Shown here: piece after piece, positions 1 through 64,000 of the stretch
How positions within the stretch are numbered: the first letter of the stretch is position 1
Layout of the letters: every line of letters begins with the position of its first letter
Origin: Sipunculus nudus
Taxonomy: Eukaryota > Annelida > Sipuncula > Golfingiida > Sipunculidae
Length of the DNA: 64,000 bases
Assembly (NCBI GenBank): GCA_026874595.1
Contig: CM049306.1
Location: 16,143,019-16,207,018, forward strand
Direction: 5' to 3'
The notes under the pieces: model-generated
Database searches by the model: none
What the model was told of the DNA's origin: nothing
What the model saw: only the letters and a program-made list of their open reading frames with translations
Program-made: the position numbers and the translations under genes

Positions 1-866
1 GGGCCAAAAGTTTTCTTGTATATAGATCTCACATAGCTCTTCATCATAGGCAAAACTAGTGGCGCCACCTGCAACCACTTATGCACAGCGTCCATCTGTT
101 CATCTGCCTTGGGATAAAATCACTTATATCTCAGCAGTGGTTTGGCTTATCCACCTGAAATTTTGCAGGTTTATACATCCTTGACAATTTTCTCGATTTT
201 ATGACAGATGGCACCACCTACATTCATGTTTACGCTGCAGACATCCATGCTAATATGCAACACACCTCACTCTATTCCCCTTGCCACTTTATCCATGCCT
301 CACTTCACCCGTCCCACTCTGATTTCTGCGGATACACATAGTCGCTTGTCAACTACCCATATTCTAGTTTTAAAATGTCCTAGTCTGAAACTTGCAGGTC
401 CGATCTGTTTTGCTGAAATCATAATGACTAAGGTAGATATACAGGACTTAAGAGGATCAATATTAAATTTTAAAAATAAACCTACATTCATACTCCCAAA
501 CTTTGCACAGGTTCGCATTAGGCCTGTAGGCCTTGTTATCATATGCAAAACTGGTGGCTCCACCTGCAACCATTTTTCAACAGTTTCCATCTGTTTGTCT
601 GCTTTTGGATAAAATCACTCATATACAAGCAGTGGTGTGACTTATCTGCCTAAAATTTTGCATATGTATACAACATGAATAGCTTTCTTGATTTTGTGGC
701 AGTTGGCGCCACCTACATACATATTTTGGCTGCAGACAGTCATGCTAATATGCAACACACCTCACTCTATTTCCCCGAGCATCTCAATCCATGCCTCCTT
801 CGACCCATCCCACTCTGATTTTGGCAGATACACAATCGCTTGTCAACTACCTGTATTCTAGTTCCA
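1..866 (+). repeat. Family C element(s), cut by the window edge
   Basis: Two C modules lie in series. The first ends at CTAG 364-367; the second ends at about 863. Each contains the paired blocks around TGGCGCCACCT (58-70 and ~704-717), a TATGACAG(A/G)TGGC block and a TCTGATTT(C)TGCGGATACA end. Between them, 372-535 is a segment ending in AGGCCTGTAGGCCT that also follows the C copy at 56.7 kb. No coding function is supported for the open frames inside. Confidence 0.8.
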
Positions 867-870
867 TTTT

Positions 871-3149
871 GATGTGAGAACTTTAAACAGAATCTGCACA
901 TAACAGAAGATGCATTTAACTTTCTCATGTGATAGAATAGACTTTAACAATTAGCAGCTCTGCTCTGTCTGTATGAGAGAGGTAAATCTGTGTGTATATC
1001 CTAGATGACCATAATTAAAGGCTATGATTCTATTTAATACAAAGAAGAAATTGTATTAAGGTGGCGTAAAAAGACATGGCATTACAGCTTGTGATAAATA
1101 TTCTTCAACAACTGGTGAATATAATCATGCTAGTTCATTGTACAGAGGAATGAAACATGAATCAGAACACAGATGAGTCTGTTGAATTTGCAATTCACCA
1201 ACTTTTCTGTTTATTCATTGTTCCATATTTATACACAAGGTTAATGTATGATGGTAATACAGATATCATGCCAACCTTTAAACTAAGTTTATGTTTTAAA
1301 TTTCATTCACATAATGTAAAGGATCATATTCAAAAGACACATATGTCAACATGAATGATCAACAGGTGTATTAATTAACTTAGTGTTGAAAGAGCATCAA
1401 TGAAAACATTTAAGAAAATGTGATTGTCAGATATTCCTCTTCACCAGTATAAAATTAAATACAGGTGTGCCAAATCCTGGATGTGTCACAGCAGTTTTTC
1501 TGATTTTAGAAATGTTTTGTCACAATTTGACTGAGCAGTTATCTTACAATTTCAGGAAGGCAATAAAAAGTTCACATTGAAGCATAAAACTTATACAGTG
1601 TGTACTTTTGTTTTGGTCTCCATCATCAGGCAAAGTCTCAAATATATATCTCAAGCCATCCTATCAAAAATGTCTGCCAGACGTGTCAGATGGACATCCT
1701 TACCAAGTGTCACTTGATTTGTTATATTTTGACTGATACATGGTACAAGTTTTAACATTGAATATTATTTGTATAAACCAGGGGGACAATGAATAATAAA
1801 GGGAATCAGTTACAGGAAACAATATTATTTTCTACAGTATAATAACAGTAAATGGCATTTTACAGTATCATTAAAGTAAAGGTCACAGTTTATTGGTACT
1901 TCTTTCGTGCCTGAAGTATGGTATGATATTTTTGACAGAGTGGGGGAATGACGGAAGAAAGTTTATGTTGGCTTCCTGATAAATTATGTAAGGTTTCTGT
2001 GTACTTCAGCAAATGTAAAAATATAGAACAATTTAATGCAGTAAATTTATTTCCTCTTTGGTTTATTAATAGAGACCAAAACCACGGAGATTACCTCACT
2101 TTGCCATTTTACAGACTCAGTTATACAGGTTTTGTTATTTTCCTGATATTAGGTTGTACTGAAAACAAGATTATGACAAGCACTGCTTTTGATAGCTGAT
2201 TTACTTGTTGCGTGAACAAACGGTACATATACCCTGAAGATCAGCTACTGGTTTATTTTTCTTAGGTAAGCCATGTGGTGGTTTTTTTTTTCTTGAATTA
2301 ATTGGAAGTTTTCTTATGGCAAGCTCTGCATCAAGATGAAAGGCTTTTAAAACCATCCATGGACATTATCCCGTGAGCCAGAGGCAAGCATGTAGAAATA
2401 GGATGTTGCCTCCAATTAAAACATCTTAAGCTTGCCTGTAGGTCATTATGTATATCCTGCATGGCAACTGTCCAAAATCAATGTTGGATCCACTGTGCTG
2501 CTTTCATGTTTGTAGTCTGTAAAGCCCCCGTCTTTGTTAGGTATGTCTACATGAGAAAGGTTCTATGAAGCAAGTGGGTCTGAAAAGCCCCTTCAAGGAT
2601 ACGAGTCTCAGTCACTAAGTGGAGTTTTAGCTGGGACAGATGATGTCAGCCATTTTCACTTTAGATATATTTAAATGAAATTAATGAGCAAGATGGAATA
2701 CTTCAAACTTTCATTAATCTCATCCTTTCAACATAGATCAGATGGGTTAAGTATGATCACCAATGTCATTTGCATACAGCTAGCATGTCCTTTGATCACA
2801 CAGGTGTGCGGGGTTGTGTGTAATTTCACAAGCAATCCCCGCAGAGACTGCAAGCATTGGTAATGCAATAAGCCTTGCATGAGTGCGATCTCTGTAGCAA
2901 AGTGACTTTGTCATGGGTGGGAGCCACAGGGCCTCATTACAGGGATGCCATTGATCCAACTCAAAGTTTGTCTGCTTTGAGTCAAACTTTGTGAACGCAT
3001 TGTCCAGAAGATTTAGCATGACCCCCACGTACTTTATCACCTGTCATCGTATTAGATCCTTCAACATTTTTCGTAACTCTAATAACAATATATCACAGAA
3101 ACATCCAAATGGTAAAAATTTGGTCAAAAATTTTATGCTAGGCTGACTT
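871..3149. other. Unique AT-rich sequence
   Basis: No exon with convincing borders and no repeat family was recognised apart from the small palindromic block near 2.96 kb. The frames at 1157, 1948 and 2675 are short and AT-rich. Confidence 0.5.
2960..2992. promoter_or_regulatory. Inverted TCAAAG-type sites
   Basis: ACTCAAAG-tttgtctg-CTTTGAGT is an 8-bp inverted repeat, overlapped by CAAAGTTTG/CAAACTTTG. TCAAAG is the core bound by TCF/LEF factors. It sits in a G+C-richer block (2780-3050) that could be a conserved non-coding element. Confidence 0.25.
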
Positions 3150-3990
3150 GCAGACTTTCTTTTTATAAGCCTGTCTATGACAGCCGGGACATATAATAAT
3201 ATACCCACTGTCCATCCATCTGTTAACTTTTAATGTCCCCGTGATAATTTACCAGGGCTTTGATGGATTTTCATGAAACTTACCATAACTACTTACCAGT
3301 AGATTAACTTGCCTGAGTTTGATTATTGGCAAAGACCACACATATTTAATAAGATCACTAGGCTACTTAATGTTGTTTTCACAATAACTTGCAAGGAATA
3401 TAATGGATTTCAATAAAACTCTAGAGAAATGTTAATCAATAAAATATCTTGCATAAGTTTAATTTCCAGCAAATCCACACATATTTAATGAGGTAAAGGT
3501 CATCACATGTTGGAGGCACCGTGGTCACCTACCAAAAATCCTATAGATTTTCATGAAACTCATTATACATATTTACAAATAGAGATTCTCACTTTAATTA
3601 AATTCTCAGCAAAATTCATGCATATTTAATGAATTCAGATGACACCAGGCTGCTTTGTATAGGCCAGTTTTGGGTGTTGCCCAGATAATGTACACAGAAT
3701 ATAATGGAATTTGATAAAGCTCAAGAGAAATATTAATCAGTATAATATCTCACCCTTACTTCTATTTACAGCAAAATACATGCATATTTAATGAGGTCAG
3801 AGGTCACCACACTTTGGTTGCACAACCCTGACTTACAAAAAATCTGATGGATATTCATATTACTCATGAGTATTAACCAACAGATTTTCTTACCTTATTT
3901 ACATTCTCAGCAAATTTAGGCATATTTAATGAGGTCAGAGGTCACAAAATATGCAACCGGCGTATTATTTACCATTTTGGGTGCTCTTGT
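3150..3990 (+). repeat. Family H array of ~150-bp units
   Basis: Five or six diverged units each carry CATATTTAATGAGGTC-type blocks (about 3330, 3480, 3630, 3783, 3920) and TGATGGATTTTCATGAAAC-type blocks. Two units have AGGTCAGAGGTCA, a direct repeat of AGGTCA with 1-bp spacing (3794-3806, 3932-3944); a third has AGGTAAAGGTCA at 3491. The start has CCACTGTCCATCCATCTGTTA, like the heads of the other families. Confidence 0.65.
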
Positions 3991-6634
3991 TTGTCTTTGT
4001 CTGTCATCCTGACTCACACAAGCAAACATTAGACATCAGAAGAACTAACTTGATATACACTCAAATTTATAAAAAAAAAGTATGATGTCTCAGTATTGTC
4101 TTCAAGGACTGCTTTAAAATTTGGCTGAATTGCTGAAAATTTTCATGCTGATATATGCAAATATAATCCATAAGCTACAAGCTGGAGCAGACCAGCCATC
4201 CTAAAGCCTTTTTACTGCAGTTTGATCTGCAACCTTCATATTAAACATTCTAATTGGCATAAACATTGGGTTATTTTTATGATCCAAATGGTCTGCTTTT
4301 CCATTTTTTGGCTTCAGTTCAGTCAGCTCCTATGTTGATTATTACCAGTATGCAGATTTGATAAAATTCTGCAAGCCAACTACAGGCTTCACTTTTTTAC
4401 CTCATTTATTGCTGTAAAGAAATTTTCTCATCAGTGTCCAAGGTTGCTACATGTCTGTCATGCATGTGTCACCATTTTGTCATCAGGTTTTAGCTTTCTT
4501 GACTCTTAAGGGCAAGGCTGCAGATGAAGAGATTTCTTCCACAGAATAAACTGCATGCATGTTATTGAAGCTGCTGGCTATAAGATGTGACAGTTTAAAT
4601 ATACTGTTTCCTTTGTTAAAGATAAAATTATACTTTCTTTGCTGGCTCACAGTCACGGTGAAAAGGAGAGTGAAGTGAGTACATGGCTGTTTCCATTGTA
4701 TGTAGAAAGAATACTTGTTAATACAAATTATAAGTGCTCCTTTCTCAGAAAAAAAATATTGAATCATATACTTGCAAACTTCATTTTCCATCAGAAATTT
4801 AGAAACAACTTAAATTGTAGTTCAGGTTCTTCCCACCCCCCAAAAAACCCACCCCCTTGACTTAATGACTGTGTCCCATCATGTTTTATAATACCAAAGA
4901 AATCTTTTCTTGCTCAATTTCTTTCACATTTAATTATGTTCAGCCAACTAGAACAATGTCTGGTTCCACATTCTTTGAATTTATTAAATATGAGAAATCA
5001 AAGACAACTGCTGTTATGAGAAGATGCCAGGGTAATTGGAGTCATATGCAGATGGGCCTGGAGCAAGATTCCAAGAAAGACAATTTTTTATTCAGCAGTA
5101 GCATGCAAAGATCATAGTATATTATAAAAACACAAATATATTTATGAGGCAAGATATGAAAGAAAATTCTCATCTGTTAGATTTATGAGTACCTTGTATG
5201 AACAGAAATAAAAACTGTGGTTCTATAGCTCTAAAAATCGGTGTCCACTTTGCTTTATCTTACCAGGTCAGTGGTTTCATTAAGCTTTAATTTTGCTTTA
5301 GATATCTAAAGCATGAAATTGAATTGGAATGATTGAGTTTAGGAAATACTAGATTCTGTCATTCAACCAAGAAATTATGTTTAACTTTGATAAATGTATA
5401 ATACCAAAAATATGCATGTCTGATAGTGATGAAGACAGAGATACTGTCACCATCATTATCAAGTATTAAAGTCAATCAGTCATCAAGGGCTTGATTGCTT
5501 CCTTAATCTCTTTCATAATGGAGCAGACCTTTCAAATCATTTTCAAACCACCATGGTGTTTCCTTTATGAACATTATTGGATTTCTTTTTAACTTTCTCT
5601 TGAAGAACCTATAATCCTGTCAGGCTGCACAACTGTAGATGAGGTATGGGAACACTTAATTAACACTCTGTTTTAGCTTAGTGTGCATTATGTTGAATTA
5701 TCTTAACTTTAATCTTGGATGTGGATCTGGAAATTGGTGCCTGAAGTGTTTACATTGCATAATTAGGGTTTAACTGATGAAATTAGCTTACACTTCCCAG
5801 AGTCTAGGAGCGCTTTGTGTCAACAAAAATAATTGCTGTCAGCCCTGAATGCTACGTGAATAGTTGTTTGTAATGATTGTGTGATCTGTTTTGTTCATAA
5901 TCACACTTAAACTTACTTTTTTCCACCATTTATTAGTTGGCAAATCTTTATTTTTAACATTGATAAGAGATAAACTCATAATATTCTCATGATAATATTT
6001 TTTACTAACTTAACCAGTTTTCATACTTGAAGCATGTTGAATACTGTTTCCCAAATACCGTATTAAAAAACAGTGTTTGATACACTTCCTGTTCATATTG
6101 CATCAGAGAAAAAGTGTATTCAGTAACATAATTAATGAGGTATCTGACTCCCTTCTCATTTGCACACGCCCCATAAATATTCTTTTAATGCATGTTCACA
6201 ATGTGTAAACCATATTGATGAATTCAGTGTTGAAACTACCTCCAGTGTGGTATCACAAATGTGGATCGGAGCATGAAATGATAGGGGTATAGAGTAAACA
6301 GAATGTTGATTTGGAGGCAATAAAATAGTATTCTATACCTCAGAGTATTCATTTGATACAGGTATAGTGTGAACACAGCTTAAGTCACCTTAGCTGTTGC
6401 AGTGATCCACTTATTATTCACTTTGACCAACAAATAAAAAATGCAATACTAGTTACTCTTCAAGCTGGCCTTATATTAAAACTTCTAGGTTTGAGTCCTT
6501 CCAAGTATGACTAATGAGATATGTATTAGAATCTATATAGAATTAATGTCTCCTACCTCTCCTGGTGCCCTCTACATAGCAAGGCTGACTTTCTCTCAAT
6601 AAGCCCGAATGCCCTTGTGCATTTTAGTCACTAA
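3991..6634. other. Unique sequence beyond the putative gene end
   Basis: Ordinary AT-rich sequence. A somewhat richer stretch at about 5640-5900 has TAATTA-type motifs. Nothing else is supported. Confidence 0.45.
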
Positions 6635-7530
6635 TTGTATCCTCCAAAACAAAGATTTGGGGATACTATTTTTTTTTCCGCCACCACCTCTTTTGTTTCC
6701 AGAGATCTTCTCTGAGAACCTTAAACCCAATCTTTCCAAAACTTGGCATAGTTATTTGTCACTTATGTAGGTGTGCCTAACAAATACAGGTGGCGCCACC
6801 TGCAGTCCTTAATGTGCAGTATGAATCTGGGTGTCTTTTTTAAAACAGCCCATATCTCAGAAGTGGTTCAATGTATTGAGCTGAAATTTTGCATGTCTGT
6901 AGATCTTGAATCTCTTCATCTCATACACAAGTGGCACCACCATCAATTTTTTTTTTGCGTGGCCTCCATCCATGCATTTGCCATTTGATTGGTTCAGTGT
7001 ATTAGGCTGAAATTGTGCATGTCCATTGATCTTGGATACCTCTATCTCCTACTAAAGACTAGTGGTGCCATCTGCTATCATTTTTGCATGGCTTCCATCC
7101 GTGTTAGCTTTTGGTGAAAACTGCTTATATCTCAGGAGTGGTTCATGTATTGGTCTGAAATATTGCATGTTCATCCATCTTGGATACCTCAATCTTGTAC
7201 TCAAGACTGGTGGTGCAATCTGCAATGGTTTTTGTGTGGGGCCCATCTGTAAGTTTGCTTTGGGTGAAAATTGCTCATATCTCAGGACTGGTTCAATGTA
7301 TTGGTCTGAAATTAGGCATGTCCATCCATCTTGGAAAGTAATCTAGTAGACCAGACAGGTGGAGCCACCTACCTTCCTGTTTTTGTAGAATAAATTAATG
7401 CCATTTTCTCAGGAGTGATTTGTCATATTGGGCTGAAATTGTGCATGTCCTAAGGCTTGGATAACCTTTGTCTTGTACTAAAAACTTGTGGCGCCATCTG
7501 CAACTGTTCTTGCCTTGCATTCAGCCTCTG
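6635..7530 (+). repeat. Family D array with a C-type left end
   Basis: The left end TTGTATCCTCCAAAACAAAG is a diverged C terminus. It is followed by about five diverged units, each with a GGTGG-type block then a GCATGTCCAT block. The first contains the perfect 16-bp palindrome CAGGTGGCGCCACCTG at 6787-6802. Units are roughly 130-200 bp. Overlapping open frames on both strands repeat the same residues and are not genes. Confidence 0.7.
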
Positions 7531-7625
7531 AATTTTTCTATTTAAAATGTTTTAAATATTTTTCCATGATAAGCTGAGTGACAAAGGTGGATTCTGTTAT
7601 GTGATGAATATGTGCCATAGTGTTC

Positions 7626-7631
7626 TTTATT
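7626..7631 (-). terminator. Candidate poly(A) signal AATAAA
   Basis: AATAAA is read on the minus strand about 180 bp after the TAA that ends the putative last exon. Its spacing fits a short 3' untranslated region. Such hexamers are common in AT-rich DNA. Confidence 0.25.
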
Positions 7632-7809
7632 ATCAATTTCATCTGAGAAATGCTGAGGGTCCATTGTGTGACAACCAAAATATTAGACCTAACCTGTGAT
7701 ATGAAACATCAGTAACACACTGAAGAGTGTCTGTCACCATCTGACAGGAGGAAATAGGCAAAATAGAAGTTGCTGCATGGTAAAGTAGGTTGGTATCAAA
7801 TGTCAGTGT

Positions 7810-8023
7810 TTAATGCATTGATTGCATAGGCATCTCACAACAAGACCTGTTGGCCATCGCCAAGGGCTGCGTATCAGTTGCTGATCGCTGTTGACGGCTG
7901 ATGGGTGATGCTGATCCAGACACGGGACGATGTGATACAATCTTCACTGTCATTCTCACCAGCATGATCTGAGGAATGAACTCCACAATGCCATTAGCCA
8001 ATGTCACCCAACATCCCATGTTT
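7810..8023 (-). CDS. Putative last exon of the minus-strand gene
   Basis: The block is G+C-richer than its surroundings and open on the minus strand from CCTAG|A to a TAA at 7810-7812. The peptide includes GCWVTLANGIVEFIPQIML and then a polar, Ser/Arg/Gln-rich tail (SGSASPISRQQRSATDTQ) that resembles a disordered C-terminus. AATAAA lies on the same strand about 180 bp downstream (7626-7631). The acceptor is weak and its phase does not match the exon at 9931-10008, so a small exon may be missing. A consensus donor inside it (CTG|GTGAGA) leaves open that the gene continues or splices here. Confidence 0.38.
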
Positions 8024-8804
8024 TCTCTAGGCATTTAATGTTTATATGTTGACTGACATTCATGTTATTTTCAGTCCTCTTTACACAGATATCTTTGGAG
8101 AATCAGTCTAGTTAGGAGTGTTTTATTTGAATAAAAATTTAATAGTATCAGTGTAGGATTAAGGATATTTGTAGTGTCTGGCAGATCATCATCTACTGAA
8201 TGTTTAAAACAAATCTCCTACTCAGGCAAGGTGACTACAAATGGCTCACTTTGTCTTTCATGTTAATAATTTATATTCAAATTTTATCAATCAGTATAGA
8301 ATTCACAATAGATAGTGCATGTGATATCAACAAACATCACATTCACATACATATATTAAGAAGGCTAAAGTGAATTTTTTTCTGTTTATTCTGTGCGACT
8401 ATTGCTGAGATTAATGGATATACACGCCATTTGATGTATATCACAGGATGCCAAAAATTATCTATACAGACAAAATGGGTGGCAGCCAAATGTCATTAGG
8501 GGAAAGAAAAGGTTAATGTATGGTATAAAAATACTGTATGTTTGTCAGGAAAATTTACAATGTGCCTAAAAAAGGTTAATTGATAAATTGATACATTGTT
8601 ACTCAGAAGTGATAATTGTAGAAAAATTAATGTATACATGTATTTACTGATGGAATAATTTCATTTAGCAATAGGTTGGCTTTTGGCAAGAACATGATGT
8701 ACTGAATTTGTAATATTTTAATATTCCAAGCTGTCACTTTTTTATGCTATGTGCATCTGTTATGTTTTTTTTTTTTATTTGCTTGACATTAATACTTTGG
8801 TTGA

Positions 8805-9192
8805 CTTCATATTTGCAAGGCTAAATTTTTGTGATTTCTTCATTTGAAAGTTTTGCGAAGGTTTCATTTTTCGTGATTGCAACAGAATCTATGAAATCGA
8901 AGTACTTTACCATTATAGTCATTGTATTATGACCTGTATCATAGTCCATGTTAAAACAATTATCATTACGTGTTTGCATGAGAAAGTTTCTATACCATCC
9001 ACAGTTTATGTTGTTGATTAACAATTTAACCATGTTTTCAAAGGTGTGATAACTTATCCATTCATGCAAATGCATCATACCCTATTCTTCATCCTTGATA
9101 AAAGGGCAGCTTATTCCCGAGGGTTTCATATTCGCGATTATATTCCATTCGCGAATATCTCAAAAATAAAACCCTTGTGAACAAACAGGCTA
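8805..9192. mobile_element. Foldback/MITE-like element
   Basis: The left part CTTCATATTTGCAAGGCTAA, TTTTTGTGAT is imperfectly inverted at the right end (CTCAAAAATAAAACCCTTGTG). Internal pieces (ATTCGCGATTATATTCCATT, CGCGAATATC) are also palindromic. The open frame on the minus strand here comes from this repeat. Confidence 0.45.
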
Positions 9193-9443
9193 CCACAATA
9201 GTTTATCCTTTTGTAATTTGTATATTGTCATAATATAAGAATATCTGATATAAAACCTAGCCATGGGTTGCAAATCTTAAATGAAATTGTGCCATCCAAT
9301 TAACCCTGACTTAAACTATTTGATACAGAAACTAAAAAAATTAAGTTATACGGAATGATAATTTCAAAATGTATTTATTTTCATATTTCACCTGGGAATA
9401 ATGAATAATGAATATCATGTTTGCCTTCCATAAAGGAAATTGG

Positions 9444-9446
<3 letters not shown>

Positions 9447-9503
<57 letters not shown>
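9447..9503. repeat. (TA)n microsatellite
   Basis: About 28 uninterrupted TA dinucleotides. Confidence 0.95.
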
Positions 9504-9505
<2 letters not shown>

Positions 9506-9930
9506 CAATTTTAGGTATTTAAACCTCATTTTGGGCAAGTAGGAAGCTTGGTTCCACTTGATTTAACAGACAGCATACATCATAAAGCAACATGACATTG
9601 GTCACTGACAATCACAGCTATAGTCTGTTTCACCACCTGCTGTCCACCTGTTTTTTGTAGATAATTTTCTTAAAAATTTTTATTTTTCAATCATTTACTT
9701 GAAAACTAAATATTTAAGTGACAACCTAATATGGCAATTAAGAATTTTACAATAAATCCCCAGTTTATTTTCACAACTTTTTAGTATCTTCACAATGATC
9801 TGGCAGATATGATTTGTCCCTTCATGAGTAGCCATCTTTGTTTTAGCTGGTTATATTTTTTAGGGTGTTCACATGACATCATCCAATCAGCAGCTGTCAT
9901 TTGAGGCTGTTTTTGCATGTGACCAACAAC

Positions 9931-10008
9931 CTTGACTGCCAGCATAAGTGGGTCTGATATGTCGTAAAATGTAGACGAATTTCTCATATTTTCAAATAAT
10001 TCTTTTTC
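9931..10008 (-). CDS. Exon of unidentified minus-strand gene
   Basis: A strong acceptor (CTATCTTACATCTTATTTAG) and the donor GTCAAG|GTTGTT bound exactly 26 codons in phase 0 at both ends. The peptide starts EKELFENMRNSSTFYDISD and ends LMLAVK. A second frame is also open over part of this block, but the first codon after the acceptor sets this one. It sits about 70 bp below the gap that follows the 10.2-kb candidate. Confidence 0.5.
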
Positions 10009-10204
10009 CTAAATAAGATGTAAGATAGGTATTTATTTACCTTGTTGAACATTAGGTCCCTTAACGTTTTACTCTGCACTATAATTATTTCTGTTGAAAT
10101 GTAACTAATAACAATTTTAACAGCAAAAATAACAGGTGGACATGAGGGGATGAGAAGGACTATTATATAGATGCTTTGGGTGTGCATAATAACGAAGACT
10201 CCAC

Positions 10205-10277
10205 TAACACACCAATGACAGTGTCAAAGATTATTATTCCATTGAAACCAGACATGTTTTGGCATAATGTGTAGATG
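10205..10277 (-). CDS. Possible exon of unidentified minus-strand gene
   Basis: A very good acceptor (TTGCTCCATTCCCACTAG) opens a 73-nt block of one base plus 24 codons, with peptide IYTLCQNMSGFNGIIIFDTV and a short continuation. The donor TTA|GTGGAG is weak. Phases fit the exons at 10416-10480 and 9931-10008. The same frame is open from 10393 to 10163, so the borders could differ. Confidence 0.33.
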
Positions 10278-10415
10278 CTAGTGGGAATGGAGCAATCAAA
10301 CCAACCAAGGATGTCTAGAAATTGGCCATCAAGAGCTGCAACGGGTCCCATGGTCATAGGGCCAAGTTGACGATGACAAATAGTACAGGTCATAGTTGCT
10401 GGCCACGGTTATTAC

Positions 10416-10480
10416 CAAACCAGCTGGGGAGACCTGTTGCAATATTTTACTGCAGGATGTTGGTTTCTCAAAGGGCTTTC
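10416..10480 (-). CDS. Small exon of unidentified minus-strand gene
   Basis: The minus-strand acceptor is TTGAAATAACAG and the donor GTTTG|GTAATA. The 65 nt give 21 codons plus two bases, reading ESPLRNQHPAVKYCNRSPQL and V. An alternative donor 18 nt earlier (AACAG|GTCTCC) keeps the same phase. It starts in phase 0 as required by the exon above it. No motif is recognised. Confidence 0.4.
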
Positions 10481-11127
10481 CTGTTATTTCAATTTTTAGG
10501 CTAACCTTGTTACTGAGCTACAGGCAACTAGAATAATAAGGAAAGTTTTTCTGTTTTGAATCCTGAAGTGAGTTTTATAATGATTGTTTATGCATGGACA
10601 TATTTCTATCAGTGTCATTTTGGTTCAGTGTATTTCTTTCTAGTCGGCTTTTGTATAAACACTGGGCTCAGCTGGCATGAGACCCTGATAATTTGCTATG
10701 ATAATTGTTATTTTGCCCCGTAGGCCCATTTTTTGGGTTCATTTTACAAATAGAATGTGAAGAAATCTTGAAAGGGAGAGTGTATGGACTGAATGCCGAA
10801 TCTTACCCTTGAGTGATATGAATGAGAAACATTTGAAAATAATTGATACAGATAAAGTCAATTAAAATTTGGGTATATGTACTTTCTGTGGAGGATATGT
10901 ATCTAAAAGAAACCATATGTTAATAATCTCAAGTTAATTATTGTGCCATATGCATCTTTCTCTTTTTAAATTAAATCTGATTCTGTGGATAATTTAGTCT
11001 GATGCATGCTAGTATTTTCACAAATAGTTTACAATTAATTAATGGGAAACATTTTTTTGGAGGGGAGAGGGCTAATTAATTAATGGCAAATTATTTATTC
11101 TTTTTAAGGCAGAGGGTAGCATTTTAC

Positions 11128-11180
11128 CTTACTGCATTTTTTTATCGTTATAGTTTTTCTTTGTTCATAGGAGAGGCTGA
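11128..11180 (-). CDS. Small exon of unidentified minus-strand gene
   Basis: The acceptor TAATGATTTTTTACAG and the donor AAG|GTAAAA flank 53 nt, made of two bases and 17 codons (SLSYEQRKTITIKKCSK). It takes one base from the exon at 12371-12559 to form Val and ends on a codon boundary, which is what the exon at 10416-10480 needs. The exon is short and basic, so the call rests on the splice sites and phase. Confidence 0.35.
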
Positions 11181-11439
11181 CTGTAAAAAATCATTACTGA
11201 TCAACTATTTACAAAAACCATGATTTTGTTACTACCATCCAAATTTAAATACCCATGTAATCTGATGATCAAAATTTTGTTAACATGATGAAGTAGAGCA
11301 AACAACAGCAGGTTAAAAAGTGAGACTGGCCATATAAAACCAATGTCTGCATTCTTATTCCTTAGTGTCGCTGATGCCTTAATATGTCTTAAAAGAGACC
11401 ACAACCCATGAATTTGCCTGTCAGCTTGTAATTAACTTG

Positions 11440-11640
11440 GTCCACAAGAGAAGTCACAAGATTCAGCTGCTAAAACCTGATTGCCCAAAGGCCCTGTCAA
11501 TCATGTCTTCATGGCCCACCAGTCTCTCCATCAATTAAACAGCTACCTAAAAGTGCCAGAATGGGCAGGATTCAGTTTTCTTAGCATGTTTTAGTACACC
11601 CATCAATTAGATGGCAATACCACAGTGTTTTACCTGAACC
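11440..11640. promoter_or_regulatory. Candidate conserved non-coding block
   Basis: The stretch is more complex and less AT-biased than its flanks, and holds CTGTCAATCATG (Pbx/Meis-like) and two CATCAATTA motifs. It lies in the intron between the exons at 12371 and 11128. Conservation cannot be seen from one sequence. Confidence 0.2.
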
Positions 11641-12370
11641 TAAAGGGACAAACAAGTGAACCACAGGAACCATGTAGAATAAAAGGAGTAACCAGTTGTA
11701 GAGCTGACACTGAAATCTGTAGTGTTGGTTGTCAGTATCAATTGGATATTTTGAGTTAACTGACTTAAAGGGAACTGTTTAGCTTTTCATTGTAAAAAAA
11801 TCTTAATAAATTTCACTAAAATGTCACTTTTGAGTGATAATTTAGCTGCTTGAATGAAAACTTTTACATCTTTATAGTATATAGTTTCAATTATTCTGTG
11901 AAATGGATCAACACTTCCAAAATGTGACATTGGTCCTTTGACTTGAAATTATCAAGGGCAATAATTTGTTATATCATAAAAGTTTCATATTTACTATTGA
12001 AATAAATTATAGAGTTAAAAAAAAAGTCCTTGTACCAAGATATTTTCTTCAGAAACTCAGGTGCAAGCATATTTATGTCATAACTTACTGTGAGTCAAGT
12101 AAAATCAGATAAGCTTAGGGATGAGGTTCTCACTGTGTGATGAATCAGATAAAATGTATAAGCCACTGGTGAGATTTTCTCTTCTGATCAGACGTTTGGC
12201 AAGTCTATAAGTACTCCATCAATCCAGCTATGGAGGTGCACTTGCTGCAGGTGTCAGCAGAAAGGAGCCATGTAGTCTTGGCATTCCAGACACATAATTC
12301 TTAAAAGCAGGGGTACACTCCCAGAACTCCAGACTCATAATTCTCAGCCATTCACTGGATTTTTTCAGAC

Positions 12371-12559
12371 CTGTCAGACCTTCATTATTACTGCAGTAGG
12401 TCAATACGTTAATGAGACCTGCTTTGGGACTGTGTCTATTGCATATAGAAAGTAGGGATACAACTTCCCCTGCAGTGATTTCCATGACTTGTTTCGCATT
12501 AGTGGCTAGGCTCCATGGTAATTGCGTGTTGTGCTCAGTAAACCACGCTTTCCTCTGAT
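12371..12559 (-). CDS. Exon of unidentified minus-strand gene (62 codons)
   Basis: The acceptor is TTTGATCTGTAACAG and the donor GACAG|GTCTGA. The 189 nt are two bases, 62 codons and one base, and the entry and exit phases fit both neighbours. The peptide includes RKAWFTEHNTQLPWSLATNA and GEVVSLLSICNRHSPKAGL. The frame stays open past this donor to a TAG at 12228, with coding-looking residues, so a longer isoform or terminal exon is possible. This is one of the best-supported exons because it has a long open frame with no need for a Met, sensible splice sites and matching phase. Confidence 0.6.
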
Positions 12560-12831
12560 CTGTTACAGATCAAAAAGCTATCACAGCAAGTTATTATTTT
12601 CTACTTCTTTTAGCTGTTCTGTGTACTGAATAAGGGCATGTTCCTCCCCTATATCTACCAATAAAGACCAAATAGTCAAAGCAAAGAATAAGTAATTGGT
12701 TCCTTTGAAATTAACCTTAGGAAACTATATGATGATAAAGTTAATGTGGTTGAGCAAACAGCTGTACCAGTCTGTTCTATTTCAAATTTAAGTTAATTAG
12801 AATTCTATGAACTTTATCTGTTCTTTAAATA

Positions 12832-13702
12832 GCCCCTTTTTAGCAAACCTGTGTGCTTATGGGACGGTGTAGCATTGTCTCTCATCCACACGTTAACCTA
12901 TACCATCTCGAAAATAGCAGGAGCTAAAATCACAAAATTTTACCCAAAAAATTAGACATCTAAAAAACTCTATAAGATTTGGCTGATTTTGGCTGTCTGC
13001 ATTGCCTTAAAATTTACAGGGAAAAAGCTAAAAAATACTTAAAAATCTTCTTCTTTGAAACTGTCCAGGCAAATTGCTTAGTATTTCATAGAAATAATCC
13101 CTGAAACAGTCTCTCTGTAGTTTATGCAAGTGGTTCCAGTTTGGTGATCTTTGGCCGAGTTACAGGAAGCCATATAAGCATACTAAAACTACAATCTCAG
13201 AAATGACAGGAGATATCATCACCAAATTTTATGCAAATGTTGGTCATGAGTCATATTTGAAACTGAGGTATTGGTGGCGCCACCTGAATCAACCTCTTTT
13301 GTACGGGGGTCATTTGTCATCAGTACATTAACCCATAATTTCTCAGGAACAACAGGAGCTAGCATCACAAAATTTTATGCAAAAATCAGTCACATGTCAA
13401 ATGTTGTGGGATTGAGCTTTTTGTGGCCCCACATGTATCAACTTAAATTTTACAGGGGAAAAGCTAGAAAATCTTTAAAAATTCTTCTTCTCCGAAATCA
13501 TTAGCCACATTGTTCAATATTTCACAGAAATGATCTCAGAGACGAGCTCTCAAGTCCTCAAATGGTTTGGGTTCAATGAATTTTGGCCAAGTTACAGGAA
13601 TTTGAACTTAGTCATTTTAGTAATGACTAAGTAAGTTTACAAACATAACAGTCATAAGAAACAGCAGGAACTATCATAACCAAATTCATGTAAATGTTGG
13701 TC
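12832..13702 (+). repeat. Family B element, 5' part
   Basis: The head TTTTTAGCAAACCTGTGTGC resembles the heads at 54.75 and 63.37 kb. Two units follow with ATCACAAAATTTTA blocks; the exact palindrome GGTGGCGCCACC is at 13273-13284. The copy is cut at about 13703 by a family A head, and B sequence resumes at 16932. Confidence 0.7.
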
Positions 13703-16700
13703 ACATAAGTCATTAGCTCAGCTGACTTTCAGTCATGCTGAGCTATAGCGATCACTCTTTGTCTGTCGTCCGTCTGTCCGTCTGTCCGTTAACGTGGCAC
13801 AAATCGTAACCGCTGGACTTAGAATCTTGTAACTTTACATTCTGAGAGGTCAATGAAAAATCTCCTTGGAAACCAGAAATTAGGTCTCTGTTACCCATAT
13901 CCTTCGAGCTATTGGGCCCCAAAGTACCCCCAGAATAGTCAAAATTTTCATACAAAAACTTTAATATCTCATTAACTACATCACTGATGGTCATAATTTT
14001 TGGCATACATATTGATCATGAGATGTTTTATCAGTTTCTGCAGACTGGTGGCGCCACCTGTATTTTTCGATTCTTTACGAATTGTTTTCTCTGTTTTTGA
14101 GGTCTTTAAAAATGTGGACATCTGTTAACAGGGCAAAAATCGTTAAGACTGGACCTAGAATCTTCATTCTTAACACAGTGAGAGACCTATGAATAGTCTC
14201 CATGGAAACCTGAAATAAGGTCTCCGTTACCAATATCATTTGAGCTGTGGGGCTCCCAATTACCCCCCAGAATAATGGAAAATTTGATTTAAAAAAACTG
14301 CAACATCTCAATAACTACAGTACAGATGGTCATGATTTTTGGCATACATATTGATCAAGAGGTGTTCCATCATTTCCTGCATACTGGTGGCGCCACCTGT
14401 ATTTTTTCAAATTTTTACAATTTTTTTTTCTCTATTTATGAGACTTTTAAGGATGTAGTTATCTGTCAACAAGGTACAAATTGTAATGACTTGACCTAGA
14501 ATCTTTATTCTTGACACACAGGGAGACCCATGAAAAGTCTCCATGGACACCTGAAATTAGGTCTCTGTTACCCATATCCTAAGAGCTATGGCACTCCAAA
14601 GTACAGCTCGGAATAATGGAACATTTGATACATAAGCTGAGTATCTGAACAACTAATGCAGAGATCACCATAATTGTTTGCATGGATATTGATCATGGAG
14701 TGTTTCATCAGTTTTTGCAGACTGGTGGCACTACCTGTATTTGTTTGGGTTTTTTAGCTCAGCTGACTGTAAGTCATCTGAGCTATATCGATCACTCTTT
14801 GTCCGTCGTCCGTCCGTCTGTCCATCCGTCTGTCCTAGAATCTTGTAACTTGACATTCTGAGAGGTCCATGAAAAATCTCCTTGGAAACCAGAAATCAGG
14901 TCTCTGTTACCCATATCCTTCAAGCTATGGGGCCCCAAAGTACCCCCCAGAATAGTAAAAAATTTCATACAAAATCTTCAATATCTCATTAACAACAACA
15001 CTGATGGTCAAGATTTTTGGCATACATATTGATCATGAGATGTTTCATTAGTTCCTGCAGACTGGTGGCGCCACCTGTATTTTTCGATTTTTTACGAATT
15101 TTTTTCTCTATTTTTTCGACCTTTAAAAATGTGGACATCTGTTAACAGGGCACAAATCGTAAAGACTGGACCTAGAATCTTCATTCCTGACATTCTGAGA
15201 GACCTATGAAAAGTCTCCATGGAAACTAGAAATTAGGTCTCTGTTACTCATATCCTTCAAGCTATGGGGCCCCAAAGTACTCCCCAGAATAGTGAAAAAT
15301 TTCATACAAAAACTTCAATATCTCATTAACTACATCACTGATGGTCATGATTTTTGGTATACATATTAATCATGCGATGTTTCATCAGTTTCTGCAGACT
15401 GGTGGCGCAACCTATATTTTTCGATTTTTTACGAATTTTTTTCTCTATTTTTGAGACCTTTAAAAATGTGGACATCTGTTAACAGGGCACAAATCGTTAA
15501 GACTGGATCTAGAAGCTTTATTCTTGAAATTCTGAGAGACCTATAAAAGTCTCCATGGAAACCAAAAATTAGGTCTCTGTCACCCATATTCTTTGAGCTA
15601 TGAGGCCCCAATGTACCCCCCAGAATAGTGAAAAATTTCATACAAAAACTTCAATATCTCATTAACTACATCACTGATGGTCATGATTTTTGGCATACAT
15701 ATTAATCATGAGATGTTTCATCAGTTTCTGCAGACTGCGGATGCCATCTATATTTTTTCGATTTTTTACGATTTTTTCTCTATTTTTGAGACCTTAAAAG
15801 ATGCAGTCATCTGTTAACAAGGCACAAATCATAACAACTGGACCTAGAATCTTCATTTTTGACATTGGGGGAGGCCCATGAAAAGTCTCCTTGGAAACCT
15901 GGAATTAGGTCTCTGTTACCCAGATTCTTCAAGCTATGGGGCTCTGAAGTACCCCCGCTGAATAATGAAAATTTGATACAAAAACTGAAATATCTGAACA
16001 ACTAATGCATTGATTACCATGGTTCTTTGCATGCATATTGATCATGAAGTGTTTTATAGGTTTCTGCAGACTGGTGGCGCCACCTGTATTTTTCGATTCT
16101 TTACAAATTTTTTTCACTATTTTTGAGACCTTTAAAGATATGAACATCTGTTAACAGGGCACAAATCATAACAACTGGACCTAGAATCTTCATTCTTGAC
16201 ACACTGGGAGACCCATGAAAAGTCTCCTTGGAAACCTGAAATTAGGTCTCTGTTGCCCATATCCTTCATGCTGTAGGGCCCCAAAGTACCCCCCAGAATA
16301 GTAAAAAATTTCATACAAAGAGATCATGAGATGTTTCATCAGTTTCTGCAGACTCCCTAGAAACCTGGAATTAGGTCTCTGTTACCTATATTCTTCAAGC
16401 TATGGGGCTTGTTACACATTTTTACATATTTTTTCTCTATTTTTAAGACCTATAAGGATGTGGTTATGTGTCAACAGGGTACAAATTGTAACAACTGGAC
16501 CTAGAATCTTCATTCTTGTCATGCAAGGAGGCCCATGAAAAGTGTCTGTGGAAACCTTAAATTAGTTCTCTGTTTCCCATATCCTTCAAGCTATAGGACT
16601 CTGAAGTATCCCTCAGAATAATGGAAAATTTGATTCAAAAGCTGAAGTATCTGAACAATTAATGCAGAAATCACTATGATTCTTTGCATGGATGTTGACC

Positions 16701-16931
16701 ATTAAGTGTTTTTATTAGTTTCTGCAGACTGGTGGAACCACCTGTATTTTTTTTAAAGTTTACGCATTTTTTCCCATATTTTGAGATATATAAATTCAGA
16801 AACAATCTTGGCTTATTCTTTAATCTCTTTGATGCTTCAGTTGAATGGGTATATACTACCATTCAGATGATAAAATTTCCTTTTGCAAATCTCTTCCCAG
16901 TCAGCTGAGCGTCATGACCCATGGGTCACTT
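13703..16931 (+). mobile_element. Family A array (two heads, one tail)
   Basis: Heads with TTAGCTCAGCTGACT lie at 13707 and 14752; each forms a hairpin (TAGCTCAGCTGACT / AGTCATCTGAGCTA) and is followed by GTCCGTCCGT-type sequence. About nine ~338-bp units follow, marked by GGTGGCGCCACC at 14047, 14386, 15064 and 16073, with decayed versions at 14727, 15401 and 16731. The tail has CAGTCAGCTGAGCGTCATGA then the palindrome TGACCCATGGGTCA and CTTGTT. The repeated minus-strand peptides (KDMGNRDLISGF) come from the unit and show no sign of being a protein. Confidence 0.8.
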
Positions 16932-17440
16932 GTTTTGAAATTGAGATATTGGTGGCACCACCTGCATCAACCTCTTTTGTACAAGGGTCATCAGTCATCA
17001 GTAGATTAACCTATAATTTCTCAGGAAAAAAGAGGATCTAGGTTCACCAGGTTTTATGCAATTGTTGGTCACATGAATCCTATTTGAAACTAAGGTCTTT
17101 GTAGTGCCACCTGCATTGACCCGTTTTTTTTTTTTTATTGGGCAAATAATTTAAGTCTCTTTCAGTTTCTACATTAAAAATGTTTTATGATGAAATTGTC
17201 AAGCTGGATAGTTTTTTAATTTTTTCACAAGATTTATCCTAGGGTAAGGTTCTCTCAATTGTAAAAGAATAGACTGGGTTCATTAATTTTTGGTAGAGTT
17301 ATAGAAAGCTGAAGTTGGTCTTGTGGCCAAGTTAGCCTATATCAAACTGAAGGCTGCAATAGTCATCTTCTGCAAAACTGTTGTTTCAAATTCTGTAACA
17401 TTGCACAAACATTAATCTTAGGTGGCCTTTGTTCAAGTAA
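16932..17440 (+). repeat. Family B element, continuation after the A insertion
   Basis: The sequence repeats the GAGATATTGGTGGCACCACC block of B at its start, then a shorter unit with a GTGCCACCTGCATTGACC block, and drifts into a tail shared with 55255-55460. This supports the reading that A is nested in B. Confidence 0.6.
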
Positions 17441-17710
17441 CTTAAATGTTTTGGCTGAATTATTGGACCTTTAACAATAAAATGACTGTGAGATACTTTG
17501 TGAAAAAAAGCTGGTAGATTTTATTGTATTTTATTTTTATTATTTTTTTATTTATTGTAACAGACTGAGGTCTGTGGAATCTAAGCAGAGCTGTACAGGC
17601 AACATAAGTAATTGGTCTCCATATCCAGCTTATGTGCAAGATAAGTCCATGAATAAAATATTTCTGTATTCTGATTTTGCTTTCAATATGCATCTGTTAT
17701 TATTGAAGTG

Positions 17711-19170
17711 TCAGACAAAGTCAGAATACTATGGTTTAAGCACATTCGCGCCACCACCGCCACAGAGATTCCATTTGGATGCAATAACTCATAAAGTACT
17801 TTACTGAGCTTTACCAAACTTGACATGTGCATGGATATGGGTGAGAGGATGAAGCTTATTTAAAACCCCCATCATTGCTACTTAACAATACTGTGAGCAT
17901 TATAAGTAAATACTAATGGACAGATTTCTTTCATATTATGCATATACATAGACATGGGTTATAGGATGATGTATATTTAAATGGGGGTCATGACCTTTCC
18001 TATGAGAGTGGCCTTGACCTTGAACATTGCCATATATATGGTGAAAATCACACAAAATTATAAATGGATTATAAGGGATGCATGGATTGACCAAAGATTT
18101 TGGATAGCTTTGTCTTCTGTGGAAGACAGGTGGCGCCACCTTCTGTCCTTTTCTTTTTTTGCACCTTTTATTATCCAAACATTGCCACTTGACAGTACTG
18201 TGAGCATTACAAGTCCAAAACTAATCGACAGATTTGGCTTAATTTTGCATGTCCATTGATTGTGGATACCGCCATCTTGTATTAAAGACTGGTTTCTTTA
18301 ACTGCAATCATAATTGTGTGCATTTGATTTAGGTGAAAATTGCTCATATCTCCGGAGTAATTCAAGTTATTGGTCTGAAATTTGGCATGTCCATCCATCT
18401 TAGAAAGTTTTCTTGTAAACCAGACAGGTGGTGCCCCTGACCTTCCAGATTTTGTTAAATAAATTAATGCTCTTTTCTGAGGATTGATTTGCCCTATTGG
18501 CCTGAAATTAAGCATATCTATAGATCTTGGACTCCTCCATCTTGTACTCAAGACTGGTGGCACCATCTGCAATCATAATTGTGTGGTGTCCATCTGTACG
18601 TTTGATTTTGGTGAAAATTGCTCATATCTCCAGAGTGATTCAAACCAGACAGGTGGTGCCCCCTACCTTTCTGTTTCTGTAAAATAAATTAATGCTCTTT
18701 TCTCAAGAGTGATTTGCCCTATTGGCCTGAAACTGTACATATCCATAGATCTTTGACTCCTCCATCTTGTACTCAAGACTGGTGGCACCATCTGCAATCA
18801 TTTTGCCATGGCGTCATCTGTACATGTGCTTTGGGTGAAAATTGCTCATATCTCCGGAGCAATTCAAGGTATTGGTCTTAAATTTGGCATGTCTGTCCAT
18901 CTTGGAAAATTTTCTGATGAGCCAGACAGGTGGTGCCACCTACCTTTCAATTTCCGTAAAATAAATTAATGCTGTCTTCTCAAGAGTTATACCCTTTATT
19001 GCCCCCATATTTGGTGAAAAATATTGTTTCTCAAGTTAATAGATGTAAGAAACCATAGTCACCTGCCAAGTGTCAGTATATGCTGCTGAAAATGGGGGGC
19101 CTATTCTTAAAGGGGGGGGGGATTTTGCCTGGGGACACTTTGGCACTTGCAGTGCCAAGAAATATCTAGT
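17711..19170 (+). mobile_element. Family E element with D units inside
   Basis: The E head (GACAAAGTCAGAATACTATGG) runs to about 18245, including GGTGGCGCCACC at 18129-18140. Several D-type units follow to about 19030, then the E tail. The tail ends with a perfect 8-bp stem TTGGCACT-tgc-AGTGCCAA at 19140-19158, 7 bp, and CTAG at 19166-19169 followed by T. This is the cleanest Helitron-like 3' end in the window. A G10 run precedes the stem. Confidence 0.7.
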
Positions 19171-19439
19171 TCTAAACATTTTGATAAAAAATTTATGGAT
19201 ATGTCAGCTAGAAAAGGCATTGAAGCCAATTTAAAGTCTTTCAGTATGTGTAAACAGATTTACCAACAGGCCAAGATTGTGTCTGTCTCTATAAATAGCT
19301 TGACAGACTGCCAACTAAGTCAGATTAGGCAACAGGTCAAGATTTCAGTCAGTACCTTGCATTAGATCCAGTTCACTTTGGGAGCATATGCCTTCCACAG
19401 CTGAGCATTGTCACCCAAGTGCACCTGACTCAAGAGAAG

Positions 19440-19816
19440 TTTGTGATGTATTGGCCTAAAATATTGGCTTGTCCATGTATCTTTGATAGCATTCTCATAC
19501 ACAAGACTGGTGTTGTCACCTACAATGATTTTTGCACAGGGTATGTCCCTGCTTATTTCTCAGGAGGGATTTGACATATCAGCCTGAAATTGTGCATGTC
19601 CATACATCTCAGATGGTTTTTTTGTATGCAAGACTTGTGGCACCACCTACCATTGATTTTGGGTTTAATGCATCTGTGCACATAGCTCAACAGTGGTTTG
19701 AAGTGTATGGCTGAAATTTTACATCCATTCATCTTTGATGTTTCATATACAAGACTGGTGGTGTGGTGGTGACACCTACAATCATTTTTGTGTTGTGTAC
19801 ATTCATGCCAGTATTT
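19440..19816 (+). repeat. Diverged D/C-type units
   Basis: Three degenerate units carry GTGTTGTCACCT, GTGGCACCACCT and GTGGTGACACCT in place of the 12-bp palindrome. The stretch is interrupted at 19817 by the polyC-bearing element. A piece related to the end of family B lies at 19195-19375. Confidence 0.55.
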
Positions 19817-20094
19817 CAGTGGCGTAACAAGTGGGATGGCCGGGGGCAGCCCCCCCCCCCCCCCCAAATACCTCCCAAAACGGGAATGGGGGAATATCGG
19901 GAAGGGAAAAAAGGAAGGAAAGAAAGGAAAGAGGGGAAAGAGGGAAGAAGAGAAAGGGAAGGAAGAAGGGAAAGAAAAGGAAAGAAAGGGATTAGAAAAA
20001 GGAGAAAGGGAAGGAAAAAGTAAAAAGAAGTACAGAATCGGGAAACCTCTTTGAGTCTTGCCTCTCTGGACGGTCAGGTCATGTAACGCCCCTG
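19817..20094 (+). mobile_element. MITE-like element with poly-C and polypurine core
   Basis: The termini are CAGTGGCGTAAC (19817-19828) and GTAACGCCCCTG (20083-20094), which are imperfect inverted copies. The core has a C16 run at 19850-19865 and then about 130 bp of nearly pure A/G. The ends resemble those of hAT-type MITEs, but no clear target duplication was found. The open frames (Glu/Lys/Gly-rich) are translation of the polypurine tract. Confidence 0.5.
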
Positions 20095-20099
20095 GGTGC

Positions 20100-20990
20100 T
20101 TTAATCAGGTTTAAAATATTTAGAACTTGCATTGTACATGTACATGTCACACATGCACTTGATAAGTAATCAAATACTTTTAAAATAATGGTCAAGCATG
20201 TTATCATGGAGCATTATACCTGATGTATTTCCCATTGCACAGGTGTGCAAATCCCTTGAAATAATCTTCAGAATCTTCAGAAATGTCATGGAGCCAATAG
20301 TGAAATCAGAATATATGTTCCATACACCTTATAATTTAATTGACCCCTATAAAATATTTTCGCTTAAAAGTTTACAGAGCTCCAGAAATAATATTATTAA
20401 AATTACAAAGACAGAAGTGCTAGGAAACTCCACCAGGAAAAAGAATTAAGGAAAAGTTTTTTGGATGATGCTCAGGAAAATTTTGTCAGACAAATCAGCT
20501 TCGGTTTCATTATTCTCTCATTTGAATTCCATTCATTTTTATTCCGCATCAACAGCAGCTAGTTATTCATGTCTGCTTTCTGCTGCTATGGCCAAACAAG
20601 ATTGGACAACAAAAGTTAGGGAGCATGGAGAAAGACACGCTAGAACCATCAGAAGTCACGCATTTGATTGATCAGTGAAATCTCTACAGGTTACCAGACC
20701 CTTTGATCTGCAGCCTTATTTTCCAATCATGCCGCGGCAGTTGAACAAGAGCTGTATCCCTGATGTATTGGTTTCATTATCACTGCAGTAGATACAAATA
20801 TAATATTAGCAGAACAAATGGCAAAGAAACTCACTCATCTGGATCAAACCCATTCTGAATAGGTTTGGCAGACACACACAAATGACATTCATTCATGCTG
20901 TAATGTGTCCTTATTAAGCAAGCACTACTCTTATGCATGATCTTCCAGAAAACTAAGAACAATGCCATAAATTTCAAATTAGCAGTCAGG
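20100..20990. other. Unique sequence, one intron
   Basis: Non-repetitive. A plus-strand acceptor-like TCTCTACAG at 20682 is followed by an open stretch (RPFDLQPYFPIMPRQLNKS), but no donor was found, so no exon is called. Confidence 0.4.
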
Positions 20991-20996
20991 TTGTAC

Positions 20997-21055
20997 TTGC
21001 TCTGGCCTTGGCAAAAGTGGGATCTTCATGACAGGGATACATTCTGGTTCTTGGT
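20997..21055 (-). CDS. Small exon of unidentified minus-strand gene
   Basis: The 59-nt block is one base, 19 codons and one base. Its borders are TTGTGTTGATATTAAG upstream and GCAA|GTACAA downstream. The peptide PRTRMYPCHEDPTFAKARA is polar, unlike the hydrophobic exons around it. Its phases fit both neighbours exactly: it completes an Arg after 21365-21560 and leaves one base that becomes Asn with the AT opening 12371-12559. Another frame here is also open (ECIPVMKIPLLPRPEQ), so phase is what selects this reading. Confidence 0.4.
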
Positions 21056-21364
21056 CTTAATATCAACACAAATAGACTCTGGTTTCTGAGTCGGCCTCGC
21101 TGGGTAAATTATTGCCTATTTGATATTCCTCATGTGTGGCCATAGCCACATTGGCACCATCCACACTAAGAGTGGGTTTTTCTTTCCCATGCATGTGTAA
21201 AAATAATACATCAATGAGACTTTTGTGAAATTAGATTGCTACTGCCAACAAGCAACAGCCAGTGCTTACATGTATTGCTTACAGAACTATGGCTGATATA
21301 AATTCATACAGTACAGCACTAGTTGTGTCACACGGCAGTCTGTATACAGCTCCTCCGTGCCTAC

Positions 21365-21560
21365 CTCAACCAGTCTTGTAGCTTTCCAGGTGACTGCTTC
21401 AACTGGCTGATGAGCCATTTATCAGTCAAGCAATGGCTGCACATTAGCAGTTCACTAATGACTGCTGTCTTGGGAATAGTGTAGCCGTCCATGCAGGATG
21501 GAAGGAGGTTACGTGTAACTATGGCCAACACCCTGGGGTCATTTTGTAAGAGTATAAGGA
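21365..21560 (-). CDS. Exon of unidentified minus-strand gene
   Basis: The open frame has clear coding texture, with peptide segments LILLQNDPRVLAIVTRNLL, MDGYTIPKTAVISELLMC and LISQLKQSPGKLQDWL. The donor TTGAG|GTAGGC is strong. The acceptor (CTTGTGGAAG) is weaker; the frame is closed by a TAA at 21592-21594, so the exon cannot start above that. The pattern of short amphipathic helices is reminiscent of HEAT or ARM-type solenoids, but that is an impression. The exon ends with two bases (AG) that are completed to Arg by the exon at 20997-21055. Confidence 0.55.
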
Positions 21561-21599
21561 CTTCCACAAGATGTACCACAGCAGAATAAATTTACCTGC

Positions 21600-23640
21600 T
21601 TTTCTTGTTCAGTTTTTGTAAGTTACAACAGACATTATTTTTATTAACAAAAGCAAAAAATTGTATAAAAAAAGAGAGATGAAAGATTAAATGTTAAAAA
21701 AATTGTATACTTTGGTCTTGTACAGAAAAATAAGCACATAACATACTGATTACATACTGCTATTCAAAAGGGTATTTTTATGCTCTCTAATTTTTGTAAA
21801 TGATTGAAAATCCCTCTGTGTTTATATCTTTTTAAGAGGTTGATTGTAAAGTTTCCTCCTGCCTCTTCTTTTTAATCCTTTTTAATGGTTGTTTTCCTAG
21901 TTGGGTGATTTTTTTTTTTTTTTTTTTGCACTGAAAGTGCTATCTGGAGTCACTGGCTGCATTGTGAACTTGGAGCTAGTTTACCGAAACTTGAATTCCT
22001 AATTACAACATACAAAGCAGTATCTTTTGTAATATTATACCACAAACAAATACATCATCAGTCATGGTTACAGCCAAACTACACAAGGAGTTTACATTGA
22101 GGGAGACTGCATATCATACATGTACATGTTGCTGATTCTTTTAAAATATTTTTGTTATGCAACATCTTGTGTCATTATGTAACCATTGTCTGTCAGGAAC
22201 ACATCATGAATTTAATATGAGTACACTTATATATGAGATGAATACTTTTTGCCAATTCAAGAAAAAAAGTCAGGTTCCTTAAGTCACACATTTTATATTA
22301 ATATTCCTATGCAGCACTTGTTAATAATTTCTGTCTATATAAATTATTTATTGTAATGCTGACAGATTCAAAGTAAGATTTCATGAGTCCATGAATTTCT
22401 AATTGTGAATTGTGTAGTAAGCACTAGGGTTATTTGCTCTTCCTATTGGTTCACCGATCCTGGAAGAGAATGGTACATTGGTACTTAAGGGTATTTTTTC
22501 TGTAAGCCCCAAATAAGATCATGCCTTTCTCTAAATACTGTAAACAGGAGTATGTAGAGGTTAAGAACTGTCAGTGATTCGGTTGTGAAAGCTTACAGCT
22601 GCAACCATGGTAAAATATAAAAAAAGGGAGATATATATGTAATTCTCTACAGGTTTTGAAGCTTTATTTTATGATTAAATTACATAAAGTTTCCTGTGTG
22701 AAATAGAACATTCTCATGTTTTAGTATTTTCCAGCCTGTACAAAATGTTCACGGGTGAGCCCTTGGGACTTGTTTACTGGTCTACACTTCACTTTTTCTG
22801 TGCTTTTTAATCAGTGTTTAGCTATGGTGTGCTGGGAGGGAACTGCTGGATTTGGAGGGCTCGGCTAATTTATAACCTCCTGTCAGGTGTAGGCATTGCA
22901 TCGTTCCTAATTAGCCTTTGCTTTCCTGGTGTTACCTGGGCCAGTTAACTCTGATTTAAACATGCTAGTAGGCCAGGGGTTCATCCTGAAACATGAACAA
23001 TGCATGCTAAGTCACCTGTTCTGTAGTTTGTCATTAACTCAAGGTGCTGCAGGCCTTGTTCCATGGATCTGACTGTACAGCATTACACACACTAACACTG
23101 CCTCAGGGATCTGTACTGTTCAAGTTACAAACTGCCTCAGAATTATGGAGTTTTTCATGTTACTTTAAAAATCAGCTTACCTAATGACTATATATTTTCA
23201 ATTATTATTTTCTGTTAAGTAAAAGTATTGTTCATCATTTTGTGATCAATTCATTTAAGGACAAGAATAAATATAGATTATACTGGTATTTTCTACTGAG
23301 TAATGATGAAAATAACCATATTGTTGTACCTACACTGGGCATTATGTTTTTCCCATGGTTGGTTGGTTTATTTGCAGTTTAACTCAGAAAGTGATGAAAT
23401 TTTGTGCATGGTTATGGTAACATCCAAGGAACTTTTGGAGGTAATCTGGATCACCATAACATGTTTTAATTTAAAGAATTCTTTCCCATTGTAAGATGGA
23501 ACAGGCCAGGGCCAGTTATTATATCAGCCCCTGTCTTTGATCTAGAGCTCATCTAACTGTGATCCTTTCCTATAGTTGGTGTACCTTGATATATATCTTC
23601 TGTGTCAACACAGGAAAGTTTGAGTAGGATCAGAATTGAA
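21600..23640. other. Unique intron sequence
   Basis: AT-rich with a T19 run near 21910. The 22.80-23.11 kb block is listed separately. A short C-like fragment (GAAATTTTGTGCATGG) lies near 23395. Confidence 0.45.
22800..23110. promoter_or_regulatory. Candidate conserved non-coding block
   Basis: This G+C-richer, non-repetitive stretch is rich in homeodomain-like sites (CCTAATTAGCC) and has an ACAATGCATG motif. No open frame of note. Confidence 0.2.
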
Positions 23641-23644
23641 GGTT

Positions 23645-25165
23645 CAGACTACATTTCTTATGACAAAGTCGAAGGATACTATGGTTTTAGCAGGGTCCCA
23701 CCACCACAGAAAAACCTTGTTTCGGAAATAACTAAAAAAATATTACACAGATCTTTATTAAACTTCACATCTGCATAGGTATATATGGGTGAGGGGATAA
23801 AACCTATGTAAAATGAGGTCATGACCTTTACTAGGAGAGTGACCTTGACCTTGAATAGGTCAATTTTTGGTGAAAATCACTTGGATAGCTTTGTCTTGTG
23901 TGGAAGATTGGTGGTACCACCTTTTATCCTTTTGTTGTTTTTGCACCTGTTTACATCCCATCATTGCCACTTTACAGTAGTGTGAACTTTTTAAGTCAAA
24001 AACTAATGGACATTACTTTCGTAATTTGCACATGCATAGATATGGGTTTTTGAACAATTAAAGGCTATTTAAAATGAGACCATAACCTTCACTTATGGAG
24101 TGGCCTTGACCTTTATTATTTCCATATTTGTTTTTAAAAAAAACATACATTTTAAAAAAAATCAAAATGTAAGATATATGATGATAAGTTGTCGAATGGT
24201 TTTGAAAACCATTGACCTTGACATTGACGTTCAAGGTCAGATCAGGAAAAAATGCATGTTTATGGTGAATCTCATAAGTTTAGAAGTACAGCTTAATCCC
24301 CTTCAATTTCATACACAAATAGTTTCATCCAAAGTGTCAGATAGTTTTGAAAACTGCTGACCTTAATCTTGATCTTCAAAGTCAGATCTGCTGAAATAAA
24401 GGATATTTTTGAACCCCATAACTTTTGAAGTACAGCATATTTTTCTTCAAATTTGACACATAAATTGTTTTTACCAAGATGTTGGAAATCTGATGACCTT
24501 GGTTTTCAAGGTGAAATCTACAGGAACATAGGTTTTTTTTAACCCTTTAACTTTAATTTATTTTAACTATTTTATTTCAACAAATTTGACACACAAATTT
24601 TTTTCTACCAAGATATGCTTGAAACCTATTGACCATGACCTTAGTTTCAATGATGAGATCTGCAGAAATGCATAAAATTTGATGTACTGCATATTTTTTT
24701 CTCATGTGCAAATTTTGCAAAAGTCTCAAACATGTTTGAAATTTGGTGACCTTCAATTTGGTCTTCATGGTCAAATCTGTGCAAATATATTCCCTTTTGT
24801 GAAATCTATAACTTTTTTTAATCCTGCATATTTTTTCTTCAAATTTGATACACCATTTGTTGTGTCTACCAACATTTTAGACATGTTAGAAAACATGTGA
24901 CCTTGACCTTGGACTTCAAGGTGAAATCAGTAAAACATAGAATTTTTGTAAACCCATTACTTTTGAAATACTGGATATTTTTAATCAATTTTGATACACA
25001 CATTGTATCAACCAAGTTGTGGGACAATTTTAAAAAATTGGTGACCTTGAGCCTGTAAAGTGTTTGTATTATGATGCTTCAGAAGAAGAGGGCCTATTTT
25101 AAAGGGGGTATGCACAATGTCTAGGGATAATATGGTATCTCTGATGTGAGAAATGTCTGGTTATT
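23645..25165 (+). mobile_element. Family E element with ~130-bp AAGGTCA-type core
   Basis: The E head begins near 23656 (GACAAAGTCGAAGGATACTA). From about 24100 to 25050 there are six or seven diverged units that each pair a TGACCTTGAC block with a TTCAAGGTC block and a TCAAATTTGAC block. The tail (GGGCCTATTTTAAAGGGGG, then AGAAATGTCTGG) is a decayed E end in which CTAG has become CTGG. Confidence 0.65.
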
Positions 25166-25289
25166 ATTATTTTATAATATCAGTTGTTTAGTTGCATGGT
25201 TAATGTGTTTCCTGTTCCTATATAGCACACATCAAAGTTTGATCAGAATTTTTTGGTAATAATCTTTTTTTTCTGGAGATCAAGAATGT

Positions 25290-26261
25290 TGTTGAGAGAG
25301 AGAGAAATATTTTATTTTACATAAAAGTAATGTATCCATAAACATATATTCATCATGTCATTTTTTTTATCCACTGACACAACAGCCACCTTTGACACAT
25401 GGAGAAATATACATACATAAAACATAATATTGAGGTTAAGTGTTATACATTTCATAAAATTTGAGATCATATGATTTAATGAGGAAAATTGTTGAGAAAC
25501 TTGGAAGATTATTCACTTTGTTATAACAGTTTGTTATCTATTTTAAGGGTTTTTTTTTTGTTTAGATTACTTTTTGTTTCAGATGTAAAAAGTTATCTTA
25601 AGACATTTGTCTCAATGTATTTATGAAATGTTGTTTGGTGTAGCAAATCAGTCCTTATGACTATAAGTGAAGATTTTGTCAGTAATGATTTGGTCAGTTT
25701 CATCTCTGACTTTTGGTGTATGTTTCTCAGGCAGATGTCTGACCTCTTAGTTCTGCTTTTATTTGTAACAAGGGTATCTTTATGTGTTGTGTCATGTTCC
25801 TGTGTCATTGTCCTTGTTGAAAAATTAAATATTTGTAAAAATTGTAGTAGTATTTATAGTAAAATTTTATTATACTAAGTCTGAAAATTTTTCAAAAGTT
25901 GGTTTGGTTTTGGCATTATATTTGCTATTTGTGAGAATTCTTATGGCTTTTTTTAAAGTTTTCTAATATATTTATGTCAAAGCCCCATATAAGAATTCCA
26001 TAATTTGATTGTGATAGAATAAGTGTATCATAGGTATAGGAATAGGTAGATAATGTTTAATTTATTCAGGATTCCAGTATATTTTGATGTTTTGGTTGCA
26101 ATTTTCATTGTGTGTTTGCCATTTCATATGTTCATTCAGTGTTATACCTAAAAAGTTGAAATCTGATAACCTGTCTATAAATTTATTATTTATTTTTATA
26201 TCAGGGCTTCTGTCTTGTATGTTCCTATTTTGAGTGTGAAACATCATGAATTTAGGGTTTT
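25290..26261 (-). pseudogene. LINE reverse-transcriptase remnant, 3' part
   Basis: On the minus strand the frame reads FMMFHTQNRNIQDRSPDIKI, then FNFLGITLNEHMKWQTH. After frameshifts it reads LILSQSNYGILIWGFDIN and AIRILTNSKYN, and then RTKRSDICLRNIHQK. The FLG-TLNEHMKW and LSQSNYGIL-W blocks are typical of the RT palm/thumb region of non-LTR retrotransposons. Stops and frame changes show it is dead. The 5' continuation is at 28438-28580, across the inserted A element. Confidence 0.7.
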
Positions 26262-28437
26262 TTTAGCTCAGTTGACTGTAAGTCATCTGAGCTATAGCGA
26301 TCACCCTTTGTCCGTCGTCCGTCTGTCTGTTGTGCCGTCCGTCCGTCCGTTAACCAGGCACAAATCTTAACCGCTGGACCTAGAAACTTGTAACTTGACA
26401 TTCTAAGAGGTCCATGAAAAATCTCCTTGGAAACCAGAAATGAGGTCTCTGTTACCCATATCCATTGAGCTATGGGGCCCGAAAGTACCCCCCAGAATAG
26501 TCAAAAATTTCATACAAAAACTTCAATATCTCATTAACTACATCACTGATGGTCATGATTTTTGGCATACATATTGATCATGAGATGTTCCATCAGTTCC
26601 TGCAGACTGGTGGCACCACCTGTATTTTTCTATTTTTTACAATTTTTTTTCTCTATTTTTGAGACCTTTAAAAATGTGAACATCTGTTAACAGGGCACAA
26701 ATCTTAGAGACTGGACCTAGAATCTTCATTCTTGACACACTGAGAGACCTATGAAAAGTCTCCATGGAAACTAGAAATTAGGTCTCTGTTACCCATATCC
26801 TTCAAGCTATGGGGCCCCAAAGTATGCCCCCCAGAATAGTCAAAAATTTCATACAAAAACTTCAATATCTCATTTACTACATCACTGAGGGTCATGATTT
26901 TTGGCTTACATATTGATCTTGAGATGTTCCATCAGTTTCTGCAGACTGGTGGCGCCACCTGTATTTTTCAATTTTTTACGAATTTTTTTCTCTATTTTTG
27001 AGACCTTTAAAAATGTGAACACCTGTTAACAGGGCACAAATCTTAGAGACTGGACCTAGAATCTTCATTCTTGACACACTGAGAGACCTATGAAAAGTCT
27101 CCATGGAAACTAGAAATTATGTCTCTGTTACCCATATCCTTCAAGCTATGGGGCCCCAAAGTATGCCCCCAAGAATAGTCAAAAATTTCATACAAAAACT
27201 TCAATATCTCATTAACTACATCTCTGAGGGTCAAGATTTTTGGCTTACATATTGATCATGAGATGTTCCATCAGTTTCTGCAGACTGGAGGCGCCACCTG
27301 TATTTTTCAATTTTTTACGAATTTTTTCTCTATTCTTGAGACGTTTAAAAATGTGAACATCTGTTAACAGGGCACAAATCGTAAAGACTGAACCGAGAGT
27401 CTTCATTCTTGACACAGTGAGAGACCTATGAAAACCAGAAATAAGGTCTCTGTTACCCATATCCTTTGAGCTGTGGGGCTCCAAATTACCCCCCCCCCCC
27501 CCAGAATAATGGAAAATTTGATAAAAAAAAAACTGAAACATCTAAATAACTACAACACTCATGGTCATGATTTGTTGCATACATATTGATCAAAAGGTGT
27601 TCCATCAGTTCCTGCAGACTGGTGGCCCCACCTGTTTTTTTGTTTTCAAATTTTAACAATTTTTTTTTCTCTATTTTTGAGAACTTTAAGGATGTAGTTA
27701 TCTGTCAACAGGGTACAAATCGTAACGTCTGGACCTAGAATCTTCATTCTTGCCACACACTGGGAGACCCATGAAAAGTCTCCATGGAAACCTGAAATTA
27801 GGTCTCTGTTACCCATATCCTTTGAGCTATGGCACTCCAAAGTACAGCTCAGAATAATGGAAAATTTGATACAAAAGCTGAAGTATCTGAACAACTAATG
27901 CAGATATCACCATAATTGTTTGCATGGATATTGATCATTGAGTGTTTCATCAGTTTCTGCAGACTGGTGGCACCATCTGTATTTGTTCAACAGGGTACAA
28001 ATCGTAACACCTGGACCTAGATTCTTCATTCTTGTAATGCATGGAGGCCCATGAAAAGTGTCTGTGGAAACCTAAAATTAGGTCTCTGTTTCCCATATCC
28101 TTCAAGCTATAGGACTCCGAAGTATCCCTCAAAATAATGGAAAATTTGATACAAAAGATGAAGTATCTGAACAACTAATGCAGAGATCACCATGATTCTT
28201 TGCGTGGATATTGATTATGGAGTGTTTCATCAGTTTCTGCAGACTGGTGGAGCCATCTGTATTTTTTAAAGTTAACACATTTTTTCTCTATTTTTGAGAT
28301 ATATATACAGACACAATCTTGGCCTGTTGATTTGATGCTTCAGGTGAATGGGTATATACTACAATTCAGATGATAAAATTCCCTTTTATGAATCTCTTCC
28401 CAGTCAGCTGAGTGTCATGACCCATGGGTCACTTGTT
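26262..28437 (+). mobile_element. Complete family A element nested in a LINE
   Basis: The head TTTTTTAGCTCAGTTGACTG and the tail TGACCCATGGGTCACTTGTT bound about six ~339-bp units. Unit marks lie at 26609 (GGTGGCACCACC), 26948 (exact GGTGGCGCCACC), 27287, 27621, 27966 and 28246. A C14 run lies near 27490. The reverse-transcriptase frame of a LINE is present on both sides in the same minus-strand orientation, so the insertion is later than the LINE. Confidence 0.8.
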
Positions 28438-28580
28438 AAACTGTTAACCGGTTATGTACTTTGTTTAATTCAATGTTGATGATGTTTTGATCTATTGTTT
28501 ATTGTAATTAGTTAAGGGGTTGAATTGTGTTGTGTCATCTGCATTGGGAATAAAATTAAAAATAGTTACTACATTGTGCC
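28438..28580 (-). pseudogene. LINE RT remnant, catalytic block
   Basis: Just beyond the A element the same minus-strand frame reads VVTIFNFIPNADDTTQFNPL, then a decayed segment up to the insertion. NADD at about 28534-28545 corresponds to the RT Y/FxDD motif with the aromatic residue changed to Asn. Similarity stops above about 28580, so the LINE copy seems 5'-truncated. Confidence 0.65.
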
Positions 28581-29865
28581 TCTGTTAGACTTTGAACTGG
28601 GTGTTTGTCAGTTTTACTTCATTTTCAACTCCTGGCCTTTGACCTAAACCACTTATCAATGTTATACTCGCTGGAGGAGTAACAAAATACATGGATTTGG
28701 CTGTCTAGGGAATAACCTGGTCATTCTTTTGCTATATGCTGACATTTTCAGGACCTGGTCCTAGGAAGAAAAATTTGTAGTTTACCTTTATGCCCCTAGT
28801 TCGTCTGAAATCCATCTTGTCTAACAGTAGGAAATGGCACTTAAATATATTGAGGTACAGAAAAAGTAACAGTAACCTACTTTAACCTGTTATCCCTAGT
28901 GTTTAAATTTTCACAAGGCCACTAAAAGTGGCAGCATTCTCAAGCGTTAGGGCATATTGTATGAAAACAAGCACGAACAGAGAGGAATGGAAAATATATT
29001 GGAAAAATACAGGAAAAAATATAAAATATAAATGTAAATTGACTTTTGGTTGTTTTAATTATGTATTCACTTTTAAAGATATTTATTGCAAGATGCTAAT
29101 ATTTTCAGTTACATCAATGTTTTACAGCAATATTTAATGCATCATTGGTTCTTCCTAAATTATATTTGGAAAGTCTCCATATATGCTGAACAAGCAAGTT
29201 TTAGGTCATACTTTTTGCCATAAACGTACTCCCTTTGACATCATGGCCATTGTAAAGCCAGCCAGATGGGGTTCTTTCATAAAAAGTCAGTCAGTGGACC
29301 AAAGAACATGTTGGTCATCAAACTTCCCTGTGTGGCTGTTTATCTGTTAACATTCTTGCCTTTATGAATAAAAAGACTATTTCAGATCTGTTTGTTTGGC
29401 TATGTTTGTTTTTTCCTATGCATGGTCCTTAACTTCACATGTTCGCCCATAAGTAGAGAGAATCATCTAAAGGAATGTTGCAAAGAGAATGTAAAGAAAT
29501 AATAATTGCTCCTGTTGTTTCACATTATAATACATGAAAAAAAACAAAGAAAGTAGAGAATCAGCCATCAGTATTGATTTTTAAATAGGGATATTTCATG
29601 ACTGAGCATTCTTTGAAGGTATATATTAAAATATATATCAAACAGAAGTGTTGTTTCATAGCCTTGCATTCAGTCTCTTGACATTCCTGCTTTCCCTAAC
29701 TTTTTATTGATGATTATTCTGTTCAAAACACCCTTTGAGACAGCCCTCATCCATTAAAGTGAATTATACTTGATTAGCCAGTTTATTTAATGATTATTTT
29801 ATTTTAAGAACTCACTTGGAAATTCAACACTGTTTTCTGCTTTCCTAATATGGTTCTTTTTCTCA
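28581..29865. other. Unique intron sequence
   Basis: No repeat family or exon with supporting borders was found. Confidence 0.45.
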
Positions 29866-29948
29866 TTAGAAAAATAAACCACTAGTGGTTGTTCCTGTTG
29901 TAGGCATGGAGTCAATGTGTCTGTTGATCAGAGAACTAAACTCCATAC

Positions 29949-30064
29949 TTGTCATTTGGACCCATGAAAACAAACTATTTTTGTCTCTTGATGCATGTGT
30001 AATGACCATTCCCTCTGGGCTTAACATTCTCTGATTGAATAAAACATGGTTCCCCATTGCTGTG
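29949..30064 (-). CDS. Exon of unidentified minus-strand gene
   Basis: The acceptor (GATTCTTTAACTTTTATAAAACAG, read in two parts because of length) is good, and the donor ACAA|GTATGG is acceptable. The 116 nt are one base, 38 codons and one base. The peptide contains GNHVLFNQRMLSPEGMV and then SLFSWVQMT. The open frame continues past the donor to a TAA at 29866, so a longer terminal form cannot be excluded. The one-base remainder matches the two bases that start the exon at 21365-21560. Family unknown. Confidence 0.45.
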
Positions 30065-30913
30065 CTGTTTTATAAAAGTTAAAGAATCTTCAAATCAAAT
30101 TGCTGTTACCCCAGAGGTGCTTATGTGCCATGAATTGGGACTTTTCTTGTTGAGAACTTCTCGGAGAGATGGATTAGATGAGATCAGTTATTATACAATA
30201 AAGTACATGTATTGATATCTTGTTTCTCTATAAAAAATTGTATTTTTTATACTTTTGGCGTTTAGATCAGATATTATTTTCAGCTTAAAGCATTTGTTTC
30301 TCATGTATTAATGCCTTTTATGTTTAGAATGTTAAAATTCTAAGAAGAACCATTTTCCTTAACCTTATCAGAACTATAATGTTACATGCAGTGGTGACTT
30401 ATTCCTGAAAGAAAGAAATATATGTAAACTGTTACTTGTCATGTCTTTCTGATCAGGTATTTTTATTATTGCAATTATCACTGCATTACAGGTATTTTTT
30501 TTCTATATTCCCTTTTTTAACCCCCCCCCCCTCATTATTTAACTATTTGCCTGTCATTCAAAGTGCACCCTGATCATTACATGTTAGGCCCATGCGCACA
30601 TGAAATCTACTAGCCAGCATGTGATTCAGAACCTCATCAAAAGTTAACGTGAGTGCATTACACAGTCATCTCTACATGCAAACATATGTGTTAAATCTTT
30701 GATAAATACACTGAAGGTTATTTGGACAGGTGGTTTCAAAATCATCTCAGCTGTAATGTTAATGGTGGAAATCATTTCTGCTGTTATGATGAAATTACTA
30801 CAATATGTAGTACATGCATGTATGTACTGTCGTAAGCAGTTTATTATGTGGATTTATATTCCCAAGGAGGGCTTATTTATTGCTCAATTTACAGAAAACA
30901 ATGCAGCATGTCA

Positions 30914-31097
30914 TCAAATCTCAGGGCTTTGGTCTGATAATATCAGTGTTATTATCTTTCCAATAAGGAAAAGCTCATCTGTGACCCAATCAGACTGTGA
31001 AATAGGCATTTGTGCCATACTTTCAGGTGCCGATAGATCATTTACTATTAAATTTTGTAGTTGCCACTTAGGGTTGTTAAAGCAGTTAGTATTCACT
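30914..31097 (-). CDS. Possible exon of the same minus-strand gene
   Basis: A minus-strand frame is open for about 60 codons, including NNPKWQLQNLIVNDLSAPES and later Asp/Leu/Ile-rich residues, and ends at a TGA at its lower edge. A plausible acceptor (TTTGAATTTAAAG) precedes it. I could not find a donor giving the two-base remainder that the exon at 29949-30064 requires. The opposite strand is also open here (147 codons from 30699), which weakens the case. It could be a chance frame. Confidence 0.25.
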
Positions 31098-31142
31098 TTA
31101 AATTCAAACAAGCGATTTGTTCATTCTGTGCTTGATCTTTAA

Positions 31143-31780
31143 AATTTTAATTTCGCAAAATGTTGATATATGATACCATTACAGACAAAACTGTTTTTTC
31201 TGTCTATCAATATACACTATATACACTGTTCCAATGTATATCAAATATTAACATTCATAATAAGCAGATAATTAAATGACATCCTCCAGATTCAGTTTTG
31301 AAAATGAAATCACCACAATATCTCTGTTTTATCATGTAAGACCATGGTTTTGATTTGTAGTTTTATGTTCCTATTTTAATACAACTTTTTTAAAGGAAGG
31401 ATAGGTACCTGGCCTGCCAGTGTAAATTGCACTTTTAGCATTTATAATAACCGGTATAATATTCAGTGGTTTATTCATATCAGAGAATGATCTGGTTCAG
31501 CATGTGAATGGCCATATCCATGTACCTTGTATCCAACACGTTAAAGGGGCCTATTCCAATATCTCATGTCCATGAACTAAAGATAATCCCTTGAACCTTT
31601 CATTAAAAAAGGCCAGAAATGCCAATCCCATGTTCCAAAGGCTGTTCATTTTGTGTATATCCACATGTTTATAACATGTGGGGGCCCCACAAAAATAAAT
31701 CAAACACATTCACAAAGGACAACCAGTGGCAAGTCAGACAAATCAGGGTTTTGCAGACAGCATTTTGCAACTACTGGTAC
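31143..31780. other. Unique sequence with a lone MITE end
   Basis: Only TTAAAGGGGCCTATTCCAAT at 31541 resembles a terminus (see 37396). The right-hand mate was not found. Confidence 0.4.
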
Positions 31781-31825
31781 TGACATTTCAACTTCTCCTC
31801 ATATACAGCCAACCACCTTCAGTTA

Positions 31826-32333
31826 TTGTATCCCCAGACAAAGCAGAGAGATATACTATGGTTTTATGTCGGTCCCAACAAATTCTTAAATATCTGAAGA
31901 TATCTTGCATAGATTGGTCCAAAAATCAAGTTGACCAAAGATCATGGATGGCATTGCCATTTACCAGAAACTGGTGGCACCACCTATTATCTTTTTCTTG
32001 TTTTCATGCCTTTAAATACCCCCATCATTGCCACTTGATAGTACTGTGAGCATTGTAACTCAAAAACTAATTGACAAATTTCCTTCATATCATGCATATA
32101 CATAGATATAGGTAATGGGATGAGGTATATTTAAATTGGGATCATAACCTCTCCTATGAGAGTGGCCTTGACCTTGAATATTCCCATATTTGGTGAAAAA
32201 TATAGTTTCTCAAGTTGAAAGATGGAAGAAACCATGGAGTATATGCTTCTGAAGATGGGGGCCTAGTCTTGGGGAGGGGGGGGGGGGAGTAATTGTCTGC
32301 GGATACTATCGCACCAAGAAATGTCTAGTTGTT
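31826..32333 (+). mobile_element. Short family E element
   Basis: The head TTGTATCCCCAGACAAAG is the inverse of GTCTGCGGATAC near the tail (32295-32306). The inside carries GGTGGCACCACCT near 31973 and a block with GTGGCCTTGACCTTGAA, then a G-rich run and the tail AGAAATGTCTAG|TT. It has no tandem core, unlike the other two E copies. A family A element begins directly at its end. Confidence 0.7.
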
Positions 32334-34478
32334 TTTAACTCAGCTGACTGTAAGTCATCTGAGCTATAACAATCACCATTTGTCCGGCGTCTGTCCAGCC
32401 GTCGGTTAACAGGGCACAAATCATAACCGTTAGACCTATAAATCTACTTGGAAACCTGAAATTAGGTCATGGTGACCTATATTTTGTGACTTGCGGGCTG
32501 AAAACATGATTTTGAGCACCTAGACAGTCAGACAGGGCACAAATTGTATCCATTAGGCCTAGAAAACTCTAACCTGACATTTTGGGATATCCTAGGCAAA
32601 TGTCCTTGGAAACCCGAAACTAGGCCACTGTGACCTATATTCTTTGACCTATAGGGAAAAGATGTCAAATGAGCACGCTGAATGTCAGATGGGTACAAAT
32701 CGTATCTGTGTAGCCTAGAATCTTTTTTAACACAATATCCTGGGAGTTCCTAGGCAAATCTCCTTGGAAACCTGAAATATGGTCATGGTGACCTAAATTT
32801 TATGACCAACTGGCCAAAAACATGATTTTTAGCCTCCAGACAGTCAGACGGGGAACAAAATGAATAGCCAAGGCCTAGAGTCCTCCAATGTGACTTTTAG
32901 GAAGGTCCTAGGCAAATCTCCTTGGAAACCTGAAATTAGGTCATGGTGACCTATACATTGTGACCTACAGGCGGAAAACATGATTTCAACACCCTGAATG
33001 TCAGATGGGACAAATAGTATCCATAAGGCCTAGAATCCTCCAGCATGACATTTAAGGAGGTCCTAGGCCAATGTTCTTGAAACTCCAAAATTAGGTCACT
33101 GTGACCTATATTCTGCGACCTATAGGAAAAAGATGTTGTATATACACCCTGAATGTCAGATGGTGACAAATCATATCTGTAAGGCCTAGAATCTTCTTAC
33201 ACAATTTCCTGGGAGGCTCTAGGCAAATCTCATTGGAAACCTGAAATTAGGTCATAGTGACCTATATTTTGTGATCTACTGGCCGAAAACATGATTTTGA
33301 GCACCCAGACAGTCAGATGGGTAACAAATAGTATTCATTAGACCTAGAATCCTCCAACATGACATTAAGGGAGGTCCTAGGCAAATGTTCTTGGAAACCT
33401 GAAATTAGGTCAATGTGACCTATATTCTGCGACCTATAGGAAAAAGATGTCGTATGAACACCCTGAATCTCAGATTGTGACAAATCATATCTGTAAGGCC
33501 TAGTATTTCTTCTTAGAAAATTTCCTGGGAGGCTGTAGGCAAATCTCCCTGGAAACCTGAAATAAGGTCATGGTGACCTACATTTTGTGACCTACAAGCC
33601 AAAAAAAAATCTGATTTTGAGCACCCTGAATGTCAGATGGGCACAAATCATATCTGTTGGGCCTGGAATCTTCTAATGCAAATATCCTGGGAGGTCCTAG
33701 GCAAATCTCCTTGGAAACCTGAAATTAGGTCATGGTGACCTACATTTTGTGACCTACAGGCCAAAAACAGGATTTTGAGCATCCAGAAAGTCAGGCAGGG
33801 CACACATTGTATTTGTTAGTCCTAGAATCTTCTAATGTAACATTCTGAGATGTCCTTTGCAATGTCTGTGGAAAACTGAAATTAGGTCACCATGACCTAT
33901 ATTTTGCGACTTTAGGAAAAGAAGTCATAAAGGCACCCAGACAGTCAGTCAGGGCACACATTGTATCCATTAGGCGTAGAATCTTTTAATTTAAAATTCA
34001 GGGAGGTCTTAGTCAAGTCTCCTTGGAAAAATGATATTAGGTCGTGGTGACCTATATTGTATGACCTATGGACTAAAAAATGGTTTTGAGCACCCAGACA
34101 GACAAGGCAAAAATTGTATTCATTAGCCCTAGAATCTTCTAACATGACATTCAGGGAAATCCTTGGCAATTCTCCTTGGAAACCTGAAATTGGACCATGG
34201 TGACCTATATTCTGCCAGCTATGGACCAGAAACATGATTTTGAGCACCCAGACAGACAGGGTACAAATTGTATCCATTTTCTTTGGAACGTACCCCCTAT
34301 TGTGATATCCAGGGGGCCCTGGGCAGGTCTCCTATGAATCCTGAAATTTTTATTTTCTGTCCATTTTTTAAACACTAACTTTAGCCATAGGCCTTTCTCA
34401 CAGACAATATATAACATTAATAAAAAAATAGCACCCAGCCTAAATAAGCTGAGCGTCATGACCCATGGGCCACTTGTT
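32333..34478 (+). mobile_element. Complete family A element with ~157-bp ERE-type units
   Basis: The head TTTTTAACTCAGCTGACTG and the tail GCTGAGCGTCATGACCCATG (then GGCCACTTGTT) are those of family A, but the core differs: twelve units of about 157 bp. Exact AGGTCAnnnTGACCT palindromes lie at 32464, 32938, 33093, 33249, 33407, 33565, 33727 and 33884. One- or two-base variants lie at 32622, 32780, 34039 and 34192. The 12-bp GC palindrome is absent here. Confidence 0.8.
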
Positions 34479-34479
34479 T

Positions 34480-35480
34480 GTTTTTGTTTTGGTGTACCTT
34501 GTTTATTAACAGTTTTAGATAGGAGAGGTAGGTCATACATGCATGCATAACATTATAAGAACCTTTCTTACCAGAAATGTCCTGTAGTTAATTAATATAT
34601 ATGCAGAGTAAGCAAGAAATCACTCAAATTCTGCAGATAAGGCAGGTGAATTGCTGCATGGCTTTAAGCATCAGATTCTGTAAGGATATACCAATCAGAT
34701 ACCTGTAGTCATGGTGTGGTTTAATCTTTATAGTCTCCAGATCACCACAAAATGTGAATACAATGGTCTTGTACACACAGAAGTTTCAGTTTACTAAATA
34801 TATAATGTAATCTCTATGAATAAAGCCACTTTTTGTGGTATTAACCCCTGATATAAATTAACAGATATATTTTATCTGGACATTTAACCTGATTAAATTT
34901 TGTAAATTTAATTAACCATTGTTATATAAGGTCTTATTTACCTGTAATTAGGGAAAGAGAGTTCAGATTTAGCAAAGAATAAATGTTAGACAGACTCCAT
35001 GGATTCTTAATGATGTATAAGGACAGGTCATCCTATGGCTTGCAGGTGAACAGTTGATATTTCATTCCTGAGCTTGAGGCTATAAACCAAGTCTAGACAC
35101 CTATGGAGAGAAGCACAGGCTAGCAAGTAAATTACTGTGCATGTGAAAATATCAATTATTATCCTTCTAGAATAAGTAAATGTGATTTATGAAATATAGT
35201 GTCCTGGAAAAAGTCCAGTAAGCTTAAAGAGAAATCTTTTAAATTCTTTTTTTTTCTATTTAATCTATATAAACAGGATTCCATAGAAAACATGTATTGT
35301 TATATATGTTTAAAAGACTGCATACCTAAAACATTTAAAATACTCATTAATTTGATATATATAAAGAATAAACTACAGAGAGCAGACATTTAGGAAATGT
35401 AGGGTTGACTGGCATGATAAACAGTGACCAGTACTTAAAGTGTTTTAACAGGATTAATTTTGGTATTGCATATAGAGCAG
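34480..35480. other. Unique intron sequence
   Basis: AT-rich, with nothing recognised. A TTTTTTTT run lies near 35247. Confidence 0.45.
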
Positions 35481-35486
35481 TCTCAC

Positions 35487-35592
35487 TGGACATATAAATT
35501 GAAGGGAGAATAATAAATTCCTATGAGAGTAACAGGAATAAACATTAATGCTGTTTATCATTTTCTTTGACACTTGCACAGACCTTGGGGTT
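35487..35592 (-). CDS. Exon of unidentified minus-strand gene
   Basis: The borders are close to consensus: a long pyrimidine tract ending TTGTTACAG upstream and CCA|GTGAGA downstream, both on the minus strand. The 106 nt give one base plus 35 codons and end in phase 0. The peptide starts TPRSVQVSKKMINSINV and ends LQFICP. It has no recognised motif. The splice sites carry the call, since the codon composition is less striking than at 47 kb. It lies in the same orientation as the other exons and would sit between those at 38.9 and 30.0 kb. Confidence 0.45.
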
Positions 35593-36389
35593 CTGTAACA
35601 ATAAGGAAGAAAAAGAAAGCTATATAGAACCCACATGGCGCCTCATGTGCCTAAGTTCCCTCTCAGTATCCAACACGACCTTCCCAAGTAGATAAGACTG
35701 CTGGCACACAAATTCAAAACTGTAGATCAGGTTCTGCAGGATTTACTATATGAAGGGATCCATGTATGTTATCATGGGATTTAGGCAAGCATAAAAGTGA
35801 GACTTTTTATGTTACATGAGTTATGCCACCTGTGAACTTGAGAGGAGTTTGTATGGGCCACAAGTCTCCTCCTTACAACTTCTCTCGTATGACATATGGT
35901 CTATCGTGCTTCTCACAGGTCTGTCCAGTAAGCTCTTAGTCCCTTGTGGTCTGATTTGCAGCCATGTTTACCAAGCATCTCCACCCACTGTGCAATATAA
36001 AGCAAGCTAGCAATAGGGATGGTATCACAAGGTAGCTTTATTCAGTGTTTTCCCTTGGAAAATCAAAGGTTTCATTCAATGTTACAGCCAGGTAACCCAA
36101 TCCCTCTGATAAGATGTCTGGAATACAATAACACTAACACTTGTGTGTGTTCTTGGTGACATATTTATAACTTTTTCTGGCTGGCATGGGAAAGGCTCTT
36201 TAATGAAAGTTACAGGAAATTAGATGAATATGGTAAAGTAAAATAAGGATACTGCATGGTTGATTAACATATCCTGTTAAAGTTGTCTGCTGTTAGCCGC
36301 TGGCTGTGAGATCCATTAATGGCATCATGTGACCGTCATGTGGAGGGCACCATAGATAATAGTCACATGAAACCTTATTTTTTAAAGAA

Positions 36390-37345
36390 TACCAGGCTGG
36401 TGTATGGTAATGCTGCATCTGAGTGGGCTTCTAGTTATCCAGTCTCATTTTCAGCCACCATTTTAGAACTTTATAGTTGTTTTGTTTACCGGCCGTCCCA
36501 TTGCATACCTAGGCTTAATGTGGTAGACACTGATCATCGTGGGTGGGATCATAACATATAGGGATTTCCACCCACATCCTGAACTTGATGTTTACAGTTA
36601 ATTAGTCACACAAGTAAAGGCCACATGAAATTAATTTAAAGTGTGATTATTGCTAGCTGTTTACTTTTTTCCCATTCATCTCAAAGGACAGCTCTTTCAA
36701 CTATATGGGTGTGGCACTTTTGTCCATTATAACACCCAGTACATTGTATTACAGTGGTCATGAAAATCTTTTGCTTAAACTTGTGTCATACTAAAGTTAG
36801 CAAAATCTGCTTCATAAAATGGTAACCATGGCAGCTAAAGCTCCTTTTGCCTTGCAGCTGCATTCTGTTTTATTTAAAGCTTAAAATTTCAAGGGAACTA
36901 TCCAAATCACTGCCTACCTATAGAGCTGATTGAACAAAGTCATAATTTTTAATCACCTGATAATGTTCTATACCCAGGTAATTTGCATGCTGTTAAAGAA
37001 GCCAGACTTAAGAGGATAGCATTTAACAACTTTCATCTTTACATGAATAGATCTATACACCTGTACATTTTTTCTCTGCAGTTAATAAATACAGTGAAGT
37101 GTTGATGATTGCTGGATCTGAGTGGGCTTGAGGCAGTCTCATGTTAAAATAACATTTTTGCACAATTAATTTAGAGTTGTTTTTTTATAAGCAGATTCCC
37201 ATGGTGTCCACCCACACCTGCCGTCTGTTTTTATCAGGAATGTAAATATTTGAAGATAATCAGCCACACAGTTAAAAGCCAAATACGTTTTATTTGAATT
37301 CTGATGTTTGCTATTCACCAATTTTTTATTTTAAAGGATAGGTTC
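36390..37345. repeat. Diverged duplication of ~250 bp in direct orientation
   Basis: The blocks CATCTGAGTGGGCTT, TCCACCCACA, GTCACACA-GTAAA-GCCA and TTTGCTA occur in the same order at about 36405-36660 and 37118-37315. The spacing is similar, but sequence between blocks has diverged. Confidence 0.45.
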
Positions 37346-37395
37346 ATAGCATGTAGGTGGCATTGTCTGTTATTTACTTAGGCCAAAGATAAGCA

Positions 37396-37868
37396 TGTTA
37401 AAGGTGCCCAATCACCTACCTTTTGAAAAAGAATTTATGTGATTTCTGGCTACCTCTGTGTATATATAAATGGTCAAAGGGTAATTTTTGGTTTTGAAAA
37501 GTGCTTATAAGGCCTTTGTGAAGGATGTGTGAATTTGTTTATCAACAACATGCTTGTAAACACAGTTGACAAACGAAAAAAACATGTAACATAAGATGGT
37601 ATTTTGCATATATGCAGAGGTAAAAAAGTCACTTGTTGCAAAATGCTATTTTCAAAGCACTGGCATATCTGACTTGCTGCCAGATGCTCATATTGAATTT
37701 GTTTTAATTATTTTGGTGGGCCCCCACAAATTAAAAACACGTTGATATAAACAAAACAAGCAGCCTATGTGCAGTGATATCCACATTTTCTGACCTATTT
37801 TTATGACAGCTCCAAGGGATTATTTTTAGTTTATAAAGACCTGATAGGTGATTGGGCCCCTTTAAAAA
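37396..37868. mobile_element. TTAA-flanked MITE
   Basis: The left end TTAAAGGTGCCCAATCACCT (37397 onward) is inverted at the right end (AGGTGATTGGGCCCCTTTAA). The ~470-bp inside is AT-rich without a transposase. TTAA at both ends is the target used by piggyBac-type transposons, so this may be a non-autonomous relative. A single similar end (TTAAAGGGGCCTATTCCAAT) lies at 31541. Confidence 0.6.
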
Positions 37869-38805
37869 AGTATACTGGTAGTTCATTTTAATTGGATAAA
37901 TTATAGAGCATATCATTCTATAAAATGTAACACTTTAAATTAAATGGATTTCCATATTATCTTGACTTTATCAGTTTTTCAGCATAAAACCAAATCTTTG
38001 TTTGAGTGGTTTGAATACATAATACAGTCTATAAACCTCTGTGTAACAATTAGGTTATCTATTTAACTTTATTAGATGTACCATTTGTAAAGGACTTGCA
38101 CAATACATCAACATATTTGTAACTTTTGCATTAGTAATAGTGATCATGGCAGAAGATAATACACTTTGTGGTAAGTGTCTGAGTACCATAAAGACAAATC
38201 TTTAGATTCTCATAAAATTACTAATATTTTATTAATTATCGTAGGCTGATAATCCATTTCTCTTGGTGACTATAGTTCTGTCAATAACTGAAGATCAAAC
38301 CCTCATCAGTGATCAGTATAAAAACTCTCCCAATAGTTCAGTCATGTACCTTAATTAAAGGACACAGAAAACCACCTGGTGTTTTGATCTACATTCAGGG
38401 ATTTCTATGAATTTTATTCCTTCTGTACACATATTTTTAATGCATCATTATACCCTTGGCAGTGCTGATAAAAATAAAATGAAATTTCTACAGGTCAGCA
38501 TTTATCAAATATGTTTACAAAGATCAAAAGATGATAACCATTAAATTAATTTATGCTGCCAAAGCAAAGTGCAAAACTTTTACAAAAACTGCTAATGACG
38601 AGTCTTAAATTCATTACTGCAGCTATTATTATTTGCATTTTATCAATTTAATGTATTGCATTTCATAGACTCAGTAATCACAGGCAGGTATAATCCATTG
38701 CCACTGTGTATCATAATGAAAGAACATGAAAGTTGAATCATCCATAACCCATCAATGCTTTTCTAGAAATTCTCTGTGGTGTATTATGGCAAGGGATGCA
38801 GAATA

Positions 38806-38827
38806 GTGATCCATTTAAATGGATCAC
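38806..38827. repeat. Perfect 22-bp palindrome and 16-bp tandem
   Basis: GTGATCCATTT and its exact inverse AAATGGATCAC are adjacent. Directly after it GAGTGCATCCAC occurs twice in tandem (38836-38860). This lies 90 bp beyond the donor side of the exon at 38914-39018. Confidence 0.7.
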
Positions 38828-38913
38828 CCACAGAGTGCATCCACGGAGTGCATCCACGTCCACAGTTTGATAAACCCGCCTGTACTCTGATAGTCACAGC
38901 TAGGCCCATCTAC

Positions 38914-39018
38914 TATTTCTCATTAAAAACCCTCCTGATATCCTTTTAGAAGACACTGCTGGAACAAAGCAGATCAAAAGAGCACTGCTTTCATTCATCA
39001 ATAAAGCAGAAATCCAAT
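38914..39018 (-). CDS. Exon of unidentified minus-strand gene
   Basis: One of the strongest acceptors in the window, a long pyrimidine tract ending GGTCATACAG, precedes a 34-codon open frame. It begins WISALLMNESSALLICF and continues through a Ser/Lys/Arg segment to LMRN. The suggested donor is AATA|GTAGAT; a shorter form would stop at GCA|GTGTCT. The length of 105 nt is two bases, 34 codons and one base. The alternation of hydrophobic residues suggests an amphipathic helix pair. The strength of the acceptor is the main evidence; the exit phase does not match the next candidate at 35487-35592, so an exon in between is probably missing. Confidence 0.45.
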
Positions 39019-39393
39019 CTGTATGACCAGGAGAAAAAGCTGGAATAGAAGTGCAAGCTTTACTCGCATATTAATAACAGAGGAACAGTCGTGAGGCTGG
39101 CTTATAGGAAAATTTCCAGATTTACCCTGGCATTGGGTTACCAATCAGGTTCTGTGCATGCTGACATCATATTTGGTGACTCAGATTTAATGTGACAGTA
39201 AAGGCCACTTCTGAGTGATGTTATACTAGAAGTGGTTATTTGACCAACATCAGCTGCTGAAACTCACAGATATTTATCCAATAGTTAATATGGTATCCAT
39301 TGTATCTATTTTACTGACAGTAAAATCTTTAACATTAGTGAAATCTGGTTATTTGATCACAAGTGTGAAGTACAAAGGTATATGCATTGATAT

Positions 39394-40192
39394 TTGTATC
39401 CACCAAAACGAAGTTTTGCGGATACTATGTTTTTGACCGGGTTCCGCCGCCGCTGCATTCGTTTCCGGAGAACTCCTCTGAGACTACTGGACCGATTTTT
39501 CCAAAACTTACACCAATTATCAGGTCACATGTGAACTGGTGCCTAACCAATTGGCCTTGACCTCGGACCTTTCCTCTCTGCCCAGCATCCGTTTGTGCGT
39601 CTGTTTCCACACATGAACCCTCATATCTCGGGAACTGTTTGACCGATCAGGAAAAAAATTTTGTACAAATGTAGCCCTTAGATAGCTTTATAACATACTA
39701 AAAAAAATGGTGGGGCCACTTGCAACCATGTTTGCATGGTGTCCATCTGTTCATCTGCCTTGGGTTAAAATCACTCTTATCTCTACAGTGGTTTTACTGA
39801 TTCACCTGAAATTTGGCATGCGTATACATCCTAGATAGCTTTCATGATTTTATGACAGGTGGCGCCACCTACATATTAACGTTCATGCTGTAGACATCCA
39901 TGCTTATATCTCCGGACCCATTCGACCAATCAGGAAAAAATTTTTACACAAATGTAGCCCTTGGGTAGCTTTATAATATACACAAAAATGATGGCACCAC
40001 CTGCAGCCATTTTTGCACAGCGTCCATCTGTTTGTCTGCCTTGGGTTAAAATCACTCATATATATATTCCATTCTAATATGTAACACATGTAACTCTATT
40101 TCCCCTTGCCACTCAATCCATGCCTCACTTCACCCGTCCTACTCTGATTTTGGCGGATACACACAGTCGCTTGTCGACTACCCGTATTCTAG
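39394..40192 (+). mobile_element. Full-length family C element with inverted termini
   Basis: The left end is TTGTATCCACCAAAACG followed by its own inverted copy (TTTTGCGGATAC), forming a hairpin. The right end has TTTTGGCGGATACA at 40148-40161, the inverse of the left end. A stem-loop AGTCG-cttgt-CGACT follows at 40165-40179, and CTAG comes 9 bp later at 40189-40192, followed by T. The inside has GGTGGCGCCACC at 39858-39869. Stem-loop, short gap and CTAG|T resemble the 3' end of Helitron-like elements. No transposase or Rep/helicase is encoded, so it is non-autonomous. Confidence 0.7.
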
Positions 40193-40199
40193 TTTTTTT

Positions 40200-41340
40200 T
40201 ATTTTAAAAAAAACTTAAGGGCAGTGTTGCAGACAGACACATAATCACCATCACACACACAAACAGTTAATTGTTCTCATGCAGCTCACCATGGTTAATG
40301 ACTGCCACAAATCCCTTATGTCAACTAAATTTGGTTCATCATTTTCCACTGAGTGCATGTATAAGGACTGTCAGTAAACTTGATAAAGTGTGTGGTGGGT
40401 GTATGAGTTCATGTGCATGTGTGTGTGTATTGATTATCCTTACAGTCTAGCCATACCTTCAGGTATGCCACAAGAAATGTCATTACGTGATGTAAATGCA
40501 CCAAGAATGAATTTTGTGTACCATAATGTACACCTCTTCTTCTGGTGTAATATATATGCAGCATCAGGTGCGTTGGAAAATGAGTGTCAGATAGATACAC
40601 AATTACATATATTTGTCATTCTCAGGATGTGCTGTGAGACTATTACAATAATAAGTAAATCCTTGGGTCAGTAGGTCACTGTGGTCCTAGTTGAAGATAG
40701 ATAGAGACATACTGCTTTATATCATTCCAATTTAAGCTGTCCTAGAAATCAGGAAAACCCCAGAAAATGAGTATCCGTTTTTTCCTGGCAGGGATTTTGA
40801 TAAAATGCCTAAAATCAGGGAAAAGTAAGGGAATTCTATTGGCCCAAATAGAAATTGCTCTGTCGGTTATATTTTATTTCATGTTCATGACCATGCACTA
40901 TATTTACTGGATGACTGACCATGGTGGCTTGATTATTAATGTGGGAATTAGTAAAAATTAGCATAGATTTTGAAAATTAATCCAGGAAACCTCAGGAATC
41001 TTTATTTCCATGAAAAACTTGGAACCTAAAGATAAGAATTTATATAACATGTTAGAGCATGGTGTTATAACGTTAGATGTGAATGTAACATTTGAGCAGT
41101 AAACTGGAGTAAGCTAAGCAATTGACCAGCATAAAGTCAAAGAAAATGCAAGGATTCAAAAATCATAACATTGACATTTTATTATAAAATAATAGAACAT
41201 ATATGGTTTGTGGTTGGTGTTTCTTATTAAATAATAATGGAGACAAGCATCTGATGATTAATCATTTATTGTAAATATAAACCTTTTCATAGGCTTATAT
41301 ATAACCCAGTAGACAGATGAGAATAATGTATATTTCACAA
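40200..41340. other. Unique sequence with short CA/GT runs
   Basis: A CACACACACA run near 40251 and a GTGTGTGTGT run near 40420. The overlapping frames at 40390-40674 on both strands have no splice support. Confidence 0.4.
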
Positions 41341-41489
41341 AAGTAGTGATCTTGGCATTCAGAGGTTAATTAAGTTGAAAATGTTCACCTTATTTTTAAA
41401 TGGTTCTGTTAGGGTTTGTAGTAAGTAACATTTTTTTTTATATTGCCAAGCCACCAGCCTCCATGACAACACCACTTTTATGGTAATAT

Positions 41490-41653
41490 ATTCAAGGTCA
41501 CTTTCTTTATTTATGCTGAGGGTACAATCTACACTATCTACAGAACAATCAGTCACCCACTTCAAAGAATAGGAGCTGTTGAGGCACACTCAAAGTGACA
41601 GTTTCTTCAGTGCTTCAAGCTGGAGTCTTGGATCTTGGAAATTTATCATACCT
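41490..41653 (-). CDS. Probable exon with an in-frame TGA
   Basis: On the minus strand a good acceptor (CACCTCTTCTAATAG) precedes an open frame beginning PGMINFQDPRLQLEALKKL. The frame meets a single TGA at about 41593-41595, then stays open through CLNSSYSLKWVTDC and beyond. The entry phase fits the exon at 45964-46223. A donor near GAAA|GTGACC would give the exit phase needed by the exon at 38914-39018. The TGA has four possible meanings: the exon is really two blocks, the locus is decaying, the base is an error or polymorphism, or the stop is genuine. The lower boundary is approximate. Confidence 0.35.
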
Positions 41654-41659
41654 GGTCTA

Positions 41660-43380
41660 TTAGAAGAGGTGTTGACATATTATGTTCCATCTCACTTTAT
41701 AAAATCACACATGGTCAACTGTTTGTTGAGTCTGTTGGTGGGAGAATAAATTTCCAACTATATAGCATAGTAAAACTGGCTGACTAACATGAAAACATCA
41801 CATGATCTTGCTGAATTGTTGGCTTTACCAGCTTGGTCATGTTAGATATTTATGACAATAATTTGTGTTAAATAAATATCAAGAATAAATTCATAAAAAT
41901 CACAATAGTCTAGTGGCTATTTTGCCCAAGGTGGTGGTCATATTGAGTAGTTATCATTATAGGAAATATTCACCTTAGCAGCAGACAGTCAAGTTTTGAG
42001 GCTTTGAGTTTACTTTACTTCTTAGTCATAATAGAACAGGCTAGTAACAATCTAGTGATTCCAATACAGGCTTTGTTTCTGAATCTGACAAGTTATCATC
42101 AACTTGGACTTAGCAGTGTGGCTACCATGCTCTGCTTCTAAGATGTAATGCATCTTCTACTTGTGTATTGTTTAAGTGGAGTTATGTAGAAAACTGTTGT
42201 CTTCTACAGTCTTCTGGTCATAGTCTTTATCGTAGGGTGCACTTTCTTCATCAAGGAGTGAATGGTTCAGAAGATGCAAAACAAACTCTTCAACTACTCA
42301 AACTTCTGCTTGGATTACATGCTCCTCGTAGAGTCAAGAATGTCTACAATAATGAAAAGGCCACAAATATTATGAATATATACACAGACAGGAGAGTCAC
42401 AGTGATCAACTTGTGGTTAACCTGCCTGACCGGTTGGTGTGGGTTCAGATCTGACAAAGGCATAGATTGTCTAATGGTGAACCCTCACCAAAAGTCTTGA
42501 ATTAATTGGGCAGATTTCTTCTGAAGTTGGAGCTAGGGCAAAGGTTTCTGGTGTTTGGCCCACCTTAATGAGTGGTTATATCACCATGCTAGAGATATAA
42601 CCTGTTTTTATGGTAAACTGTCTGATGTTTGATCTCTTTGAAAGAAACCAGTAGTATACCAGTGTGTTCAAAACACAGTTTCCTGGCCCAGGGTTTGTAT
42701 TGAGACATACTTAGGTACAAAGGGACAGACCATAAGATTATTAAGAATAAACTCAATAAAACATACATTGAGGTCATTATTTCCCCTTTGTATATATATT
42801 TACTACAATTAGTTGATTATACCAGTGATTTCCAGTACAGATGTTATATTTTGAATGAATTGGGGTATATAGCAAGCATCATTTTCACCAAAATTATTTT
42901 ATTTTCACACAAATATTGATATGTAATCAGTCCTCCATTAGGCACCACTACAGACTAAAAAAATTTTCCAAAGATTAATTATGTAAAACCAAAAATTTGA
43001 AAGAGAGGTCCAACTTTGATATTGATTACAAATATCTTTTGGAAATTCAATCAGTGAACCTTTATAATCTTCTAAATATATCCCTGTATTGGCAATCTCC
43101 AGGATGAATTGAATACACATATATCATCTGCTGTGTTGTTTTACATCTCTCTTACATCTGATGCAAGCCTGAATAAATTTAGATATAATATCCTGCCGCA
43201 GGTAGATTGTGTCCAAGACTAGATTGATGATTAATGGCCAGTCAGTTAACCTTAAGGGCTAATTGATTAAATTCTAGTCAAACATGCAGCCACTTTTCTG
43301 CATTTCCATGTTTTACTGAATATCCTTGCTTTGTAAAGAAAACACTGTCTTAATGAGCCATAGTCTTCAAAGAGAATATT
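41660..43380. other. Intron between candidate exons
   Basis: The plus frame at 42168-42500 (110 codons) and the minus frame at 42938-43120 are open, but neither has both good splice borders and matching phase. The minus one could be a missed exon. Confidence 0.35.
42400..42470 (+). other. Weak tRNA-like or SINE-like stretch
   Basis: GTGGTTAACCTGCCTGACCG followed by GTGTGGGTTCAGATCTGAC resembles the A-box-to-B-box layout of tRNA-derived SINEs. No cloverleaf can be drawn, and no tRNA gene is claimed. Confidence 0.2.
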
Positions 43381-43383
43381 TTT

Positions 43384-44442
43384 AGCCCTCAGCCCTTAGG
43401 CTGATGGGCTATTGTCGTCACCCAAGCTGTCCGTCCGTCCGTCCGTCCGTCGTGCCGTCGTGCCGTCCGTCCGTCCGGCGTCCGTTAACTTTAACCTTGT
43501 GAGCGGGATATCTTGAAAAGGATTCACCGTCAGAATTTTATTTCCTCGGTAAAGATGTATAGCGACAAAATCTCGGTCAAGTTCGAAGATTGGTGACCTT
43601 GACCTTTTTCTACATTTTAGAGCTGATTATAGAAAAACACTTAGATGCTTATTACTCAGGAACCATTTGGTGGATTTTCACAAAACTTTCTATGATTATT
43701 GGGACTGATAATCTGTACCTGCTACACAAGTTTGGTGGCGCCACCTACAATTTCTGATTTTTAATGAATTTTTATCAGATTTTTCAACTTTGGGCTTGTG
43801 AGCGGGATATCTCTAAAAGGTTTCACCGTAGGAATTTTATTTTTTCGGTGAAGATGTATATTGACAAAATCTCAGTCAAGCTCAAAGATGGGTGACCTTG
43901 ACCTATTTTTCTACGTTTTAGAGCTGATTATAGAAAAAAACATTTAGAAGCTTATTTCTTAGGAACCATTGGGTGGAATTTCACAATACTTACTATGATT
44001 ATAGGGACTGATGGTCTGTAACTGCTGCACAAGTTTGGGGGCGCCACCTGCAATTTCTGATTTTTAATGAATTTTTCTTGGAGTTTTTCAATTTTGGCCT
44101 TGTGAGCAGGATATCTCTAAAAGGATTCACAATAGGAATTTTATTTCTTTGGTGAAGATGCATATCAACAAAATCTCGGTCAAGTTCGAAGATGGGTGAC
44201 CTTGACCTGCTTTTCAAGGTCACAGAGCTTATAATAGAATAAAACTTAGAAGCTTATTTTCAGGAGGCATTTGATGGATTGTTATGAGTCTTAGTACATA
44301 CCTCTCCATTTTAAATTTATAACTGAGACATGTACAGATATACATCCATGTGAGAACAGATATTTAGTACTTGTCACTGTTACCACCTCTAAACACTGTT
44401 CTTTTGGCTGAGGGCTTTTGTCAGCTTCAGCTGATATTCTAG
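43384..44442 (+). mobile_element. Family G element with ~300-bp units
   Basis: The left end AGCCCTCAGCCCTTAGGC folds on TGATGGGCT and is inverted at the right end (GGCTGAGGGCTTTT, 44406-44419). GTCCGTCCGT repeats follow. Three units start with TTGTGAGCGGGATATC at 43497, 43796 and 44099; GGTGGCGCCACC is at 43734-43745, with a variant at about 44037. TGACCTTGACCT occurs in each unit. The right end has TCAGC-ttca-GCTGA, TATT and CTAG|TTTT. Confidence 0.75.
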
Positions 44443-44529
44443 TTTTACTTTTGTGGTTAAACTTGCAATTTGTTATATATACTTTTCTATCGTTTTCATA
44501 GATGATAATAAATAGAGCACTATCATGGT

Positions 44530-44935
44530 TCTCTTCGGCAGGAATAGGGGCAGGTCCTTGTACCTTAACCTGTACCTATACACAATTAAAGTACCTCTGC
44601 CTGGAACTGTGCCTGGATGTCAAGGGTAGGAAGTACCCTGTACCTGGGCTGAAGTATATCTACTTTGTAAAATGTATTCCTGGGGGTGCATTGTATGATA
44701 TTGAAAATGGGCAGGTTAACTTTCATATAGGTGACATTTATGCAGTTATCATTAGTTCAAATGTCTTTAAAAGGAATTACAGTTATCTCTGCCAGTACCT
44801 AGGTACTTTTCCTTGATCCTTTACCCAGGTACTTTTCCTTGATCCTGTAGGCAGGTACTTTGTGAAGGTCATGTACCTTTATCTGGATCTGTACCTGACT
44901 ATCTCACAAGTACATGTACCTGTACCAAGGTACAG
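44530..44935. repeat. GTACCT/AGGTAC minisatellite
   Basis: GTACCT or its complement AGGTAC occurs well over a dozen times. The densest part has two copies of AGGTACTTTTCCTTGATCCT about 28 bp apart near 44805-44850. Because the hexamer contains GTAC, many copies form short palindromes. The 104-codon plus frame here is explained by this repeat. Confidence 0.6.
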
Positions 44936-44939
44936 TGGC

Positions 44940-45960
44940 TTGTTCCTGGCCCCAACCCTGCTCTTTAGTCATTGAATCACAACAGACTGATGAAATATTT
45001 AAACATGAAATGCTGCATGGTCATCTGTTTTATCTAATTCTAATGCTTAATTACAGTACTACATAACATACCTATGAAACTGTATGAAGGTTTAATTTTT
45101 ATTTAAATGAAAATATTTTAATGACTTTAACACAAAAATGTCTTTGTTCATTAAAACATATAAATTCTTTTTACTGAGTGGATCAATCCAGGATGGTTTA
45201 GCTTTAATCATTCATTTGTACTAAGGTTTATAAAGCCTGTTGTAAAGTCACAGTGTACTTTTCTTCAGCCTTAATATTATCCATATTGGTGCAATTAAAA
45301 ACATGTTGAATGAGTTCATAAGTGAATAATTATTGCCATTTGCTACTATTGAGTATTCATTGCTGTGCACTCCATGTTGATACTTGTATGTTTCATTTCA
45401 AATATAATCATCAAATCTTATCTGCAGTGTCCAGTTCATACAACACATTTAGATTATAATTTTAACAATTATGAATTCTATCTGTTCTTACCTACTTTAA
45501 GTAAATGTAAAAATAAGTAAAAGTTTCATGTTGAAATCACAATATTAATTATATGCTATTTGAAAAAATACAATTTTGATAAAGTTAGCATATAATTTCC
45601 ACTGATTTGGAAATAAATATGTGATACGTTTTGTCATTTTTGTTGTCAGAGTTAAGTTTAGTGTCATATTCCTGATCAGTTTGTCAGCTTGGCTAGAGAT
45701 TTGTTTGTGAGACTGACACCATGGTGGCACTGTCACACTGTCAGATTTCTTTTATTTAACAAACATTTTTTATGTACTTGGAATATATGTTTGTTTCTGT
45801 AATGGCAACACTTGAGGAAGATATAATATCACCCAATTGATTATGTCACTCACAATGTGACCCAGAAACTCAAGAGAATGTAAACAGAGTTATTTGTCAG
45901 AATGTCCTGCAGTTCTTCCATGATTCTTTTGCAGCTGTAAGTGTGAATGAAGAGTGATTT
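44940..45960. other. Unique intron sequence
   Basis: A minus-strand frame at 45545-45736 looks mildly coding but lacks a good acceptor. Confidence 0.35.
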
Positions 45961-45963
45961 CAC

Positions 45964-46223
45964 CGCCCAGTTCCATCCTTGTTCAGCCTGTCACAGGGCT
46001 CAGTGAATTCTAACAAGAGAGAGTTTTTATGCTGACAAGCCAAATATGAAGGTATTGCATGGTAACATGTGGTGAGATGAACCTTGTAATGTTTTCTAAA
46101 GTTCTTGAGTTCCCCCTTTGTAATACAATCTGTGAGTGTCACACATCTCACATTCTGACAGAAATTTGAGATGTTACGGCAAAAGAAATTTATCAACTTC
46201 TGAAACCTGATGCTTGTTGGAGC
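45964..46223 (-). CDS. Exon of unidentified minus-strand gene (86 codons)
   Basis: The exon is open for 86 codons plus two bases. A pyrimidine-rich stretch on the minus strand precedes the acceptor (ATATTTAAG), and the donor is CG|GTGAAA. The peptide contains IRFQKLINFFCRNISNFC followed by basic and aromatic helical-looking segments, and ends near NKDGTG. It starts in phase 0, matching the end of the exon at 47012-47129. It leaves two bases (CG) that would be completed by the A opening the block at about 41.65 kb. An alternative, earlier donor is AAG|GTTCAT. Coding status is inferred from length, codon texture and phase; the family is unknown. Confidence 0.5.
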
Positions 46224-47011
46224 CTTAAATATTGCAGATATCACATACACAAAAACGGAAACATAAGAGTAGAAATTATACTTTTTATCAAACTTGATAC
46301 CTATGAAATAGGGGTAATAGGATACAGTTTTGATCAGGAAGTGACATTTTCTTTACCTTGTAACAACATCTTGTTCTATTTAGTAACAAGAGTGCTTGTT
46401 AAATGATAAGAATTATTTGAGAAAGGTAAAAAATGACCTGGCTTTGAAACTAGATAAGGATCAATTCCAAAAGTCAATAGTTTTTTTCTGATATCAGGAC
46501 TTGCTGCAGTCATACTATTTTTATTTTTGTAATATTTAAGAATATTTTTTTTTAAAACTTGTGTAGTCTATATATAAAATAACCACAGGTTACAAGATGA
46601 TTTAACATTAAGGAAGTATAAAAAGCAGTACCCATGCATATTTATATAGAATCAGTTTTGTCAAAGTTATATAGCCATTTTATTCTCTAACTTATGAGGT
46701 AAAAAATGATTAAATGAATGCCAAGTATGTCACAATTTATGTACAATGACAGGATGATCAGTTATAGGTTTACTGAGAGCTGATGGGATTCCTCTCATCT
46801 TCTTGCAGTATCGAACGTGATAAGACAGTGATGACATCATTTTACCTGTCATCATAACCATCTTTTATATTTTATTCATGAAAATATGTTTGTTATGAAA
46901 AATATGGCCTACTTATACAGCATATGTGCAAGTTTGTCTGTAGATTAAGAAAATTTTTATGGTAAAATAAATCACACAGTTACTAATGAAGCCAGGAGGC
47001 ATAAAAAACAC

Positions 47012-47129
47012 CTCGTTGCACTGTAAAATTGCCTCCGTCGTCTGCCAGAGGGCCGTGACTGACAAACTAAACATATCCCAGCAGAGTGTGAGAATGATCC
47101 CGTCATCCTTCATGAAGGGCCTCATGCCT
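47012..47129 (-). CDS. Exon of unidentified minus-strand gene
   Basis: This 118-nt block is bounded by TTCACAG upstream and GAG|GTGTTT downstream on the minus strand. It is clearly richer in G+C than its surroundings, with many codons ending in C or G, as expected of coding sequence. The peptide begins GMRPFMKDDGIILTLCWD and continues through a Leu/Ser/Thr-rich stretch ending at QCNE. The exon takes one base to complete a split Arg codon with the exon at 47181-47349 and ends on a codon boundary, which matches the next exon at 45964-46223. The donor (GTGTTT) is weak. The family is not recognised; a helical repeat protein is possible but unproven. Confidence 0.55.
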
Positions 47130-47180
47130 CTGTGAATATCAAAATACTTTTTTTTTATTGTTGCTAGTCTAACTGTCAAC

Positions 47181-47349
47181 CTGCTCAAGCAAGGTCGAGA
47201 TGAATATGATTTGTACCTGTCAATAAAGTGTAATCTTCTGAGGCAAGCACCGATAAAGAAATCACTACAAAAAATTGTCTGCTTTATGAACTGACAGCAG
47301 ATGGTACCTGCCAACTTGTGAGTACGGGAAATGTGCCTTGGAGAAACTT
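47181..47349 (-). CDS. Exon of unidentified minus-strand gene (most 5' resolved)
   Basis: The sequence shows a 55-codon open frame on the minus strand, with CAG just before it (TGTTTTGTTCAG) and GT just after it (AGCAG|GTTGAC). The exon is 169 nt: two bases, 55 codons, then two bases. The peptide includes HKLAGTICCQFIKQTIFC and is rich in Leu, Ile, Cys and Phe, which suggests helices. The two leftover bases (AG) join the first base of the next exon to make an Arg codon, so the frame runs on into the exon at 47012-47129. No domain is recognised. The open frame and splice borders are seen; coding status is inferred. No start codon was placed, so more 5' exons probably lie higher in the window or beyond it. 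Confidence 0.55.
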
Positions 47350-48300
47350 CTGAACAAAACAGTTTTTGTTAACGAATTGTTTATGTTATAAGAGGCTTAA
47401 AATTTTGTGGCAATATTTAAAAAAAAAAAAACACTGTTTCTCCAAATTTCTTATATGAAAAGATGAATAATGTGTGAAAGTATAATTAAAAAGTAGATTT
47501 ATTCAGAAAGGAGAAGAATATCACTATGCATCCAATAAGCATTCAATGAATATCATATTCTTTGGTTTTCTTTAAGCCCAGTTCCTCCACAGAGAGGCCT
47601 ATAGGAGTTGATGAGTTCATTTCAGTATATATAAGAATTGGGTCACAGGTTCTTTGGGTCTTAGGTGCACCTGTCCTCAGAGTGCACACCATCAGTTACA
47701 ATTTGCACTAAATCTAGACCTACAGCTGGTTTTCACAATTTCATCTCTGGGCAAAGTAATATATTCATTGGTGATAGAATTGGACCAAATATTATACCTT
47801 CACCTAATAACCAAATAGACAATTCCCCCAATATCACCTGGTTCTACCATGTTAATGCCAGCTGCTACTGATCTCCAACATGGCAACTAGTGGTGGGCTG
47901 ATCATCGAGTTTTATCAAAAGTCAGTCGCTTTGCTGCCACTTTCAAGAGCTCGATTACCAATGGCAACGATTGATTATGGGGGCTTCTTGCCTGCCCATC
48001 TCAAATATTAAATTAACAATAAAGAGATGGACCATATATTGAGAAAGACGCTAGGAAAATATGAGATAAGTAGTAGTTTTAAGGAAATGACCCTGAAAAG
48101 AAACATATTCAATCAAAATCTACATTAATAGCAATTCAAGCACCTGTGATCATAACAAGCATAGAACAGACTTTTTAGGTTGTATTCCTTTTTAACCGTC
48201 TTTGAAAATTTATTCCATTTTTTTTTATTATGATCAAGCTGATAACTCGCACTGAAAATTAAAAAAATTGACCTAGTTTTTCTACCCAAAAACAAATAGA
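47350..48300. other. Unique sequence above the exon chain
   Basis: A plus-strand frame follows TTTGGGTCTTAG (47665-47871) but has no clear donor. The upstream part of the minus-strand gene would lie here or higher. Confidence 0.35.
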
Positions 48301-48302
48301 AA

Positions 48303-49706
48303 CTAGATGTGGTCGGACAATGGTCCTTAGAGGGCCCCGCCTTTCTGGTAGTGCTGGACTAGTTTACATAAGGGTGAAAAGTTTAGGTTAATGTTGAAAA
48401 ATATGACAATCAGAATTAGGATTTAATACATATGCATGAGGAAAGAAATCCTGCCTGTTCAAATGATATTAAAGAAGATATGTCTGAAATAATGTGTGCA
48501 ATAGAAAATCACTGATTGTACTCTGTTGCCCATATTTGATTTTGAGCAAGTATGTATTTCAATAGGTCAGAAGCCCCCATATAGGCACCAATGATCCCTG
48601 TGAATTTGAGAAAGATCACGCTTGTTCTTGTTGAGATATCAGGTGCAAAAGAAAATCAACGATTGTGCTCTAGCAGCCATATTGGAATTTCAACAGGTCT
48701 GCAATTCGATAGAGATGGAGCCCTTGTAGGTACCAATAATCTCTGTGAATTTGGGAAAGCTGAAATATGTTGTTGTTGAGTTATCCTGCACAAAAGAAAA
48801 ACAGCTATGGGGCTGTGGTGGCCATATTGGAATTCAGACAGGTCTGTAATTCAATAGGCCTGCAGCACTCATATGTTCCAATCTTCCCTGTGAATTTGGG
48901 AAGGCTGAAGTATATGTTGTTGTTGAGTTATAGGGCGCAAAAGAAAATCAGCATTGGGGCTGTGGTGGCCATATTGGAATTCCGACAGGTCTGTAATTCA
49001 ATGGGTCTGGAGTCCTAATATGTACCAATCGTCCCTGTGAATTTGGGGAAGCTGAAGTATGTGCGCGAAAGAAAATAAGCGACTGTGCTGTGGTGGCCAT
49101 ATTGAAATTCAGACAGGTTTCTTATTCAATAGGTCTGGAGCCCTCGTATGTACAAATCATCCCTGTCAATTTGGGAAAGCTGAAGTATGTTGTTTTCGAG
49201 TTATCCTGCAAGAAAGAAAATCAGCAATTGGACAGTGGCAGCAATATTGGAATACTGACAGGTGTGTAATTCAAGAGGTCTGTAGCCCTCACATGTACCA
49301 ATCATCCCTGTGAATTTGGGAAAGCTGAAGTATGTAGCTGTCGAGATATCATGTGGAAAGAAAATCAGCGACTGTGCTGTGGTGGCCATATTGGAATTCT
49401 GACAGGTCTCTAATTCAATAAGTCTGGAGCCCTCATATATACAAGTTATCCTTGTGAATTTAGGAAAGTTGAAGTATGTTGTTGTTGAGTTATTGTGTAT
49501 GAAAGAAAATCAGCGATTGGGCTGTGGTGGCCATATTGGAATTCTGACAAGTCTGTAATTCGATAGGTCTGGAGCCCTCAAAGGTACCAATCATCCCTGT
49601 GAATTTGGGAAAGCTGCAGTATGTTGTTTTAGAGTTATCACACGTGAAAGAAAATGTCACTGACAGATGGACGGACAGACTGACACGGTGATCACTATAG
49701 GCCAGG
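48303..49706 (-). mobile_element. Family F element with ~142-bp units
   Basis: Read on the minus strand it starts near 49706 with CCTATAGTGATCACCGTGTC and GTCTGTCCGTCCATCTGTCA. It has about seven units marked on the plus strand by GGCCATATTGGAATT-type blocks (48685, 48823, 48965, 49093, 49381, 49525), and ends with a short stem (GGAC-catt-GTCC), 8 bp and CTAG at 48303-48306, followed by T. The open frames are tandem shadows. Confidence 0.7.
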
Positions 49707-49783
49707 GTTATTATTAGGGCCCCCCTTGACAAGCGGTGCCCTATTATCAATCTGGGCCCTAATAATTATTCTGGCCTTTAACG
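49701..49783. repeat. Inverted repeat with ~23-bp arms
   Basis: The arms GGCCAGGGTTATTATTAGGG and CCCTAATAATTATTCTGGCC (each continuing into GGGCCC) pair with a few mismatches around a loop of about 35 bp. It abuts the head of the F element and could be a separate small foldback element. Confidence 0.5.
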
Positions 49784-49990
49784 TTATTCAAATAGATCAT
49801 ACGTTATTACCTTTTTAGCTTTCAATTACTTTTTTATTAACTTTTACACACCAAAAATATAAGGGCCTGTAATTTTTCTGGAAGGCCTGTAAAATCAGTG
49901 TTCATATAATATATCATATTATTATTATATAAATATATCATATATTTTATAAGTTTATATCCCCCTTTACCCTAATCCCATTATACTCAG

Positions 49991-50015
49991 TGATGGCCAT
50001 CCAGGCAGGGATGAG
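49991..50015 (+). other. Possible 25-nt microexon on the plus strand
   Basis: A pyrimidine-rich acceptor (ACCCTAATCCCATTATACTCAG) and a perfect donor (GAG|GTGAGT) flank only 25 nt. One frame reads DGHPGRDE after one base. It is opposite in strand to the exon chain, so it would belong to another transcript. It may be coincidence. Confidence 0.2.
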
Positions 50016-51360
50016 GTGAGTCCAGGCCTCAAGTGGTTGCTCAGTGTTTGCAAATGTCTTGTTTTTAATGTGTTTTCTTTTGTTTAATTTTCTGCAAACA
50101 TATTAATTTTCATTTATATATTCTAAATTTTATTCCTTTAGCATGCTTTGAGAAGGCATGTTATTTATCTAGCTCTGTGTTAGTGTTATTTCCTTCCAGT
50201 TGCCTTAATAATAAAAATAGGAGAACATTTATGAGAGATCTGTATGTTTGTACAATGTTTGGTAGCTTTTGATGTGCTTCATGCACAGAAGTATGTATTG
50301 ATTAGAGGTAATGGAATGATTATAAAGTATTATGCACTTACAGTTCTGAGTGTCACTTCAAATTGTCTCTTATGCAAAATCAACTAAAACATTAATCATG
50401 GCACAGTGCTTATTCAGTTATTGTGACTTAATTGGTTAAATCTGACACTAATAATTGTATTATCAGTCTTTTTTTCACCAGACAGACCTGGTCTCATGCT
50501 AATAGGCAATATTACTGTCAGGTTAATTTCCTGTGGCTTCAGGGCTTTATGCCAGGATTTGTGTTTTTTGTCTGTTTCATGTCTGGATGAATCAACAGCT
50601 ATTCATCTCACAATAGAAAACAATGATTTTCTTTTCACTATGCAACCTAGTTATGCATTAAACAAGCAGTTTCAAAAGCATAGACATGATGAAATACAAA
50701 AATAAAGGAATTTTTAGAGTGTTCACTATTATCAGAATTTCTAGATACTGCATTACAAGGATGTAAGGTTTAGCCCAGTCATGCAGATGAACTAAAATGG
50801 TGTATTTGTCTGTTATTTTTTCTGTTAACTGTAACTGTTTGACAAAGAAACTTCAATTCAAACTGCACATAGGTCCTTGTGAAATGATCATGGAAGGCTT
50901 AAATGAGGCCAGAGTGACCTATATAAAACATAATGTCATCATTAACTCTATAGTTCTCAAGGTTCCTTTAAAATCATGAAACTGAACCATCATTATTGAT
51001 CTTCATGTGATCAAATCCCTGATTTCATGCAACATTTTAACAAAATCACCCTGGCCAGTTTTTTAAAAGTGTTCGCAAATTTAGAAATTTCACTGATTGC
51101 TCCAGTTTCAGTCAAATTCCATCAAATGCTTTCATATCTTAATAATTTTTATCATGTTCATACAAGTTTGATATGTTGAGAGTTGCATATAACAGCCATT
51201 GACTTTTTAAGCTTTTAATTGTTTTTTCTATATACCAAAATGTATGATATGCCATCTACTCTTACAGATATACACGTCTCCTGAACTATAAGTGGGTTAA
51301 CCAAGTAACACCCCTTTGATAAAGTGGGCTGTCTTATAGGTCAGGACAGAGGTTTGGTAC

Positions 51361-51443
51361 TTCAGGGTCACACAGGAGCTTTTGTACAGGGTCAGGATTG
51401 GTAACTGTTAGCTGTGACAGGCCTCTTGGCACTGGACAAGTCA
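51361..51443 (-). CDS. Possible additional upstream exon
   Basis: A G+C-richer block on the minus strand is open as VTCPVPRGLSQLTVTNPDPV and onward to CDPE, with a possible donor CCTGAA|GTACCA and acceptor TACTGTGTAAG. It lies in the same orientation and 5' of the exon chain that starts at 47.3 kb, so it could be a further 5' exon. The acceptor lacks a clear pyrimidine tract. Confidence 0.22.
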
Positions 51444-51997
51444 CTTACACAGTAACTTTGCCCCTGGTATGCCTTAAATGACATAGCCACTGTCCAGCCT
51501 CAGGGATAAGTTTGCAGCTAGCGCATGGCATGTAGGGGCAAGTCATTTAGTTATTTGATTTTAGGGCTTAGCCTAATAACTGGCAGCATAACATATTTCA
51601 ACTAATTAATAACACTATTTCCAAAATCAGTCAGATCTTTCAGCCACTTTAGTAACATAAAACTAAATTTATATGTTCTATATTATCTGTGCGAGAAATA
51701 TTACAATAAGACTGAAACAACGTATTTCAGTTACAACTTTGAATGGGTCATCATGCTAGAGCTTCGACCAAATCAGCAAAATCAGTTTATGAAAATCACT
51801 GTTACTACATGCAGTTGTGAAATTTCACAACAGTTAGTAAAGTTTAATTGAAATAATAACTACAAAAAATCACAAATGAGCCCATATTTGTTAAAAATTA
51901 AAGCGAATGGGTCACCATAAAATCTTATATTCTTGTCGAACATAAATAGTTAGATGGCAGTTTTAGATAATGTATTGCTGTGTCAGTTTATCTGTAC

Positions 51998-52016
51998 ACA
52001 CACAACACCCACACAC

Positions 52017-52055
<39 letters not shown>
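51998..52055. repeat. CA-rich then (TA)n microsatellite
   Basis: An imperfect CA stretch passes into about 16 TA dinucleotides, about 30 bp before the A element at 52.08 kb. Confidence 0.9.
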
Positions 52056-52057
<2 letters not shown>

Positions 52058-52082
52058 GGTTTGCCAAGAAAAAAAGTATATG

Positions 52083-53640
52083 TCCATTTTTAACTCAGCT
52101 GACTGAAAGTCATCTGAGTTATAGTGATCACTCTTTGTCCGTCGTCCCTCTGTCTGTCCATCTGTCCTTCTGTTGTGCCGTCATTCAGTCCATCTGTCCA
52201 ATAACAGGGCACAAATTGTAACCACTGGACCTAGAAACCTCTTACTAATAACCAATAAAGGTCCACAATAATCTCCTTGGAAACCTGAAATGGGGTCACT
52301 GACCTATATTCTCAGAGCTATGGGGTTAGAAAGTACCCACCAGAATAATAAAAAATTTGACACAAAAGCTCCAATCAGAATAACTTACACATTGAAGGCG
52401 AAGATTTTCGCCATGCATATTGATCATTAAGTGTTTTATAACTTCCTGAAGCCTGGTGGCACCACCTGTATTTTATTCTAAAAAAATTGTATATGTTATT
52501 TTCTCTATTTTTCTGACCTTCAGATGAAGCGGTTTGTCAGTAAACAGGGCACAAATCATAACCGTTAAACCTAGAAATTTCAAATATACATCCAGGCAAG
52601 TCTCATTTGAAACCTGAAATTAGGTCATGGTGACCTATATTTTGCAAACTACCGTACATGCTGAAAACTTGATTTTTACCATTCAGTCAATCAGATAGGG
52701 CACAATTTGTATCCAACCTAGAATCTACTCACATTACATCCATAGAGATCCATGAAAAATCTCATAGTGAACATGAAATTAGGTCACTGTGACCTATATT
52801 CTCTGAGCTATTGGGCTCGAAAGTACCCCCCAGAATAATTTAAAATTAGATACAAAAGCTCCAGTATCAGAAAAACTAATGTATTGATTGCAAAGATTAT
52901 TTCCATGCATTTTGATCATGGGGACTTTTATCATTTCCTGAAGACTGTTGATGCTACCTGTAATTTTTTCTAATTTTTATGCATTTTTTCTCTATTTTTC
53001 AGACCTTCAGAATAAGCAGTCCATCAGTTAAAAGGGAACAAATAGTAAGGGTTAGAACTAGAAACTTTTTACTTAACATCCAGGGAGGTCCTAGTCAAAT
53101 CTCCTTTGAAACCTGAAATTAGGTTATGGTGACCTATATTTTGTGAACTGCAAGCTGAAAACATAATTGTGAGCATCCAGTCAGTCAGAAGGGGAACAAT
53201 TGTGTCTGCTAGGCCTAGAATCTTTTAACATGACATTCAGGCAGGTCTTCAGTAAATCTGCATGGAAACCTGAAATTAGGTCATGGTGACCTATATTCTG
53301 TGAACTTTGGACCAAAGACATGATTTTTAGCACCATGAAAATCAGATCGGCACAAATTGTATCTGCTGGCCGTGGAATGTTACAATGTATATACAGGGAA
53401 GTCTTGGGAAATATCCATGGAAACCTGGAATTAGGTCATTGTGACCTATATTTTGCATGCTACTGGCAAACACATCTTTGACAATCTCCATGGAAACCTG
53501 AAATTAGGACATGGTAACTATGTTACCGGCCAGAAACGTTTTCAGCACCTAGACAGTCAGACAGGGTACAACACTTTTCTGTTTGACCTAGAATCTTCTG
53601 TCTTGACATCCGGGGATGTCCTTCAAAATAGGCATGGTCA
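52083..53640 (+). mobile_element. Family A copy mixing both unit types
   Basis: The head is at 52088. The core alternates units of the GGTGG-CCACC type (GGTGGCACCACC near 52456) with ERE-type units: AGGTCAnnnTGACCT exact at 52622, 52781, 53278 and 53433, and one mismatch at 53121. No A tail was found before the next head at 53643. Confidence 0.7.
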
Positions 53641-54020
53641 TTTTTAGCTCAGCTGACTGCAAACAAAAAGGCTAGATTTCATGGAGATGGCTGGTCATAT
53701 TATTGTGAAACCTTTTCTTCTTGTTGATATGAAGAATTTTGATTGCTAAAGTTTAATGGGGATACAACCTATCAAATTTAACATTTCAGATGATAAAATT
53801 CATTTTTAGCTCAGTTGACTTTAAGTCATCTGAGCTATAGTCATGGTCCATTGTCCATCCATCAGACTGTCTTTATGTCTGTCCATCTGTTAGACTGGCA
53901 CGTTTTGAAACCATTAGACCTTCTAATCCAAAATTTGGCTTACTGTTAGATGTCCCCAAAATGTCCTACAAAACCCGAAAACTTTGTCCCTGTGATTTTG
54001 TTCACATTTGACTTTGTAAA
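53641..54020 (+). repeat. Two further family A heads
   Basis: TTTTTAGCTCAGCTGACTGC lies at 53641 and TTTTTAGCTCAGTTGACTTT at 53802. The second continues as a decayed unit to about 54010. Neither has a tail nearby. Confidence 0.55.
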
Positions 54021-54749
54021 AAATTAGTAAAAATATTTACAGCTAGAGACTTTTTTTTCCAAGTATATAACTTTGTTAAATTAAGATTCAATTGTATACT
54101 CAAAATTATATCTGAATTTTGTAATTTTTTAAGTTATTAGCATAAAAATAATATTAGTACCTTGGATTTTGCCTAAGTTTGACCATGGCACATTTTTTTC
54201 CTGTGAGTAATGTTGATTTAATTTTCACAACATGTAAACATAAGTATATAATCTGTTTATATCTGAATTATGGAAATAAAAGGTTGAAACTTAGGCTAGT
54301 TATTGAATTTTTTCCTGAGGCTCTATTATAGACAGTTGCTTTGTCCAGAAGCAGGTTGGCCACTCCTGGTCACTGGAACTATGCTAGTTTTCCTGATTTG
54401 TTACAGATCACTGGGGAGATACGCTGCTGTGACAGGTGTACAGTTATTCTCATATCAATGTCATCTCCCCCCCCCCCCAAACCCTCCCCACCAAGTGTTA
54501 TGCAGTAATTGTTCCTTAATTGTAAGGCTGTTTACACTCTTAAATTCAAAACTTTTCTTGAAAAAGCAATCAAGAAGATGCCATGTTGTGTTAATGTAGC
54601 ATTTTAAAGGAATCAATTTTCTTTTAAATGATTTTTACAAATTAAAATATAATTAAACCCATCCGTATGCATAAATTTATAAAATATTAAGCAAATTATT
54701 GATAATTAAAGGCACAATTAAGAACTGCATTATTTTTAAATATTTACTT

Positions 54750-55460
54750 TTTAGCGAACCTGTGAGCTTATGCGATGGCGCAGAGTCATCCATCCGTCGT
54801 CCGTCGTCCGCTGTCCGCCGTCCAGGGCTGGCTTTCCACCGTCCATGGCTGTAAGTCAGAAACTGTCTGAGCTAGCAGCTCCAAATTACATGTAAGAATT
54901 CATCACATGTGAAACTTGGTGCCCTGGATCTTATTATTGGGTATCTGCATTAATTTAGATTTTATAGAGAAAAAGCTTAAAAACCTTTAAAAATCTTCTT
55001 CTCTGAAACTGTCCAGCCAAATTGTCCAATATTTAACAGAAATAATCCCTGGAACAATCTCTCTCAAATTTGTTCGAATGATTCCAGTTTGGAGATTTTT
55101 GGCCGAGTTACAGGAGGTTGAACTTAGTCTTCTGTCCAAAAAAGAACACTAAAATTAAAATCTCAGAAACGGCTAGGGCTATAATGACCAAATTTTATAC
55201 CAATGTTTGTCACATATTTCATATCTGATTTTGAGGTATTGGTGGCGCCACCTACATTGATGTGATTTTAACAAGCGAAAATGTAATTGTAAACTCTTCT
55301 AGCTTATACACTGATTTATGATGAAACTGTTCAGCTGATTGGTTAAAACTTTACAAGAATTATTCTATGGTAGGGTTCTGCCAGTTTTATAAGAATAGAT
55401 TGGATAAATACAGTTTTAAAAAAGCATTGTAGCCAATTGAAAAAGGCTTTCTGTATTTGA
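54750..55460 (+). repeat. Family B element
   Basis: The head TTTTTAGCGAACCTGTGAGC is followed by GTCCGTCGTCCG-type sequence, one unit with GGTGGCGCCACC at 55241-55252, and the B tail shared with 17.1-17.3 kb. Confidence 0.65.
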
Positions 55461-55552
55461 AAACAGATTTGGCTTCATGCAGCCAAGTCAAGAGGTCACT
55501 CAGTACAAACAGGTGGGGTCCAGACATCACCATGGCAACTGACCTGGCTCAA

Positions 55553-55620
55553 GGGGGGGGGGGTGTCTAGACAATGTGTCTAGACTTCCAGACACAGCGT
55601 CTAGATGTCTGGACACAATG
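55553..55620. repeat. G11 run and cluster of TCTAGA palindromes
   Basis: After a run of 11 G, GTCTAGAC occurs twice and variants of TGTCTAGA/TCTGGACA several times within 60 bp. The layout (G-run, then TGTCTAG) recalls the tails of family E. Confidence 0.5.
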
Positions 55621-55679
55621 TTTAGATGCAGAATTTCCAGATTATTGGAACTATATCTTTCAACTGTTTGAAAAAACTT

Positions 55680-56768
55680 GGTTTGCATTTTAAGCGAATC
55701 GGGTTTATCATCAGGTCACATGTGAACTGCTGCGCCTTCATTTTTGGTTGACCTCTGAAATTTCCTTGCTGCCCAGTGTCCATTTGTGCATCTGTTTCCA
55801 CACATAAACCCACATATCTCGGGAACTGTTTGACCGATCAGGCTAAGAATTTTGCACAAATGTAGCCCTTTGATAGCTTTATAACCTACAATAAAAATGG
55901 TGGGGCCATCTGCAACCATTTTTGCACAGTGTCCTTCTGTTCATCTGCCTTGGGATAATATTACTCATATCTCAGCAGTGGTTTGACTTATCCACCCGAA
56001 ATTTTGCAGGTTTATACATCCTGGACAACTTTCTCGATTTTATGACAGGTGGTGCCACCTACATTCACATTTACTCTGTAGACATCCAAGCTCATATCTC
56101 GTAAACCGTTTGAACTATTGGGCCAAAATTTTGCATGTGTATAGATCTTACATAGCTCTTCATCATAGGCAAAAAATGGTGGTGCCACCTGCAACCACTT
56201 ATGCACAGGGTCCATCTGTTCATCTGCCTTAGTTTAAAATCACTAATATCTCAGCAGTGGTTTGACTTATCCACCTGAAATTTTGCAGTTTTATACATCC
56301 TTGACAGCTTTCTCGATTTTATGACAGGTGTCGCCACCTACATTCACATTTACTCTGCAGACATCCAAGCTCATATCTTGGGAACCATTTGACCGATTAG
56401 GCCAAAATTTTGCATGTGTATAGATCTCACATAGCTCTTCATTATAGGCAAAACTGGTGGCGCCACCTGCAACCACTTATGCACAGCATCCATCTGTTGA
56501 TCTGTCTTGGGATAAAATCACTCATATCTCGGCAGTGGTTTGACTTATCCACCTGAAATTTTGCAGGTTTATACATCCTGGACAATTTTAACTCGATTTT
56601 ATGACAGGTGGCACCACCTACATTCACGTTTAAGCTGCAGACATCCATGCTAATATGCAACACACCACGCTCTATTCCCTTTGCCACTTAATCCATGCCT
56701 CACTTCACCCGTCCCACTCTGATTTCTGCGGATACACATAGTGGCTTGTTGACTACCCATATTCTGGT
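55680..56768 (+). repeat. Family C array
   Basis: Three successive C modules include GGTGGTGCCACCT, GGTGTCGCCACCT and the exact GGTGGCGCCACC at 56456-56467, ending at the C terminus near 56765 where CTAG has become CTGG. The frames seen on the minus strand (repeating a MVADG/ATSF-like pattern) are shadows of the tandem unit. Confidence 0.75.
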
Positions 56769-57133
56769 TTTAAAATGTCCTAGTCCGAAACTTGCAGGTC
56801 AGAAAGGTCCATTTTGCTGAAATCATAATGACTAAGGTAGATATGCAGGACTTAGTAGGATCAATATTAAATTTTAAAAATAAACCTTCATTCATACTCC
56901 TAAACTTTGCACAGGTTCGCATTAGGCCTGTAGGCCTTGTTTAAAAATTTAAAAGATATATTTTTTGTGGTAAAAAACAAAAAAAATTCATTTAATGCAT
57001 GATGTGGTGTTATCTGACAAGATAGAGATATATGATGATGCAATTTAGAATTATGAATCAACTTTTATATTCAGATTTATATGTTATAATGGAAATGTAT
57101 AGAAATATAAACTTAAAATTGATGTGATAAAAA

Positions 57134-58034
57134 CAAGTGAATCATGGGTCATGATGCTCAGCTGACTGGGAAGAGATTTGCAAAAGGAAATTTTATCATC
57201 TGAATGGTAGTATATACCCATTCAACTGAAGCATCAAACAGATTAACCAACAGGCCAAGATTGTGTCGGTATTTATATATCTCAAAAATAGAGAAAAAAT
57301 AAGTAAACTTAAAAAAATACAGGTGGCTCCACCAGTCTGCAGAAACTAATAAAAACACTTAATGGTCAATATCCATGCAAACAATTATGGTGATCTCTGC
57401 TTTAGTTGTTCAGATACTTTAGCTTTTGTATCAAATTTTCCCATTATTCTGAGCTGTACTTTGGAGTGCCATAGCTTGAAGGATATGGGTAACAGAGACC
57501 TAATTTCTGGTTTCGATGGAGACTTTTCATATGTCTCTCAGTGTGTCAAGAATGAAGACTCTCGGTCCAGTCTTTACGATTTGTGCCCTGTTAACAGATG
57601 TTCACATTTTAAAAGGTCTCAAAAATAGAGAAAAAAATTTGTAAAAAATCGAAAAATACAGGTGGTGCCACCAGTCTGCAGGAACTGATGGAACATCTCA
57701 TGATCAATATGTATGCCAAAAATCATGACCATCAGTGATGTAGTTAATAAGATATTGAAGTTTTTGTATGAATTTTTTTACTATTCTGGGAGGGTACTTT
57801 GGGGCCTAATAGCTTGAAGGATATGGGTAACAGAGACCACATTTCTGGTTTCCAAGGAGATTTTTCATGGACCTCTCAGAATGTCAAGTTCCAAGATTCT
57901 AGGTCCAGCGGTTACGATTTGTGCCCGGTTAACGGACAGATGGACCACACAACAGACGGACAGCTAGATAGACAGACGACGGACAAAGAGTGATCACTAT
58001 AGCTCAGATGACTTACAGTCAGCTGAGCTAAAAA
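57134..58034 (-). mobile_element. Short family A element, reverse orientation
   Basis: Read on the minus strand it starts at 58034 with the A head (AGCTCAGCTGACTGTAAGTC), has two and a half ~338-bp units with GGTGGCACCACC near 57662 and GGTGGAGCCACC near 57322, and ends with CAGTCAGCTGAGCATCATGA and TGACCCATGATTCACTTGTT. The plus-strand frames at 57362 and 57799 are repeat shadows. Confidence 0.75.
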
Positions 58035-58744
58035 TGAGGACCTAATACAAACATTTGTTCATTATTTTCCTGCCTCAGCAGAATTGGAGATAAGACTTTG
58101 TTTGCCCTGTATGTATATGCAGAAGTGTTGTAAATCCCATCATTCATCCCCCCCCCCCCCCCTTCCCCTTTGCTGTCATTGATTCCTGTGCACTGGGAAA
58201 TTAGTTTTTATTGCAAAGGTGTAAATATTTATTTAATTTAAAAAATAATTGGATTAGAAAAATATTAATATCTAATTGAAACATATTCTTACCTCAGGAG
58301 AATGGAACGTAAACATAGAGTGATTAGCTCTGTCTATATATCCATCATCTCTCCGTTATCATTAAATATATATTAATTATCAGTTTTGTAATATTGCAGC
58401 TGTTAAACTTTAAAACAATTTTATATAATAAAAAAGTTCATAAATAATTGAAACTTCCTTTATATTATCAGCTTGTTTGTCTGCCTGTCTGTCTGACCTA
58501 TTTTTTAAATATTAAGTAATTGTGAATGAACTATTTTATCCTGTAAGCATTGTTGAATTAAGTGAAAATCCTATGTATACACTATAATTATACAGATATG
58601 TTGTAACTCCAATTATTCCACCCCCTCTACCACCATCACCAAGTCCTTGCACCTGTGGACTGGGTACATTAGTTATATTTCAACTGTATACATTTAATAA
58701 AATAAAAAAATACATATATTTAATAATATATATTATAAAAAAAT

Positions 58745-58940
58745 AGTTCCAATTGAAAAAAATATATAAACTACTGAACTTTCAACAATTTATCAAACAG
58801 CCAACCAATGATCCTGGTAATAATATACATCTTATGTTCACAAACTGCTCAAACGCTTCAGTTTTAACTTTAGGAAAATGTGGTTTGGTCTCAAAATATT
58901 ATTGCAACAATTGCATCAATACAAACCATCATGTCAACCA
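58745..58940 (+). pseudogene. LINE endonuclease-like fragment
   Basis: A plus-strand frame reads LLNFQQFIKQPTNDPGNNIH, then LMFTNCSNASVLTLGKCG. The pattern Q-IK-PT then a hydrophobic-LMFTN block resembles the region before the catalytic SDH motif in the endonuclease domain of non-LTR retrotransposons. The SDH itself is not present. It could be a chance match. Confidence 0.35.
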
Positions 58941-59014
58941 GCCATGGTCTATGTAACCTTTTCCTCTTAGTATTGATCTCCATTTGATAATTTTTTGGAT
59001 TTTTACCTTCAAGG

Positions 59015-59104
59015 TCAAGTTCAGCTGAGCACAGTGACCCATGGGTCCCTTGTTTGAATCTCTTCCTTGTCAGCTAAGCATCAATACCCATTGGTCACTT
59101 GTTA
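59015..59104 (+). repeat. Two family A tails in series
   Basis: The palindromic A tail occurs twice: at about 59027-59056 (TGACCCATGGGTCCCTTGTT) and at 59075-59104 (ATACCCATTGGTCACTTGTT). They may close the head-only copies at 53.6-54.0 kb if later insertions separated them. Confidence 0.5.
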
Positions 59105-60297
59105 AGAAAGGCCTGAAGGGGGTGAGGGTGTGCCACAGTGGAGAAAAGTTTTAAAAGATCTAAAAGTCTAAAAAAACTTTCTGGGGACTCATTTTTGACA
59201 AGAAACCAACCTGGGAAATCCACTGCTTCTAATAAACAAACTTAATTAATATAGCTTCCCACATTGATTGACATTGCTTCCTGATTGATTCTTAAATATA
59301 GCGCAAAACTGAGCTTTGCAAAGGACAAGGAACCCAACCTGGAGTAAAAAGCCATCCACCACCCAAATTATGTCAATTTATCAATTAACAACATACAAGC
59401 AGAACTTGACATTTAGATTTAACCAAATTTTTATTCAATAGAAATAACATAGATGCATTAGGCCAAAAAAAAAGACACCACCTGCATCAATTGTAACCCC
59501 CAAAATCAAAAATTTTTATTTGATTTTCATTTTCAAGGAGATAAAATAACACAATTTTGGTAAGATTTCCTTTGTTAAGTAGTGGTTTTACCTGTTTAGC
59601 AAAAAAAATTCTGTTATTATCATGCTTTTCCTTGATAATATGACGTTTATATCAAAACATACAAAAAAAGGTAACAAAATTGCCCCATGCACTGATTTTT
59701 AAAAAGAAGTGCCTGAGAACCATAACTTTTATTTTTTTGGCCTCATGTACATTATGTTTTCTGGGCAAAGCCTTTCTAATTTTCCAATCATCTAGACAAT
59801 TTTCTCTGGTGACATGGCATTTTCGTGTAACAGTTAAATAAAATGTCTCCTGAATTTTCATACTTTCTGTAAGCTTGCAAATATCCACAAGTTTGAAATG
59901 TTGTACATCATTATTGCTTGTGCACCTGTCAAGCTATTACGCTTTACATAGATTAACAGGCCAATTTGCCCAATTTTTATCAAGGCCAAGGGTTTTTCCC
60001 ATGCATTAGATGGAAGCCTTGAATTTAAAATCAGAAAGTGGGTGTAATGACTCCAACACCCATGAAGCTCAGTAACACAGAGCGCAAACTAATCCTGTAT
60101 TTCTAGTCATAGGTGACACAAGTGTCCACTTCACATCCCAACACTTCACTGAGAACATTTGTTCATGACATCTCAGACAATGGATGTCATGGTTTTCTTT
60201 CATTAATATCACATTTGTCTACCCTGTCATCCATGTTTTGGTTAGGGTTCATGAAAACAATTTTACAAGGAAACATGAGAGATGGCAAAGGTAGTAG

Positions 60298-61250
60298 GTT
60301 TGTTTGTTTGAATGATTTATTGACACAATACATAGTAAGTACATTCATGTGGTATTCTACCTAAGCACATATATAAATATAAACATGTATCAATAGATTG
60401 AGCGCAAGCTACTTAAAGCTTATGAAGCTCGCTCCTGAATTCTAAAGTGGTAATTTTCTGATGCATGGCAAGGGGGGGGGGGGGGGTGTGATGTTAACAT
60501 ATTGATGACTGGAGTATCATGGAAGATGTGGATAGCATAATGACTATGTTTTTAGTTGTGATTTGGAAAGTGTAAGGTGCCAGTTGAGAGGAGAGAGAGA
60601 GTTTTGGTGGGTGTGGGATGAGTTTGTCAAAATCGTCAAATTATTTTATGTTAGAATCTGTTTGAGTTTTCAATAAAGTTTGCTACCGATTCGAATATTT
60701 CCTTGTTTGATTTGTCATCTATTTTTGGGTTACCAAAAAGTAAAACTTTTAATGGGGTATCCCTAGGTAAGTATGTTTTCCTAGTGGAGTTATAGAGGTG
60801 GCATTGCAGTAGGTAGTGGTTGGGATCTTCTGATGGGTGGCCACATTGACATTTTTTGGTGTCGCTAATATGTCTTGTGTACATATGATAATTTAGATCA
60901 CTACATTTCATTCTCATGCGTGCATGGATTATTTGTGATTTTCTGGTTCCTGAGTTGTAGTATGTAGGTGTTTTAGTTCTTAGAGCTGATTTTTTCAATT
61001 GGTAGTTTAATGAGGCACTTGTTAAGCAAGCTTTCTTATCAAGATCCATTTGGTTCCATAATCTGATTGATTTTGGAAGAAATGAGTTGAAATATAAATC
61101 AGTTCTTGCTTGTATTGGAGTAAGGTTGTGTATTACAAATCTGGTTTCGTATAGTATAGTAAGGTAGTAGGTAGTATTGCTTAACTGAATGCCATTTCTT
61201 AATGGCAATATTTGAAACCATAATCTTAATATTTAGCATATTTATTAGCT
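60298..61250 (-). pseudogene. LINE ORF2 C-terminus and 3' end
   Basis: A 185-codon frame (61208-60651) reads FLPKSIRLWNQM, IIHARMRMKCSDLNYHMY and KKCQCGHPSEDPNHYLLQCH. The HAR-RM-CS-LN block and the CxC-x7-H-x4-C motif mark the C-terminal domain of non-LTR retrotransposon ORF2 proteins. A TAA lies in frame just upstream, so only the end is left. On the same strand the 3' flank ends with TGTGTCAATAAATCATTCAA. It is in the minus orientation, like the 25-28 kb LINE. Confidence 0.75.
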
Positions 61251-61759
61251 GTTGAATCAGATTTTAATGAAACAGTTTGTACATTTTATATAAAACTTCC
61301 ACAGGTTTAATGTAAACTTCTAATCCCTTATTCTAGCATCCATCCCACTTCTGACACCAAGTCACAATTCTGAGTCAATAAACAAAAACAAAATATTTAT
61401 AATCACATAGGAGTCAGTGTTTTGCCAATGGGGCAAACAAGGAGTATTTTAAAAGCATGTATTGCAATATTATACCATAAAAAATGATACAAGAGTAATG
61501 AATGTCTTATCACACTTCTGATACCATCTGTGAATTCAGAGCCAATTTTGTTTTATTCACTCAGAGGGCCTTGTATGACTGGAAGTTGGATTAAATTGCA
61601 GCCTGATCTGTAATATTAAATGATTCCTGTGTTAATGCAGCATCATACCACAGCTTTCATTTAAGGGAAATTAAAGTCTAATACTATTTTGACACCATGA
61701 GAAAACTCTTGAGTCAGTTAAGAAAACAAGGTTTCTTAAATTTGACACTCAAGTTGTTT

Positions 61760-62960
61760 AAACAAAGTTCTCAGATGAGACTGAAATATTATGACCTTGG
61801 CCAGGATATTTAAAGTCAGATCAGCCAAATTATAGTTCATCAACTTTATGATTTCTTGTGAACATTATAACTTTGGAGTACTTCATATTTAACCCTCAAA
61901 TTTGACAAACCAGTTGTTTTCACAACATTCTCTGAACTGGTAGCTCTAGTTCCTGTACATGTGCACTCTCCCTACGCTTCATAGCTCTCTGCTATGAGAG
62001 AGCCCTAGTACAAGGTGACTGAAAACTAGAGACATTCCAGGTGATAGTAAAACTTTAATATCTCAACTAAAAAGGTGTCAGATATAAGAATAAAAACCTT
62101 TTTTATCATATGGTAGCATAATATATCACTTTAACAATGTTATGTCCCTTATACATTCAAATCAGGCAGGTCTGGATCTGGATTTCTAAAAACAAACATG
62201 TTTGTTAAGGATTTTCCTGGGTTTCTCGCACATAAAATATCATATCGGTACTTAATTGTCATCAACCTTCCGCACAGGTTCTAGATCTGTTGTGTTTATT
62301 TTTGACATTCATGACAAATCTTTTGTTTGGAGAATCTGTATGGTGATTGACCCAACTTTAGGAACAAATGTCAGGTTTAGGTACCAATTTAAAGCAGGAA
62401 TTTCAGCAAAGTTACCGTTCACTTTTATACATTAACATTTTCGGCCCCCAGATTCACAAGTTTCCCTGTCTTACACACAATATATGATTTTTTATGATAT
62501 TTTTGTCTGTCACAAGATTTAAGTTTTCTCATTTTCCTGAATCCTTTTATGTGGCAGGTATCCATGAAATACATTAACTTTTTCTGCACCTGAATGCACA
62601 AGTTTCCCTGTTAAACGTACAATATTTGCTGTTATTTGATTTTTTTCTCACGCTTTTTTATGTCCACACTCTTTCTTGAAGCTTTTATCCATGGAATTGG
62701 ATACCTATTCCAAATAATGTGCAGTTAGAAAACTGGCAACCTTGACTTTGATTTTCAAGGCACTCTGCGGAATTCAAGGATAATTGTGACCCCTTTAACT
62801 TTTGAAGTACTGTAGATTTTTCCCTCAGATGTAATACACCCATTCTTTCTTCCATGTTCTTTGATGACTTTAAACATTCTTGACCTTGATCTTCAAGGTC
62901 ATATCTGTTGAAATTTATGATTATTATTACACCAATAACCTTTCTTTTAAAGATATTTTC
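61760..62960 (+). repeat. Diverged AAGGTCA-type tandem units
   Basis: The units resemble the core at 24.1-25.05 kb: TTTGACA blocks, TTTTGAAGTACT blocks and TGACCTTG/CAAGGTC blocks. The best preserved is the last (62690-62960), with TGACCTTGATCTTCAAGGTCA (in two overlapping halves) at 62881-62901. E-type ends were not found. Confidence 0.5.
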
Positions 62961-63039
62961 TGGGTGGAGGTCACCGCCTCCATTTTTAATGCTAAATTAT
63001 ATAATTCTTACCCTTTAAGTCTGTACATCTGCCAAGTTT

Positions 63040-63371
63040 TATTAGCTCAGCTGACTGAAAGTCCGTCTAGCTGTCCGGTTGTCCATCTGTTAACAGGGCA
63101 CAAATCCTAATTGCTGGACCTTGAATCTTTTAACTGGACATCCTGAGAGATCCATGAAAAATCTCTTTGGAAACCTGAAATTAAGTCTCTGCTACCCATA
63201 TTGTCTGAGCTATGGGTCTCATAAGTACCCTCCCCCCCAGCCAGAATAATAAAAATGTTATACAAAGCCCAAGTATCTGTATAACTACTGCATTGATCAC
63301 CATGATTCTTTGCATGAATATTGATCATAGAGTGTTCCATCAGTTCCTGTAACCTGGTGGGGCCACCTGTA
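63040..63371 (+). repeat. Family A head plus one unit, joined to B
   Basis: The head TTAGCTCAGCTGACTGAAAG is followed by one unit ending GGTGGGGCCACCTGTATTTT. At that point a B head (TTAGTGAACCTGTGAGCTTA) begins directly. Confidence 0.65.
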
Positions 63372-64000
63372 TTTTTTAGTGAACCTGTGAGCTTATGCGA
63401 TGGTGTGGCAGCATCCGGCGGCCGTCGCCCTCGTCTGTACGTTAACCCATACTATCTTGAAAACGGCAAGCGTAAGCATTACAAAATTTTATGCAAAAAA
63501 TTAGTCATCTAAAAAACTCCATCGGATTTTGCTTATTTTTTGGCTAACTGCATTTTCTTAGATTTTATAGGGAAAAAGCTTAAAAACCTTTAAACATCTT
63601 CTTCTCTGAAACTGTTCAGCCAAATTGTCCAATATTTCACAGAAATGATCCCTGAAACAATCTCTCTCAAGTTTGTTCTAATGGTTTAGGTTTGGTGATT
63701 TTTGGCCGAGTTACAAGAAGTAAAACTTAGTCATCTGTCCAAAAAAGCATACTAAAATTACAATCTCAGAAACTGCTGGTGCTATCATCACCAAATTTTA
63801 TGGGAATGTTTGTCACATGAGTCATATCTGAAATTGAGGTATTGGTGTGGCGCCACCTGCATCAGCCTTTTTGTACGGGGGTCATCAGTGCCCTACACAC
63901 TGAGAGCTCAAAAAACTTCTTCTCTGAAACCATATGGCCAAATTGTTTAATATCGCACAGAAATGATCTTAGGGTAGTGCTTTCTGAATTTTGTTCAAAT
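63372..64000 (+). repeat. Family B element, cut by the window edge
   Basis: The head TTTTTTAGTGAACCTGTGAG, GCATCCGGCGGCCGTCG and two units follow, with GTGTGGCGCCACCTGCATC near 63846. It is similar to the copy at 12.8 kb. Confidence 0.65.

Follow-up and report, generated by a model that had tools for sequence, protein, structure and literature searches.

Thousands of consensus oestrogen-response elements carried by HINE-like repeats in Sipunculus nudus: a striking feature with a probably ordinary explanation

Why should the genome of Sipunculus nudus harbor a regular row of palindromes spelling out the consensus oestrogen-response element (ERE)? The question is raised by a stretch of 64,000 nucleotides (GenBank assembly GCA_026874595.1, contig CM049306.1, positions 16,143,019 to 16,207,018 of the forward strand), referred to below as the window, the coordinates being those of the window unless a contig is named. 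Within 32464-34206, a re-scan returned the same counts as the original prediction, i.e., eight exact AGGTCAnnnTGACCT palindromes and four near matches spaced at 153-162 bp from start to start, and the combination of intact arms with differing central triplets was also found as described there. The exact sites possess the spacer TGG (32464..32478, 32938..32952, 33565..33579, and 33727..33741), CTG (33093..33107), TAG (33249..33263), ATG (33407..33421), or CCA, the commonest spacer of one monomer subfamily (33884..33898). A single mismatch is present at 32622..32636 (spacer CTG), 32780..32794 (spacer TGG), and 34039..34053 (left arm AGGTCG); the last palindrome of the array, at 34192..34206, is degenerate and has three mismatches. 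The sequence of AGGTCAnnnTGACCT is that of the consensus ERE, and the reverse complement of the palindrome at 33093..33107, AGGTCACAGTGACCT, is presumably identical to the vitellogenin A2 ERE.

A second array on the plus strand (52622..53447) comprises four more exact AGGTCAnnnTGACCT sites, starting at 52622, 52781, 53278, and 53433, along with one palindrome bearing one mismatch. Overall, 12 exact sites were observed in the window vs. 0.002 predicted from base composition alone; when inverted AGGTCA/TGACCT pairs were scored at gaps from 0 to 9, there were 12 pairs at gap 3 and one at gap 0. Other elements of the window include a 304-bp tandem array (43487-44265), in which GGTGACCTTGACCT, a direct repeat of the TGACCT half-site, occurs three times, and 12 open reading frames of at least 110 aa. 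An open frame of 193 aa on the minus strand (60651-61232) features a cysteine-histidine end (CQCGHPSEDPNHYLLQC), which looks like that of a non-LTR retrotransposon protein.

The array is embedded in an element (32333..34478, plus strand) whose sequence displays a HINE-like, i.e., Helentron-associated, layout, with similar ends found at part of the other loci sampled. Its left module on the plus strand includes a 5' subterminal inverted repeat (subTIR) of the form CTCAG..GACT / AGTC..CTGAG at 32339..32363, for which a single-stranded DNA fold of -7.1 kcal/mol was predicted (z -3.1, none of 200 shuffles being equally stable), followed by a degenerate GTCC/GTCT microsatellite recognized by eye at 32382..32406. 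The subTIR motif recurs to the left of other copies: the strict pattern of this left-end type was detected at 14 of the 55 loci and a loose one at 38 of 55, some of the latter being internal as judged by eye. Runs resembling GTCC/GTCT are visible by eye in several other loci as well, as are T-rich left flanks. The central part (32440..34259, plus strand) was recognized by TRF as a tandem array of approximately 158-bp units belonging to several subfamilies, with periods of 158 (11.3 copies), 314, and 469. The 3' module (34446..34477, plus strand), delineated from the sequence, is composed of a presumed subTIR AAGCTGAGC followed by the palindrome CATGACCCATGGGCC and a terminal CACTTGT; the fold of this 3' end was no better than that of shuffles (z -0.26). 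Right ends of the type CATGGG(C/T)CACTTGTT were present at 10 of the 55 loci and GCTGAG appeared on the right side of the array at 25 of them, many of these loci being incomplete; none of the 55 had the window copy's exact AAGCTGAG(C/T). In one locus (L044, possibly also in L009 and L010), a 3' end is directly followed by a new 5' start (CATGGGCCACTTGTT, AGCTCAG), which suggests head-to-tail insertions. A search of Rfam with 32200-34600 returned no match.

Thus described, the element has a 5' subTIR with a complementary inverted repeat, a left microsatellite, and central tandem repeats in the range of 140-180 bp, so its layout appears broadly that of the HINEs of the Pacific oyster. In the available parts of the account of Cg_HINE elements of Crassostrea gigas and the related bivalve pearl elements (PMC7492417), the same left module is described, with a subTIR, an inverted repeat, and a GTCY-type microsatellite (GTCY, GTCC, and GTCK variants being reported from the left flanks of oyster HINEs), together with the same short array of 140-180-bp units, a right module with a subTIR and a 3' palindrome, and a T-rich insertion site. 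Some of the oyster units are also reported there to contain segments of reduced variability; the likeness described here is one of layout. The words "estrogen" and "transcription factor" are absent from the text of that paper. The BIV160/Cg170 satellite family, which according to the portion of its description at hand (PMC5139131) is related to the repeats of pearl-type elements, likewise has units of about 160 bp, with two conserved motifs. When the two published BIV160 primers alone were compared with the array, no significant match emerged, the best score being 11, which 20% of shuffles also attained.

How far does the feature extend beyond the window? In the 1.43-Gb assembly, there are 13,612 exact AGGTCANNNTGACCT sites vs. 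93 matches to the reversed pattern, an approximately 146-fold excess. Exact palindromes flanked by GAAATT and ATATT number 4,194 genome-wide (2,039 on the plus and 2,155 on the minus strand). Forty EREs were cut out of the first 50 among the sites listed (10 were omitted, eight of them lying inside loci already fetched), and 30 of the 40 matched the palindrome-masked unit at E <=1e-4; several of the remaining 10 share part of the conserved box described below, as judged by eye. The feature is thus both real and striking, and its explanation is probably an ordinary one, namely HINE-like repeats that contain a consensus ERE and exist in thousands of copies; this element and its relatives seem to house the majority of the 13,612 exact sites. 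At the same time, TGGAAACCTGAAATT and ATAT flank a stretch of 15 unspecified bases at 14,509 places genome-wide, and among the first 100 of these listed, exact EREs numbered six, with 37 places reading exactly AGGTCTCTGTTACCC, the form found at 13.8 and 26.3 kb of the window in 337-bp arrays. Since so few of these same-flank relatives (the first 100 of 14,509) carry an exact ERE, the box is shared with no requirement for the ERE.

Abundance of a palindrome in this genome is not special to nuclear receptors: a comparator, AGGTGGCGCCACCT, occurs 41,727 times genome-wide vs. zero for reversed controls, and to our knowledge it is no nuclear-receptor site. The palindrome GGTGGCGCCACC/AGGTGGCGCCACCT is presumably reminiscent of the insect CTCF motif with its core doubled; within the window, GGTGGCGCCACC (12 exact) or GGTGGCACCACC is found at 17 sites in six groups between 6789 and 56618, with flanks that do not match one another. 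The first 100 places listed for TGGTGGCGCCACCTG (C1:140933-2068544) comprise 64 on the minus strand and then 36 on the plus strand. Megabase-scale strand domains are not claimed as a general feature, as the listed places of another repeat formed 24 runs vs. 26.4 expected, a difference that was not significant in a runs test, and a rarer pattern was mixed along the same contig. In C1:10738403-10810606, a 35-base piece of a 279-bp unit gave 39 matches on one strand within 72 kb, this unit forming a long local array on C1 and being dispersed elsewhere.

If the palindromes were retained for their own sake, their arms should stand out from the rest of the unit across many copies. For this comparison, monomers were sampled by seeding on GGCCTAGAATCTTC (2,798 places), a word of the unit remote from the palindrome, so the sampling was independent of the latter. 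The 60 regions fetched were all from contig C1, and five of them yielded no monomers; a palindrome-masked profile gave 453 matches, of which 295 monomers from 55 loci, covering at least 80% of the unit, were kept. Measured against the subfamily consensuses, private divergence was 0.112 for arm columns and 0.227 for spacer columns, with a value of 0.151 for all others, the box among them. The palindrome belongs to a 44-bp conserved box, exemplified by 33225..33268 on the plus strand (24 bp, the 15-bp palindrome, and 5 bp), and the part of the box adjoining the palindrome diverged by 0.104, arms minus box coming to +0.008 (locus bootstrap: -0.007 to +0.025). Uncorrected for subfamilies, arms minus all other columns was -0.039 (-0.054 to -0.022), and base-matched draws were as low as the arms in 3% of cases when taken from the other columns and in 17% when taken from the box. 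Sliding along the unit, the shape of the two arms ranked 15th of 136 positions by divergence. Removal of subfamily-diagnostic columns brought the values together (arms 0.110, box 0.101, rest 0.122): the interval for arms minus rest then spanned -0.027 to +0.005, with 30% of the base-matched draws falling at or below the arms.

With one half of the columns used to pair monomers and the other half to score them (40 splits), the divergence was 0.157 in the arms, 0.148 in the box, 0.189 in the rest, and 0.277 in the spacer; for all within-subfamily pairs, the respective figures were 0.195, 0.182, 0.262, and 0.343. In no comparison was the mean rate of the arms below that of the box, i.e., the arms were not conserved beyond their surroundings. 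Fully intact arms were encountered in 118 of 280 monomers, above all seven 12-column controls (the best of which reached 83/275). Among the six subfamily consensuses, variable columns made up 1/12 in the arms, 2/29 in the box, 36/106 in the rest, and 3/3 in the spacer; box and arms together (3/41) differed from the rest at a Fisher p of 0.0007, the arms alone at 0.10, and the spacer from box and arms at 0.0015, these statistics being derived from six consensuses only, with spacer columns that are not mutually independent. A free spacer between kept arms among the consensuses is the pattern that would be expected of a dimer-binding dyad in an active element.

Taken over the sampled monomers, the conserved unit is the 44-bp box with the palindrome in it, its arms behaving like the non-palindromic box beside them; relative to the rest of the unit, they are either lower in divergence or not distinguishable from it, depending on the correction applied. 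The statement that the palindrome is among the best-conserved parts of the unit holds insofar as the arms fall below the remaining columns before correction, and it fails to single out the palindrome, which equals the adjoining box. The proposed comparison of arms with the rest across copies thus came out mixed and mostly against arm-specific retention: 0.112 vs. 0.151 uncorrected speaks for it, 0.110 vs. 0.122 after correction is not significant. As to the suggestion that selection or homogenisation had kept the arms, an older constraint on the whole box, dyad included, is possible for the time when the element was active, such a constraint not being arm-specific, and homogenisation was not borne out by the array comparisons given next. 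Since preservation of the palindrome does not exceed that of the adjoining sequence, it appears to have been inherited and not retained for the binding of a receptor.

The history of the arrays bears on several of the competing explanations. Gene conversion or unequal exchange within an array could keep its palindromes alike, and the regular tandem units would fit such a process, as would a modest excess of same-locus nearest relatives (18 of 287 monomers vs. 6.6 expected by chance) and a mean distance of 0.279 within vs. 0.287 between loci. Against this, 269 of the 287 monomers had their nearest relative outside their own locus, the nearest distances having a median of 0.215 within loci vs. 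0.129 between them; homogenisation is contradicted for this sample and we regard it as highly improbable. A run of subfamilies 3-3-0-5 recurred in seven of the 23 loci with at least six monomers and was absent from the other 16, and the arrays look copied rather than homogenised. Spacer triplets are subfamily markers: at exact sites, CTG accounts for 14/20 in one cluster and CCA for 12/15 in another, TGG leading in the other four. Inversion of a TGG spacer to CCA by a flip of the palindrome was considered for the subfamily with CCA in 12/15 exact sites and rejected, as its other diagnostic bases resemble those of the CTG subfamily and CTG and CCA are two substitutions apart. Another conceivable reason to retain a palindrome is the formation of a DNA hairpin in single-stranded rolling-circle intermediates. 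The 15-mers do fold at -3.9 kcal/mol, with equally stable shuffles in 1/200 (TGG form) and 16/200 (CTG form) cases, and doubly changed arm pairs are in excess (46 vs. 21.5 expected); on the other hand, only 17 of these 46 pairs are complementary, close to the third that chance alone would give, and uneven divergence of monomers would also yield the excess, which makes retention as a hairpin very unlikely. Part of the load may also be a mutational by-product, some perfect EREs arising in the relatives with a CTG spacer from CpG decay of AGGTCACTGCGACCT to AGGTCACTGTGACCT. Allowing R/Y at the inner arm bases raised the count from 13,612 to 17,899 sites (4,287 extra; reversed control 382), and among CTG-type relatives one arm contained a CpG in nine of the first 50 sites listed. 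In the 158-bp unit, however, a right-arm CGA was met in 6/295 monomers and a left-arm TCG in 1/295; because CpG arms are so rare among these monomers, CpG decay does not explain the 158-bp array. For the CTG-spacer relatives, we hold such a contribution to be conceivable, if somewhat doubtful.

It can also be supposed that the dyad is a genuine site for a nuclear receptor of the host (an ER-like one or some other that binds AGGTCA), exploited by the active element, e.g., for germline expression, the arms being under selection at that time. The sequence is a consensus ERE, the spacer is free and the arms are kept among the subfamily consensuses, and the genome contains 67 zf-C4 matches, including an ERR-type DNA-binding domain with the P-box CEACKAFFKRT on contig C3. 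Among molluscs, the Pacific oyster is stated in the available part of PMC4070562 to possess both ER and ERR, and a snail ER-like protein is reported in the accessible text of PMC3778743 to bind GGTCAnnnTGACC via its DNA-binding domain in a gel shift without ligand; the same text reports no ERE binding by the snail ERR, with the data not shown there. In S. nudus, no canonical ER P-box exon was found with the patterns CKAFFK(R) or AFFKR(S/T)IQG, which does not imply absence in an assembly with gaps and masked stretches. The only other match to CKAFFK(R), on contig C14, lies outside all listed open frames of at least 30 aa on its strand, and no AFFKR besides that of ERR was present in the 30 of 67 zf-C4 matches examined (the two of ERR included), the segment being outside the frame read in L115 and L125. 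The equal conservation of the arms and the non-palindromic box beside them, and the mere six exact EREs in the first 100 same-flank relatives, also speak against a role of the dyad in receptor binding, and this explanation seems unlikely to us.

Judging from sequence comparisons, a passive load of EREs spread by a Helentron-type element, its arms free of specific conservation, is probably the right explanation. The palindromes are part of a conserved 44-bp box within the units of about 158 bp repeated in tandem at the centre of a HINE-like, presumably rolling-circle, element. In the ancestral element, a row of distinct monomer subfamilies was likely already present, each with the box and the palindrome. 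Such rows of monomers would have been copied by transposition, whole or in part, presumably in the rolling-circle mode, and the copies may then have decayed at a roughly neutral rate. The regularity of the spacing would simply reflect the length of the unit, and the variable central triplet would mark the subfamily. The outcome would be a large passive load of consensus EREs, any binding of a receptor to them probably being incidental.

Repeat families are known to contribute oestrogen-receptor sites in mammals, where the transposons MIR, ERV1, and ERVL are bound by ER-alpha. According to the available portion of that work (PMC3478180), the binding was documented by ChIP-seq and the MIR core contains half-sites, whereas in S. 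nudus full palindromes are present. As far as the portions of the open-licence literature on EREs with transposable elements or satellite DNA extend, no report of a mollusc repeat carrying EREs was found.

It would be a bold proposal, and quite an unlikely one, that the dyad in the 44-bp box was bound by a host nuclear receptor while the element was active and that the 13,612 exact palindromes may now serve genome-wide as a sink or raw material for regulatory sites of an ER-like or other AGGTCA-binding receptor. In genomes of this kind, counting motifs near genes without first masking the repeats will be misleading. In this one genome, perfect EREs are about 146 times as frequent as the reversed control, and 30 of the 40 sampled fall in one kind of transposon repeat. 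The occupancy of transposon EREs by an invertebrate receptor thereby becomes directly testable.
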